Shown: positions 1 to 64,000 of the stretch, piece after piece
Position numbering within the stretch: the first letter of the stretch is position 1
Layout of the letters: every line of letters begins with the position of its first letter
Assembly: GCF_001653235.2 (NCBI RefSeq)
Contig: NC_035791.1
Coordinates: forward strand, 6,076,001 to 6,140,000
Direction of reading: 5' to 3'
Length of the DNA stretch: 64,000 nt
Source: Pochonia chlamydosporia 170
Taxonomy: Eukaryota > Ascomycota > Sordariomycetes > Hypocreales > Clavicipitaceae
Program-made: the position numbers and the translations under genes
Notes under the pieces: model-generated
Databases searched by the model: none
What the model was told of the DNA's origin: nothing
Seen by the model: only the letters and a program-made list of their open reading frames with translations

Positions 1-243
1 GCAGAGCATGCAGCGATACACCATCCGTGTCTCACTTACATCGGAGGGGATAGCGCAATATAACCTAGTGAGGGACAGGACGTAAAAAACCGTTGAATTG
101 TAACGTCAAACTTAGTTCAAAGTTAAAATTTAGACGACTTGTACACCATTGCTCGAAGCTACTTAGAGCTAACACCCAACCTCCTCATATCCCCCACCCT
201 TCTAAGCATGCATCTTGTAAGAGTCCAAGAGAGCAAACTCGAC

Positions 244-495
244 TCACGACCATCCTCCACATTGTCGGCACCAACACTCTCGAAAGGAAAATTTGTATCC
301 ATCAGGGCAGGATGTCGGCGGGCATTTGTAGGTCGTACACCCGCAATGCACTTCATCCCATACCGAGCCAGATGGACACGGGCATCGAGCCCTGCATTGG
401 CATAGACGTGGCTTTGGAGGACGCGGCGGACATTCGGGACCAGCTAGAATGGTGGTCACAAGAAAAGTGAACGTAGTAATTATAACGGCTTTCAT
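244..495 (-). CDS. small secreted cysteine-rich protein (83 aa, 12 Cys)
   Basis: A single uninterrupted frame of 83 codons starts with a clear signal peptide (MKAVIITTFTFLVTTILAG), followed by about 64 residues containing 12 cysteines. Two modules share the spacing CPxGx7CxC (CPSGSVWDEVHCGC and CPDGYKFSFRECWC), which suggests an internal duplication. The N-terminal part of the mature chain is proline-rich. No catalytic motif is seen. The size, signal peptide and cysteine density fit an extracellular disulfide-stabilised protein such as an effector-like or inhibitor-like protein, but the family is not recognised. It is transcribed away from the microexon gene at 1557, about 1.06 kb away, which also encodes a small secreted cysteine-bearing product. 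The reading frame is convincing; the function is unknown. Confidence 0.65.
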   Translation of the reverse strand: MKAVIITTFTFLVTTILAGPECPPRPPKPRLCQCRARCPCPSGSVWDEVHCGCTTYKCPPTSCPDGYKFSFRECWCRQCGGWS

Positions 496-1556
496 TGTGT
501 ATTTGCAAGAAGGATTGAGTGAGATACACGCAAAAAAATGGAAGAGAGTATCTCACCGTACGTTGAGAATGATAAACTCATCTTTTTATTCACTACCTTC
601 AGCCGCAGTTCTTACCTCCCGGGCCATTCGTCATGAATAGTGACAGTTACTCGTCCCAATTTGTTGAAAGTTCCCTATGACTGACCAATTATTGACTGAT
701 ATCACAAAGTGACGGCAGTGTGCTGCTGTTGTTTCCACTTTACTTTAATATGCCTGCATGGTTTATCCCCTGATGTAGCATCGGGTGAGGCTGACAAGCC
801 AAAACCACGAATTGCCATTCTGGGCCAGATCATCGGCATTCGGATCACTCCGAGTTAAACGTGTACCCCGCTAAGCCCTCTCAATCGAATACCGGTTAGT
901 TCGTGAGTCTCGATTTGGACACCGTAGATTAACTTGGGCTGGACGCCCAGTAAGGCGTTTCCGCTGCAAGGTTAACAGACGAAACTATTCTTCAAGGTCT
1001 ATGACAGGGTGAGAGGTTATGTCAAGGCTCTAAGGCTGAAAGATTTTGAGACGACATAGCGAGCACGACGTAGCCTATGTCTCCGCACCCTGGTCATCGA
1101 TAGGCAGTAGCACCAGCCCGAGGTGACAGAATCTCACTCTGACGCCGTGTGTTGAGACCTTGTGCCACGCATCCCGAGATGCTTAAGGCAATGATCGGCA
1201 GCTACAAAAGGTAAAATTCGGCTAATATGCGGTCTCAGATAACATTTCGACGGTCATATTTCAGCTTCTGCGGCGGATTTCGATCATGTTCCAAAACCCG
1301 CGTGGTTCCTCACCTTTTACGATGAACGTGGTGGATGGTCTTCGTTTGAGTCACTGCAAGTGAACGCATCAAACTTGTTAGATTATACGTACCACTAGTC
1401 TTTGGCTATATATGGGTGACGCTTGCTGCCCAAGACTATGTACCACTGGACATATGGTACAGTAGCCCATGAGCATCGCCGAGCCCTCCCTATCTTGAGT
1501 GTCGAAACCTATCTTTCTTGTAGCTCCCATCCCATAATTTGTCATCTTTGAACAAT
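496..1556. other. intergenic, divergent promoter region
   Basis: No supported gene. It separates two divergently transcribed genes for small secreted proteins and holds the TATA-like element at 1407-1413. Short frames here show no protein-like composition. Confidence 0.6.
1407..1413 (+). promoter_or_regulatory. TATA-like box of the microexon gene
   Basis: TATATAT lies 144 nt upstream of the ATG at 1557 and is followed by a pyrimidine-richer leader ending in ACAATATG. The placement suits a leader of roughly 100-120 nt. Assigned by position only. Confidence 0.45.
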
Positions 1557-3808
1557 ATGAAGTTCTCCGTAGCGCTTCCGATCATCGCCGCCGCACTGGC
1601 AGTAGCCAATCCAGTCATGGACCACAGCATCGAAGCTAGAGTTAGTATGCACAAACCATTCAGATACCAAAGCTAAGAAATACATCAATAGCAAGTAAGA
1701 TGCTCTAATTCTCTCACGACTGATAGAGACTGATGAATTCGGCGGCTGTAGCGTGTAAGGAGTCCCAACATTGTTGAATCAGGTTCACGCATAACCACAC
1801 GCTAATTCGGCCCCCGGTGGGTATGTCATGATGCCATCGTCTCGGGGCACATCTAATTGCGTAATAATAGCAAGTACGTTATATAATTTTGTTTCACTGC
1901 GCTGCTCTTGTCCTAACTCATACTTCTGCTACAGCCGGTGAGCAACAACCTACTAGCCATAAATGGCCGGGCACAAACACATCGCTAAGACGTCAGGGAA
2001 TTAAAGAGCGTAAGAACAATTATTTCCGCATAAAACGGGCTATCATTTGCTTCACGGGTTCTAACTACAACTCGGCCGTTAGTGTGTAAGTGTAAAGATA
2101 ACTTTAGCCACGCAAGTTCGGTATGCTGATTGCGTCATTTTAGCATGTAGGTGGTTGCTGCTCTCCAGCGGCCCGTCACGTATAGCGATGTTTACGTATT
2201 GTCTAGTTTGTAAGTGTATATGCAATAAACTAGAGCAGCGTGAGAGTCGTACTTACAGAAACGTTCATAGTACGTATGTGAGCCTCTCAATCCGCTATTC
2301 ACAGCAGTCTCTAAGTGCCAGCCGAATATAGTGTGTAAGTGCTGCCGCCGCTCTTGCGACAGTTCAGTTTGCTGACATGAGAGTACAGAGCGTAGGTTAC
2401 ATAAATACCAAGGACAAACACTGCATAAGCTGATCTGTTCGATCTCGATATACAGCATGTATGAACCCATCTCAAAACTCCTGGAAGTAGGAACGCAACT
2501 GGGATCGGATTACTAATTCTGTGCCATAGGAAGTGAGTAGCGGTCCGCATACTCGTAAAGCAACAAGGCACTGATTTGAATGGACTCAAGGGCGTAAGGC
2601 ACTCTCTCCCATTTACATATGGTAAAATTGTGCTAAGCTATTCTGCAATGGCAGACGGTTTGTCATCCTCTTCTCTATCCATCGTATCCAGCACGCTAAT
2701 CAGATAACATACAGTTTGTGAGTGATTGGCCTATTGACGAAGTGAAGAGCTTTCAATCACTGTGTGCTAAATTTATAACTGAAGGGAGTGAGTCTTCGGT
2801 ATGAGAATATGACGATACAAGAAGGCTAACCTTAGCGTGCCGTAGAATGTAAGCTTCTTGACTACCATTAAGGTTTGCAGTTCTGCTTCGTGTACTAACC
2901 AGCTGGTGATCTTCGAATTAAAGGAAGTAAGTCGTGTGCAGGCCTACAAAGTTCTGCGGGACTCTAACATTCTACGTTTTATAGCCAGTAAGTACCACTT
3001 CCTCTGAACAGTATTATGCGGACATTAACGCTTCGTAGGGTGTAAGTTGCAGTGCTTCTCGAAAAATTGCTGTTATCTTATATTCAAATAAAACCAGTTT
3101 GTGAGTTCTCCTGATCCTTATAGTAGGGTTTGTATGCTAATATAGTCGGTTATCTAGTACGTAGGTTAACTTTAGATTCTACAAAATGACTGTCGACAAA
3201 AATAACAATGGATCGACACAGGATGTAAGCATACTTCATTTCTAGCACCCTGGAAGTAGCATACTAAAACTCTATCCGAAATAGTTTGTAAGAGAATAAT
3301 CTAGATGCTTAGTTCAATTACTGTTCTCACGTTTCACATTATTCTAGTGCGTAAGTAAAAGCCTTAACAGTGTCTGGTGTAACGTCTCTACAATCGAAAG
3401 TAGATTACTGACCATACGCAGATGGTAAGTCTGTCGAGCTGCAAAACAACACATTTCAGAAGCTAATTAACGCAACTATAGGCCGTAAGTACTACTAATA
3501 GCACAGATACCCCGAAATCATATGCTAAAAGGGCTGCCATCAACCTTACTAGCATGTAAGACTTCCCCATTGGTTTACGCTCTGCCACAAAAAACAACTC
3601 AACTTATTTGCTACCAGATTGTGAGTACTACGAACGTATATTGAATTCGATTAACGGAAAACGAGCTCAAACACGTTGAATTGCTAGTGTGTAAGTATTC
3701 GCCGCAGACTGACTACGTATCGCTGGCTGCTAACGAGACGTAGCGAGTGAGTATAGCGTTTCTCCTGCTTAATTCTCGTGGCTTGCTACAACATCTCACC
3801 CATAGTGA
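1557..3808 (+). CDS. microexon gene: secreted 4-Cys peptide split into 32 single-codon exons
   Basis: Exon 1 (1557-1640, 28 codons, MKFSVALPIIAAALAVANP then MDHSIEAR) is a signal peptide plus short pro-region ending in phase 0 at GTTAGT. After it, every 51-75 nt, the pattern AG-NNN-GT recurs. The three-base exons start at: CAA 1692, CGT 1752, CAA 1871, CCG 1935, AGC 2007, TGT 2083, CAT 2144, TTT 2207, TAC 2271, TGT 2332, AGC 2389, CAT 2456, GAA 2530, GGC 2591, ACG 2655, TTT 2715, GGA 2785, AAT 2846, GAA 2924, CCA 2985, GGT 3039, TTT 3098, TAC 3158, GAT 3222, TTT 3285, TGC 3348, ATG 3422, GCC 3482, CAT 3553, ATT 3618, TGT 3688, CGA 3744. The next acceptor (AG 3804-3805) is followed directly by TGA 3806-3808. 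Donors are near consensus (GTAAGT, GTGAGT, GTAAGA, GTAGGT and similar). Branch-like GCTAAC, CTGAC or CTAAT lies upstream of most acceptors. Intron sequences are unrelated to each other, so this is not a tandem repeat. No microexon is a stop codon. The product is 60 aa with cysteines at 34, 38, 54 and 59 (C-x3-C-x15-C-x4-C). Intron 3 (116 nt) may hide one more codon. Function is unknown; an extracellular peptide is inferred. Confidence 0.87.
1818..1820 (+). other. possible extra single-codon exon (TGG) with GG acceptor
   Basis: Intron 3 is 116 nt, about twice the others. Near its middle, GCTAAT (1801) is followed by CCCCCGG, then TGG, then a strong donor GTATGT at 1821. If GG at 1816-1817 serves as, or decayed from, an AG acceptor, the two halves are 63 and 50 nt, matching the other introns. 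Inclusion would add one tryptophan without changing the frame. Confidence 0.4.
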
Positions 3809-4768
3809 ATGCCCGCTTTGGAATCGGTGGATTCAAAGGAAACCCAATCTTAGGTGCCTTTGGTAGTGGAGAAAGCATTGGTCGTTGTATGGAGTTCTCT
3901 ATCATGAGTTTAAGCTCGGCCGACCAACAGCGGGCGACGGTCATTTCAGGTAAATTCGAACAAAGAGTTTAACAGTCTTAAAACGTAAAGCAACTTATCA
4001 TAACATGCCGCCGCATTTTGACCCTCTGGTGTAATGGGTGTGAAATCCGTCTAGTAGTTTTCATTCCTGGTGTTTGGCGAACGGGGATATTTTACACCGT
4101 TGATTGCCACACACTACTTCGCATGGCCATGCATCTTATCCGTACCGTGCACTCCCTGTTCAAGATTTCGTGAAGTGAAAGTCGTAAAACCAGTTTCAAT
4201 TACCGATAATGAATTGAATGGCATGGTTTATAACTGACTCCATAACTGGCAAGTTGTACCGGCAATTGCTAGTTGACACATTGCGCATTCCATTCCTGAC
4301 CAGCAGACTTCTTCCCTTAAATTAAAAAGACAATTAGTTGTTGGGGCTATCTTAGGCCGGTAGTGTCGTTACTTCGGGCCAACAGGCAACAGGCTATGTT
4401 CCAACTAATCCCAGTTGTCTAGCCACAATTCCGAGTCGACAAATCACAACTGAGCTAAAACGGTTTCGGTGGCGGCCAAGATTATCCCGCCCCGGTGACA
4501 TGGCGGTCATAATTCCTCCGAAATCCACTGTTGACGTTGCTGGTGGCGCCAGGCAGAACATGGCGTCCACGTCAATCCCGTTTCAGGTTTCCATTCGAGG
4601 TGCATAATTACACGTCGACCCTTGGATGGAGTTGAAACGACACATCATCCATTTGTGAGGACTCGTGTACATATATCTAACTGCTGCCTCGGCCATCACG
4701 GCTCGTCAATGACCAGACTACTCGTCTCCAGATAAACCTCCTAGCTGTTCAACACCAATACACTCGCC
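3809..4768. other. 3' region of the microexon gene and P450 promoter
   Basis: No supported gene. The first 160 bases stay open in one frame (3778-3972), which could be reached only by a different donor in the last microexon. A TATATCT element at 4672 lies about 97 nt before the P450 start. Confidence 0.5.
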
Positions 4769-6442
4769 ATGTTGCTCGATGGCCTAGCCCTGGCTGGAGG
4801 AGCCTCATATGTCCTCGCAAGCACAGCACCACAATACTCACTGGGCTTATGGAAGACAGCATCACTCATCTTTTTTGCGTACTTTTTCACAATCCAGATA
4901 TGGCGCGTCATTCTCTATCCACGTTTCTTCAGTCCTCTTCGCCACCTACCGCACGCACCAGATGGTCACTGGCTGTGGGATCAAACTGGACGAATCCTCA
5001 AAGAGCCTTCTGGTATTCCCATGCGCGACTGGGTTGACAATGTGCCAAACGACGGATTGATTACCTATTCCACGTGGTTTGAACAACGAGTACTTGTAGC
5101 CAATCCGAAAGGTCTCGCCGAGGTTCTGGTAACCAAGAACTATGACTTTACGAAGCCCAAGCAGTTTAGCCAAAGTCTGGGCAGGGTCTTAGGACTAGGT
5201 ATCTTATTCGCCGAGGGCGATGAGCACAAAAGACAACGAAAGAATCTCATGCCAGCATTTGCCTTCCGCCACATCAAAGACCTGTATCCGACGTTCTGGA
5301 AGAAGTCAGGCGAGATGGCTCGCGCCTTGTCCGAGACTATCAATGCGAAGTCCAGCCCCAGCACGGCCAGCAAGGAGACAGCCGATGCTGATGACAAAGT
5401 AAAGCACGCCCCTGGTGCAATTGAGGTGTATGACTGGAGCTCTCGTGCTACCCTCGACATCATCGGAGTATCCGGCATGGACCGGGACTTCAACTCTCTC
5501 CAGGACCCAACCAACAAGCTAAATCAAACTTACAAGTCTGTTTTCAACCCTGGCAGAGTCGGGAATCTTCTCAGACTGGTGGGCATCTTTGTACCCATTT
5601 CACTGCTCCGCCTACTGCCATTGAAGCGGAACGCCGTTATAAGAGACGCCGTCTCCTATATTAAGTCGGTCTGCCGGGATCTTATCGTCGAGAAGCGCGA
5701 GAGGCTCAGCACCGAGAAAAAAGCATCCAAGGCAGATATCGACATTATTTCTGTTGCGCTCGAGTCCGACGCCTTCAGTGACGATGACCTCGTGAATCAA
5801 ATGATGACATTCCTCCTTGCGGGACATGAAACGACAGCCACAGCCATGGCATGGGCCTTGTACGTGCTCTGCAAACACCCAGACATTCAAACAAAGCTGC
5901 GCAAAGAAATCCAATCGAAACTGCCATCTCTTGACGACGACATTACCGCCACCGACATTGACAATTGCTCCTACCTGCAAGCCTTCTGCAACGAAGTCCT
6001 GCGAGTATGGGCGCCCGTTGCCTTGACCATGCGTGTAGCTGCAAAGGACACCAGCATCCTCGGGCAGTTCATTCCCAAAGGCACCATCATCATTCTTTGC
6101 CCATGGGCTGTAAACATGTCCGAACAGCTCTGGGGCGCAGATGCCAAGGAATTCAAGCCGGAACGCTGGCTTGACGCCGAGGGACGCACGAATAAGAGTG
6201 GATCTGCGGACTCAAATTTCTCGTTTTTGACGTTCCTACATGGCCCACGAAGCTGTATTGGTCAGAAGTTTGCCCAGGCAGAGTTTGCGTGCCTGATTGC
6301 GGCGTGGGTTGGTAGCTTTGAGACGAGGTTTGAGGATGGAGGAGCGCTGGCGAGTGGTGAAACGCCAGATATTGCTGGGGGAGTCACGTCGAAGCCAAAG
6401 GGGGGATTGTGGGTGCAGCTGAAGGAGGTTGAGAAGCAATAA
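4769..6442 (+). CDS. cytochrome P450 monooxygenase
   Basis: An intronless frame of 557 residues contains every P450 hallmark. There is an N-terminal membrane anchor (about 25-45), the I-helix oxygen-binding motif AGHETT (about 351-356), the K-helix ExxR (E409 to R412), FKPERW, and the heme-ligand loop HGPRSCIGQ with Cys496. The chain is of normal length for a microsomal fungal P450 and should sit in the endoplasmic reticulum, oxidising a lipophilic substrate with electrons from NADPH-P450 reductase. The loop type FLHGPRSCIGQKFAQ is common among fungal CYP families with CYP4-like or fatty-acid-hydroxylase-like character, but the substrate cannot be read from sequence. It stands alone: no polyketide synthase, terpene cyclase or other secondary-metabolite backbone gene is adjacent. 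The start ATG is preceded by a TATA-like element about 97 nt upstream. Confidence 0.95.
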   Translation: MLLDGLALAGGASYVLASTAPQYSLGLWKTASLIFFAYFFTIQIWRVILYPRFFSPLRHLPHAPDGHWLWDQTGRILKEPSGIPMRDWVDNVPNDGLITYSTWFEQRVLVANPKGLAEVLVTKNYDFTKPKQFSQSLGRVLGLGILFAEGDEHKRQRKNLMPAFAFRHIKDLYPTFWKKSGEMARALSETINAKSSPSTASKETADADDKVKHAPGAIEVYDWSSRATLDIIGVSGMDRDFNSLQDPTNKLNQTYKSVFNPGRVGNLLRLVGIFVPISLLRLLPLKRNAVIRDAVSYIKSVCRDLIVEKRERLSTEKKASKADIDIISVALESDAFSDDDLVNQMMTFLLAGHETTATAMAWALYVLCKHPDIQTKLRKEIQSKLPSLDDDITATDIDNCSYLQAFCNEVLRVWAPVALTMRVAAKDTSILGQFIPKGTIIILCPWAVNMSEQLWGADAKEFKPERWLDAEGRTNKSGSADSNFSFLTFLHGPRSCIGQKFAQAEFACLIAAWVGSFETRFEDGGALASGETPDIAGGVTSKPKGGLWVQLKEVEKQ

Positions 6443-7727
6443 TGGTAAATATTGACAGTTTGATGGTGGTGGGAGAACATTGAGACGCTGCTGGACGTTT
6501 GTCTTAGTCGGTATGGGGCGATGGTGACTATGTAAGACTAGATTTGAGGATATAATACGTTTATGGAGTTTTATAACCAGAGATATTGCTTAAATCAACT
6601 CCTCCTTTTAGTTTTCACTCCTCACTGGCCGGCTGCTCTTGTTATCCGTGATGAACGACAGGGTTAAAGAGGACTTTGGGAGAGAGCACATATCTGCGGT
6701 CAATTGCGATTGCTATATCGGGCCCCTCTACCGAGAAACTTGGGATCAGATGGCTTTTTGAAAGCTTCAGCAAACACAGCATCCATGTCTTTTGTAGGAG
6801 GATCCATGACTAGAATAAAAGATGAGAAATGTCGGTAGAGATGTGGGTTGGGTAGCACACGAACGAAGTCTAGCTTTGATACTAAAAATGTGAAGCTGAA
6901 AAATATAAATCCAAAATATTTGGCCGATGGGACATTTATATTCCGGGAGAGTTATGGAAATAAATGCTTGATGAGTTCAGGTGTTGCTACAAAGCCGAAG
7001 CGCCGTTACTATTTTTAACTCGGAGTTGTTGGGTCGATGATGTTGGCCCTGGGTGGCTCGCAAGTGGTTACCCAGCCTCTTGTCGGCGTCAATTGTTTCA
7101 GGTATGGTACACTCAATTTTCACAGCTCTGAGGACATTTCTGTGGCTACGGTGAGAGATTGAAGGGGTTGCGTATCGCGTTATATACTAGGATATACGCA
7201 CATGTGTTGGTGTATACTCGCATGTGCCCACGGACTGCCCTAATCTAGGCATATACGTAGCACAAGCTATACATGTAATTTTCTGCTTCCTTTCTTGTCC
7301 CAGTTTCCATGCATGCCAAACTTTGAACCTAAGATTTGCGGTATACTGTGAGCATCGCATCGAGCGCTTAAGAACTCGGCCGCATTAGGTCAGGGTTTCA
7401 ACTAGTCCAGTGTTGCATTGCGTCAGGTCGGGCCACATCACATTGGGTGAGTAGCCGCTTGGCCGAACAATTCAGTGGATGAGTGGAGTTGAGTTATCCA
7501 ACCGAAGTTCAGGTCATGTCAAATCAAATCCATAAATAAATACAATAAAACAGTGCCATGGCCACCAGACTTGACACACTACTTGTTTCTTTATCTTCAT
7601 TGATGCCCATCTCGCAAACATCGACACCTATACATTCACTCGGGGGTCTGGCATCGAATAAATTGGTCTCACGTCTAATCTTGACTCGTTCCGCAAGCAA
7701 GCTGTAGCAAGGAATCCAACAACCGAC
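6443..7727. other. intergenic
   Basis: No supported gene. It holds one arm of an inverted repeat (7203-7218) whose partner lies downstream of the next gene. The sequence around 7170-7250 is rich in alternating purine-pyrimidine TATAC/CATGTG. Confidence 0.55.
7203..7218. repeat. left arm of inverted repeat flanking the 7728 gene
   Basis: TGTGTTGGTGTATACT is the exact reverse complement of 8537-8552. Just outside, CGTATCGCG (7171-7179) imperfectly matches the complement of 8576-8586, so the similarity extends beyond the 16-bp core in degenerate form. It could be a decayed short inverted-repeat element; coincidence is not excluded. Confidence 0.5.
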
Positions 7728-8331
7728 ATGGTCACCCAGCTCACCGACCCGGAAATCGTTAGCCATAACCAGAAGGCGACATCATCCGTTGATGAAGCAG
7801 CCAAGTCCGCCAATAACGAGCATCATGCTGCAGCCCTACCAGGCGGCCAGGTTTACGCAAAGAGTTCCAAGAGCGGTGAACAAGGGAAAGTTCAAGTCGA
7901 CGATCCTGTGACGATGAGCAGCGTAATTCCAGAGACCTCAGAGAAAGACGCAGAGCCGAAGACAAAGGATGTTATAACGGATGCCGCAGCCGTCGACAGC
8001 ACAGGGAGTGAACCTCGCGAGTCCTCCCAAAAGTCACCGGAGGAAGGCGCTTCATCGTCAGAAAGTCAACCTAGACCAGAAGATGTGGACATGACAAAGC
8101 TCTTTGACCGTCTTTTCAAAGAGACGGCGCATCTAAGCCGCGAAGAGTTATTGGCACGGATGCCTTGGATGCGTGAGTACTAGTCTTTTGGTTAGACTTG
8201 CAAAATTAACTAACATTACATTAGCAAAAGGAGCAGAGCCGATAGGCGTTGATGTTGAAACGGCTATGGGTTGGATTGATGATATAACAGAGAAACACAT
8301 TCGCTCCTTGGAAGAAGATGATGGGAACTAA
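7728..8331 (+). CDS. hypothetical acidic, disordered protein (183 aa)
   Basis: Two exons, 7728-8172 and 8225-8331, are joined across a 52-nt intron (donor GTGAGT, branch ACTAAC, acceptor TTAG) in phase 1. The first two thirds are low in hydrophobics and rich in Ser, Glu, Asp, Lys and Ala, so probably disordered. The only compact stretch is near the end of exon 1 and in exon 2 (MTKLFDRLFKETAHLSREEL, then MGWIDDITEKHIRSLEEDD), predicted helical and amphipathic. No signal peptide or membrane segment is visible. The uninterrupted splice-compatible frame and the codon pattern support a real gene, but I do not recognise the family and assign no function. It lies between the arms of an inverted repeat. 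Confidence 0.65.
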
Positions 8332-9155
8332 CGCGAGGAACAGCTTCATGGCAAGCTAATACTGTACGACATTAGTGTACCTGACATTTCGCAGTGGGGA
8401 ATCAGGTTAAACAGCACTTCGCTGCAATCAATGGCCAATAAAAGCACACATGTTACTGCAGGCTGCAGTTAGAAGTTTCTTCGTGTGTGCAAGTATACAC
8501 ATAGAGTCTGTGGTTAAAGGTATTTAGACATATCCTAGTATACACCAACACAGCTCAATATGCCTCAGCACACAGCGCGATATACGATACCTTTCCTTGT
8601 TTGAATACTTTTGATCCCCCGCTATATACATCCTGAAATATCCTAGGAAGCAGTATGTGTATGCAACACCTGTTACTTGGTCGCATGCTTCCTATGGTAT
8701 TGAAGGACAACCAAAACTCAGCCCGATACAAGCAGCATGTAGCAGGAGCTCACTATACAGATCTCCGGGGATAGTTTGCTCATGCTTTACAGCTTGACCG
8801 AGCTCATCAGATGCAAAATGGCCGTGTGCGGACCAAGTGAAATAAGATTAGCCCACAAGGAAATATACACCGAATGTGGAAGCACCTCGTGAAATAGCAG
8901 ACTAACACGCAATTTCGAGACACACCACGTCGCATATTTAATTCAAGTATGCATTTGACAGCTTAATACTGTGGACAACAACCAATTTGTATGTGCTATC
9001 AGGGGCTCTCACATGGACGCATTCACATGTGCGATGCATGTGAGCCAAACTTGAAACGCAAATTTATGGCCCACGAAAGCCACGAAAATCGGGCCCTTTG
9101 TTTGCTCAGCTATCCCTATTTGTCGATTAAAACCAAGATTATCGCTGCTACAAAA
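8332..9155. other. intergenic
   Basis: No supported gene. It contains the right arm of the inverted repeat and the lipase promoter. The lipase frame stays open upstream to 8991, but that extension lacks a signal peptide and is treated as leader. Confidence 0.55.
8537..8552. repeat. right arm of inverted repeat flanking the 7728 gene
   Basis: AGTATACACCAACACA is the exact reverse complement of 7203-7218. The pair encloses the whole 7728-8331 gene. Confidence 0.5.
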
Positions 9156-10370
9156 ATGTTTCGTCTCCAGTTCTTGTTCCTCTGTGCAGTCTCACTTTGT
9201 ACACAGAAAGCTGTAGCATCTGCTGTTTTACCCGTCAACGACCCATTCTATACGCCTCCTGCTGGATTCGAAACCAAAAAAGCAGGAACAATTCTTCGCA
9301 ATAGACTAGTCCCGTCTCCTCTGGAAAGTTCTCTCAATATCTCTTCCGCCCACCAGATTCTCTATCGTACAACCAACTCTTTCGGAAAGGCCATCGCAAC
9401 CGTGTCAACGATTCTCGTTCCCAAAAATGCTGATCCGTCGAAACTACTATCCTATCAAGTCGCGGAAGACGCCGCTAGCCCGAATTGCTGCCCATCATAC
9501 GTCGCTCAAAAGGGGTCTCAGTCAGGAGGCGCTTTTGGGACGGTGGTTACGAAGGTCGAGCTGGGTCTTATTAACGATGCGCTAGAGCACGGGTGGTATG
9601 TGACGGTGCCTGACTTCCTGGGACCGAATGCCGCATTCCTCGCCAATAACCTGGCTGGATATGCTGTCCTGGATGGAATACGTGCCACGCTTGCATCATC
9701 TAGCTTTACAGGAGTTGCGGCAGATCCTAAGACGGCGCTTTGGGGATACTCTGGCGGCAGCTTAGCCAGTGGATTTGCTGCAGAACTTCAGCCTGTGTAT
9801 GCACCGGAGCTGAAGATCGCTGGAGCGGCACTAGGAGGGACGTGTCCTGATATTTTGTCTGTTCTATACAAGATCAATAAGAGTCTCTACGCTGGGTTGA
9901 TCGCCACTGGCATTGTGGGACTAGGAAACGAGTATCCTGAAATAGCATCTCTCATCTCTTCACAGGTCGTTCCAAGCAAAGCCAAGGCCGTAAAGCAGGT
10001 CAAGAACACGTGCTTAGGAGCCAACACCATATCTTTTGCATTCCAAGACATATTCAAGTTTGTCAAGGATCCTAGCATCTTCAACGGCACTACCGTCAAG
10101 GCCATCGCAGACGCCAACAATATGGGCCATCATACACCAAGCATTCCGTTGATGGTCTATAAAGGCGTCAAGGATGAGATTAGCCCCATTGCCGACACTG
10201 ACAGTCTTATTCAACGTTATTGCCAGGGAGGTGCCGCTGTTGAGTACAGGAGGAAGGCGTCATCAGGCCATGTTGATCTCTTCTTTTCTGCTTCAAAGGA
10301 AGTGTTGGCTTGGCTGAAGGGTCGTCTGGACGGTGTTGCTGTTCAGCCGGGCTGTACAAATACGACTTAG
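9156..10370 (+). CDS. secretory lipase (LIP family)
   Basis: I chose the internal ATG at 9156 because it begins a textbook signal peptide (MFRLQFLFLCAVSLCTQKAV). The same frame is open from 8991, but those 55 residues are hydrophilic and would bury the signal. The 404-residue protein matches the secretory lipase family (alpha/beta hydrolases such as Candida LIP enzymes). It has the nucleophile elbow GYSGGS with Ser199, a later KGVKDEISP segment that would supply the aspartate, and SGHVDLF that would supply the histidine. Several NxS/T sequons and paired cysteines (NCCPS) fit secretion. The enzyme should hydrolyse triacylglycerols or other carboxyl esters outside the cell. No neighbour points to a dedicated pathway. 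Family assignment is firm; the substrate is not determined. Confidence 0.92.
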   Translation: MFRLQFLFLCAVSLCTQKAVASAVLPVNDPFYTPPAGFETKKAGTILRNRLVPSPLESSLNISSAHQILYRTTNSFGKAIATVSTILVPKNADPSKLLSYQVAEDAASPNCCPSYVAQKGSQSGGAFGTVVTKVELGLINDALEHGWYVTVPDFLGPNAAFLANNLAGYAVLDGIRATLASSSFTGVAADPKTALWGYSGGSLASGFAAELQPVYAPELKIAGAALGGTCPDILSVLYKINKSLYAGLIATGIVGLGNEYPEIASLISSQVVPSKAKAVKQVKNTCLGANTISFAFQDIFKFVKDPSIFNGTTVKAIADANNMGHHTPSIPLMVYKGVKDEISPIADTDSLIQRYCQGGAAVEYRRKASSGHVDLFFSASKEVLAWLKGRLDGVAVQPGCTNTT

Positions 10371-12887
10371 ATTGGACTAGTTAGGTTGTGAGTTTAAAGA
10401 AGCGTACTGTGAATATATCAGTTGTGCTCTGTGTCTTTAAGGCCTCCTACCAAGCCATATGATGCTGTGTGTTAGATTCTCTTGAGATCTAGCCACCAGT
10501 ATGAGACGTCAGCCACCAGCAACACAGGGAATTCGGTAAAGACCAAGGACTTGCTACGTATTGGGTGGTTCGACGGCGGCAAAGGTGCACGACTCACAAG
10601 TAACACGAGCTTGACAGCACGCCATGGCGACCCGTTCCGTAGACAAGAAAAGTACCGAGCTGTGAATCTAAAAATGAGAAAGCCGCATCTTTTACTGCCG
10701 TGGCTGCCTTGTAGTTCACGGCCGAGTTCTCCAATCAGGTTGTTTGGCCTGCGATTTTGGAGCTGATGGTGGCGCAACTTTAATGAGCTATGGTTGTTGG
10801 CTGACGGGCTGTGCCCGAAAATTGATTGATCTACTTTGAATACGTTCTAGCTTGGATTTATGGCATTTGATTGCTGCATTGCTGGAGACAGTTATCCGAG
10901 TTTGTCTGCAAGGAAATATTGGCGGCTTAGCGAAGGCGTTGTTTGGCTGTCTTTAAACTTCAGAATCCAAAACTACCACCCCTTTTATCCATTTATCCAA
11001 GTCGAAACAGCCACTGCGCCTTTAACCTAGGAAGGATTGACCTGTCGAAATTTTGCAGCTCGCGTTCCTTTTTGGAAACCAGCTGCTTGGCAGAGCCTCA
11101 CACAAGACTTGACAACTCTTGTGATCGTCTTGTCATTCATTTCCCTCTGTCAGAAACGCAGTCTTCCAAGCCCACAATTCGCCTATCCGTAAGGCCATGA
11201 CACAAGCCAAGACCACAATCATGACCGACGAACCGGGGGGTTTCTTCACAACCCTGCTGTTCTCCATCTGGGCAGATCGTAAAGCGTTATGTTTGCCAGG
11301 GATCTGTCATTTCCATCCGCGTGGCACCGGTTCATCGCCTAGCAGGCTGTTGCTAATTGTGTACAGTGGAGACGTTACATGTTGAGGACAGTTCATGCTA
11401 TCAGTTTGCACACGGTCCTCTTGACGTGGCTTTCTAGGCTGACGAGGACGGTCCACGGGTTGGCCATGGCGTGTAACTGAGCCTCAAAAGCAGGCAGAAT
11501 TTTCGGAAGATTCCAGGAATTTGGAAGTTTTGTTATTGTTTTTTGGGTGCGCCATTTCAGTTTTGTGTCAGTGGGCAGCAGAAAAAGGCCAATCAAAGTG
11601 CTCAAGTTGCAACAAATTCGTATTGACATTGCGATTTGACAGCCCTGTGATGGCGTCGGGCGAGACACGGAATTGGGGCGTAATTGTGGCAGCCAAGATC
11701 GATGAGAGGCACTGTGGTGTCGTGAGTTCGATTATCCGAGTGGTTCCAAACTGTATTACTGTAATGTATAATGAAGCATGATTTGTTTTGGACAGGGTAC
11801 CAATTGGTAGAAGGGCAACACGACTCGTAGCTCAATTCCCCCAGTTCAAAACCTAGTTTGGAAGGATATATATCCTAGCAATGTCACTATTAAAAGTATG
11901 TTTCTTTCTACTCAAGTTTCCAAGCAGGATACCGGCGGTGTCCCTGATAAACAAAGCCATTTACATGTACCAGTCCTTTAGTTTCTCGCTCTGGGTGTAG
12001 ATTAATTATTGACGTCTATCTCAAAAAGAGCATAATTACTGCCGTCAGAGGCGGACAAAGGTTGCTAGCTCCTACTTCCAGATACTACGGCTTTGTTGCA
12101 TCTTGTATTATTCCTTGCTTCGTAACTTGCCATTTCATGCGTCGCAATGCCAGGAATATTGGTGTACTTTGGCCTGCCCTATCCCGATGCCGTCCCAGGA
12201 GATTTGGAATTTTGGTCATACGGGTTGAGTCATATTAATAGTTGCTAGATAAACAAGCTACGGAGATGAATCGCCCTCCCGTTGTATATTGAGATGGTCG
12301 CTTGGTCTGGGGACGCGCAATCCAGACCAGCCCGTATAAAACGCGAGATATCTCTCATCTATTTTCCTACTCTTTCAAGACTCGTTCACTTGGCTTACTT
12401 ATCTCGCGACGTCCCGCGATTCGCGGGGGTGGAAAAAGCCAAGTCCCTTGCAACACGAAATTCATCACGGTCCTTCTCAGCTCCCAAATTACAGGAATAC
12501 GCCACCCGTCCATGGTTGGTCGCCTTGTACCAGACAAAGTGGTGATCAGTGCCGTCAAGCCGCAAACAAAAGTCTGATTGGATGGATGAAACCACAACAC
12601 CATGTTCGTAATGGCGGCGTATCTGCAAGCTCCCCATGCCAAGCACCATACCAAGCATTGAAAAGTGCCGAACTAATGAATCGCACTGTCCCATGGGTCA
12701 GGGCATTGACCATTCACTTGAGCCTCACCAAAGTCAAGCCGTAATACGTATAAGGCTGTACGTATTTATAACTGGGCGCCCGGAATCCCCCAGCCTTTGG
12801 TTTTCGTTCACTTGTTAGTATTCCGCTCCTGCTAAGAAGCCCCGTGTCTGTCGTTATTTTCTAAATCAAATACACTCGTTATTCAAA
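10371..12887. other. long gene-poor stretch
   Basis: No gene I can support in 2.5 kb. Several frames of 60-100 codons overlap on both strands without signal peptide, domain or splice logic. A TATAAA at 12335 is not followed by a recognisable gene. The last 120 nt are the promoter of the GPI-protein gene. Confidence 0.5.
12763..12770 (+). promoter_or_regulatory. TATA-like element of the GPI-protein gene
   Basis: TATTTATA lies about 118 nt upstream of the ATG at 12888 and is followed by a pyrimidine-rich leader. Assigned by position. Confidence 0.45.
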
Positions 12888-13517
12888 ATGCAACTCATCA
12901 CTATTCTCGCTCTCGCTGGCGTCTCGTCGGCTTCCGCCAGCCTCCAGGCCAGATCCTATGAGACCTTCGACAACCTCTTTGGACGCCAAACCCAGCTGTG
13001 CAAGCCAGTTACTGCTCCCTTCACCTGTGAGCGTTCTTGCGGAGCCGGATATACCGAGTGTATCCGCTTCCCTACCTGCTATAACCCCGGCCGGGGTGAT
13101 TCGTGCTGCTCCAACGGGAGTAAGTTTCCCTCTACTCCAAGAAGTCATGGTTCCTAGTGACGGTACTAACATGAACTCCCAGAATACTGCCCCAAGGGTT
13201 TCTACTGCACCGACGGCGGCTGCTGCAAGGATGGACAGACTCTCGAAGAATGCGGTGCCACTGTCAGCTTGAGCGTCATTCCTCCCCCAAGCACCAAGAC
13301 TTCCGAGCCTGCACCACCAAGCTCGACTGCTGAACCTACCACCAGTGAGGCTCAGACGACCTCCTATTCCGTGAGCTTGCCAATTGCTACCGTCTCGACC
13401 ACCTCAGCCTCCAATGGCACTGCTACTGCCACCAGCCCTCCCATCGTCACTGCTGGCGCTGGTAAGAACGCCGTTGCTGCTCTCGGTGCTCTGGGTGCTT
13501 TCGTTCTGGCCATCTAA
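12888..13517 (+). CDS. GPI-anchored cysteine-rich cell-surface protein
   Basis: Two exons, 12888-13119 and 13183-13517, are joined over a 63-nt intron (GTAAGT, branch ACTAAC, CCAG) in phase 1 to give 188 residues. The order is: an N-terminal signal peptide (MQLITILALAGVSSASA); a cysteine-rich domain of about 90 residues with the paired cysteines SCC and GGCC and the motif KYCPKGFYC; a Ser/Thr/Pro-rich stalk with many O-glycosylation candidates; and a C-terminal hydrophobic tail (NAVAALGALGAFVLAI) typical of a GPI-attachment signal. This architecture is common among ascomycete wall or plasma-membrane proteins of unknown role. No catalytic residues are evident. The splice junction restores the cysteine motif CCSNG-KYCPKG, which supports the exon model. 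Confidence 0.88.
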
Positions 13518-14154
13518 TCTGCACGAACCCTGCACAAGATTGATGAGCTCACGCGTCAAGACTCTCACTTGATGTCTTTCTCTTCTTGGAATTAGGTAGC
13601 GGCCGATAGGGGCTCCTAGCAAAGCGTGGTCGAGAGACTTTGTACCCTATAGAACCTGCGTCCAAGGGCAACGCTATATTAGCTAAACTTAATAGTAGTG
13701 ATTTTTAGGTACCCAATTTCGTGATGCATTTCTGTGTTTGTAAGCCTGTTATAGATCTAGTGCTGGGATGGTTGGAATGCTTGTCCAATGATTTCATATG
13801 CTCCCATAACTAACCAGATTGGAAAATATTTGAACATAGCACAGAGGTTATACAATACACGGAGCTTGTTTCTGCATTCGCAGCGCCAACCGACAACAAT
13901 TCTGTCGTAGCTTTTCGAAGAGTCATTATTACGATACAGCTTTACCTCACCATTATGTTGCTGTTTACTGGAATCTGATGTGAATAACAATCCTAACAAC
14001 AGAAAAAGCGGCATGACTCAAAATGTCTATATGAAACAAGTCTATCACGGGCTGCAATAGAACGTTTGCTACCTCCCTTCTCCCACCACCCTTCCGCCAT
14101 TTTACAACTCATCGCTTACAACCACCATCTCGACAAAGACCATTGGCTTTCTCT
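13518..14154. other. intergenic between convergent genes
   Basis: Shared 3' region of two convergent genes. No additional gene or repeat seen. Confidence 0.55.
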
Positions 14155-15225
14155 TCAGAGCATTTGCCTAGATTGAGTCCCCAGCGCCAGATCCCAGTCC
14201 TTTATAGCGTTGACCTCCTCTTCTGTAAGACGGATACCAAAGTAATGCCCAAGAGCCTTTACCCGCTCCTCTTCGGTATAAAATTGTTCAACCACTTGCG
14301 TTTTACCTCCCAAATTAACCTTGATTGTATCATTGACAAGCATCACCTTCCCTATAATGTGGACCTCCGTTTCATCTTCATGCTTTCTCCCGCCGTGGGG
14401 AAACTCAATGGACTCGCCTTCTCTAAGAAACCTCACTCCAACGACCATTCGGCGGTGTATAGTATGAAACCCAGCATACCAATTCTGAACTTCAAAGTCT
14501 TCTGCAAAGAACTCAATCTCCATAAACGTATAGAATGAGTTCCATTCTTTGTCTGGAGAGTTGCGATACTGATAGAGCCAAACTTTTGGTTCTCTGAGAC
14601 GTTGCTTCGGCATGAGACCGTGGACTAACCGCACTTCTTGAGATCCTAGATTTTTGTAGATGTATGCTTCATCTTCGTTCATGGGAAGTGGACCTGTAGG
14701 TCCGTCCCCTCCAAAGGCAACATCGACACCAAATTTGGACCCGTCAGGGAGATGAACAATGTTATTGATATGAGTCCTGACGCCCAAGTAAGCACATGTG
14801 GTTTATCTCGTGTTTGTAAGAAGCATTTACCAGCCCAGGAATTCTCCTCGCGGTGCACCATCCTTTCTATCCCGATTACGTACGCCAGTCATGTAGACAT
14901 CGAACCCTAGTCCACGCAACATGTGATGGAAAAAGATGCTAAGCTCCATGCAATATCCTCCTCTGCCGTTACTTTCCGGACCCATCATCTTGTTGTACAG
15001 GTCATGGGGTTTAATGCTGACGAGTCGAGTCTGAGAGTAGTGTATCAAGAGGTTTTCATAGGGAAACGAGGTAATCTGGCAGCGAAATAGAGCCGTTAAT
15101 GACTCCTGCGTTTTAGGGAACGCTGAAGGCGAGTCAACATATTGTTTGTAGCATTTTGGCAGTTGGATATGCTGAAGCCACGCTGAAACCTGGGATTGCG
15201 AATAAGCCGCGTCCTGGGATGGCAT
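14155..15225 (-). CDS. arylamine N-acetyltransferase
   Basis: Exon 1 (15225-14831) and exon 2 (14776-14155) are joined over a 54-nt intron. Splicing restores the sequence GEFLGW-THINNIVHL. The 338-residue protein has the NAT catalytic triad in context: Cys92 in GRGGYCMELS, His in the WTHINN segment and Asp in GVDVAFGG. These enzymes move acetyl or malonyl groups from CoA to arylamines in the cytosol. Related Fusarium genes detoxify plant benzoxazolinone-derived aminophenols, so xenobiotic detoxification is a reasonable but unproven guess. The frame is open upstream to 15426, with an alternative ATG at 15249 adding eight residues. I prefer 15225 because NATs usually begin a few residues before the YSxxQ(V/L)xxWL helix. 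Confidence 0.92.
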
Positions 15226-15842
15226 CTCTCGAAATTGGCCAACAGCCATGGCTTGGTGTTGATATGACAAGTTTCTCAACGGCTGAGATTTGACCCTTAA
15301 GGGAGACAATGCGAATGGCAATAAGTATTCTCGGTTGTGTTTAAACGTCGCAGTTGATGGACTTGCCGATAACCCTCCGATGAGCCAATTTGAAGTAATT
15401 CTTCGGATGCCCAATGGTTGACTCACGCCCCGCTGAAATGCACCACACTTGTAAATGACGCCTTTTCCTCTTCATGGGGATCCAAGCGGTAATCGGGCTA
15501 ACAGTGGGACTCATTTCGACTGCATGGAGTCATGGTGGCTGAGTAGCGCATACGGTTTTGGCGACATCTATTGCCATGTTGCTGAACTCAAAAGAACAAG
15601 GCAGAGTCGCCTTATGCACCGGGTGATACATGTTGGTATGCGTTTCAAGTCACGTCGTGGTCCCTCTCCCACGAATATATTCGGAAGTACCTTAAATTTA
15701 TTTACTTCACTCTCATCGCTTGACCAGGCTGGCCACCAGCGTACCTAGGAACACATGTCGCGTGAAATTGAGTCTCTATAGAGCATGATATAAGAAAAAC
15801 GTTTTCATTACCATGGATTATCACGTTGGGCGGCACATTGGC

Positions 15843-15887
15843 TCTATTCACGAAACAGACTCCGTGTTTCGGTGTTTGTGAATAGAC
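15843..15887. repeat. imperfect palindrome
   Basis: TCTATTCACGAAAC reads outward against GTTTGTGAATAGA across a short centre containing the TCCGTG tract, so the segment can fold into a hairpin of about 19 bp with a few mismatches. It abuts the dispersed repeat and may be a terminus of a decayed small element. Confidence 0.5.
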
Positions 15888-15910
15888 GCGACGTTCCGGT
15901 ACCAATCTAC

Positions 15911-16045
15911 GAGGTAATGAAGATATCGTGCAAGTATGTATGATCTGGAATACCCGAAGCTCGTATTAAAGGGGGAAGCCGCGATAGTAGTCATTAAATA
16001 ATGTAAAGCCGCCTCGCTCGGCCGTCTACTCAATGCCTAATGAGC
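15911..16045. repeat. dispersed repeat, copy A
   Basis: About 135 bp aligns with 32899-33033 in the same orientation, with scattered substitutions and few length changes. Shared blocks include GATCTGGAATACCCGAA versus ATCTGGAATACCCGAA, ATTAAATAATGT and GGCCGTCTACTCAATGCCTA. It has no coding potential and is probably a remnant of a non-autonomous element. Confidence 0.75.
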
Positions 16046-16844
16046 GTTGTTGCCGCTATTGGCCCCCCCTACGCCCTAACGCTACCGTCGATATTATGTA
16101 ATTGTGGTATAAATACGTTAAACATCCCACCGATTGCCATCATCTGCATCTTTGCCGGCGGTATCCTGTGAGTCCAAAATTGGAAAATATTGCCCACCTG
16201 CAGTGCTGAATGAATTATATGACAGTGTGGCAGCTGTATCTACCATGCGAAGCATTGCTACGTTTAGCAAGAACAGCAATTCCCCTGAGATAACCTGGAA
16301 CCAAGTTCCTGAGGCAATATTGGGCGGTGTCAAGATTAGCATAGGCATAGTTTGTGGTATGCCAAAGCATTATCCACTATGGAGAAAAAAAGCTAATATG
16401 CTTGCCAGCTTGTCTTCCAACCTTGAGGCCACTCCTGAATCTGCTCGTATATGGTAGCTTCAACACTGGAGCACGGCCAAATGTGCTAGACATCTCTACA
16501 ATCGTCAGCAATTGAAAGGGCGTTTACTACGGTTTCCAATGAGGACAATGGTTATATGTGCTCCGGGCCAGTCACGAATACATTCAATCCGAGAATAGCC
16601 CAGGCTTTCTTTCTTCTTCCTTTATCTGCTTGCTTTTCTGTTTCCGGACTTAGTTACCCTAAGGTAGTAACACACCCGTGACACCAAGAGCAAGATCAAT
16701 ATTTATAGGTGGCTTTGAGATGCAATTTGCAAGTTGCCGTGATTAAGTGACCACATTCCAGGATAACTTAACAGAGGCTTGAAATATTGTAGCTGTTTAG
16801 TTACCAACTGCTCTTGTTCTTCAGTGTGGCGACATTAATGCCAT

Positions 16845-17988
16845 TTACTTAGAAGTATCGAGGACATATCGTCCAATAATATCCCCCGAAACCATAGCAT
16901 CGAAAACCTCAGATAATTTGCTTAGTGGGACTACAGTAACAGGGGCTTTGACGAGCCCTGCTCTAAAAATTTCCACCGCCTCGTTTGCGTCTGCGCGGTT
17001 TCCAACATAGCTACCCTTGATGGACAGCATACGCACCACAACGTCGAAGACCGAAGCTTTGATCTGAGCCTCCTTGGGCATACCTATACATACTACGGTT
17101 CCACGAGGGCGAACATACTCAGTTGCTTGATGAAACGGGTCCTCCTTCGCAGCGATAACCAACGCCGCATGAGGACCGAGGCCATCAGGTGTTGCTGCTT
17201 TGATGTCCTTGACAAGGTCATTAGACTTGGTGAAGTCAAAGTAAGCATCTGCACCAAGCGATCTGCAGAATTTCCCCTTTACCTCTCCAGCATCTACCGC
17301 AATGGTACGGAGGCCCATGGCTTTGGCATACTGGATAGCCAGAGATCCTAAACCGCCGCCGGCCCCGATGACTGCAACAAATTGCGCAGGGCGTGCTCCG
17401 GACTCCTTAAGACCTTTGTACACCGTGAGGCCCGCACACAGGATTGGTGCAGCGGCAGATAGATCACAATCCTTTGGAATCTGTGTCAAGTGCATCGCTT
17501 TCCCAGTGGCGTACTGCTGGAATGTGCCATCCACAGTGTATCCAGAAAGTAAGGCGTCTGGGCACTGAGGCTCGTCTCCGTTGATACAAAAAGCGCAGGA
17601 TAAGCAAGAGCCGTTGAGCCATTTTATTCCCACGTAATCGCCAATATCAACGCCTTTGGCAAGATCGCCTTTCGCCACTACAACACCGATGCCTTCGTGA
17701 CCGCCCACAAGTTGTGTCTTGTGTTTGAGAGGCCAGTCACCTCTCATGGCGTGTAGATCGGTGTGACAGACACCGGAGTACAGAATATGGACCAAAGCCT
17801 CATCTGGTCCTGGCTTTGGAACGGGTATTTTCTTATACGTTACATCTGGAAGCTTGTTAGCGGGCTTCTCTGCTTCTGACGGATGAGAATGCTGGAGAGT
17901 TCATTCGAACTGACTTGCCTTTACCGTTTTCCTCAACAACTTGGGCCCATTGTTCAGTTGGCACATCGAATACGCTCTTGGTGGCCAT
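16845..17988 (-). CDS. zinc-dependent alcohol dehydrogenase
   Basis: Exon 1 (17988-17925, from [17 protein letters not shown]) and exon 2 (17875-16845) flank a 49-nt intron in phase 1, giving 364 residues. The chain has the medium-chain ADH signature. Catalytic zinc ligands are in GVCHTDLHA and the GHEGIGVV block. The structural zinc cluster [15 protein letters not shown] follows. The NAD-binding motif is [18 protein letters not shown]. Length and motif order match fungal ethanol-type ADH, which interconverts acetaldehyde and ethanol with NAD(H) in the cytosol. It is divergent from the pyruvate decarboxylase gene across 884 bp, so the two steps from pyruvate to ethanol may share a bidirectional promoter. 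The product is expected to be active; the exact substrate range is not readable. Confidence 0.94.
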
Positions 17989-18872
17989 ATTGTAGAGTAC
18001 TGGATATTATTCTATTTGTGAGCGTATACTCACTCGTCGCCCCTAAGCAGAGGCTACACGGCTGATCACGTAAAAGGTGCGTAACCACTGACTGTGTGCC
18101 ACAATTTGTCGGAAGAGGATCTAGTGCATATGATTTTGCGATATGAACAAGAGTTTCGGCTAGCTATATATCTGCTCTAAAAGCGTTTCACCTACTGTGA
18201 GACAATCCACGAGCAAAATATTGCAATCGTGCGGTCCGACTCCCCAAAGTCATAACGACGCTCTTATCACTCGAACTTAAGGTATTGACTTCAATATTAG
18301 CAACGTTCAATAGTAAGGAGGAGATGATGCATTGATCAGACGAAAACAACCTGATCTGGGCCTGATATGGTGGTCTGATGGCTGTGGTCTGATAGCTGTG
18401 GTCTGATAGCTGTGTTTGCCGGCAATTGGCAATGCGGGGCCAAGAGAAACTTTGAACCTTAAAAAATCTCAGGTCATACCTATATAAATATTAACAAGCC
18501 TCTTATTAGCGGGGTTGGGCCATTGACGTGTGCAATTGTTGTGGTGGACTAGCCATGTCGCGAATTTATTACAACCACCAAGGCCGGAGTATCTCGGCAT
18601 GCCCGTTGGTAAAAGCCGGTTGATTGGCTGGGCGGCTGTGCCATCGTTCACGTTATAAACTACATATTCTGTCATAAGTCGTGGGATGCGTGTTCTTGTT
18701 TCTATGTATTTTCCCCGAAAGTTGGCAGTCAGATATCTTGTTCCTATGCAGGCTAATAAAGCCACCGGGTCAATCACACCCTCGTTAGCAGTATCGTCCA
18801 AAGCATATTGACAATCATCCCTTTTCTCTTGCAAAGGAGTCAGATCTGTAATCTCATCTTCAGTCGTTCACT
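17989..18872. promoter_or_regulatory. divergent promoter of ADH and PDC genes
   Basis: The region separates the two divergent starts. It contains three tandem copies of a 14-bp unit, TGGTCTGATAGCTG (first copy with one change), at 18371-18412. No gene is supported inside it. Co-regulation is inferred from geometry and function. Confidence 0.5.
18371..18412. repeat. 14-bp tandem repeat, 3 copies
   Basis: TGGTCTGATGGCTG is followed by two copies of TGGTCTGATAGCTG inside the ADH/PDC intergenic region. It could be a regulator site or simple sequence slippage. Confidence 0.7.
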
Positions 18873-20558
18873 ATGGCGGTTTTCACTGTTGCGGATTATA
18901 TCGCCGAAAGGCTCGCTCAAATAGGCATCAGGCATCACTTCTTGGTACCTGGGGACTACAACCTAACTCTTCTGGATAAGCTTGAAGAGCATCCGTCCCT
19001 GACTGGCATTGGATGCACAAACGAGCTAAATTGCTCTCTAGCGGCGGAGGGATATGCTAGGGCTAACGGAATCGGAGCCTGTGTTGTTACATACAGCGTG
19101 GGTGCTTTCTCTGCTTTCAACGGTATTGGCAGCGCCTATGCCGAAAACCTCCCAGTTATTCTGATAAGCGGAGCACCAAACACGAATGACGCGGACCGGC
19201 ATCTGCTTCATCATACTCTTGCCGAATACGACTTTACCTATCAGTTCGAGATGGCCAAGAAAGTTACATGTTCCGCGGCGGCAATCCGCAACTCCAAATC
19301 TGCTCCTGAGTCTATTGACCGCGTCATACAAGCTTGTCTCAGGCAGCATAAGCCTGGGTACATTGAACTTCCTACAAACCTAGCAAGCGAGACGTGCGTT
19401 CGGCCAGGACCTATTGGGGGACTTGCTGCTGCAGGCCGACAGGATGAATCTGTTCTACTTGCGGCAGTCACTAGTGTTGCGGAATATATTGAGGCGAAAC
19501 AAAAACCGGTCATTCTCGCTGGCCCGAAGGTTCGGGGATCTAAAGTTCAGAAGAATCTTGTCCGTTTAGCGGAAGCAATTGGTTGTGCGGTCGTTGTTCA
19601 GCCAGCGGGCAAAGGCTTGTTCCCCGAAACACACCCTCAATTTGCGGGAGTTTTCTGGGGACAAGTGAGTACACTCGCTGCCGACAGCATAGTCAATTGG
19701 TCAGATGTGCTGATATGTGTTGGAACAATATTCACAGACTACAGCACAGTCGGCTGGACGGCTGTGTCCAATGTACCGGGTATTATCATAGATGTGGACG
19801 CCGTTACCTGTGCGACAACTCATTTCAGCGGCGTGCGCATCCGTGACTTTCTGGCAAGCTTAGCAGACGCTGTCTCCTGGAACGAAAACTCAATGGCGGA
19901 GTACAGTCGATTGCGTCCAGAACTGCCTGTGCTGCGTGCTTCATCGTATGGGGAGCTCACCAGAAGGGAGGTTGCGAGGCGATTACAAGAACTCCTAGAT
20001 CCAGACACGACCGTTTTTGCAGACACAGGCGATTCCTGGTTCAACGGAGTTCACCTGCAACTTCCGCTAGGAGCCGGATTTGAAATAGAAATGCAATGGG
20101 GCCACATCGGATGGTCGATACCCGCTTCGTTTGGCTACGCGCTTGCGAGACCAAAACGCAAGCTCATCGTCATGATTGGAGACGGAGCCTTCCAGGTCAC
20201 AGCACAGGAGATATCTCAGATGGTGAGACATCGTACACCGATTATTCTTGTTCTCATGAATAATAAGGGTTACACAATTGAGGCTGAGATTCACGATGGT
20301 GTGTACAATCGGATTCATAACTGGAACTATGTGCTTCTTGTCCAAGCATTCAACTCTTCGGATAGCGGGGGACGCGCCCTCGCCCTCAAAGCAGATACGA
20401 CAGAAGAGTTTTCCGAAGTTATTAGGTTGGCACAAGCACATAAAGACGGACCAAGTCTTATTGAATGTAGTATCGAACAGGATGACTGCAGTAAAGAGCT
20501 CATTACGTGGGGCCATTATGTTGCGGCGGCGAATAGTCGTTCCGGGATAAATATCTAG
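18873..20558 (+). CDS. pyruvate decarboxylase (thiamine diphosphate enzyme)
   Basis: An intronless frame of 561 residues, the usual length for PDC. The TPP activator glutamate is E51 in CTNELNCSLAAEGYARA. The paired active-site histidines are H113-H114 in LLHHTLAE. The cofactor-binding stretch starts at GDG (436-438) and ends at NN (463-464), followed by GYTIE with the second catalytic Glu at 470. Pyruvate decarboxylation to acetaldehyde is the expected reaction; indolepyruvate or phenylpyruvate decarboxylase activity is a related alternative. It is divergent from an ADH gene and next to an LDH-like and a PEP-synthase gene, all acting on or near pyruvate. That context favours the fermentative assignment. 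Lack of introns is unremarkable for this family in fungi. Confidence 0.95.
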   Translation: MAVFTVADYIAERLAQIGIRHHFLVPGDYNLTLLDKLEEHPSLTGIGCTNELNCSLAAEGYARANGIGACVVTYSVGAFSAFNGIGSAYAENLPVILISGAPNTNDADRHLLHHTLAEYDFTYQFEMAKKVTCSAAAIRNSKSAPESIDRVIQACLRQHKPGYIELPTNLASETCVRPGPIGGLAAAGRQDESVLLAAVTSVAEYIEAKQKPVILAGPKVRGSKVQKNLVRLAEAIGCAVVVQPAGKGLFPETHPQFAGVFWGQVSTLAADSIVNWSDVLICVGTIFTDYSTVGWTAVSNVPGIIIDVDAVTCATTHFSGVRIRDFLASLADAVSWNENSMAEYSRLRPELPVLRASSYGELTRREVARRLQELLDPDTTVFADTGDSWFNGVHLQLPLGAGFEIEMQWGHIGWSIPASFGYALARPKRKLIVMIGDGAFQVTAQEISQMVRHRTPIILVLMNNKGYTIEAEIHDGVYNRIHNWNYVLLVQAFNSSDSGGRALALKADTTEEFSEVIRLAQAHKDGPSLIECSIEQDDCSKELITWGHYVAAANSRSGINI

Positions 20559-21454
20559 ATTGATGCCTAGTGTTCTTACAGAGTTATGTCTTACACAAAT
20601 CAATATCAATTTTTTGAAACCTCGCACCTCTTCTGGTCCCATCTAACGGCGTCTCTATTTCGGGTAACATAATATTCACATACGGGCTCCCGCCGCTGTC
20701 ACGCGACGTGAGATTCAACAGAGGATATGAGTCGCATAAATCTGCTTAAAATCTTTCGTCGAACTTTTAAGAGACAATGTCCAGGGGATGTTTCTGCTTC
20801 CACATTGCTGGCTATCCCCTCATGCTGTGAGCGAATAGTGAAAGTTGTTATGCCGAGGCAGTTAGTGACAAGATATAGTATTCCGGACAAATATTGCTGG
20901 AAGCTAAGTACAATCTGTCAAAGGAGCAGGGAATATTGTCCAAAAGAATGCGACGAAGCTGCCTCCGGCGACAACGGCAAGCCGATGTGGTGCTAGGAAC
21001 TACGTTCTAAAGATACTAGCTAGCAGCACTAAGCCGTAATTTTATGACTAATACATGGCAGGTGCCTGGTAATTATCCCACGCAAGGATTTCTTGTTAAT
21101 GACAGCTGCTAATCAGCTACAATGCTTGGTTCGGTTATACATGTGACCCGATGAAAGTAAACTGAGCTGCGACATTAAGCTTAGGGTACGGAGTATACGG
21201 AGTATTGTTACATGCCTTTGTATGAGTCTGGGCCAACGCCAAACGCCACCACATTGAACGATGGGTGTGTTATGGCGTTGGCTAGGCTTGCTCATTGGCA
21301 TGGTCTGACAAAGAACTACCATGATCTGATAGGTTTTCTTTTGCAATGGTGAATGGTATCAGGCCACTATTCTAGGATTTTGTTGGGTTATTTATTACAA
21401 AATGCTCGCTTGGGCAGATATCACAGAACGCCAGGCCCTCAAAACATATTGACC
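20559..21454. other. intergenic
   Basis: No supported gene. A short direct repeat of TACGGAGTA around 21187-21205 is of a kind frequent in ascomycete intergenic DNA. Confidence 0.5.
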
Positions 21455-22514
21455 ATGCCGACTAAGCTCGTTTCTCAAGTTGCTATCATTGGCATCGGGG
21501 CAGTTGGTGGTGCAGCTGCCTTTGCACTTATTCTTTCTTCAGTAGCTAGCGAACTGTTGCTAGTCGACATTGACACGAAACTAAGAGACGGACAGGTTCG
21601 TGACCTTTCTGACGTGGCATTTAGCACTAATAGCCCCACGCATGTTCGAGCTGCGACACATCATGAGGCTGGACAGTGTGATATTATCGTTATTACTGCC
21701 GGATCAAAGTGTACGATTGGTAAGAGATCTTGTATCACAAGCGTGAACGAACGCCAAGGATCCTAACTGCTAGTCCAACTAGGCCAAACAAAGTTAGAGC
21801 GTGTATACCGCAACATTTCGATCATAAAGAACGTAACCAATGCAATGAAGCCCATGAGACAAGATGCCATTATAGTGGTGGTGTCTAATCCTGTTGATTT
21901 GCTTACGTCGCTCGTGCTGGAGACTTCTGGGCTTCCGAAGTGCCAAGTACTAGGTTCGGGTACATTGCTGGACTCAATGCGTCTCCGTGGGATCCTCGCA
22001 AGCAAGATGGGGGTATGTATTCGCAGTTTCTCGCCGGTGATGCAAAGCTTCGGGAAGCTAAGTGTAGCATTAGGTCGCAGCCAAGTCTTTAGACATCTTT
22101 GTATTGGGAGTACAGGGGGAGTCGGAAGTCGTGGCTTGGTCCACGGCAACAATTGGCGGTGTCTCTATCGACAAATCAGTTGGGCCGGGCCGCGAGATAC
22201 GCCCCGACGAGATAGAAAGAGACTGCAAGGATCGGTCACGGAGCATAATTCAGGCCAAAGGAGCGATTTCGTTTGGAATCGGTTCGATTGTGTCTGGAAT
22301 TTGCTCCTCCATCCTCGCAGACAAGAGGAACGTCGTTCCTATTAGCAGTTTCCAGCCACAATATGGATGCTGCTTTAGTTGGCCTGCCGTGTTGGGGAGG
22401 AATGGTGTCGTTAGGGCGATGGATGTACCGCTCAGTGGTGACGAGGAGGTGAAAATTGTTGAAACTGCAAAGTCGCTGAAGGAAATGGTTGACCATTCTT
22501 GCTCGGTCGACTAG
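21455..22514 (+). CDS. L-lactate dehydrogenase-like protein lacking the catalytic His
   Basis: Three exons, 21455-21719, 21783-22012 and 22074-22514, give 311 residues; introns are 63 and 61 nt with canonical signals. The start MPTKLVSQVAIIGIGAVGGA opens a Rossmann fold with the NAD motif GIGAVG. VVSNPVDLLT and GSGTLLDSMRLR match LDH, keeping the Asp and Arg of the active site. In place of the LDH signature LGEHGDSE the protein has LGVQGESE, so the proton-shuttling histidine is Gln179 and both neighbours are changed. The fold is LDH/MDH-type and the reading frame is intact after splicing. Ordinary lactate dehydrogenase activity is therefore doubtful. It may be a degenerating enzyme, a regulatory NAD-binding protein, or one with altered chemistry. 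The neighbours PDC and PEP synthase point to pyruvate metabolism. Confidence 0.85.
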
Positions 22515-22977
22515 ATATAGTCTGAGAATATGATGTGAAGAGAGGCTCTATCAGTTTTAGTCCCCGAATACGTTAGTATCATAACTACAGAAGACTAATG
22601 CCCCCCCTTATTTCACCCTGCAGGTATGTCGGTGTGTCTTTGCTGTGGCATTATTCGGCCGACAACCTTGCCTTCGGTATTACGTTGATTCAAACAACCA
22701 AGTATGCTATCTCGGTAGAGTACTAGTTGTGAGGTTTTACGAATAATATGATCCAAAAGTGAATGTTTAGTGCAAACAATCGACTGGGAACTGAGCAATC
22801 TCATGGACATTTGGCAAACTACCTAGGTACCTTGGTGTAAAAACAAAATAACCTTCATGATACAGTCGTCCTGTCAATGAATCTTTCAGTGTGATAGAGT
22901 TATCACATCTCCCCCATGGCACAGGAAACGCCTTTCAGATCACAAGGCGTTCATCCAGAGTCGAAGCGGGTTTGTAG
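22515..22977. other. intergenic between convergent genes
   Basis: Common 3' region of the LDH-like and PEP-synthase genes. No further feature seen. Confidence 0.5.
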
Positions 22978-25419
22978 CTAAGTGTGCTCGCTTCCAATCA
23001 CCTGCTGCTTCACCGCCACAAAGCTGTCAGGGCTGATGGATATTGAGTTAATCCCGCAATCAACCAAGAACTTTGCGAACTCCGGATAATCACTGGGGGC
23101 TTGTCCACATATGCCGACCTTGCAACCCCTTTCGTTAGCCACAGAGATTACTCGTTTGAGCATCCACTTGACCGCCTCATCCTGCTCATCAAACAAATTA
23201 GCCAACTCGCCGGAATCCCGATCCACCCCGAGGGTCAACTGTGTGAGATCATTTGACCCAATGGAGAATCCGTCAAAATAATCAACAAAATTAGCGGCTA
23301 AGATTACGTTGGACGGAATCTCGCACATGACATAGACTAACAAGCCGTTCTCGCCGCGCTTAAGTCCATTATCGGCCATGACAGCTAAAACCTTCTTGGC
23401 TTCATAGACGGTCCGACAGAAAGGTATCATGACGATAGCGTTGGTAAACCCCATGTCCTCCCGAAGCCTCTTGATGGCGCGGCATTCGAGCCCGAAGCCT
23501 TCCTTGTACCGTGGCGAGTAGTATCGTGATGCTCCGCGGAAACCGAGCATCGGATTTTCCTCTTTTGGTTCGAACTCAGAGCCGCCGACAAGGTTAGCAT
23601 ATTCGTTGGTCTTAAAGTCACTCATACGAATTATGGCCGGCTTGGGATAAACAGCTGCACAAAGTGTTGCGAAACCTTGCGACAACTTGTCGACGAAGTA
23701 GTCCGTCTTGTCTTTATACCCCGCTGTCAGGCAAACAATTTTCTTCTTAGCTTCTTCGTCCTTGAGGCGGTCGAAGTGGATAAGCGCCATGGGATGAATC
23801 TGTATGGCATTGCTTACAACGAACTCCATTCGGGCCAACCCGATGCCGTCACTTGGGAGCCGCCACCAGCGATATGCAGCTGCCGGATTGGCGAGATTCA
23901 GCATAATATTGGTTCTCGTTGCAGGCAAGCTGGAGACATCTAGCGTCTGAGTCGTTATGTCCGATATGCCCTCGTAAACAAATCCTGAAGTCCCTTCGGC
24001 GCAAGACACCGTAACATCTTGGCCATTATGCAGCACGTATGTAGCGATTCCAGTTCCGACTATGGCTGGGAGGCCAAGTTCACGACTGACAATTGCAGCA
24101 TGTGACGTACGCCCTCCATGGTCGGTGATGATTGCCGCAGCTCGCTTCATCACAGGCACCCAGTCAGGATCTGTCGCACGGGTAACCAGAATCGAGTTGT
24201 TGACAAACTTGTCGATGTCCTTGGCAGTTTCAATAAGACAGACTCGTCCCGAAACTGCCTTATCACCAACTGAAAGGCCTGTTGTGAGGACACGACCCTT
24301 GTCGTTTATCTTGTATATTTTGAAGGTGGCCGCATCGTGATTCAAGTGTACGGTCTCTGGTCGAGCTTGAACTATGAACAGCTCTCCAGTTATGCCGTCC
24401 ATAGCCCATTCCATATCCATAGGAGTACCGTAGTGCTGTTCTATAATACACGCCCAACGTGCCAGGCGGAGTATCTCCTCGTCGTCAAGAACAAATCCGT
24501 CTCGTTCAGCTTTTGAGGTAGCGACATTGCGTGTTGACACTCCTTCGTCACCGTAGACCATCTTAATGCACTTGTCTCCACACTTCTTCTCAAGTATTGG
24601 AACAAGAGTAGTGTCATCAAGAAACGGCTTGAAGACCTGATACTCGTCAGGATTGACCGTGCCTTGAACGACGTTCTCACCCAGCCCCCACGCAGCGTTG
24701 ATGAGAACGACCTTGTTAAATCCGCTTTCTGTATCAATAGAAAACATGACACCGGATCCGCCAACATCAGACCGAACCATTTGCTGCACGCCTATGGAAA
24801 GCGCAACGCTCATGTGATCAAAGCCCTTCGTCTGGCGATAGCTTATGGCTCGGTCAGTGAAGAGTGAGGCATAGCAACGGCGGCAGGCAACCAAGAGGGA
24901 ATCTTCACCGGAGACATTCAAATACGTCTCCTGCTGACCGGCAAAGCTCGCCTCGGGCAGATCTTCCGCCGTTGCGCTTGAGCGGACTGCGACGCTCAGG
25001 TTACTAACGCCGGCACTGGCACAAAGTTCCGAATAAGCAGCTTTGACGGCAACTGCCGCGCTCGTTGGCCATGTACCACCAAGAAACAAACTGCGAATCT
25101 TTCTACCCGTGTCTTTAAGGCACAATTTGCCATATTGCCATTCGGATATAACCTTGGCGGCTTCCTCGCCGATATGGTTCGTATTGACGTATTGCCAGTA
25201 CATGTGAGAGGTCGTTGCAAACCCGGGAGGTACTTTTATTCCCTCGCTCTTCAATGTACTTATCATTTCGCCAATAGAGGAGTTCTTCCCACCGACAAGC
25301 TGACCATCGATTCGCCTAACCTGGTCGAACCTGAGAACCAAGGGGTGTTCGGACCCCTGAGGTTTCGTTTTCTGGTCCATCTCGTATTTCGGCTCAGTGT
25401 TTGAAAGCCAATGGTGCAT
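22978..25419 (-). CDS. ppsA: phosphoenolpyruvate synthase (pyruvate, water dikinase)
   Basis: An intronless frame of 813 residues from the ATG at 25419 (MHHWLSNTEPKYEMDQKTK). Domain order is that of bacterial PpsA. First comes the N-terminal ATP-binding pyruvate kinase-like domain (VGGKNSSIGEM, then VAVRSSATAEDLPEASFAGQ). The swivelling phosphohistidine domain follows (TDHGGRTSHAAIVSRELGLP, His440). Last is the C-terminal PEP-binding barrel (GIGLARMEF, SIGSNDLTQLTLGVDRDSG) ending with the catalytic Cys in GICGQAPSDY. The reaction converts pyruvate, ATP and water to PEP, AMP and phosphate. This enzyme is typical of bacteria and archaea and uncommon in fungi. Together with the absence of introns, that suggests acquisition by horizontal transfer. 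It would let the cell bypass pyruvate carboxylase/PEPCK. The first residues before MDQK may be leader sequence. Confidence 0.95.
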   Translation of the reverse strand: MHHWLSNTEPKYEMDQKTKPQGSEHPLVLRFDQVRRIDGQLVGGKNSSIGEMISTLKSEGIKVPPGFATTSHMYWQYVNTNHIGEEAAKVISEWQYGKLCLKDTGRKIRSLFLGGTWPTSAAVAVKAAYSELCASAGVSNLSVAVRSSATAEDLPEASFAGQQETYLNVSGEDSLLVACRRCYASLFTDRAISYRQTKGFDHMSVALSIGVQQMVRSDVGGSGVMFSIDTESGFNKVVLINAAWGLGENVVQGTVNPDEYQVFKPFLDDTTLVPILEKKCGDKCIKMVYGDEGVSTRNVATSKAERDGFVLDDEEILRLARWACIIEQHYGTPMDMEWAMDGITGELFIVQARPETVHLNHDAATFKIYKINDKGRVLTTGLSVGDKAVSGRVCLIETAKDIDKFVNNSILVTRATDPDWVPVMKRAAAIITDHGGRTSHAAIVSRELGLPAIVGTGIATYVLHNGQDVTVSCAEGTSGFVYEGISDITTQTLDVSSLPATRTNIMLNLANPAAAYRWWRLPSDGIGLARMEFVVSNAIQIHPMALIHFDRLKDEEAKKKIVCLTAGYKDKTDYFVDKLSQGFATLCAAVYPKPAIIRMSDFKTNEYANLVGGSEFEPKEENPMLGFRGASRYYSPRYKEGFGLECRAIKRLREDMGFTNAIVMIPFCRTVYEAKKVLAVMADNGLKRGENGLLVYVMCEIPSNVILAANFVDYFDGFSIGSNDLTQLTLGVDRDSGELANLFDEQDEAVKWMLKRVISVANERGCKVGICGQAPSDYPEFAKFLVDCGINSISISPDSFVAVKQQVIGSEHT

Positions 25420-25990
25420 TTGTCCCAACAAGTCAACACTTCAGAGAGAGAGACGCATGTGTCCTAATCCTGAAGTACGAGAAAGCCAATACATGTGGGG
25501 GATTCAGTGAATTTATGACGGTACACGGATGCTTGGGGTGTTGGGGATTAGGAAGGCAACTCAGGCTGTAACCTTGAATCTTGTCCAGGATCGATAGGTT
25601 CTAGACTCCGGCAGCCATCTGGTGGTCCTCCTGATATAACGTGATAACTCTTCGTAGACGCAGACAATCAGTCCGAGGTCACGCCACCTTGCCACAGACC
25701 TAAAATTCGTACTAATTTCACATTAGAAAACGGCGTGACACGTGTATCGGTTTTTTTTAATTGAACTTAAATCCTAATTTCCTACTGCTTCTGCGTTGTG
25801 AGGCGGAAGGGACAACAAATTGCAAGCAAGCCGGGATCCGCTGCTGGTGTAAGTCGGCAGATTTGCAGTCAGGCAGGGGATGCTGTAGTCACGGAAACCA
25901 AACGTCGCCGACCTACGATGGACGAATAGTTTTTTTGAAGATAGTAATAAAAGATCGAACTCTTTAAAAATCGAACTCTTTTTTAATGAG
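25420..25990. other. intergenic, PEP-synthase promoter
   Basis: No gene supported. It lies upstream of ppsA and downstream of the NRK gene, which have the same orientation. Confidence 0.5.
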
Positions 25991-27011
25991 CTATAGACTA
26001 TTGTTTGCGCGTTCTTTTGCTTTGAAAAGCGGGAATATTCCGCGGACTATCGTGTCAACAGCCCAATCCAATGTCTCAACAATATCAACGTCAACAGGTC
26101 TATCAATCAACGCATTAATACGCTTCGATTGCAAAGCTTCAGCCCTAAATCTCCCCTCAACATCACCATCTTCAAAGAGCCACGAATATGCTTTCACATA
26201 CTCCGGCCATACCACCGCATCCATGTATCCAGGGGGATCTGGCCAAAAGTTCTTCAGTCTCCCCAAGCACCTGCGCTCTCTTTGCTGCCGACGAGTCTTA
26301 ACTGTCCCGTATGACGCCCTAACAAAGATTTTTACATCAAAGAACGGTTCAAACATTGATACAGAGGGGCCGTAAAGGAGCAACCCGTCGACAAAAACGA
26401 TCTTGGGGTTTTGGGTAAGTGTTAAGAGGGATGAGACTCTAGACTTGAGCGTAGCCGTTTCTGGACTTGGTATGTCGCATTTGCCAATTGTATTTTTGTA
26501 TGCATGCTGAAAAGAAAGCTAACATTTTGATTGTCTTGTCAGATTAAGTGTTCCCACATGGTAAAGATTCCCTAGGACAGTAACCGGCCCTGGTACTCAC
26601 CGGCAGTGATGCGTGTGAACGAATATAGGATAATACGCTTGTCATGTACGGAATGTCGATTGCATCAGAACACTCCCAGTTTGGCAAGCCATGCTGAACT
26701 GGTACTCTGCAGATATCAGCGACCTTCGTGATTGCGTGCAACTCGGAAGTGCGGTAGCCCACTGCCGACTACGACACTATTTATCGTAGCGACCGCAAGA
26801 TACCTCCATAAACTCACACGCCCACCATATAAGCACCCCCGCAGGACACATGGTAGCCGCTGACTTACCCCGTCTCACTTTTGAAGAAGCTATCTTGGTG
26901 GAGTACAGCTGACTTCGGGAATATAGACTGAAGAAGTTGAGCGAGTGTCGATTTTCCGGAGCAACTGCAGCCTGAGATAGCGACGATGAATATTTGCTCG
27001 GTGTTGGGCAT
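25991..27011 (-). CDS. NRK1: nicotinamide riboside kinase
   Basis: Three exons, 27011-26869, 26706-26601 and 26506-25991, give 254 residues. Exon 1 carries the P-loop in FIVAISGCSCSGKSTLAQLL and the start of the substrate loop (VLHQDSFFK). Exon 2 joins as SETG-VPVQHGLPNWECSDAID, resembling the NRK segment with its nicotinamide-riboside contacts. Exon 3 supplies IVFVDGLLLYG, the lid region (RQQRERR) and the tail. This is the order of eukaryotic NRK1 of the uridine-kinase superfamily, which phosphorylates nicotinamide riboside to NMN for NAD salvage. A uridine kinase is the main alternative, but length and the WECSDAID segment favour NRK. Its position beside NAD-dependent dehydrogenases may be coincidence. 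The internal splice sites, especially the TGCAG acceptor of exon 2, are inferred from phase and similarity. Confidence 0.82.
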
Positions 27012-27434
27012 CTTGACAATGCGCCTATAAATTTGATAAGGACTAAGAAATAGTTATCCGGCGCAGCTGTGGCAGGGGCGAACTGTGGAGGCGGACACAA
27101 TTCTCCCGTGGCCGATGGGTGATCGTACTTATGAAGGTGTTAAGGTTTGCAGTGCCTCTATCCGGCTGAAGATGAAGCATCGTATGACTACAGGGTCGCC
27201 CCAGACTCATCTCAGCCGGAATACTTATACCGTACGATGCTCATGTGGCAGGATGTGCGGTATCCCTCGCCGCCACGGAAGATGGCGCGCTTTTAGTTGG
27301 CGCCAAAATTGCTTAAACGCGATACTAAGACACCGAGTGTTCCAGACACCTCGCAGAATTATCGCAGCCTGATGGACAAATATGTTTGTCTAAAGAGCTT
27401 TCGCTCGCAGAACTAAGTAATATTACAATAACAT
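27012..27434. other. divergent promoter of NRK and CCC1-like genes
   Basis: No supported gene. Short frames here are shadows without domain content. Confidence 0.5.
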
Positions 27435-28390
27435 ATGATGCCCAGTACAGCCAACGCTCAGCAGTGCTCCAGCAACATAACTGACGCACCCTCAGGTCAA
27501 CATCCTGCTTCCGGTTCAACTGACTTAATCGAAAGACATAAACAGAGCAATGGGTATATGCACGACGCAATTGTCGGCCTTGCAGACGGCCTCACTGTAC
27601 CGTTTGCTCTAACGGCTGGATTATCCTCGTAAGTTGGCACAGTCTCGGCACGCCATGGAGTAACGGGCAGCGCTAATTGTCGAGAAAACTGCCACAGAAT
27701 AGGCTCGTCTAAACTGGTAATCCTTGGTGGTCTCGCCGAATTATTCGCCGGCTCTATCAGCATGGGCCTTGGGGCATATCTAGCCGCCGCGACTGAGCGG
27801 AAGCATTACCAGGTTGAACTCGAGCGCGAGCGCCGCCAAGTCGCCAGATCGGCAGACCAGGAAGAGGAAATCATGGCCAACATCTTTGAACGCTACGGTG
27901 TCTGTAGAGATGAGCTGCGACCACTGGCGCATCGTCTCAGAAGTAATAACGTGGAGACGTGGGTGCAGGTTGGTTGCTTCCGTCACCTGATCCGAAGCTG
28001 TGATCAGTTATATAACGAAGTGACTTCTTTTTCCTAGTTTATGATGGACTTTGAGCTTCGACTCGAAAGACCTGATCAAATTATACCATGGTTATCGGCA
28101 ATAGTCATGGGTCTCGCTTATTTCCTGGGTGAGTGCCCGCGATACAAGTCGGTTTGCAATTAGCAAATGCCAATTTCGCCTCGTCTTTCAGAACATCGGT
28201 GCTGACAGTTGAGCTGGTTCTTCTGCGGGCAGGGGGATTCATCCCAATGGTTCCATACTTTGCTACTGAGATACTCAAGGCCTTGTTTGTCTCAATCGGT
28301 GTCACAGCCGTGATGCTGCTGCTGTTCGGATTCTTCAAAGCCATAATGATGGGGTTAGGGGCTCGGGCAGCGAGCTACAGCGCTGCTTAA
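27435..28390 (+). CDS. CCC1: CCC1/VIT1-type metal transporter, C-terminally truncated
   Basis: Four exons, 27435-27628, 27698-27968, 28038-28128 and 28233-28390, join with correct phases into 237 residues. The family opening is clear: HDAIVGLADGLTVPFALTAGLSS. It continues with GGLAELFAGSISMGLGAYLAAATERKHY, a cytoplasmic Glu-rich helix with metal-binding glutamates, PWLSAIVMGLAYFLGGFIPMVPYF, and a further membrane helix. Family members move iron or manganese into the vacuole. The TAA at 28388-28390 is premature: in the same frame the sequence continues with TLLVGGVAASASYGIVKGVN to a TAG at 28469-28471, which is the normal last transmembrane helix. A CAA or CAG to TAA change would explain this. 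The protein is either a truncated transporter or a recent pseudogene; the rest of the frame is intact. Confidence 0.82.
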
Positions 28391-28471
28391 ACGCTATTGG
28401 TAGGGGGCGTGGCGGCATCAGCGAGCTACGGTATTGTTAAAGGCGTAAATTCGGCCATTAATCTGGAGTAG

Positions 28472-29904
28472 AGGGTATACAATGTAAATTGGATGGCTAG
28501 TTTGGCGTTCCATAACTCTTCCCAGGTCATTCACGACACCCACGGCGGGATGACCAAACTTTATCAGCTATATGTCGTCCTTCTATTGCCTGGTGACTAC
28601 CGGGCAGGTGAGAGCTGCATATTGTTGGGGACGGGGCTCAGACCTGAATAGCAACGCAAGTTGCTGCCCTACCACATGGCCTATACGAAGTTTAAAGAGC
28701 CCACCAGCAGCCAGCTGCGCTGATAATACTATGCAATAACCTAGGAACTGGTGAAAAAAAAGAGTTGAAAGAAGGAAAGCGGTCAAGTCTTTTGAGCACA
28801 TGAGCTTGACACCGCGAAACATGACGGTAGGTGGACGGCGTGGGCGGATGGCGCCATGATCACGCCAGGTGGCTTCCGTCATACCATTTGGGCGCGAATT
28901 CACACTCTGTAGCCGGTTTTTTGTCGTTGAAGCCACTTGGCTGTTAACATTGGGTAAATACATTCTGCATCTACGGCACGCAACTTAGTAGGCCCGCGAT
29001 CCCTGCCGTATTTGCTTCATCAGCACGTTCCCCTGTCCATTGTTCTGAACTTGCATCATAATGTTTCCCATAATATCAACAGATTATGGAGGTCACAAAT
29101 ATCCCGGTGAAGGATATGACTCCCTGTGAAAGTCTTCATACAATCGCCAAAGGCGAACTAGATTCTATCATTCAGAGCACAAGGACGTCAAATATAATAC
29201 CATGGGAGGTAACCATCTCTCAAGTATTCCAGCGAGGGACCCATGCAATCAAACGACTGGACGAATGCGTGGATTTGGCCACAGGGCTGAGAAGAACTTC
29301 GCATACACTAGGTAACACGGATACCACCAGACCAAGGCAGCTCACAGGACTTCAAGGCTTCCGGAACGACTGGAAAAGCTCCTAGGGTCGCCGTTGCAGT
29401 CGGAGACGTGTCATACAGCTCACGCTTCCAATTTTAATCTTCCCCTCGGTTATTCGCCATCAAGTATATACGTAGACTAGGAATCATCTTAAACTCCTAC
29501 TTATTTGAGATGTGGACGCTGAATTCTTGGACAAATAGGGTGTAGACACCCAAGAAGTGGCACAGGGTCATTCGCCAATACGTTGGAATTTTACTACGTA
29601 ACACAACCCCCGAAGCCTCAGACTACGGGGCAGCACGCTGTAAGTAATTCCTTCCTATTGTCCATACTGGTCTGGTTTTGGCTTTAGCGGCGCGGCTCCT
29701 TGTCCATTTGATGAGAACGTTGTCATCATACTATTGCGCTCCATAACACCACTGTGGCATGATCCGCGCTTCGAAGGATAATTAACAGCCCCGTGCATAT
29801 ATGTCGCCTTTCCTCGCTCTGCCTTCGGACCCTTCGGCATACTCCCACCCTCCGTATAAATCTGACACGCAGCCTTTGAACCAGATACAATAAGCCGATC
29901 CCAT
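28472..29904. other. intergenic
   Basis: No gene is firmly supported. A 99-codon frame at 29086-29385 (plus strand, MEVTNIPVKDMTPCESLHT) has even composition but no recognisable domain, signal peptide or splice context. It could be a small hypothetical gene or chance. Confidence 0.4.
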
Positions 29905-30681
29905 ATGTCAAAGAAGATCGTAAAGTCAGTGGCGTCGCTGGGGGCATGTCGGCCGCCGCCCGACTCCGTCGTCTCGATGAATCGGCAACCATTACCGTAT
30001 TTGGAGAAGGTCCATACGTTGGTAACGCAAACTGCGGCATACCTTATACGCTAAGCAGTGTCATCATAGACGACGTCTGGTTCTGCACACTCCGAAATAC
30101 TTCAAAGAGCGTTTTAACGTTGACGTTCATCTTAACCCTGAAGTTCTTGAGATTGGTCGTTCAAACGAGCAAGTCACAGTTCAGACCGGAGGAGGTAAAC
30201 CTCGTCACTTTGAATATGACAAGCTTTTACTTTCCCAAGGCGCAGGCGCAATCCGGCCTCGAATTGAATGAGAAGCCCAGAACCATGTCGTCACCTTGCG
30301 GACGGTGTCAGACCATGTAGTCGTTCGAGCGCTACTGCTAGACCGGACAATCGGCGATGTGGCATCAAATGTGATCCATGGAGACTGCCAAACCATACAC
30401 ACCGAAGATCTTAACGCCAAGAATTTGGGCAAATGGTAAGTCGTGGATGTTCGCTCACAAGAAGAATCCTTGGCGGGCCATCTTCCAGGTGCGGTTAATA
30501 TTCCCATTGACGCATTGCGGGATAAGATATCCGTCTTGGAAAAGTCGATTCTGGTGGTTGTGTACTGCTACTTTGGATATCGTGGTACCTGGCGTGAAGG
30601 ATCCTGGTGCAGCAGGGTTTTAATGCTGTGAACTTGGACGGAGGTCTCCAAGCATTCCTTAATGGGGTATATAAACTTTAG
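29905..30681 (+). pseudogene. degraded CoA-disulfide reductase with rhodanese domain
   Basis: Fragments in correct order but different frames match a FAD-dependent CoA-disulfide reductase fused to rhodanese. MSKKIV starts at 29905. GGMSAAARLRRLDESATITVF and NCGIPYTL give the FAD-binding N terminus. YDKLLLSQGAGAIRPR and HVVTLRTVSDH follow, then VASNVIHGDCQTIHTEDL, and finally the rhodanese part DVRSQEESLAGHLPGAVNIP, VVYCYFGYRG and FNAVNLDGGLQAFLNG up to TAG 30681. There is a frameshift near 29938, a stop after IRPRIE, another frameshift after the rhodanese Cys loop, and loss of the central region between the TLRT and VASNV segments (roughly 250-300 codons by comparison with the family). This enzyme type is bacterial in distribution, so the remnant probably records a past horizontal transfer that later decayed. 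It is not expected to make a functional protein. Confidence 0.82.
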
Positions 30682-31048
30682 AGCGGCCTTTCTGTTCTTT
30701 GGAACAACAGGTTTCACGTTGGGCCATCACTTTCATGTTGGAATCACGCATTTGGAGAGGTAGAATCCTTATCTTTAATGGCAAATGCATCGGTTTGACA
30801 GTTATAATGGTGTCTCACCCTATGAGAATGTAGTCTATATCCCGGCATAATACCACACAATAGTCTTGAAAATCAGTTGGCAGAGCAAAATTAACGAATT
30901 AATGGCCCTTGAAATATTTAATCAAAACTAAAATTCAGGTCTATAGATGTAGAAACTAACAACCTGACATTTAGCACACCCGTAACCAAGAGGCTTTGCT
31001 CTAGAAAACTCCCACAAAGTACCGTCCAGCCATGGACTCTCCCGATAA
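30682..31048. other. intergenic
   Basis: AT-rich 3' region between the pseudogene and the convergent bHLH gene; nothing else seen. Confidence 0.5.
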
Positions 31049-32131
31049 CTAAATAGACAACATAATCATCGAACAATCCGTACCGTGTGGGACGATGATT
31101 TCGTTTCTCGTGTCAAGTTCAGACTCCCCAGGAGGTTTGATAGCATGCCCCATCTGACATTTCATCTGGTGGTGTCTTATTGTGTTCAGCTCACCGGCGA
31201 TAACGCGATTTTCCGTATGCAACGCCAGCAATCTGCGCCTGGCTAGCCGTAGTATTGATCCTTTGCTCCGGCCTCGTGCCCCCCCGTCTGTGAATCCCAT
31301 GGAAACCAGATCCTTCTCATCTGTGCATTCAGAGATGGCGTTAAATAAGAGTTGAAAGTCGTTGTTCAACCTGCTGCGATAGTTCCTCTCTACTTGGTTA
31401 TGGCAACCACGTAATTGAGCCTTCCGATCTTGTCCGGAAGCACTCGTATCTCCATCTGCACAAACGATAGCATCATCTAGCCGAACATGGGCCGGCTTCC
31501 TCTTACGACGTCTCACTGGTCCCCTGTCGCCGATAGGACTACATTCGGTGGTATCATCCGGCGTTGACGCAGACTGTGTCTTTGACGTGCCGGAACACTT
31601 ATTCGGATTATAGCTTGGTGCTGTTTGGTGTGGGACATTGGTGGTGCTCGACACCTGAGGTCTGCAATCGACTTTGTCATCGACCTTGTCATCGACCTGG
31701 TCAGGCCGAAGGAAGCCTGGGCCGTCAATTGTGGACGCCAGTTGATATTCACCTGCAGTAGACTGTATTGACAAACAAGGGTGCAGCCAGTTAATACATT
31801 CACCAGAATCTTGGCTAAGCTCGGAGCAGGATATCGAGGCGTGCCGTCTATTGTGGCTACTCGGATCCCACGACAGAATATTGTGCTCCGAGTGTGCAAA
31901 CGAGGAGAAATTGCTCGGTAAGCTACTGTCTAGGACTGGTGTCAAGGCAAACATGTCCTTCGTTGCCCCGAGCCATTGACCCTAAGGGATGAAGAAGTTA
32001 GCATATTGTTCCTGAAAATGCGCGGTAAAGATTGTCCGGTTGGCCTATCTCACCACCGAAATGCTGCTTTCGTCCAGACTGTCTAACCAGGCCATGTTTG
32101 CTCTATGCACTTCCGGCCAATTCAGATCCAT
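31049..32131 (-). CDS. bHLH transcription factor
   Basis: Exon 1 (32131-32054, MDLNWPEVHRANMAWLDSL) and exon 2 (31981-31049) join over a 72-nt intron (GTGAGA, branch GCTAAC, CTTAG) in phase 0 to give 336 residues. After an acidic and Ser-rich N-terminal half and a basic patch (RRRKRKPAHVRLDD), a bHLH domain is plain. The basic region is HNQVERNYRSRLN with the E-box-contacting His, Glu and Arg. Helix 1 is NDFQLLFNAI, then a long loop, and helix 2 begins at SKGSILRLARRRLLALHTEN, continuing into a short leucine-zipper-like stretch. This SREBP-like fungal bHLH class regulates morphology or secondary metabolism in several ascomycetes. It lies between the pyruvate-metabolism group and the RiPP-like cluster and could control either; the sequence alone does not decide. 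Confidence 0.88.
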
Positions 32132-33362
32132 TTCTTGATGTATCTGCGGATTCACCATGGAACGTCGCCCGGCGAAGATGAAAGGATCCGGATGATATAT
32201 CGCGAGCACTGCTTAAACAGCAAGTATTGCGGCTGGATTTCGAGTTTATTATCATTTTTTTTTCTTCTGGATATGGGTAATTTAATTCAAGACAGCATCA
32301 GACCTGCCTTTATACTTTCGCTGTTTGATAGTGGAGTGACGCCGCTTTGCTGCCACTGACAGCGAACATCCAGACCTTCGGAAGGTTTGTTACATTACCT
32401 TGCCACAGTACAAGCATCTCCATAGTGGTCGAATACCAGACCAGTTGACGTTTGAAGAACCGGAGATGCGGGTGACTACGGCGCGGCAGGCCCAGACGCC
32501 ACAAAAAGTCTAAGGTGCAAAAGTGGTTCGACTTCAATGTTGAGGCTTCAACATCTGACACCATTCAATGTTGGCCACCACCAACATGAGAGTGACAGTG
32601 GATCAGGTCACGGAACTCAACTATCAGTCACATGTGCAAGTCTCTCCTGTGACGTATATTTTACCATCTAACCATACCAATCTACTCACCACCGTCGTTT
32701 TGCGTAGTGTTTCCCTGCACATCGGCAATTATTACTCTCCAAGCATCGCCTGAGGTGGGAGTCGTCGTCATGCCGCCATTCATTTGTAGCCAACCCGGTC
32801 AACTTGACGCAACGAGGAACATTTGAACTCGGAGTGCGCCAGGGACAGGCTACTGTTGATGGCCCACAACCTCGCAACGTCGGCTCATCTCATCTAGCGA
32901 GGTAACAAAGATATGGTGCAAGTGTGTATAATCTGGAATACCCGAAACTCGTATTGAAGGGGGAAGCGGCGATGATAGTTATTAAATAATGTCAAGTCGC
33001 CTCGCTTGGCCGTCTACTCAATGCCTAATGAGGGCTGCTTCTTACTTTAGCATTTTAGTACGCCCACTACGCGGACTCGTAATTTACAACTCCTATGCCC
33101 TACGCCTGGCTAAAATGGCCCTTGCCATTGAATACAGCACCTTTTTGCAGCATGGGAATCGCTCGGAACACCAGTCAACACCCATTCAGATAGCAGATGT
33201 TGTTTCCTTGCCATACCTCCTCCTCAAAACATCAAGTTAACAGAAAGTGGTTTACCTGAGAGATGCACTAGCTGTTACATCGCCTTCTCGGCAATTGATC
33301 ATGGCTGGGCAGTTGGACGCAAGTTGTGGTTTAGTCTTGTTGTCACAATAGTGGCACTCGAA
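32132..33362. other. intergenic with dispersed repeat copy B
   Basis: No gene supported. It contains the second copy of the 135-bp dispersed repeat at 32899-33033 and short unassignable frames. Confidence 0.5.
32899..33033. repeat. dispersed repeat, copy B
   Basis: It aligns over about 135 bp with 15911-16045 in the same orientation. Ends are ragged and flanks unrelated. No open frame or terminal inverted repeat is obvious. Confidence 0.75.
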
Positions 33363-34356
33363 TCAACTATGAGGTTCATCGCCTCGAAAAGATGTCCCTG
33401 CCACCGCCTTAGTATGTCGTCCGTAAGGTTGTGAAAGATCCCGTCTATTGAGCGACTTACCCAAAATAGGATGCGATAGTATGGGGCCAGTCAGGCTTGG
33501 AACGTAATTCTCCTTCGACCAAGCCATCAATTTGTCCCAATTTCGACACTGATGTTCCGTGCTCATACTAGGCCACGGCCATCTATAGTCCTCCTTCCAT
33601 TCGTACGTGTGCAGAGATATATCCCCATGACACATGACCACTTGGCGAAGCAAATCAATGCAGTGGTCAAAGTGCTCCTGCTGGTCCGCAAGTGGGTTAG
33701 GATCGTGGTAGTAGTCGGAGTAGTAGGATTTGCGAATTTTGTTCACGCAGTGCAGTGTGTGAAAGACATCCAGAGTCGCGAGGTAGCCGCCCTGGTCGTC
33801 ATTTAAGGGCACAGAGGTTTTGTTTGCCTTTTCAAGGTCCACCTTTTGTACCCGGAGGTTGTTATCTTAATGAATGGCTTGTTAAAACTCTGACAGAACG
33901 AAGGGTAGCGAACTTCAATTACATTGTAAAAGGTCCTCCCATGCTGCATCTTGCTCCGGTCGTGGCGGGCCTCTATATTTGCCATTATCTTCAAGGTTGT
34001 GGACAATCGTTTGTTTCTCATATTTTATAGCTGTTCTCGCGGGAGCTAACATATGTCAGCATCATACTCTTGTGTTCGCGGTAGTCTGTTTTCTTACAAT
34101 AGATTGCGCCATCCTCACAGGCACATTGCTTCCCATTTATTCTTACACTCCATGCATATAATGTGACGGTGAGGACGGTGTAAAAGACAAAAGCGCCGGC
34201 ATGAAGGTAGGTCTTTAATCTGCCGTTTCGTTTTGATGTCGTAGATGGTTGAGAATGTAGAAGCTTCTCTTGTGATTGATCGTCGCTTAACAGACTCTCC
34301 GTGTCTAGTGAATCTGTAGGGTCATGGCCCTTTGTCAAAGCCCGCCCTGAATACAT
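33363..34356 (-). CDS. UstYa-family oxidase (DUF3328), first of three
   Basis: Exons 34356-34098, 34030-33923 and 33865-33363 join in phase to 289 residues. Exon 1 has a cytosolic N terminus and one transmembrane helix (AGAFVFYTVLTVTLYAW). Exon 2 gives IKYEKQTIVHNLEDNGKYRG then PPRPEQDAAWEDLL, the typical UstYa middle. Exon 3 gives YNNLRV and KTSVPLNDDQGGYLATLDVF leading into the paired HxxHC motifs, HTLHC and HFDHC, which are proposed metal/active-site residues. UstYa-type proteins carry out oxidative cyclisation of peptide cores in ustiloxin, phomopsin and asperipin pathways. This gene is the next one downstream of the repeat precursor and shares its strand. A further intron near 33470 (donor GTAAGT after PIL) would give a different, shorter C terminus; I could not decide this. 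Confidence 0.88.
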
Positions 34357-34911
34357 GGTTGTGCAGGAAAAGTATCAACACACAACACAAGATTTTTGCG
34401 AGTTATGGAGATTTCAGGACTCTAGGAAGTTGTAATGGAAGGAGCCAGTCAAACTGCATGAGAATAGGTCAAGGGGATGTAACAGTACCGAACTGCAGGG
34501 CTATCCTTAGTGCTCACCGTCACCTGACGTAATTGCACTTTGCACTATGTAGCGCATAGTATTGATGTTCAAGCGACAGGGACTTGACTACATCTGCAGT
34601 CGGATGGGGCTACGTCTTTTGTAAGGTTACATCTAGTGTTTCTGTCGCGGGGGAGCTTTAATGAGTTGTTGACGCCGTGCCCTGATGTGCTCATTCAGAT
34701 TTCGCAACAGTGGAGAGGCTTTTTCGATTACAGCCAATCAGGTTGAATGATGAGTTGCAGACGTTTTAATGAGATAAACTTCAGTTTATGAAATAGCATT
34801 CCATTACGAGTAGACTATGTTTAATCCACCACAATAGGTACATCAGTGATGGTTTAAGCTCGGGTGCTATTTCCCCCAACCAGTTGCGTTATCATGTGAA
34901 GCATATAGGAT
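34357..34911. other. intergenic, with decayed precursor repeat
   Basis: Region between UstYa-1 and the precursor gene. Bases 34862-34911 carry a diverged copy of the precursor repeat just beyond its stop codon. Nothing else seen. Confidence 0.5.
34862..34911 (-). repeat. decayed extra copy of the precursor repeat
   Basis: Read on the minus strand, the sequence after the stop codon aligns to the repeat DNA encoding ILYNNQAGWGKR. The shared GGTTGGGGGAAA versus GGCTGGGGGAAG block is clear, with substitutions and small indels elsewhere. The KR site and Tyr codon are lost. It indicates that the array was once longer. Confidence 0.65.
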
Positions 34912-35406
34912 TTAAGCCTCAGAGCGCTTCCCCCAGCCAGCCTGGTTGTTGTACAAAATATCGGGACTCTGAGCCTCAGAGCGCTTCTCAGAACGCTTTC
35001 CCCAACCAGCCTGGTTATTGTACAAAATGTCAGGGCTCTGGGCTTCGGAACGTTTCTCAGAGCGCTTTCCCCAACCGGCCTGGTTATTGTACAAGATATC
35101 AGGGCTCTGAGCCTCAGATCGCTTGTCCTCAGAACGCTTTCCCCAGCCGGCCTGATTGTTGTAGAGAATGTCAGGGCTCTGAGCTTCAGAACGCTTCTCA
35201 GAACGCTTGCCCCAACCAGCTTGGTTGTTGTACAAGATGTCAGGGCTTTGAGCCTCAGAGCGTTTCCCCCAGCCAGCCTGGTTGTTGTACAAAATGTCGG
35301 GGCTCTGAGCCTCGGAGCGCTTGTATTCGTCGGTGTCCAGTGGTTGAACTGGTGCGGCAATGGCGGCACCAAATAGTGCGAGTGCAATGGGAATAAAAGT
35401 CTTCAT
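34912..35406 (-). CDS. RiPP precursor with six KR-ended 19-residue repeats
   Basis: 164 residues from the ATG at 35406, chosen because it starts a clear signal peptide (MKTFIPIALALFGAAIAA). The frame upstream to 35478 has none. A 12-residue leader ending in KR is followed by six identical copies of SEAQSPDILYNNQAGWGKR at residues 31-49, 50-68, 73-91, 97-115, 120-138 and 143-161. They are separated by SEKR or SEDKR spacers, and the chain ends in SEA. Each KR is a Kex2-type cleavage site. Secretory entry, Kex2 punctuation, near-perfect repeats and three UstYa-family genes within 4 kb are the hallmarks of dikaritin-type fungal RiPPs such as ustiloxin and asperipin. The candidate core is around ILYNNQAGWG, with Tyr and Trp as possible oxidation or crosslink sites. 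Alternatively it is a secreted repeat peptide or pheromone-like precursor, but it lacks known alpha-pheromone motifs. Confidence 0.9.
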   Translation of the reverse strand: MKTFIPIALALFGAAIAAPVQPLDTDEYKRSEAQSPDILYNNQAGWGKRSEAQSPDILYNNQAGWGKRSEKRSEAQSPDILYNNQAGWGKRSEDKRSEAQSPDILYNNQAGWGKRSEKRSEAQSPDILYNNQAGWGKRSEKRSEAQSPDILYNNQAGWGKRSEA

Positions 35407-36512
35407 TTTGAAAGATTTGTCGGGTTGAACAGATGGTTTGAGACAAGTGTTGTTGTTTGATGTGAGGATATCTTTCACAAAGACAATACGAATGTGCTGG
35501 ATAACTCTCTATCTATCTATATGACTAGTTGTCTGACAATATCCTGAAACAGAGCATCAACTTGGGGAACGTTGCAACACACCCATAGCGGGGAAACCTC
35601 TCCAACATTGATTTCACCATTTTTCATTCACTGATGCCAAAGTTGTTGTGTAAATGCCTCTGTTCGCGGGGTATAGCTAACTGGCTAATTAGCCGACGAA
35701 ACCTAATGGACGGCAGTGATCCTTCGACAGGGGGCCTGCGTGTCAGCAGCCACTTTGACTTTGTTCTTGTCCAGTCGAATCTTTAACGGCCGAAGGGAAA
35801 TTTGCACGCTAAGCTAAGACCGAGTTAAGTCAGCGGATCTATACCTTGGGACTTTGTTTGCTTTTGACAATTCCTAATGCGTAACTAGATGAGCTCCATC
35901 TTAAAAGTGCAATTGGTTGATCAAGGGTCCTTTCACATCGGCAATTGGCTATGCGGGGGTTAATAGCCTCGCGTAAGTCGTGGCACTATACCAAGATGAG
36001 AGACGAAAGTCACAACTTCTCGTCTTGTTGATCCTTCTTCTGCACGTCAGACTGAGGTTGTACTATATCCTACGTAGTATCTGAACAACACGCACGCCAT
36101 CTGCTGCAAGACGTGCTTACAGGACTCATCATAGCCAATAGCCACCAGTGCAAAGTGAATGATGTGCGAACACTTCTGACTCAGTGTGGCAATGTGTGCT
36201 TATAGACTCAAAAGCAAAATGTAACCTTCTTAAACCGGAAATGCGAAGTTTAGAAGATCGCTTACCGATACCCGGGAGGATCTGACTTTAGGATGTCGCT
36301 TTTTCTCACACAGTCCACAATGCACGGTACAGGATGGTGTAAGGCGGCGCTAGTTCAAACGAAAATCTGCTTACGTAGGACGTTTCGTTTATGCGTAGTA
36401 GTTCAACAAGTACTCAACGCTGTGATACATGTAACTCTCTGCGTCAAGACAGCCAGGCTTCTCTTGAAAGGCTTCCTATCACATTCAAATCTCATTCACT
36501 TAGACGGACCAC
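35407..36512. promoter_or_regulatory. divergent promoter of precursor and UstYa-2
   Basis: 1.1 kb between the divergent precursor and UstYa-2 genes. No gene supported. Joint regulation is inferred from the arrangement; no specific operator was recognised. Confidence 0.45.
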
Positions 36513-37405
36513 ATGGCGACTGACCGATGCTCGGATGAAGTGCCATTTCTGGCTGATGAGGAGAAAGACGTCTTTATAACATCGAAGCGATTGTCAAGAC
36601 GAGAAAAATGGGCATATTGCTTGCCATATTCTGGCTTGCTGAACGTAGTGCTGCTTTTAGCACTAGTGGCAGCATGGTTCTTGCAAAGACACGATCCGAA
36701 TAAGGCGTATATTCCAAATGAGATATACTGTAAGCCACCTTTGCCTTTGTTCCGATGAGTAGCTTTCTAATGGGATTAAAGCACCTGCACAATCTGCAGT
36801 TGAGTATCAAACAGTTGTTTTCACTGGTGGTCTGCGAGGAGACACATCAAAGTTCCTAGGCTCTTCCAGCGAAGTGGACGCTCAATGGGACGAGCTTTAC
36901 AACCGTGAGTTTAACTTCAGACGAGCTCAATATCCGTGACAAAAAGACTAATCACCAGGTTTAAGAGGTGTTAATATCCCAAATTTCTCCCGAATCTGCT
37001 GCAAAGCTTCCCAACGCAACAACGCCATTCACCTACGACACCAGTCATTACATTGTGGAACTCGATGTTTTTCACCAACTACATTGCCTCAATATGCTAC
37101 GCAAGCTGGTATACCCCGACGTCTACAAGATGGACTTGACATCGGGTTCGGAAAAAGCTGAAGACAATATCTTTCACATGGAGCATTGCTACGAGCAGTT
37201 GAGGCAGTCGCTCCAATGTTCCTCGGATATCAGCACGATATACTGGCAATGGAGTGAGAAGAAGCAGAAAATGGTTGGGAACGTGGGAACAACGCATACG
37301 TGCAAGAATTTTGAAAAGATTAGAGACTGGGCGGTAGAGCACAAGGCTCAGACTGATTTGGACTTTGATGTGCATGTAAAGGGAGCACCATTACCACAGG
37401 ATTAG
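36513..37405 (+). CDS. UstYa-family oxidase (DUF3328), second of three
   Basis: Exons 36513-36729, 36782-36904 and 36966-37405 join in phase to 259 residues. The N terminus is cytosolic and acidic, followed by one membrane helix (GLLNVVLLLALVAAWFL). The luminal part begins SPAQSAVEYQTVVFTGGLRG, then EVDAQWDELYN, both close to the UstYa consensus. The two conserved motifs are FHQLHCLNMLRK and FHMEHCYEQLRQ, giving HQLHC and HMEHC. Such proteins act in the secretory path on Kex2-released peptides. It diverges from the precursor gene across 1.1 kb. The final acceptor (TTTAAG at 36965) is chosen because it keeps the frame into VLISQISPESAAKLPN. This is the most canonical of the three copies. Confidence 0.92.
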
Positions 37406-37562
37406 AAAGCGTGTGACATGCGATTTATATAATGAGTATCATCTATCTTCACTTTACGGCCAAAGCCAATTGCAGTTATAAATGCTCCGCTAAATTGACT
37501 TGTTTATGAATGGGGAGTCATATGCTCCGTAACTTTGCCCATTCTCAACAAATGAGCACATT

Positions 37563-38237
37563 TTATTTTGCGCATTTCGGATACTTTACAAAGATCTTTG
37601 TGCCCGAATCCTTCATGCCTTCCGGATGGCCTCCAATCATCTTTACGCAATGGCTTGTATGATGATAGTTGGCAGTGTACGAGTCCAACTCCTGCGTCGG
37701 ATCCAGCAAGATTCTATGTAGCCGCTTCCACACATACATGCAATGCGTGACATGCCAGTCAAACGTAGTTACAAAGTGTCCATAATCGCCAGCACCAAGC
37801 TCTTGCATGGTAAGGTTCCGACCTGACGCAATCTCATACGGCCAATGGCGCTCTTTATACATGGCCTCGGCGTCTTCTGCATCCGCTTCTGTGAGGCAAG
37901 ACTTTGGCAGCCACGAGTGAAGAACGATGCTGTACTGGCAGCCTCGTGCTTTTGCGTCTTCGGGTGAGTTGCCACAGTCGCCGTGAGACCAGGCCAACGG
38001 AAGGCCAGTGTTGGGATCAGAACCATTGCGAGCGTGTGGTAGGTTGCGCGCGTGTGGCGGTTCTGGCATTATAAAGGCTGAATAAAGAGCCATTACGGCT
38101 CCCATTGTGACGAGACCAAGAAGAAATGAGCTCAATGTTGAAACCCATCCTCGGTGCGGTCGGATAGGTTTTTGGTAATCTTCTCCATAGTCGCTAGTAT
38201 CGTTGTCGACTTGCGCGTACTTGATCTTGTCGGTCAT
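37563..38237 (-). CDS. divergent UstYa-like membrane protein, third of three
   Basis: An intronless frame of 224 residues. It has a charged cytosolic N terminus, one transmembrane segment (STLSSFLLGLVTMGAVMALY), a short Pro/His-rich linker with a near-duplicated PPHARN/LPHARN, and a luminal domain. That domain keeps two His-x-x-His-Cys-type motifs (HVTHC in DWHVTHCMYVWKRLHR, and HTSHC), the spacing logic of UstYa proteins. However, the middle (WSHGDCGNSPEDAKARGC and SIVLHSWLPKSC) has its own conserved cysteines and no GGYLATLDVFH block. It belongs to a distant branch of the DUF3328-type proteins. Convergent with UstYa-2 with 157 bp between stops, it probably completes the cluster. The exact reaction is unknown. 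Confidence 0.82.
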   Translation of the reverse strand: MTDKIKYAQVDNDTSDYGEDYQKPIRPHRGWVSTLSSFLLGLVTMGAVMALYSAFIMPEPPHARNLPHARNGSDPNTGLPLAWSHGDCGNSPEDAKARGCQYSIVLHSWLPKSCLTEADAEDAEAMYKERHWPYEIASGRNLTMQELGAGDYGHFVTTFDWHVTHCMYVWKRLHRILLDPTQELDSYTANYHHTSHCVKMIGGHPEGMKDSGTKIFVKYPKCAK

Positions 38238-40843
38238 GTTGGGAGTCGGTAATTGCGCATCTTCTTTTTTTTTTCCTTCCCGGATGGTTTATGATGAGCC
38301 TAGGAGAACATTATACCCCTCTGCGATGTTTTTGGTCTCCCAGAAACTTGGAAAGGGTTAGCTAGAGTCTGATGTAACCATGAAAAGGATAACATGGGGT
38401 AATGATGACAGGATGCATCAAATGCCGTACCGTGACCAGAATAAAATATTCATACTGTGTAATCAAGCATCAACCATTGTAGCAGGAATCTTGGTTCACC
38501 AGCGCTTATTATTGGTCCCCGCGTTAAACGTAGCATTTGAAAGTATGCGTGGGTCTATCTGCTTTAAGCGTTTTCCTATCAGTAGGCTATTAGTAAGAGA
38601 ATTAAAGAGCTAGGCGAGAAAGAATATAGGAAGCAGCCTAAGTCCAGCCCAGGTTGACAAGAGAGGCAAGGTTCATACGAACACATCCATGTTGGATAAG
38701 AGCAACTTTACCGATCATGTATGTGACTTGGGCTGTCGGTGTGCTCCTCACCGATCTAACCGTGACGTTTTCAAATGTTGTGGTTTATTCTGGGGTTGCT
38801 TCAGTTCTTCTGAGTTACTTGCATAGAGTTAGACGAACTGATGATGGCCGTGCATTGGATGGGGTTGAGTTCCACAAGTCAGCGCACAATTGAGCTACGG
38901 AGCCAAGAACATGTACCATGTAGTTGTAGCTGACATTTTTCCTTCATCAATTGATCAATGTTTGCTGATTCTTTCTTTGGTGTGCTCACAGCCTCAAACT
39001 TCATCCCCCCGGAAATACAAGTGACCACCCAACAATCCACGCAACTGATGAAACCCCAGACCAAATCCCTTGCCAAAATGATTTCAACAGCTAAATCTGT
39101 AGGTATGCTTAGCGAATGGTATTATCAACGGTAGGTCGACGAGATCTCACAGATCCGTCTTACTGCAAAGAGCGATTTGTCGTCGCCCAACGCTAGAAAC
39201 GACGAATAAATCGCAATAATAAGACCAGATCTAACTATTTCTAAATCCTCGACTTTCGATGTAATATCCGTAGCCTACTGTTGCAGCATAAGCCTGGGGA
39301 GTTTGCGTGGCTTCTCTTGATGAGGTGGCCAAACCGTGGACATGACTCCCCTAGAAACTCCGACGAAGAAGGTCAAGACCTTTCTCTGGTATCAATTTAA
39401 GAACTTGGGCATTTCGTAAGGATACGCTTCCCTGATCTCTACACTATGGTTTCTCGTCTAGCTATTACTCACAGCGCATAGACAAAGTAGCCTAGGATAC
39501 TGACATAGAGATCGCTTATTTAAAAAAGGTCCCCAGCGATAGAAGCTTCCTTAGTCTATTTTCAAATTTATAGACCAACCCTTAAGCAATAGATTTTGTA
39601 TAAGAAACTTTCCTCCAAGTAGTAGGAGTGGTGCAGATAGTTGCAACGTGCATAAAGTGACAGACGGCTGACCTCGGATGGTAGAGTTTTACTTGTACTG
39701 GACTTCTAATGGACTCCTATTGGTTCTCTTTTTCACATATATAATCCCGGTTTAATTAGAGCCCGAGACGAGGTCTATTTAAGGTTGCTATGCGTTCAGC
39801 CGGCAACTAGTGGCGGAAACTCATCGCCATCTTGAAACCAACCGAACGGGGAAAATGCCGAGCAGGGTCATACAAAGCAATCCGGCCACCAATTAAATTA
39901 GGACTTGCTCCCGTAGTGTAAGTTTCAACTTTAAGATTGTCGGGGAAATAAGTAGATACCTCAGTCCAAGTACGTGGCTAGTCGATGGTGGTGAGGTGTC
40001 AACAAAAGTCTGGTCATCGCACTACATGATCTCGGTCAGGTAGGCCATACGGGACGCGAGAACGCGAACCGAGACAATATCGGCTTTATCGTAGTATATT
40101 ATAGTTGAAAGGATCACTTACTAACTCAATTTACATTTCTACGATGACCTGGCATTGTCTATTAGCGGAGCTAGCTTTGGTTCGGTTTGATGGGCATGAT
40201 TGTACGGTGTAAGAGTAATGGCGTACGAGAGAGCAACTTATTCAATACAAGGCATTTAAACTCTAAGTATCTCAAAAGCAAGAAAAGACTTTTATAATAA
40301 TCAAAAACCCTGCTCTTCTCTCATTACGCACGGAAAGGGAAGTGTGTTCAACAGCACCGTTGTGCTTCTCCAATAGTCACCAGCATCAATCATTTAGACT
40401 CTGCGGCGATACATAGATGCACGACTTCCGGCAAATAATTACCTATAATAGAAGGAGGCACAGTAGAGACTGGAAACGTAAAGATAATAACCCAGAAGCT
40501 GTTTGACATGCATAGTAGGTATAAGACACTGGGGGTGTCATTCCACGTTCATACGCAGTGAGAGAATGCCGAAAGGACATGAAGATATTTTCAATGTTGC
40601 ATTACCGAACCAATCAGCCTTTTTTCTGAGTTTATGAGTGTATTACTGGTTCATCGGAAAGATGTTGTGTTGCATGTCCCACTCCAACCTCCAAAACACA
40701 CTTCACACATTCGGCGTCTCCACAGTTGACTTCCTTTCAACTTCAACCTGCACCTTCACTCATCAATTTTTCGCATTTCAACGCCCCAACTCAATTGAGC
40801 ATCAAGTCATTCATCCTTCGGCTCATCCCACCGTATTCATCCC
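38238..40843. other. long gene-poor region
   Basis: 2.6 kb without a supported gene, between the RiPP-like cluster and the alpha-glucoside cluster. A 25-codon frame at 39342-39419 (MTPLETPTKKVKTFLWYQ) faintly recalls the helix-turn-helix start of Tc1/pogo-type transposases. It stops at once, so at most it is a relic. AT-rich, many stops in all frames. Confidence 0.45.
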
Positions 40844-42295
40844 ATGAGCACCGACAAGCGGAAGCGCAGGAACGGAAACCCCTCGCAAAACAGCGAACCC
40901 GCCACCAAAAGATTCCAAGTCCCTCGCGCTTGTGAACGATGCAAGTCCCTCCGTCGGGGATGTGAAGAGCGTCGCCCATGCAGTCGCTGCATACGCGCCG
41001 GCGTGGCCAATGACTGCACCGCCTCTTCATACCCTTCCATCACACCGTCATCGCCATCTGGATATGGAGCGCCAGCCGAATGGGCGCAGGTGGTCGAGGT
41101 CGCGGGAAGCCCAGTGGTGACGGAATGTTCGCAGCTCTTCTTTGAGCATTGCTATCCCACCATACCTATTGTGACGCCTGAGTACATTAGTCGTTTGCAA
41201 ATGGACGTGGCTGCGGATCAAAGATCTGTCGAGGCTGCTGTTCTACTCGTCGCTTTTTGCGCGTACGTGCTGCTTCACGTTGATGAAGCGGCGAGTAGAC
41301 CTGAGAGCGCCATACCACGCGATCACAAGCAATATGGGACTTCATTGTTGGATTCAGCATCGGCAGTTTACAGAATCTATTGCTGGAACCTGACGCCTTC
41401 CTTGGATGCATGTCTCTTGAGCTTCTTCCTGTACGCGGGACAAACACGGCTGTCGAGACATAGTCAAACGTTTCTGTTCCTTCGACAAACCACAGGGTTA
41501 TGGGCCTTGGTCAAAGACCGACAACCAGCATCAATAGATGGCAAGGAGCTGTTCAACAGGCTATTTTGGGTTCTTCTCGCCTCGGAGCGGTCGCATGCCA
41601 TCCGGTACGGCCGCTCCATCACATTACACATCACGCCAGATACTCCCGATCTGGACGTCCTCAAAGAAGCTCTACCCGGATTATGGAGTCTAGCTGCACT
41701 CTTTCGACCCATCGACTCAGCATTCATGGCCATCATGAACCGCGAAGCCGTCTTCTCGCCACCATCACCAGAAATACTCGACGTTACCGAACGCGCCATC
41801 AACGCCGCTATACCCCCGCGGTTCCCCTTCCAGGACATGCAAAAGGCGAATCTGCGAATCACCAAACTCTGGTTGCGTATCGTCATCTGGCAGCTGCGAT
41901 TGCGACTAGGCTACCTCACTGAAGCAGCGCGTCAACGCAACTTGACGTATCAGTATCCATTGGATGTCGCGAGGGAGCTTGTTCTTTCGACGCGTGATCT
42001 CCCCATCCACGCGATCAAGGTTCACGGTGTGGGATTGACAGAGAAACTCTTTGACATTGCCTCGGCAGTGGTAGATGTGATGGCTGGCATTCCACAGGCA
42101 CCCAGGCAGCGGCACACAGAGGTTGAAGGGCCGCCAGAAGATGACTTGGGATATGTACGGGGATTAATGGTGCAGCTACCAGGTGGTCAGGACGTCTACG
42201 ATGGATTATTGGAAAGACACCTTGAGCAGGCTTTGCATAGCCCGTTGCAAAATCAGGCAGTCTTGAGTCGGACACTCGATGAATCTCCAAGATGA
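40844..42295 (+). CDS. Zn2Cys6 transcription factor of the alpha-glucoside cluster
   Basis: An intronless frame of 483 residues. A basic N terminus precedes the binuclear zinc cluster with cysteines 30, 33, 40, 46, 49 and 58 (CERCKSLRRGC and CSRCIRAGVANDC). A linker follows, then a middle-homology region rich in Leu, Arg and Trp like that of MAL-activator or AmyR-type regulators. It sits beside an alpha-glucoside permease and an alpha-glucosidase, the usual company of maltose/isomaltose regulators. The promoter between those genes carries two CGG-N5-CCG palindromes that this factor may bind. It is convergent with the permease, with 99 bp between stops. DNA-binding assignment is firm; the maltose-type inducer is inferred from neighbours. 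Confidence 0.92.
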   Translation: MSTDKRKRRNGNPSQNSEPATKRFQVPRACERCKSLRRGCEERRPCSRCIRAGVANDCTASSYPSITPSSPSGYGAPAEWAQVVEVAGSPVVTECSQLFFEHCYPTIPIVTPEYISRLQMDVAADQRSVEAAVLLVAFCAYVLLHVDEAASRPESAIPRDHKQYGTSLLDSASAVYRIYCWNLTPSLDACLLSFFLYAGQTRLSRHSQTFLFLRQTTGLWALVKDRQPASIDGKELFNRLFWVLLASERSHAIRYGRSITLHITPDTPDLDVLKEALPGLWSLAALFRPIDSAFMAIMNREAVFSPPSPEILDVTERAINAAIPPRFPFQDMQKANLRITKLWLRIVIWQLRLRLGYLTEAARQRNLTYQYPLDVARELVLSTRDLPIHAIKVHGVGLTEKLFDIASAVVDVMAGIPQAPRQRHTEVEGPPEDDLGYVRGLMVQLPGGQDVYDGLLERHLEQALHSPLQNQAVLSRTLDESPR

Positions 42296-42394
42296 GCACA
42301 GCTCCCTGCAAACAAAATACAAGTTGAGGGAGATGGTAAACCAATTGGCTTCGCTGGCCTTTACAATTCAACAACTATGTACATACATATACAT

Positions 42395-44198
42395 TTAGAC
42401 GTCGTGCTTCTCATCAACAGCATACGGATCAACATGCGTCTTTGCAAACTTCCGTGCCGGCACACCTCTCTCAAACAACTCATCCAGCTCAGCATACGTC
42501 CGGCCCTTAGGCTCAGGTAATCTGAAAAACACCCACACAACGGAAAGCAAACAACTACCGGCCCAGAAAAACGCCGTTCGCGCACCCCAATTCCACGCCG
42601 TCGAGCTCAGCTGATAATTCGTCATGACATTAACAAAGATATTGCTCGCATTGTACGCCGCTCTCGCAAGCACAATGGTCTTATTCTTGAGACGAGTGCT
42701 TGACAGCTCCGAAACAAGGGAATACGTCACGGGTCCGACAGTGAAGTCGTACACAAACGTGAAAATAATAAGCATGGCACCAATCGCCCACACCGAGTTG
42801 TTATCCTTTGAGAAGGACAGGCACCCCACGATGATGAGCAGAATAAATTGGCAGCACAGGCCGCTGAAGTGAATCTTGCGTCTGCCCACGCGGCTCATGA
42901 GGATCCAGGAACCAGCTGTGCCAACCATACCCAGGGCATACTGGCCCATGGACAAAGAGAAGCTGTTCTTGGGGTCCATGCCAGCCTGGGTGAGGAAGTA
43001 GGAGAAGTAGCCCATGAGGTTCTGTCCGCCAAGCGTCTGCACGAGCCAGATACCAATGACGATTTCGGAACGTCGAAGGTCCACGCCTTTGAAGCAGTCG
43101 ATGTAGGAGACGCCTTCTTTGATTTGGCGCTCCTTTTCGTTGGTGTGCTCGATGAGAGCGAGCGTGGCGTCTGGGTCGAATGTCGTGTGCGCTGGGGATG
43201 TGAGGCGGAGGAGGGAAGCTTTTGCGGATGCGCGGTCATTTTTGCGCATGTGCCACCAGGGGGATCTGGACTCGTTAGTTTTGAGGTCACGAAATCGATG
43301 TAAATGGATTAGGTGATGTGAGGAGTGTGGCATGTTTGTGCTGTCAGTCAAACAAAGCTTCGGAAACTTACTCTGGAGCAAACAATACACCAGCAAGAAT
43401 AGGAACTGGCCAAACCCACTGCACTGCAAATGGGATTCTATACGCCCACTCATCAGTGCGTCCGTTGGATCCCTTGTTGACGGCAGCAGCAAAGAACTGT
43501 CCAATGACCCAGCACATGTTGATAAAGGTGGTCAGATAGGGACGCAGAACCACAGGCGCAACTTCAGATGCGTACGCAGGAGTAATGCTTTGGAATGCAC
43601 CCCAGGGAATACCTATCAAGGTTAGACAGACATTCACATACAAAACAAGGCGAAAATTCCGCTCAACGGAAAATGCCAGTGATAGAAACTTACCACACAA
43701 GACCTCTCCCACAACCAAAACCTGCACATTCGGCGCAAACACCAATACAAAGACAAACGCAATCATCAGGGTCAAAAACCCAACCATGCTCTTCTTATAA
43801 CCCCACCGATCAACCGTCCACCCAGCAAGTATCAAGCCTATAATCTCGCCTGCTCGCGCACCATTCGACAAGCCAGACTGCCAGGCAGCACTGACGGCAT
43901 ATTTCTTAGTGGAGGCGTTGAAAGTGCCATACTTGCGGTTAAACGGCTGCGAGGCGTACAAATTCCCCAGCAGAGCAAGGTCGTAGCCTTCCATGATGAG
44001 GGTGGACGAGAGGAGGACAGACCACAGAATGGCTTTGGGGTACAGCGCGAGAGCGGTGCGGAGGGACATGCTCTGTTCGGCTTCGGCGCCGGACTTGGCT
44101 TCTGCCACTAGGGAGGATTTGAGGTCATGATCATGATCATGTTCGTGGTGTTGAGGGTTGTGGACTTTGATGTCCGTGGAGGGATCGTTGCCAGCCAT
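42395..44198 (-). CDS. MFS alpha-glucoside/maltose permease
   Basis: Exons 44198-43694, 43612-43372 and 43265-42395 join in phase to 538 residues. Both junctions restore family sequence: VLCG-IPWGAFQSITPAYASE and FAPE-SPWWHMRKNDR. Twelve hydrophobic segments are evident. Sugar-porter motifs include GWTVDRWGYKKS after TM2, the SPWWHMRK segment before the central loop, LGGQNLMGYFSYF, and the terminal LPEPKGRTYAELDELFE. These match the fungal maltose/sucrose-type general alpha-glucoside proton symporters (MAL61/AGT1 relatives). The N terminus has a His/Asp-rich stretch (HHEHDHDHD). It would import maltose-like sugars across the plasma membrane for the intracellular glucosidase encoded divergently next to it. 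Confidence 0.93.
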
Positions 44199-44560
44199 GA
44201 CGAACACGAACCTGACGTAACAGGATGTACAAGGTATGAGACTGTGGAAAGAGATGAAGATTCATGCCATGCTGGAATGCAACATTAGCGGCAGCATCAA
44301 GCCCTTTTATCTTTTCCCCAAGTGACAACGTCTACGACCCTGAACAGCAAGAAAAACTAGCTAGTGGAGAAACCTCGTGGTTTTTTCTTACCGGTCGTGT
44401 GGACGGCCCATGGGGAAATAAATCGTGTGGGGTGCATCGGCTGTCAGGAATCTTGCAGTTGCGGGCGTTGAAAGCGACAGGAGACTCCGTGTAGCGATGA
44501 AGTGTAAAATGAAAAGTGACGGAGTTGTGCGGAAGTCGTGATTTCATGTGGAGGCAATAT

Positions 44561-44573
44561 GCGGAGCCTCCGC
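44561..44573. promoter_or_regulatory. CGG-N5-CCG palindrome, site 1
   Basis: GCGGAGCCTCCGC is a perfect inverted repeat around one central base. CGG/CCG half-sites are the usual targets of Zn2Cys6 dimers; a regulator of this class is encoded in the same cluster. Confidence 0.6.
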
Positions 44574-44620
44574 GTTGAAGATTCTCAATCTGACGAAGAT
44601 GGAGAAATATGCTTAATTGG

Positions 44621-44635
44621 CGCGGAGAGTCCGCG
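44621..44635. promoter_or_regulatory. CGG-N5-CCG palindrome, site 2
   Basis: CGCGGAGAGTCCGCG has perfect five-base arms and the same CGG-N5-CCG spacing as site 1, 61 bp away (about six helical turns). Confidence 0.6.
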
Positions 44636-44823
44636 TCATGAAGGCAGCGATGAGAAACCCGAGAAAAAAATTAAAACTACGCTTCGGAATTCAAGAATCT
44701 GATGTTTACATTACAAATATATTGGATTAAAGTGCGCAATGGAATAAATCTACTCTTGTCAGCTCGAAAAACGCTCCCTCCTGCATCCTCAGACTTGCCT
44801 ACCAGACTCACTCTACCGTCATC

Positions 44824-46605
44824 ATGGGTGCCTTTGTCCCTCGAGATACACCATATTGGAAAGATGCAACCTTCTACCAAGTCTATCCAGCTTCCTTCAA
44901 AGACTCCAATAATGACGGCTGGGGAGACCTTCCGGGCCTTATTTCCAAACTGGACTACATATCTGACCTAGGTGTTGATGTAGTCTGGGTTTCGCCCATT
45001 TTCGAGTCTCCCCAGAAGGATATGGGCTACGATGTATCAGACTATCAAGCCATCTATGCACCCTACGGCACAGTCGAAGATGTCGACACGCTCGTTAAAG
45101 AATGCCATTCCAGGGACATGAAGGTAATTCTGGACCTGGTTGTCAACCACACCTCATCAGAGCACCAATGGTTCAAAGAGTCCCGCTCGTCAAAAAATAA
45201 CCCTAAGCGCGATTGGTATATCTGGAAGCCAGCTCGTTATGATGAGAACGGCGTCAGACATCCTCCAACCAACTGGAGAGGGTATTTCGCCAGTTCAACG
45301 TGGACGTGGGACGAGGCCACGCAGGAATACTACCTGCATCTGTACGCAGCCGACCAGCCGGATCTGAATTGGGAGAATAAAGCGTGCCGAGAGGCTATCT
45401 ATGAGGAAACCATGCGCTTCTGGCTGGATCGCGGAGTTGATGGTTTCCGCATCGATACTGTGAACAAGTACTCAAAACGACAGGATTATGTTGACGCCCC
45501 CATCACGGATCCTGCTTCTGAGCATCAGCCTGCGCCGGAAATGTGGTGTAATGGTCCTAGGATACATGAGTTCATCAACGAGATGAACCGTGAGGCACTG
45601 GCACCATACAATGCCGTGTCCGTGGGAGAATTATCTCTCACGCCTCATCCGTCGCAGGTCGTTCCATACGTGTCTGCTGCAGCAAAGGAGCTCGACATGG
45701 TCTTTGAGTTTTCCGTCATTCGTCTCGGGACGGGAGATGGCTTTGGCGCAAAGTACATCTACAACCCCTATCCACTCACCAAGCTCAAAAGTCTGACTCA
45801 AACGTGGCAATCTTTTATTGAAGGCACGGATGCGTGGGCAACCGCCTTCATTGAAAACCACGACAATGGCCGCGCCATTTCTCGTTTTGGAAATGCTTCC
45901 ACACGCGACAAGTGGCTGTCTTCTGGAAAGACTATTGCATTGTGGCAAGCTACACTTAGCGGATCTCTGTTTCTATATCAGGGACAAGAAATCGGCATGG
46001 TAAATATGCCAAAGACCTGGGGTATAGAAGAGTACAAGGATATCGAAAGCCGCAATTTTTACGCCGAGGCCGCTGCCTCTGGAAACCAGGAGAGAGCAGA
46101 TGATACGATGAAGGGTCTACAGATCCTAGCAAGAGACCATTCTAGAATACCATTCCAATGGGACGAGTCGCCTCATGCCGGCTTTACTGAGCACGGCAGG
46201 CCCTGGATGAAGGTGCACGATGACTACCGGGCCATCAACGCCTCGCAACAGGAAAGGGACCCGGACTCGATATTGAACTTTTACAAGCAGGCCTTGAAGA
46301 TGAGAAAAGCTCACCGAGACGTCTTCATCCATGGGTCCTTCAAATTGGTAAATCCAGAGGATGAGAACATTTTCGCCTATGTCAAGACATCCAGCACGCG
46401 GGTCAATGAACGGGGACAATTCGCAAACGCCCTCGTGGTTTTGAACATGAGCGACGACGACCAGCTATATCCGAACGTGGCGGCGGTGTTGAAGTGCAGT
46501 GATGAGGACGTGCGGTGCCTCATGACTACTGACAGTGCCGTGAAAGGAGGAGATGGTAGCCGGGTTATTGGTGGCTGGCAAGGTCGTGTGTATGTCAATT
46601 TTTAG
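44824..46605 (+). CDS. GH13 alpha-glucosidase (maltase/isomaltase)
   Basis: An intronless frame of 593 residues without signal peptide, so intracellular. It has all GH13 oligo-1,6-/alpha-1,4-glucosidase motifs: YQVYPASFKDSNNDGWGDL at the start, DLVVNHTSSEH, DGFRIDTV with nucleophile Asp211, VGELS with acid/base Glu269, and ENHDNGR with transition-state Asp347. It ends in the expected C-terminal beta domain. Length and layout match fungal maltase/isomaltase, which splits maltose, isomaltose or sucrose-like alpha-glucosides to glucose after uptake. The gene is divergent from the alpha-glucoside permease, sharing a promoter with two palindromic Zn2Cys6-type sites. Val or Thr next to the nucleophile influences alpha-1,4 versus alpha-1,6 preference; here the residue after Asp211 is Thr. 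Confidence 0.95.
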   Translation: MGAFVPRDTPYWKDATFYQVYPASFKDSNNDGWGDLPGLISKLDYISDLGVDVVWVSPIFESPQKDMGYDVSDYQAIYAPYGTVEDVDTLVKECHSRDMKVILDLVVNHTSSEHQWFKESRSSKNNPKRDWYIWKPARYDENGVRHPPTNWRGYFASSTWTWDEATQEYYLHLYAADQPDLNWENKACREAIYEETMRFWLDRGVDGFRIDTVNKYSKRQDYVDAPITDPASEHQPAPEMWCNGPRIHEFINEMNREALAPYNAVSVGELSLTPHPSQVVPYVSAAAKELDMVFEFSVIRLGTGDGFGAKYIYNPYPLTKLKSLTQTWQSFIEGTDAWATAFIENHDNGRAISRFGNASTRDKWLSSGKTIALWQATLSGSLFLYQGQEIGMVNMPKTWGIEEYKDIESRNFYAEAAASGNQERADDTMKGLQILARDHSRIPFQWDESPHAGFTEHGRPWMKVHDDYRAINASQQERDPDSILNFYKQALKMRKAHRDVFIHGSFKLVNPEDENIFAYVKTSSTRVNERGQFANALVVLNMSDDDQLYPNVAAVLKCSDEDVRCLMTTDSAVKGGDGSRVIGGWQGRVYVNF

Positions 46606-49600
46606 CCATATTGTATTGTAGCGCCAACAAGAAGACACAACATGGATAGTCTCAGGATTGAGCCTTTGTGGGTAAGCGAGCTGCTGTTCTGCTTCATAAC
46701 CTGGCTCGTTCAGTGTATGAGTTTCGAGAGCCACCCACTAAGCCTTTGCCGTCTCACGACCCCAGCACGGTTGGTGCGTATTTTGTATTGTATTGGTGTG
46801 CACCAAGCCTGCATCCACGGGCAACGAGCCCCGACGTTTCGGACTCACCTCACCCAAATGCCACCCTGTGGCCGCTGATATATCGGGCGATAAAATAGAA
46901 ATGGCTCTGGAAACAGCTAGCGCCGACCATCCCTCACCACGGGGCAGTCATAGTTCGATATTGCTAGAAGCCCTTCCCATTATGTGACTGGCCGTTTCGA
47001 CAAGCCCCGATGGGTGCATGATTCGACGGCGAAGCAATGTTTGGACGTTCTTGTCCGGCGTCGTACCTCATAGTCAGGCACTCCGTGCTGTGATGGCTGG
47101 TGGCTGAAGCCAATGAATTGATGGCTTTCGCTGTCAAGGTTTGCGTGCCGCAGATCACTTCTGTGAGTCGGGGACACACTCAGCACTCATCGGTGAGGAG
47201 AGAGGAGAATGAGGGGTGATCGACGATCAGGTCATACGAGAGCCATGGTCTGAGGGCCTGGAGCTGCGTACTTGACAGTATTTGCGGACGCTTCAGCCAG
47301 TTGCTCAGCAAATCCGCCAGGGTGCCCTTAAAGGCTAACAACGCCAAACTCCGTACGACAAGTCTGGCAGATCCGGATTCGCACGAGGTCCTCAAGTTGT
47401 CCTGAGTGAGGATGGCATGACCAGGAATAATACTGCGCTACCCCAGATTCTGCTGGGCTTGCTGCCACATTGGAGCCACTTGGTGACACTTGCGCTATTC
47501 CCTTTACTTGTTGGTGAGCCGCCACTTCTGGCAAGGGGCATGAATCGCGCAAAAAAGCCGTTGGCGCCAAATATCCAGTTGGGCAAGTTGGTTGCTGCAC
47601 CAGGTACCCATTCAAACCATTCTGGATCGCAGCCACTGAAGATTGGGAAGAGAGACCCCTGAGCTGTCCGCTGACGTTCATGTGCTTCCGTCTGTCTGCT
47701 GGCTCTCTTGGGTCTTGACCATTCGTGGCACCGACCAACGGGTTGGTCAGTCAATGTCTCATTCCTCGTGGCTTTTGGCTGATGGCTGACCAACTGATCG
47801 GGTGTTCGCGTCCGCACTTCGGAAATCACAGACGAGCTATAACCGAGGAGAGACATTCAATCGTCCGATGACATTTCAGTTGACCAATGGAGTAGGTAGC
47901 AGCAAAATAAATTGTCGGATCCGCTCGAACCCAAGGAACTGGTTCAAATGGCCATGTTGATGGGTCAATGCGAGTTTATTTCATCTGAATATAATGGTTT
48001 AATGGGACAGTGGGGAGCAGAGCGGAGCTTGGTGAGTTTGGGGGGTCTTTCGATGCGATGTGTGAAGAAAATCAAGCCAAATGGTGAAGAGCTTCACCCA
48101 TGAGAAATCGTCTGTGATGATTGATGTGATGAATGGGTTTCATGGCGCGGCCCGGGGGAAGGCAGGTCCGGGATGGCTCCTTCCCAACCAACAGCAACGC
48201 AGAGGACGAGGAAGGAACGGAGCTTTTCCTGTGTCTCCGCTCGATGGAGTGGAATATCGAAGCTTGGGCCATGCAAATGCAGCTTGCTTTTTTTTGCAAT
48301 ATTTTCCCATGTGGTTGTGGCTCAAATGTTTTGCGTGAGAACGTGCCATCCAACCATCCCATCCTCTTACTCACATTCCTTGCCCGTCGCAAAGTTGGCC
48401 GATGAGTGAGAGACAGATTCATCAACGCCCCAATCATTTCATGGCTTGACTGTGGCATCGTCTCCACCGAAAGGTAGCTCCATTGCTCCAACAGTCCTTG
48501 TCTCCTTGTCTCCTTGTCCTGCCGACCCCTGGCACAGCTTGAAGAACTGGGCTAAAATGAACTGTCAGTTTTTCTTCCTTTCGACAAGAGCCACAAGGGA
48601 AATTTGTGAAGAAGCCACTGCCGAGCTATGTACAGGAAGAGAGCACACATTAGTCATTCTCCCCAGCGCCTGTTACACAAATCAACAATCTGGGCCATTG
48701 GCGTGGAGCAGCGACTTTGCCATTTACGCCGGGGTTTGTTCAACCCCCCTTGTCGCGGACCCTGTCTCTCACCATGGGCATTTGCCTCGCGTGGGAGCGA
48801 GTTCCGTGCGTGGCCATGAAATCGACTTTGTCACACAGCGAAAGGTGGAGCTAGGAAGCTCATCCTCATCTGGACCAGGACGAGGACTTGGCTCAACAAA
48901 CAGAATCCAGCCGCGAGGGTTTGAGTTCCCTGTGGTACCAAGGATACAATGACAATATGTAGCCTTGTCCGGCATCGGCTCAACAACTGGCCCATACTCA
49001 TGTTCTAAATAAGAGAAAACTCAAACTTACAATCAGAACCTGATCTGACTTCCTGGGTATCAGATCCTCCCATGTCTAATTTGGCCAACATTCTCTCGCC
49101 ATCCTGATATTGGAAACCCCCGCCCCCGAGGCTGTCTATTTGCAGCCACCAACGGGGATCGCTTGAGCGAAACAGTGGCGCCTGCCAGGGTCAGTTCAGG
49201 TGCGCCGCCGCTTCACCCGAACTATTCTCAAGAGGGTGGGAGGTGTGGAAGACGCTGTCAAGTTTTTCTTCCTCAAAGTGAGCCGCCAGAATCCAGCGTG
49301 GAGGGGAGGCAAAAGGGCAGAAGCAGGGACCTGTATCTGGACTGCCTGCAGCAAAACACGGGGTAACACGGCAAACAAATCTGTCGAGGTCACTGGCTTT
49401 ATTAACCGGCCAAGACCCAACCACCAATACCCGTCGACACAGAGCTTCGACTCCAAGAGCAACATCACCCAACACTTGCAAAACACACCCGTTCCCACAG
49501 AGCTTCGCTTGTGCATCATCGATCCCAAGGTGGCCTTTCAGCACATGCTTTGTTGACGTGGGCTTTGCAGCGAACAAGCTGCGAGGCTTGTTTGTCCCAT

Positions 49601-49841
49601 CATTGTTTACTTTTATCTGCCTCTGGCACTTTGTAACAACCCCGTTTGGCCATATAAGACTCGTCCAAGAGCAGTACTGTCTCGTCGTGGCATGGTGGCG
49701 ACTTCCCATTGGAACCGACGACATACGAACAAACGACTTGAGTATATACTCAGCCAACGCCGTCCAACTAGCCAACAATCCATCATCGAAGAAAACACCT
49801 TTTCGTCTTGAACGCCCAAGCATGCCATTGCTTCTCGCGCA
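46606..49841. other. 3.2-kb gene-free region
   Basis: Many overlapping frames on both strands but none with domain, signal peptide or splice support. A CCTTGTCT-type short tandem repeat lies near 48495-48520. The last several hundred bases, including a CATATAAG at about 49650, are the promoter of the membrane-protein gene. A non-coding transcript cannot be excluded. Confidence 0.45.
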
Positions 49842-50693
49842 ATGGGCTATTCAGGCAACCCGGGCGAGGGCCCTACCGATCAAGGCGATTCGATCTTCGC
49901 CATCGTTGCATTCGTTGCCTTAGCACTATATAATGCTATCGAGCTCAACGTCATCATCTTTTCCACGTTTCGGCGATTCAAGGGTCTTTATTTCTGGAGT
50001 TTTGTTGCCGCCACTAATGGAATTATACCACACTCAATCGGCTTCCTGCTCAAAAACGTCATCGGCTCGCACAACTACGGTGTGTACATTACCCTCGTCG
50101 CCATCGGATGGGTTCCAATGGTTACCGGTCAATCGTTGGTTTTATATTCCCGACTACATCTGATATTCTGGAATAAACTCTATCTGCGAATGGTGCTGGG
50201 CATGATCGTCACCAACGCCTTTATCCTTCACGTGCCCATCATCATCCTCATGTATGGGTCCAACAGCTCGCCGAACAACTCTTGGGTACATCCCTACGTC
50301 GTCTACGAAAAGATTCAAGTCACCATATTCTTCTTGCAGGAACTCATAATATCAGCGATATACATCAAGTCATGCTTTTCATTTTTCGACATCCAGAACA
50401 GCCTGTACGGGGACGGGGTGCGCAAGATGCGACGCCACTTGCTGTGGGTTAATGTATTTGTTATTCTTCTCGATATCCCCATTTTATGTTTGGAGTATAC
50501 GGATTACTACGATATGCAGACGGCATACAAGGCGTTTGTGTACAGTGTCAAGTTGAAGCTGGAGTTTAGGATATTGAACCGGTTGGTGGAAATGACCAAC
50601 GAGAGGCATGACGTGGATCCGTTTCGAGACAACTCGAGCTTGCAGATTCAACATGTTTCCTCGGGGTCGACGACGTGTCAGCCGCAGAGCTGA
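49842..50693 (+). CDS. multi-span integral membrane protein (DUF7703-like)
   Basis: An intronless frame of 283 residues with about seven hydrophobic helices. The first contains FAIVAFVALALYNAIELNVI and the next FKGLYFWSFVAATNGIIPHS. Later segments include WVPMVTGQSLVLYSRLHLIF and the final LLWVNVFVILLDIPILCLEY. The C-terminal tail is cytosolic and polar. The pattern matches a widespread ascomycete family of seven-helix membrane proteins of unknown role (DUF7703 type), loosely similar in topology to PTH11-like receptors but without a CFEM domain. A receptor or sensor function is possible but not shown by any motif. Upstream lies a 3.2-kb gene-free stretch, unusually long for this window. Confidence 0.85.
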   Translation: MGYSGNPGEGPTDQGDSIFAIVAFVALALYNAIELNVIIFSTFRRFKGLYFWSFVAATNGIIPHSIGFLLKNVIGSHNYGVYITLVAIGWVPMVTGQSLVLYSRLHLIFWNKLYLRMVLGMIVTNAFILHVPIIILMYGSNSSPNNSWVHPYVVYEKIQVTIFFLQELIISAIYIKSCFSFFDIQNSLYGDGVRKMRRHLLWVNVFVILLDIPILCLEYTDYYDMQTAYKAFVYSVKLKLEFRILNRLVEMTNERHDVDPFRDNSSLQIQHVSSGSTTCQPQS

Positions 50694-50892
50694 CAATGTA
50701 TGATGAGAAATGAATAATTAAGCAAATTCAAGGCAACTTTGCGTGCCATGTTTATCAATTTGTGAGCTGTTCTACTTGTGCCATGACAAAATACTAGGGA
50801 CCGTTGTGGCGGGGACTAACTAAGGGAGGGAACATGCAATGTAAGTTTGGCAGTGCTAGCTAATCCATTACCGAACAGAATTTCACTTCGAC

Positions 50893-51204
50893 TCAACTCG
50901 AAGCCCGGCAGCATGTCCAGCACTCTCCCTTGAGGCAAAATTAGATAACTTCCTGTTTTTCGATTCCATCAGGGAAAACATACCATTTGTGAGGGGTACT
51001 TGGCATGACAATATCAGCAACCAGTCTCTTATTTTCTCTGCTCCAAACGGAGAAATTCACGCAAAGACCACTTACCCAACCTTCCGCACAAGGCTGCTTC
51101 TCTGTGTAGCATATCAATAAACAGATATCTTCGCGTGGTTCAATGGCCAGGGCAGCCACCAAGGCTGCTCCATAAACAGCCACAATTACAGGGAGTGTTC
51201 GCAT
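50893..51204 (-). CDS. secreted 57-aa cysteine-rich protein with a 15-nt exon
   Basis: Best model: exon 1 51204-51076 (signal peptide MRTLPVIVAVYGAALVAALA, then EDICLLICYTEKQPCAEGW), exon 2 50998-50984 (only TAC CCC TCA CAA ATG), exon 3 50922-50893 (CWTCCRASS, stop). Introns start with GTAAGT and GTATGT. Splicing gives six cysteines in the order C-x3-C-x5-C-x8-C-x2-CC and restores the phrase GWYPSQMCWTCC, resembling a small secreted protein type with GW.P...CWTCC endings known in fungi. Reading straight through instead would give an 87-residue frame whose second half (WSRENKRLVADIVMPS) has no cysteines and matches the intron. A secreted, disulfide-rich, effector-like protein is inferred; there is no enzymatic motif. 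Confidence 0.68.
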
Positions 51205-52598
51205 GGTGAGGAGTGTTGCTTGTATCAGATTAAGGAATAGGATGTTGACGAGACGCAGTTACTGACAGATGCCTGGCTTTATACATAGTATAGCGTAGGA
51301 TTGGTGACGTGCTGATCAACCTGCAGTGGCAAAGGCATTATGGGAAGCATGAATTGATGGCCCTGTGGCTCTCGGGCCGTATCGACTACGGAGTACACAA
51401 TGTACAGGTTTTGAAGACAAAGAAGTATAAAACAAGGTTCAATAGATTGAGCTACCTGGCCAATTATAGTGAGGTACGTAGCAAGATGTGCGTGTCTGCA
51501 GCCGTATTGGGTGCCATCTAGAGGCTGCATATGGGACTTCCACTCATATTGGTCGGCTGCGTGTGTACAAAAAGCAAAGGCTTCGGCGGTACCTTATCGG
51601 TATTTGGCTGCATTGAAGTAACCTCACAAATAGAGGGAGTTTCGGCGTCTACTTTCTGGTCGCATCATAAATTGACTGCTACGGCCGCTCCATAAATAGA
51701 TCTGGTGCGTCTAACAATAACCTCCCTAGCCTAATCGCCTTTTTGAACGTCTATGCGACGAAGATAGCCGATGACTTCGTTTGAACAGGCGATAAGAGGC
51801 GTCTATCAATATGAGCATCTAGGAAAGAGGCATTGTGCCATACACATCCCTCAGTTGCTCCCATGGGGCACTCTTTCCATAGACGACCTGTGCAACCATC
51901 TTGCCCGTGCTATGTCCTGTTTCTTTTCCAGCGAAAATGTCGCCCAGCGGTCGATTGAGCGCAGGCGTAGAACCAGGATGGAGCTGTTGTTGAATGTTGA
52001 TGTTGTGTTTGAAGAGCAGGCAGCGACGGAGTAATATGGCTCGGATAAACGCACGTGACTGCAGAACAAGGCATCAGGCTTATCCAACTGGCAAGTATAC
52101 CCTGAGAATGCAATAAACCCTCAAGATGGTCGACAATTGGAGTTTTGTTGCCGTGATTTTGAAGTGGGTTGGTCAATGTTACATTGAGAAGGTTGGGCTT
52201 GGAAACGACGAGACTAGTCTTAAGAATAACCGGCTATGGGCTAGCAGCACAGGTAACTGATTCCTTCGCCATGTCCTCTACTAAAGTTTAGAAATCCTAG
52301 TATTCGCTCGGTAAGTTCACAATTTCTCAAGACTCTCCAAACTTATATGTTGTGGCAATTGTTACAACGTTTAAACTCTTGACAACACGGAGAGCATTGA
52401 CCAATCGAATTTGAGGAACCCCGCTGCAGTCCCATGTGCCTGTATTTAATTGTTGACAAAAACTCAACACCTTACGCAATTCCTCGGTTGTATACATGAG
52501 TGTGAAGAAAGTTATTTCGAATCTCTTTCTTTTGTTGGCAATCCGCCGTACCTTCTTCGCCCTTGCACCTAGTATATCTCGCGCTTCATAGTTGTATA
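51205..52598. other. intergenic
   Basis: No supported gene. An 87-codon plus-strand frame at 51771-52034 is open but has no recognised domain. Holds the promoters of the two divergent neighbours. Confidence 0.45.
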
Positions 52599-53663
52599 AT
52601 GTCACTTCTCAGACTGCCTCCCGAGACTCTAACCCAAATCTTTAACCAACTGGGCTCAGCCTTTTTCCAAAAGGACATAGGCCGCCTTTTCATATGCAAG
52701 CATTGGTTCGAATACGCTCTTCCTGTTTACTTCAAATGTATCACCTTATCTCAGCAAACACTGTCAAGTCTAGCCGCCCCTGGGATGATTGAGCGCCAGT
52801 CTTCACTCAAGGCCAGTCTGGAAGCTCTTAAGCTCGAACTAGGCGGCTATTATGCTTATCTCCGCCTCACACACTCAACGCATGGCAATGACTCAAACGC
52901 TTTGGGAGTTACTGCTCCGAATGATGAGCCCACGGCCAACACGAGCATGACGACATGGAAAGACTCCTTGGACAATGCCCTAAAGCAACTTTCCAGCATA
53001 ACACAGCAGTCTCACAAGCTGCGTACCTTTCACATACGAGCCTGGAATTATCCTTCACCGAACCCTCTCGATAGCCCCGAAGACTATCTGTCATTGCCTA
53101 CAATAAAAGCGTTGCTATCAGTGGAAAGCTTGAGCGTTCTAGTTGTAGATTTAACTGTCGGCCTCATGGACTCACCTGGAGAGCAAGAAAACGCCTATCA
53201 TATATGCCCAGCTATTGGAACCCTTCTTTCAACTCTTCGGACCCTTCATCTGCGCATGCGCACTATTTGCCCGGAGGTTTTAAAGCTCCGAGATTCAAAA
53301 GACAGTCTAAGACTGAGTGAGGTGGTTATCAATCTGAGTCTCATGACAGACGTAGCAGAAACCACATCTGCATCGCACTCGCAACGATGCAAGCCCCAAG
53401 ACGAGGGCCTGCCGGCACTCAAGGCAGACATTCGTGAACAGGTAGAAGCTCTCGCAAGCCGAATGGCATGTCCCAAGCTCATAAGAATCCTAACTCATTC
53501 ACTTCCGCAATTTGAGCTTCAGTCCTTGGATGTATTGACTGGCAAGACTATGATACTAGACGATGATATGGCGTGGAATGACGACGGCAAGATGATTGAA
53601 GAGGAGTCGGGGTCGGAATCCGAACTTTCAGATGATGAGTTTGAAACTTGGTTAGATGACTAG
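52599..53663 (+). CDS. F-box-like protein
   Basis: I take the ATG at 52599 because MSLLRLPPETLTQIFNQLG is an F-box start; the frame upstream adds 12 unrelated residues. The 354-residue chain continues KDIGRLFICKHWFEYALPVYFKCITLSQQTL, the second half of the F-box-like domain, followed by a long Leu-containing region without clear repeats. It ends in a very acidic tail (EEESGSESELSDDEFETWLDD). F-box proteins recruit targets to SCF ubiquitin ligases through Skp1; targets are unknown. Fungal genomes carry many such fast-evolving paralogues, and another larger F-box protein lies at 57.2-60.6 kb. Intronless. Confidence 0.82.
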   Translation: MSLLRLPPETLTQIFNQLGSAFFQKDIGRLFICKHWFEYALPVYFKCITLSQQTLSSLAAPGMIERQSSLKASLEALKLELGGYYAYLRLTHSTHGNDSNALGVTAPNDEPTANTSMTTWKDSLDNALKQLSSITQQSHKLRTFHIRAWNYPSPNPLDSPEDYLSLPTIKALLSVESLSVLVVDLTVGLMDSPGEQENAYHICPAIGTLLSTLRTLHLRMRTICPEVLKLRDSKDSLRLSEVVINLSLMTDVAETTSASHSQRCKPQDEGLPALKADIREQVEALASRMACPKLIRILTHSLPQFELQSLDVLTGKTMILDDDMAWNDDGKMIEEESGSESELSDDEFETWLDD

Positions 53664-54490
53664 ATTCTTTCTCTCTTTTAATTGTTAAAACAAATAGAAG
53701 TATTTTAATACCTTAGTACTTGGCTCTTGGGTTACAACGGAGGTTGAGGCGAAGGGTTCAGGTAGGCGACCGGACAGTAGCTGCGCAAATATCCTTGGCA
53801 AAGGGCCACTGCAGAAAACATATCAAGAAAAGTATATTGTTTACTATCACATCTGCCTCGACGACGAATTAAAAATGACACGAGCGGACCAAACAAAATG
53901 CGGTATTTTTCTGATCAGCATGTTCTGGGCAACAACTTGAACAACAAGGACAGGACGCCAAGAAGGACTGAATAAGCTTAAATTATGATGACGTCCTTTC
54001 ATATTAGATAAAGGCCGAGACTTAAGTCAGATTGGTTATGCAGTCGCTAACGTCGTTTGGTGTTCAGCTATTAGCGACAAATGCGGCAATTAGAACGAAT
54101 CGGAAGCCGCAAATTAAATTACATTCATAGACAAGGATTACCAGCACTGCCGAGTACCGTTTACCGTTCCTGGAATCCTGGGCCACTTGCGCGTCGTTCC
54201 TGTAAAATACACTCTAAAATACGTCACGTCGAGACGCGAGCCAAATAATGCGATTAGAAAAGCAAGCCAACAGGACCCCGAGCATTCCGAAAACGACCAA
54301 CTTCGGTTCCTACAGGCAGTGGTGTGATGTGGTGAACGTAATTACATGGCTCAGGCAGAATTCGTATGTGCTTCGTATTCGGTGACCTACACGGAAATCA
54401 GTATATAAGAAGAGCAAACCAGATTGATATCCATCTCAGTCACACTCAATCTACACCACTACCCTATTCACTAGTCACTAACTTTCCACA
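53664..54490. other. intergenic, promoter of the beta-lactamase-like gene
   Basis: No gene supported. TATATAA at 54402-54408 lies 83 nt before the next start codon. Confidence 0.5.
54402..54408 (+). promoter_or_regulatory. TATA box
   Basis: TATATAA, 83 nt upstream of the ATG at 54491, followed by the C/A-rich leader common in highly expressed fungal genes. Confidence 0.55.
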
Positions 54491-56252
54491 ATGGTCAAAA
54501 TATATCTTGTTGCTCAACTTCTGGCGATTGGTGCACTTGGCGCCAAATGTCCTCCTCCAGGTCCTCTTCTTCCACCACCCGCGATGCCTTCGCAATTTGA
54601 TCCCGCCGGCCTACAAAACACCATAAATCGCTTGGTCAGCAATAGCCGTAAATCTTGGAACGCGTCCACAAATTCATTCTCATTTGCCCTGTCGTCCACC
54701 AACAACACGTTCTTTGAGTATCATCACGCCGCCAAGGTCAGAGACCCGACCGGCACCAAGAACATCACTGGGGATTCAGCGTACCGCATAATGAGCATCA
54801 CGAAATTAATCCACACATTGACGCTTCTGCTCACTAAGCCTTATTCTTTGGACACGGAAATTTCTAATTACTTGCCCGAGTTGGAAGGGGTTAAGAAATA
54901 TGAGGGAGTGACTTTGAGAATGCTGGTTTCTCATTCGGGTGGTGTGCCCAGAGATGGTGAGTCTTACAAAGAGTAAAAGAAAACAGGCAAATATGTGCTA
55001 ACAAATCAGCCAATGCTGTTGACCTATTTCTCATGGACGGTGAGAACCTTCAAAAGGCTGGGTTTCCGACTCCAGACCCGAAAGATGTTCCCAAATGCGA
55101 TTATATTGGACTCGGACCATGCAGTCGAGAAAGTAAGTGTCGATACGGCCTCTAAGATGCGCTCATCTAACAAGACATAGCCTTCTTCGAAAATTTACAG
55201 CGGGATAAGCTAGCTCTCATGCCCGGCCAATCGACAGGGTACTCCAACCAGGCATTCGTTCTGCTCGGCATGGTCCTGAAGAACATGACTGGTAAATCGT
55301 TCCCAGAGTTGCTTCGCGAGAAGATTACCCAGCCTCTAGGCATGTCCGTGACAGGATTGAACCCCCCAGAACGGTCTCGCGGTGTCATTCCCATCGCACC
55401 GGGTAACGTGTTCTGGGGCTATGACATTGGCAACTACAACTTGTAAGTCAGTTATACACCAAAACCGCAACCGTTGCTAACCTTGACAGGACCGCCGGTT
55501 TGTATTCAACGCCCAACGAACTCCTCACACTCGCCCGCGGCATCATGAACCACAAACTTCTCTCACCAGCCGCTACTAGACAATGGATGCGCCCCGGTGG
55601 GTTTGCCGGCTCGTATACCACTGCCGTAGGTGCTGCCTGGGAAATCTACCGCGTCTCATACAAAGATCGCCCCATCGACATCTACACCAAGAATGGCGGC
55701 ATGCCCGGCTGGTCCGCGTACCTGGTCTTTGTGCCAGAGTACAATATCGCAGGCGCGATTAATTCATGTGGCGACGAACCCGACGGTCCTGCTAATGACA
55801 TGTTGGATTTGCTCGCTTCGTCTGTCATCCCGACTGTGGATTCTCTAGCCAGGAAGCAGGCTCGCGTTTACGTCGGTCGGTATACTGGGCCCTCCAAGTC
55901 TAGTCTTGAGCTTGCCATTGATGACGGGCCTGGGTTGCGTATCAAGACGTGGACTAATAATGGCAAGTCTATCCTGGATGTTTTGGCGGCGGAGAATGGC
56001 GTAAAAGTGAAAGACATCGACGTCCGTTTATATCCTGTTGGTGAAGGGAATCGGTGGAGAATGGCTGTCGAAAAAGTTAACATCCGGCCTGATAAGATCA
56101 GTGTTCCGAGCGAGGCTTGTCATAATTGGGTCTGGGTAGATGCGAAGCGTTATGCTAGCTATCCCGTGGATGAGTTTACATTTGAAGTACAGGGCGGACG
56201 GGTTGTTGGTGTGAAGAATAGCGGTTTGAGGGCCAGCTTGACCAAGGAGTGA
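54491..56252 (+). CDS. secreted beta-lactamase-like serine hydrolase
   Basis: Four exons, 54491-54956, 55010-55132, 55181-55442 and 55490-56252, are separated by introns of 53, 48 and 47 nt. They join in phase to 537 residues. A signal peptide (MVKIYLVAQLLAIGALG) precedes a class-C beta-lactamase/DD-peptidase fold. It shows SxxK (SITK in YRIMSITKLIHTL), the Tyr-x-Asn motif in GYSNQAFVLLG, MLVSHSGGVP, and a late KNGGMPGWS segment where the third motif is expected. A C-terminal beta-rich domain follows. Fungal relatives act as esterases, transesterases or lactonases; antibiotic hydrolysis is not implied. Several NxS/T sites fit extracellular location. No biosynthetic cluster surrounds it. Confidence 0.9.
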
Positions 56253-57205
56253 TGTTTTGTATCTAGTCCGTACCTACGGAGTATAGTTTTGGTCAATAGA
56301 ATTCGAGAATACAAAAGAAGGTTGTGTCTTGCGACTTCATCGAGTAAGACATGCTGTATTGTGTCTCAGATGTGAGGGACCAGTTAAGTCATGGTTCATA
56401 GCAGCTGTCTCATCATCGAGTCGATTGCAACTCAACCGCTTCTCGTCGGTAACAGGTCATGCCGAAAAGCGGTAAGAACGTCTTCAAAAGAGCGATCCCT
56501 TCTCGCATCCTTCCATACAACGACGCAATCCACTTTGGCGCCCTGCCGTCCAGTTGTATGTGGAACACGGCTGCGTGAAGCGGTGTAGACAACGACCATA
56601 CGAGACTTGTGTAACTTGTGTTCGTGTGTTTGCGTTGTGGTGGCTTACAAAGTTATTCTTTTCGCAAAATTTTCTAGCGACTTCAAACGAAGTGCCTTTA
56701 AGCAAAGCGACGTAAACAAACTTGTTCTACCTTCGGCGTTTGATCGTTGGGTTGCGTGAGCTTGATGAGAACTTGTTTCCAGACAACACCTTGTCTTGCT
56801 TTCCTCAACATCGTCGTGACAAACTTGATCAGAATCACCAGAATCACATGGGTGTCGATATTCACCAAGAAAAGTCAGTGGATAGACTACAATCTTCCGC
56901 GGGTATTTGATGTCCAAGCTTCCTAATATATACTAGACTCTGCGCTTAATACGCCATCCACGTCAGTATACAAGGAGTTCCCAATCAAAATAAAAAAAAA
57001 TTGACAAACGCTCCATTGCGCCATATCATAATCCGTTTCCATGAGCCCTAAATCATTTCCTGCATGTCGCCATGCTTCGTAACAGTCACCAAAATCCTGC
57101 CGTTAATGGCCACGCCCTTGCCCTGTGCCTATAGTAGAAACCACTTGTATCCATCCGCATCACACCGACTTCTTGTATACAATCTCGTACACCATGCTCC
57201 AACAT
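56253..57205. other. intergenic between convergent genes
   Basis: No supported gene; an A-tract near 56990 and short frames only. Confidence 0.5.
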
Positions 57206-60200
57206 CTACAGCTTACCGCTCCGTATCTCCTTCTCGAAAATCTTCACTCCCCATACATCATAGAACTGCAAGGGCCCAACCGTTTTAAATCTCAGTCGAG
57301 ATCCACTGTCCATGCCTTCGCTTTCGCTCTCACTTTCCGAGTCCAGTCCGTCTAGCGGTATCACAGGATAGGCTTGTGACAAGCTGCTGTTGAATGATAC
57401 ATGAGCTTTATCCTTTCCCTTCTCCTTTGTCCTGTTCATGGGTTCGTGAGAAGACAGGTCTGCAGACGAATCAGATGGTCGGACGACTCGATCGACCCGG
57501 TCATCCTCCATAGCTATCCATTCCAGTTTCAGCTCCGGGTGGTGGGAGAGATTATCGACGATAAATCGTAGTATTTCCCGCATGACCCAGATACATGTGT
57601 CATTATTCTTAAAGTGGAGAATATTAATTGCTCGGAGATTGATCAGGCCAGAGAAATACTGCATAAATGCATGCTATGGAATGGTCAGCTATTGGTTCCG
57701 TCTTTATGCGTCTGTATTTTTTTGGGTTGCCAAGTCCTACAGTACTTACCACAGCGTGTATGTTCATACTCAGTGCAAGTTCTTCGAGCTTAACACCTCG
57801 AGTGCAAATGAGTATCATTGTCTTTTCATTTGCGTCCCAGTTTGGCCCGTTGGATTCGTCTTTAATCATGAGTCGTTTAAGCGTCGGCATGTGCTTCTTG
57901 AGCACCAGACGACGAATCTGATCTATCGAAGTCGCGTTACGTGGAGCAAAGCTTTCCGGCTTGTGCTTTATACTGCGTTCCAGCATAAACAGATCGTCCA
58001 GTCGCGGAAGTTGTGCCATACAGGTCAAAAAGGAAGCAGAGACGTGATCCGTGTAAACGCTTCGCAACGCAATAGGGCGAAACTTTTGTTCCTTTGTAAG
58101 CATGGACCATATGGGTGCCTGGTTGCCAACATTGATGAGAGTCAATTCCTTTATGCTCGCAACGTCGATGGCTTGCGACAAGACTGATGCTTTAACGGGG
58201 ACGAGGCAAATTTTTAGCGTTTCAATTGACATTCCCCTTGTTTGCCGTGCATACTTGTCCATGCTCTGCTTCAAATTCTCACCTTTCTGGGCATCTGGTG
58301 CATCCAAAAGGTCTTCGATTTCGGATTCGAGCACTCTAATCTCATTGGACACTTCTATCGCACTCCGGTTCAGAAGTGCCAGCTCGGCGTCCAATGCGCT
58401 TGCAATTGTAGAGCTGCTCTCATTCACCCTCTCGTCGCGGATTTCAAGAACCCTTTGCCCGACCTCAAAAACTAACCGGTGGAGCTGTACCAACTTGTCG
58501 AGAATGGCTTCACGATCCGCCTTTCCGGGTTTGGAGTAATCTTTCACATCGTCCCGGTCAGCTTGTTTTGTTTGCGGATTCAATTTTGCGGGAGATTCGA
58601 AAGCACTGTTTGATTCGCCACATGACGTGGTTAATCCGGATCGTATCACCAAGCTTTTTCCCGATGCTGGAGTGTCCGCCGGCTGCTGGTCGTCAAATTC
58701 GTCAATGTGTTCATCCAGGGTCTCCAGATGCTCAATATCAATATCGTCTGGGGATAATTCCTCTCCGATTTGCGATTTCCGTGTTGCCCTGCGTTCCTCT
58801 GACGGGTCCTTCGTCGTCAACTGTTGTTGGTCAGGAACCCCAGTTAGAGCAGTCACATCACCCTCTGAGGCCCCGGCTTGGTTGGCATCAATGTTCAGGC
58901 CCGTCTTCAAGGTATCTGGCGAAGAAGTTGGATGCTGTAGACTTGACTCTCCAGTCCCTTTTTCGGCGTGGTTGACATCATCTTTCACATCTTGGTTCGT
59001 GGGATCCGACTCGACGTATTTTCGCGCAGCTTTCTCAATAATATCAAGGATTTCTTGTTGTGAAATTGAAAACTCTTTGGAGCCATTCATAACCGCCATT
59101 AGCCTAGTAGATGCTGTTCGAATTGACGAAATGAACTCAGAGCGAGGGTCCCCTACTAGAGGTTGCGAGTCTCCGACTGCCGAATTAGACCTTGGTTGCA
59201 GGTTCAGAGAAGTGTTCAAGTGCATTGGTGATTTCTTGACCAAATGGGGTTCTTCGATGTCGAAAATCTTGTTCAGGATCAATTCATGTAGCTTTCTCTC
59301 CTCCTGAGCTCGAAACACCTTTGCTGGACCAGTGGCATCATAGTTAGTGGCATTGTCTGATGTTGGGACTACCTGAAACTCATCATCGACGTCTGAGTCA
59401 TCAGCGTCCGAATCTGCTGGAGGTCTTCTTGCTTGCTGCGCCAAAGAATCGGACAAGGACAGTTGGAGTTCCTTAATCGTGGAAAAGGAGTTTTTGACGC
59501 AGGTTTTAAGCTCGGGAATAATGTCAAGATTGTCGATATCTAGGACAGATAGGCTCCTCAGGGCTTTGAATCCTGACAGAGTCGAGGGCTCACTGGTGTC
59601 CGAAGACCTCTTTCCCAGTTTGCCTTTCGGGGGAGGTCGCGATGAAGGTGGTAGTAGAGCTGGCGGTGGACCTGGCGGTGGACTACCTGGCGGCGGTAGA
59701 GATACTGGCAGTGGTGGACCGAGCGGTTGGAGAGGAGGGATCGTGTCAGGCCAGTGGCCATTTGGTTGGTGGTGGGTTTGGCTGTCAACTGTGACAGGTA
59801 AAGGCGGTGGCGGCATATAATAGGAGCCTCCAGCCTGCAAGCGGAGATGTACTCTTTTGAGCGATCTGATGCGGTGCAGCTGTGCGTACACGGGTCTACT
59901 GAGCTCGACGCGAATATTCCACCTAGTGATCCGACGTAGCACAAAGGTCAGCACAAATGGGTCTTGCCTCCGGGACAGCATACATGGCTTATGCCGCTTG
60001 TGCACCCAAGCGCGGGGGAAGGCTCACCGGAAAGACTCCAGGGAGTGCGCTCGTTTCAAGGTTAGGTAAAGCAGGGTATTGAGGAACTTGCCGCAGCTAG
60101 CGCTGTAAAGGTAAGGCTGATAAGAATGCTCTCCTTTGATACCGGCGCTTAAGGTATCCATGGAGAGATCCTTGAGGTGCTTGGCGTAGTTGTATTCACT

Positions 60201-60649
60201 AGTGGTAAATGTATCGAGGCCGCCAGCCAGGCCATCAATCGGGGAATCAAAGTTGATGTCATCGTCATCAGGGAAGATGATGTGGAAGTTGCGATAGAGC
60301 TGAGCGGCGGCCAGCTCATGGAATCGCTTAGACACCAGCGCTAGGCAGATGAGGTCGCCTTGAGAGCACTATTACGACGACGACGATGATGGTAGTCAGT
60401 AGGCATACTTAATCAACAAATTAAGGTCAAGGATTTCGGGGCAAATTGGCTGTTGATGAAACTATGCCACAGGAAGCGAAAGCGAGCTGGATGAACTGTG
60501 GCCAGCCAGATGCCCGGATGCCGACTTACATGAGAGACTATTTCGCGCTGTGTTTCTGCTGGCAGGTCGAGGATTGTGATTGTTGTCTTGGATGCTTCAG
60601 ATGTTGCGGCCGCTGCAGCCTCGCCGCCGGTTGTTGTTGTCGTCGCCAT
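57206..60649 (-). CDS. large F-box protein with proline-rich and coiled-coil insert
   Basis: Exons 60649-60530, 60368-60028, 59922-57750 and 57673-57206 join in phase to 1033 residues. An Ala/Thr-rich start (MATTTTTGGEAAAAATSEA) is followed by the F-box ITILDLPAETQREIVSHCSQ with GDLICLALVSKRFHELAAA, whose two halves lie on exons 1 and 2. The second junction restores LESFR-WNIRVELSRPVY. Then come leucine-rich-repeat-like sequence, a polyproline tract (PPPGSPPPGPPPALLPP), a long acidic low-complexity region, and a predicted coiled coil around LALLNRSAIEVSNEIRVLES. LRR-like sequence returns at the end. The layout suggests an SCF substrate receptor with a large disordered insert; the substrate is unknown. 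Confidence 0.88.
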
Positions 60650-62813
60650 GATGTCTGATGGTTGGGAACGAACAAAGTGGCGGAACCGGCGTTTGAGGGG
60701 CAGCTGCGCGAGAGTGACAATGAAGCGGTGCCAATCGTCAATGAGCCAAGAGCAAGGCAAAAGCTCAGTCTAGAGCCAGTGACGTGGTAAAAGAAGCTGG
60801 CGACGCAGACGCAGATACGACAGAATAGCCGTACTTGCGACGCCAGCGGGAAAGATTGGTGTATGCGCAAAGGCAGGCCGTCAGGACTCAAGAGACACAA
60901 GGACGAGGATCCCGAACAGCGCAGATGTTGTGGAAGTTGGCAAAAGCTGAGAGCAGAGCCATCAAATCGAGGGCAGACAAAGAAGACCCGGTACTAACGG
61001 CCAATCGACCCACCCCCGGCCTGGAGCTCAATCGAAGCGCCCGTCAATGCATGCACTGTCGTCCGTACAATGCAGGCAATGGAGTCGCTTGGGCTGTTAG
61101 TTCGTCCGCCTCTTGACCTCAACCGTCTCCGCTCACGCCTCCGGCTTTGGTCTGGGCCAGCATGGGCATGGGATGCATCTGTTGGCTGGATCCGGCTGCT
61201 GGTGGTGGTAGTAGTAGTGGTGGTGGGCGGGGCGAGTCAATGGTGCTCAAAGTTGGCTGGCTAATCTCTGGGACATCGGGATTCGGGTCTGAACTGACTA
61301 ACGACGGCGTAGCATCTTGTCTTTGATCGGCTGATCTGCCCGCACTGGACTGCTCAACAAATAGTTTTGTCAGCGTGGGAGGGAGGCGGAGAGCTGCAAC
61401 AAGTGGTTAGCATCGTTCACTGCCAGTCCTTGTTTCAACGACAGCTGAACACGGCCTAGAGTGTTTGCTTTTTGGTCAAGGTTATGCACAATTCTTAAAG
61501 TGGAATAAGTAGAACCAACAGCCGAGATGGCTCAACTGACCTGAAGACGAGATGTGCAGCATTGCACCGCATGGCCACGCATGTCACAAGTCACAGCGTC
61601 CCCAATGTCTCGGTGTTGCATGTCCCTCTGTGGTGGGTCAGAGATCCCGATGCTGGCGGTTGCGGCACAGTTGTTATTAGTTCCAAAGGGAGACTTGACA
61701 TCTTAAATGACGATACCAAACACGAGATGTTGGTGTCAACGGTTGTAGTGATCAGTGTGAAGAAGAATTTGCTATTTCTCGCGCTTCGCTACTACTTCGA
61801 CACGACTGCTCCTTCCTTCCTTTTTCAAAGGTGCCTTGGTTGTAGGGTAGCTTGATGACCGTTGTTGGCAACACCTTGGCCATTTGAGATTGCATCACAA
61901 CAACGTAATGATGGAGCAATGACTAAGAACACGATAAATGTTTGCATTACTTGGCTGAGAAGCTTAGTTGAAAACCCGTATTCGTCTCAACGAGGAAACA
62001 AAAGGCAGAAGTGGCCCAGAAGTGAAGCTGGCCGACCACGTTGCGCAAAACCACAGCCCCCTCCCCCCGCATGGGCTTATCCCACCAGACTTCCTCAAAT
62101 ATCTTTCTACCGATTGATTTATGCAGATCCATCATCTGATCCTACAGCTTCTCGTTTCTATCCTGTTTATACAGTAACACGCCCATCATTACTACTTTCT
62201 ATCGACAACAACCTGACAATAGCATCACAGCCGCAGCCGGTTCCGCTTCCGCAGGGATTCAAGGGGTTCGCCTCCACACACTGACGATCTGACCCCACAG
62301 GGCGGTGCAAGGTCCAAGCCATCTTCTGGCCAGAGAGAACAGCAGGTATCAAATTCTGGGATAAATGAGACGATTCCTTCACTTCAGGAGACAAGTATTC
62401 TGCTGTAAAATCCATCGAGACGAAAATTGGCCGCGCTCGACTCTCTGCGGCTCTGCGAATGAGTCACCAAGAAACTCGCTAACCCATGCAGGTAACCCCT
62501 TTTCGATATCGCCGATGAGCATTTCGAAACCAAACAGACTATTGTTGGTCCAACCATCCAATCTATCGACACGATTTCAGGCACCACAACGTCCCCACTT
62601 CATGCGTTATTGAAGGCTCCATGCCGGACGGCCGTCTGTTGCAAAGAGATCCGGTCGACTAGCGTGGTGCCTTTCTGACTGCACAAGCCAGTCAGCCTCA
62701 TCCTGGTCCAGACAATTGTTTAAGACCCACGGCATCCCATCTGTTCTCGGCTGCAACACTTCCAGTTCCTCGATATTCGAGGGCTTCTGTGCCGTTTTCT
62801 TTCATCTTCAATC
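60650..62813. other. divergent intergenic region
   Basis: 2.2 kb between the F-box gene and the Cyk3-like gene. A GGTGGTAGTAGTAGTGG-type microsatellite lies near 61198-61222. Frames on both strands look non-coding. Confidence 0.5.
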
Positions 62814-64000
62814 ATGGCAGACACAGAGGAGCCTCGATTCAACACTCTCGCCGAGAGGATTGCTGCCCTCAACAAGCAGAAGAACTTCAATGGCAATGGC
62901 TCTGCAGAGCCACCACGCAAGCGGCCCCCACCACCAGCACCTCCAGTTCGACCAACAAATCCGAAAAGAAGCGAAACTGCTCCAGTGCCTGCAAATACGG
63001 CCAGCGAATCCCCTCAACCGTCAGTCCCTACAAGGCCAGTAAGAGGAAATGGACCTCCTCCACTACCTCGACGAGATACCCAGACGTCAATCGCCAGCAA
63101 TGAATCCTCAGCGACCAAAGTCGCATCCCTTCCCCCTCCATTGCCAGGAAGAGCAGCAACCTCTCAGACTCCTCCTGCCTTGCCTCGACGGACTTCAACG
63201 CAGTCAAATACATATCTTTCCACGCGCCGGAACTCGGGCTCTTCCGAGATTTCGCAACATTCAACTCTATCAACGTCGTCATTAGGGCGAACGACATCAT
63301 CAAACACAAGCTACACATCCAATGGAAGCGCAACACGAAAGATGATGGCGCCTGCTACTTGCGATCCGGCAAATTTGCCTCCTCTCCCTCCGTCGAAACG
63401 TGAGCTAGAAGCCAAGGCTAAGGAGGCCGCGGCTCAAGAATTCGCAATCAAGGACGCAGCCGCAAAAGACTACAGAGTCAAGCAAGCCGCCAAAGCCCAG
63501 GAAGCCCGAGCTGAGAGTTACACGCCATCTCCAGTACAGCCTGCTCGACCAAGTTTACCACCACGGCTTCCATCAAGACCCGCCAAGCCTCCTACTCCAG
63601 CGTCAGCTCAATCAATTCCTGCCTCAGACGCCGAGGCTGAAGAAGTTAAGCCAGCTCCCCGCAAACTTCCATTCGGCACCATCAAGGGATTCTCTACGGG
63701 GCAAGCAGCGAAAGCGCCGACGCTGCCAAACCAGCGACCACAAATTCCTTCCAGACCATCTGCCGATTCCGAGGTCAACGGGAACGATACGCCGCCTCCG
63801 GTGCCGCTGTCTTCGAGGCCCTCAGCGGCGCAGATCCAAGCTGCGTCAGCCCGGGCTACAACTGCCACAACAAACGGTGAGAACAAGGCCAACAGCACCA
63901 TTGGATGCTGGGTGTGCCGAGATTGGAGTGGTCCAGACACCGTGGCAGCACAGTTTCCACGGCAATCCCTACCTCGTAATGATCCCGTCGGCCATCTTGC
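62814..64000 (+). CDS. Cyk3-like transglutaminase-domain protein, 5' part
   Basis: The frame opens at ATG 62814 (MADTEEPRFNTLAERIAALN) and stays open to the window edge, 395 codons so far, so the 3' end lies outside. The N-terminal 350 residues are proline- and serine-rich with many PxxP-type motifs (RPPPPAPPVRP, PPPLPRRDT, SLPPPLPGR), a short Ala/Lys helix (KELEAKAKEAAAQEF-like segment) and little else. The last visible part, IGCWVCRDWSGPDTVAAQFP then RQSLPRNDPVGHL, is the start of the transglutaminase-like domain of fungal cytokinesis proteins related to yeast Cyk3. Such proteins act at the actomyosin ring and bind SH3 proteins through the proline motifs. The identity of the catalytic-like triad cannot be checked because it lies beyond the edge. 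Confidence 0.82.
   Translation, partial: MADTEEPRFNTLAERIAALNKQKNFNGNGSAEPPRKRPPPPAPPVRPTNPKRSETAPVPANTASESPQPSVPTRPVRGNGPPPLPRRDTQTSIASNESSATKVASLPPPLPGRAATSQTPPALPRRTSTQSNTYLSTRRNSGSSEISQHSTLSTSSLGRTTSSNTSYTSNGSATRKMMAPATCDPANLPPLPPSKRELEAKAKEAAAQEFAIKDAAAKDYRVKQAAKAQEARAESYTPSPVQPARPSLPPRLPSRPAKPPTPASAQSIPASDAEAEEVKPAPRKLPFGTIKGFSTGQAAKAPTLPNQRPQIPSRPSADSEVNGNDTPPPVPLSSRPSAAQIQAASARATTATTNGENKANSTIGCWVCRDWSGPDTVAAQFPRQSLPRNDPVGHL

Follow-up and report, generated by a model that had tools for sequence, protein, structure and literature searches.

Predicted arrays of single-codon exons and a shared downstream element in Pochonia chlamydosporia 170

The window, that is, the whole 64,000-nt stretch of DNA analysed here (C2:6076001-6140000 in the frame of the 44.2-Mb genome of 49 contigs), very probably carries one of four loci in which a signal-like frame is followed by predicted single-codon exons that would be spliced into a secreted Cys-rich peptide, each locus sharing a downstream element. 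A gene with one codon per exon had been proposed for this region in the original prediction. The single-codon array at 1557-3808, hereafter array A, was confirmed, and the sequence evidence strongly supports reading its mature region as one codon in each exon, the splicing itself being predicted. This core reading is supported by three more arrays (B, C and D), by 3-nt exons free of stops, by Cys enrichment, by a Cys framework common to array D and the intact locus L031, and by the common element. One part of the prediction that had to be changed was its setting, as array A has three sister arrays and belongs with them to a set of 18 secreted-peptide-like genes rather than being a lone oddity. 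If spliced as predicted, the gene would represent an extreme case of gene fragmentation, with one exon per residue of the mature peptide, and it would probe the limit of intron-definition splicing with 3-nt exons.

Structure, chance level and codon content of array A

An 84-nt signal-peptide-like exon 1 followed by 32 AG-NNN-GT triplets was found again, in coordinates and counts, when 1557-3808 of the plus strand was re-read, and there were 0 stops among the 32 triplets (Table 1). The introns measured 51-75 nt with the single exception of 116 nt, the TGA at 3806-3808 stood directly behind the last acceptor, and the coding total came to 183 nt of 2252, all as previously described. The conceptual product of 60 residues, MKFSVALPIIAAALAVANPVMDHSIEAR followed by QRQPSCHFYCSHEGTFGNEPGFYDFCMAHICR, is likely a secreted Cys-rich peptide as predicted from the sequence, the signal peptide being called by eye. 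The statement that every triplet is flanked by good splice sites stood in part: all 33 introns (33/33) are GT-AG and all 33 have G at +5, but one donor, GTTTGT, is weak. Inclusion of the Thr codon at 2655-2657 is the least certain in the array, and the unit spacing of 64 and 60 nt favours its inclusion. The branch-point motif was missing from 5/33 introns in a simple branch-point scan. The overlong intron 3 possibly represents two introns around a lost microexon. Intron retention would mostly be harmful, because 31 of the 33 introns have an in-frame stop (19/33) or a length not divisible by three (21/33).

Table 1 Features of array A and its downstream element (window positions)
Feature	Position	Strand	Description
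Exon 1	1557-1640	+	84 nt; predicted signal peptide and pro-region MKFSVALPIIAAALAVANPVMDHSIEAR; ends in phase 0; basis: sequence
Array of 32 predicted single-codon exons	1692-3746	+	Translation QRQPSCHFYCSHEGTFGNEPGFYDFCMAHICR
First bases of codons 1-11	1692, 1752, 1871, 1935, 2007, 2083, 2144, 2207, 2271, 2332, 2389	+	
First bases of codons 12-22	2456, 2530, 2591, 2655, 2715, 2785, 2846, 2924, 2985, 3039, 3098	+	
First bases of codons 23-32	3158, 3222, 3285, 3348, 3422, 3482, 3553, 3618, 3688, 3744	+	
Intron 3	1755-1870	+	116 nt, about two units; two CTAAT motifs, lying 65 nt and 14 nt ahead of the acceptor
Intron with the weakest donor of the array	2658-2714	+	Donor GTTTGT
Last intron	3747-3805	+	CATAG end abuts the stop
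Stop codon TGA	3806-3808	+	Opens the last exon
Family downstream element	3879-3926	+	Predicted hairpin; core 3906-3925 GAGTTTAAGCTCGGCCGACC, exact in the window

Strict AG-NNN-GT sites were counted in the window at 46 on the plus strand, 31 of them in 1600-3800, and at 8 on the minus strand. With a strict donor, array A contained a chain of 17 and the rest of the window single sites only, and across 200 simulated 64-kb sequences the longest strict chain was 1 in 161, 2 in 38 and 3 in a single case. A looser donor extended the chain in array A to 30; the other 43 strand-sources gave at most 2, except C1:1-10000, where a chain of 10 belonged to a sister gene. A two-unit sequence model (R1) also found array A again.

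The array was then parsed by a splice-site dynamic programme that ignored the reading frame and permitted internal exons between 1 and 60 nt long. When the matrices came from arrays C and D, 31/32 or 29/32 internal exons of array A were 3 nt long depending on the matrix set, the lower count coming from matrices taken from the frame-aware models of arrays C and D; the 32/32 reached with array A's own matrices is circular. Matrices from array A gave 3-nt internal exons at 9/9 in array B, 26/30 in array C and 28/33 in array D. Among 100 genomic control windows tried, the 66 that parsed contained a mean of 0.09 such exons and at most one, the 34 without a parse being left out of the count, and the shuffled region of array A yielded at most three (100 attempted). 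The 94 three-nt exons of the frame-blind parse included 0 stops and 19 Cys codons; at the intronic stop rate of 4.0%, the probability of 0 stops in 94 is about 0.02. A frame-aware parse returned 3-nt exons at 32/32 in array A and 9/9 in array B, together with 27 three-nt, 2 six-nt and 1 twelve-nt exons in array C and 32 three-nt exons and 1 fifteen-nt exon in array D; this parse bars stops by construction, and the stop count was hence taken from the frame-blind one. The predicted 6- and 12-nt exons of array C indicate that exon length in the family would not always be one codon. The parser overshot the hand-read stops in array A (with the matrices from arrays C and D), array C and array D, and its frame-aware version set the last acceptor of array A at 3853 rather than 3805. 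The arrays themselves are more certain than the gene ends, and the ends of arrays C and D are uncertain.

The codons of the frame-aware models differed from intronic control triplets in several respects, in a comparison whose triplet composition may be biased by the parser scoring. Cys codons accounted for 19/100 triplets versus 57/1040 intronic controls (p 1e-5). GTN codons (0/100 versus 52/1040, p 0.011) and NAG codons (0/100 versus 66/1040, p 0.003), which could make competing donors or acceptors, were absent, and codons with a final G were fewer (8/100 versus 248/1040). A simple rule by which splice-ambiguous codons are avoided is nevertheless contradicted by the enrichment of NGT (23/100 versus 51/1040, p 9e-9), due in part to the Cys codon TGT, and by the presence of AGN, whose reduction was not significant (2/100 versus 61/1040, p 0.16).

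Sister arrays, the 18-member set and the downstream element

A 12-place pattern searched over the genome clustered at the window and at C1:1431-2034 among the matches listed. The chain on C1 was considered as a plain tandem repeat and rejected, as its triplets vary. Array B on C1 consists of MKVVYIVSTALTGLAAAIPLVDSTPSKTLEKR, nine single codons reading QQCDQCPLC and a TGA right behind the acceptor. A stretch behind the stop is common to arrays B and A. A DNA search with the post-stop stretch of array B led to 17 places, and the 20-base core, with at most two mismatches, occurred in 18 copies in the 44-Mb genome, the reversed controls giving 0 and 0. Four of these 18 element-bearing loci are codon arrays, namely array A in the window, array B on C1, array C at C7:2611372 and array D at C5:3553992. 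The remaining members contain one or few ordinary exons, and several are Cys-rich, e.g., L026, L030, L031 and L035. Upstream of all 18 element copies (18/18), a short secreted-peptide-like frame with a hydrophobic N-terminus was present on the same strand; 17 of the 18 frames came from a hydrophobicity script, with the frame picked by eye among several in many loci, and that of array A was identified by eye.

The alignment of the 18 copies was predicted to fold as a three-helix hairpin, in which 96.7% of 304 cells pair, versus 19-51% in slid controls. The stem covaries: two-sided changes were found in 14 cells as against 4.6 in shuffles (0/500 reached 14), and in 5 pairs as against 3.0 (13/500), the shuffles ignoring the relatedness of the element copies. 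In Rfam, there were 0 matches in the window at the gathering score, and the one lax match in 3800-4100 (E 2.2, at 4009-4079) lay outside the element. As judged from sequence, the downstream element likely belongs to the 3' UTR of the mRNA as an RNA element, where the hairpin might tag transcripts of the family for stability, localisation or translation. It also provides a sequence handle for members whose proteins defy similarity search.

Further patterns, each covering a named codon subset, so that an array lacking those codons might go undetected, were run over the whole genome. Pattern YAGTGYGTAAGT gave 29 matches and TAGTNNGTAAGT gave 55, both with clusters at all four arrays, and TAGCNNGTAAGT gave 77, with clusters at arrays B, C and D and one match in array A. 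Close pairs were also returned by TAGCNNGTAAGT at C1:8016852/8016974 and C5:187005/187821, and a further close same-strand pair lay at C7:3035110/3035489. Pattern TAGNNNGTAAGT, with matches listed up to C4:2.09 Mb, showed no enrichment genome-wide (135 and 94 matches versus 225 and 219 for the reversed control). The C1:8.017 Mb site is a decayed array (L044 1290-1780, i.e., C1:8016790-8017280) with a different intron repeat, in which several units have lost the splice dinucleotides or the spacing of 3 nt; the site contains none of the 18 copies of the element. Because this decayed array demonstrates that arrays can die, expression of array A is not to be assumed.

Two other members of the set, L032 and L038, were read on the reverse-complement strand (frames from 862 and 926 of the reversed locus). 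As in arrays A and B, a phase-0 donor-like site lies right behind the pro-region Arg, and it is followed by a larger exon with internal repeats.

At the peptide level, residues 1-44 of the array A product matched a paralogue at C2:5846234-5846362 (-) with 42% identity (E 0.0013). This paralogue (L003 1402-1629, minus strand), about 230 kb from the window gene, is a 75-aa Cys-rich open frame that needs no intron, and its signal and pro-region resemble exon 1 of array A. A homologue search with the array A product, which scored one candidate, gave none with E up to 10; no homologue was found with the mature parts of arrays A, C and D joined as one query, and Pfam assigned no family to array A or C. 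The hand-read codons of array D, CIPEYQRCETLGQPCCHDHHCRIFQGYMNHGY (32 codons), show the Cys spacing CX6CX6CCX4C, and L031 (1234-1467), an intact, single-exon and knottin-like member of the set, shows CX6CX5CCX4C. Only 25 of 201,376 placements of five Cys fitted a framework of the D/L031 type, in a test that was chosen after the sequences had been seen and in which one array D codon follows the hand reading of 3 nt where the parser chose the 15-nt exon. The array D peptide, submitted with a hand-read last exon that the parser did not choose, matched Pfam Toxin_9 (E 0.0017, 19.1 bits, below the cut-off of 21.3) and Toxin_35 (E 0.023). Array D also matched an atracotoxin chain (E 0.34), and one hand reading of array C, unlike that of the parser, weakly matched granulin A chain 1g26 (E 0.042). 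Relatives of L031 numbered 12 with E up to 10, some of them bearing names from Mariannaea, Trichoderma, Verticillium and Cordyceps; hence at least one intact member occurs widely in fungi. These fungal names, together with the UstYa protein in the window, were the grounds on which the genome was treated as fungal.

Origin, splicing and competing explanations

The introns of array A are mutually unrelated, as had been reported, with 0/528 pairs above the shuffled 99.9th percentile. The conclusion drawn from this, that tandem duplication does not explain them, has to be withdrawn, as the sister arrays B and D still show duplication. The introns of array B form a 74-bp tandem repeat of 9.7 copies with a mean identity of 0.908, and 45/45 pairs exceeded the same percentile. 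In this and the following pair counts, the last intron of array C and the last two of array D are omitted. Pairs above the percentile amounted to 37/496 among the introns of array D and 170/320 between arrays B and D, whereas little was seen with array C (C-C 5/435, B-C 7/300, C-D 3/960) or between array A and its sisters (A-B 1/330, A-C 2/990, A-D 4/1056). A profile of array D introns, built without the last introns and those outside 61-79 nt, matched all ten introns of array B (E 8e-14 to 1.2e-8) and, weakly, an intron of the ordinary member L033 (E 0.01), and matched none of the introns of arrays A and C at E up to 5.

Because the tandem-repeat introns of array B are still evident, local tandem growth is the most economical account of the origin, and the codon-plus-intron units probably arose by tandem duplication; for arrays A and C, whose introns have no clear relation to those of arrays B or D, this origin is extrapolated. 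Over the eight full-length units of array B, with the 73-nt ninth unit left out, the three codon columns differed in 0.61, 0.75 and 0.54 of pairs versus 0.057 for intron columns. Overall, codon sites differed in 63% of pairs, 11 times more often than intron sites (5.7%), which suggests that the codons of array B diversified faster than the introns; either selection or targeted change may account for the excess. Tandem amplification may have started from an intron located at, or close to, the boundary between signal and mature parts and copied together with one codon, after which the codons would have diversified and the introns drifted apart. On this scheme array B would be young, array D intermediate and arrays A and C old, and since one genome contains arrays of seemingly different ages, it becomes possible to test directly whether intron-dense genes are born by tandem duplication of units.

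Intron definition would remove each 50-75-nt intron in turn, probably in the 5' to 3' direction: with intron 1 out, exon 1 would end in the codon, and splicing would proceed from the donor that follows. Such a mode fits because the introns are short, and a free 3-nt exon need not be recognised because each codon would already be joined to exon 1. As 33 successive splices multiply losses, splicing fidelity must be high; the computed full-length share was 72% (0.718) at 99% per intron and 18% at 95%. The precursor would enter the secretory pathway and be cut after the pro-region, and the peptides, that of array D having knottin-like Cys spacing, probably have an extracellular role in defence or interaction. 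We put forward a wider reading tentatively, without favouring it outright, in which these loci constitute a codon-cassette system in fungi: each residue of a secreted peptide would sit in its own tandemly copied intron-codon unit, and the peptides would be lengthened, shortened or rewritten residue by residue through unit gain, unit loss and codon change, possibly with further variation by in-frame exon skipping, all members of the family being marked by a common 3' hairpin.

Four competing explanations were weighed against the reading of array A as a stably spliced single-codon gene. The microexons might be optional, so that one gene would give a mixture of peptides; all 32 triplets of array A are 3 nt in phase 0, so that skips would never shift the frame, and donor and acceptor strengths vary along the array. 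We consider this unlikely nonetheless, as the full codon order of array D yields the Cys framework common to the intact L031, pointing to one main product. It is still less probable that the array is dying or dead, with splice signals persisting as remnants and without a peptide. The double length of intron 3, the one weak donor and the decayed array on C1 agree with such decay, but array A keeps the splice dinucleotides, the G at +5 and the freedom from stops detailed above despite mutually dissimilar introns, and, if the tandem origin holds, this persistence of signals and stop-free codons through intron divergence means that array A has been maintained for long.

Insertion of introners, i.e., dispersed mobile introns placed one by one between codons, would account for short introns that are all in phase 0 and for the relatedness of the array B and D introns. 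We regard it as very improbable, because a genome search with the array B unit gave 10 matches at E up to 1, all of them in array B, in favour of local tandem growth; this search, made at the DNA level, leaves out very common words, and a single candidate stretch was scored. Finally, a splice-like pattern without biological meaning, arising by chance or as an artefact, draws on nothing except the ease with which a single AG-NNN-GT is met, and its probability is practically negligible: chains reached only 1-3 in simulated sequence and 2 in other scanned sequence, and it is contradicted by three more arrays, in which a first exon of signal type recurs along with the downstream element.

Known short-exon genes and further loci

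Schistosome microexon genes (MEGs) encode secreted products with a conserved N-terminal signal and have numerous tiny exons whose lengths are, for the most part, divisible by three (PMC10526429); these exons are put at 6-81 bp in the text of that paper and at 3-81 bp in its abstract, mostly 15 bp, with 10-20 short exons per gene and introns of 0.1-5 kb (PMC10526429). Array A is alike in its predicted secretion, N-terminal signal and many tiny exons, but it differs in its exons of 3 nt, its introns of 51-116 nt and its fungal host, and the long introns and 15-bp exons typical of MEGs are not found in it. The aphid bicycle genes, putative effectors beyond ordinary similarity search, contain many small same-phase internal exons (PMC9168663), with about 17 exons on average and internal exons almost all in phase 2 (PMC9168663); in contrast to these insect genes, the fungal array A has single codons that are all in phase 0. 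Isolated 3-bp exons are described in Drosophila homothorax (PMC7392893) and, in a fungus, as exon 2 of Ganoderma lucidum gpd (PMC8379801), and these cases indicate that a 3-nt exon can be spliced. There, however, a single short exon lies in a longer gene, whereas here the run would make up the whole mature product. The 3-bp exons in fungal mitochondrial genomes belong with other intron types (PMC12308204).

Nematode HYP effectors, in which hypervariability is confined to one central domain with allelic changes in motif order and number (PMC11228951), resemble the present arrays in this one-domain hypervariability, and single-codon exons are not mentioned in the abstract of that paper (PMC11228951). 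With ICK/knottin toxins, the likeness comprises the array D framework with its weak Toxin_9 match and the near-identical framework of L031, and arrays A and B are without the framework. No fungal run of single-codon exons was among the matches listed in the literature on microexons, tiny exons, splicing and fungal secreted proteins, a body that covered neither preprints nor most subscription papers. Ordinary gene finders and spliced aligners are likely to overlook such genes, which may leave gaps in fungal secretomes.

Two contig ends, L010 (C2:1-10000) and L020 (C10:1-10000), were identical at 6660/10000 positions when compared in register and unaligned, which suggests duplicated contig ends. 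Elsewhere in the window, on the minus strand, 34912-35478, together with 33363-33842 and 37563-38237, likely carries a dikaritin-type RiPP precursor, whose repeated cores DILYNNQAGWGKRSEAQSP are flanked by KR sites. Close to the precursor lie a UstYa protein (PF11807, E 1.9e-37) and a second protein with a weaker UstYa-like match (E 0.0057, below the cut-off).
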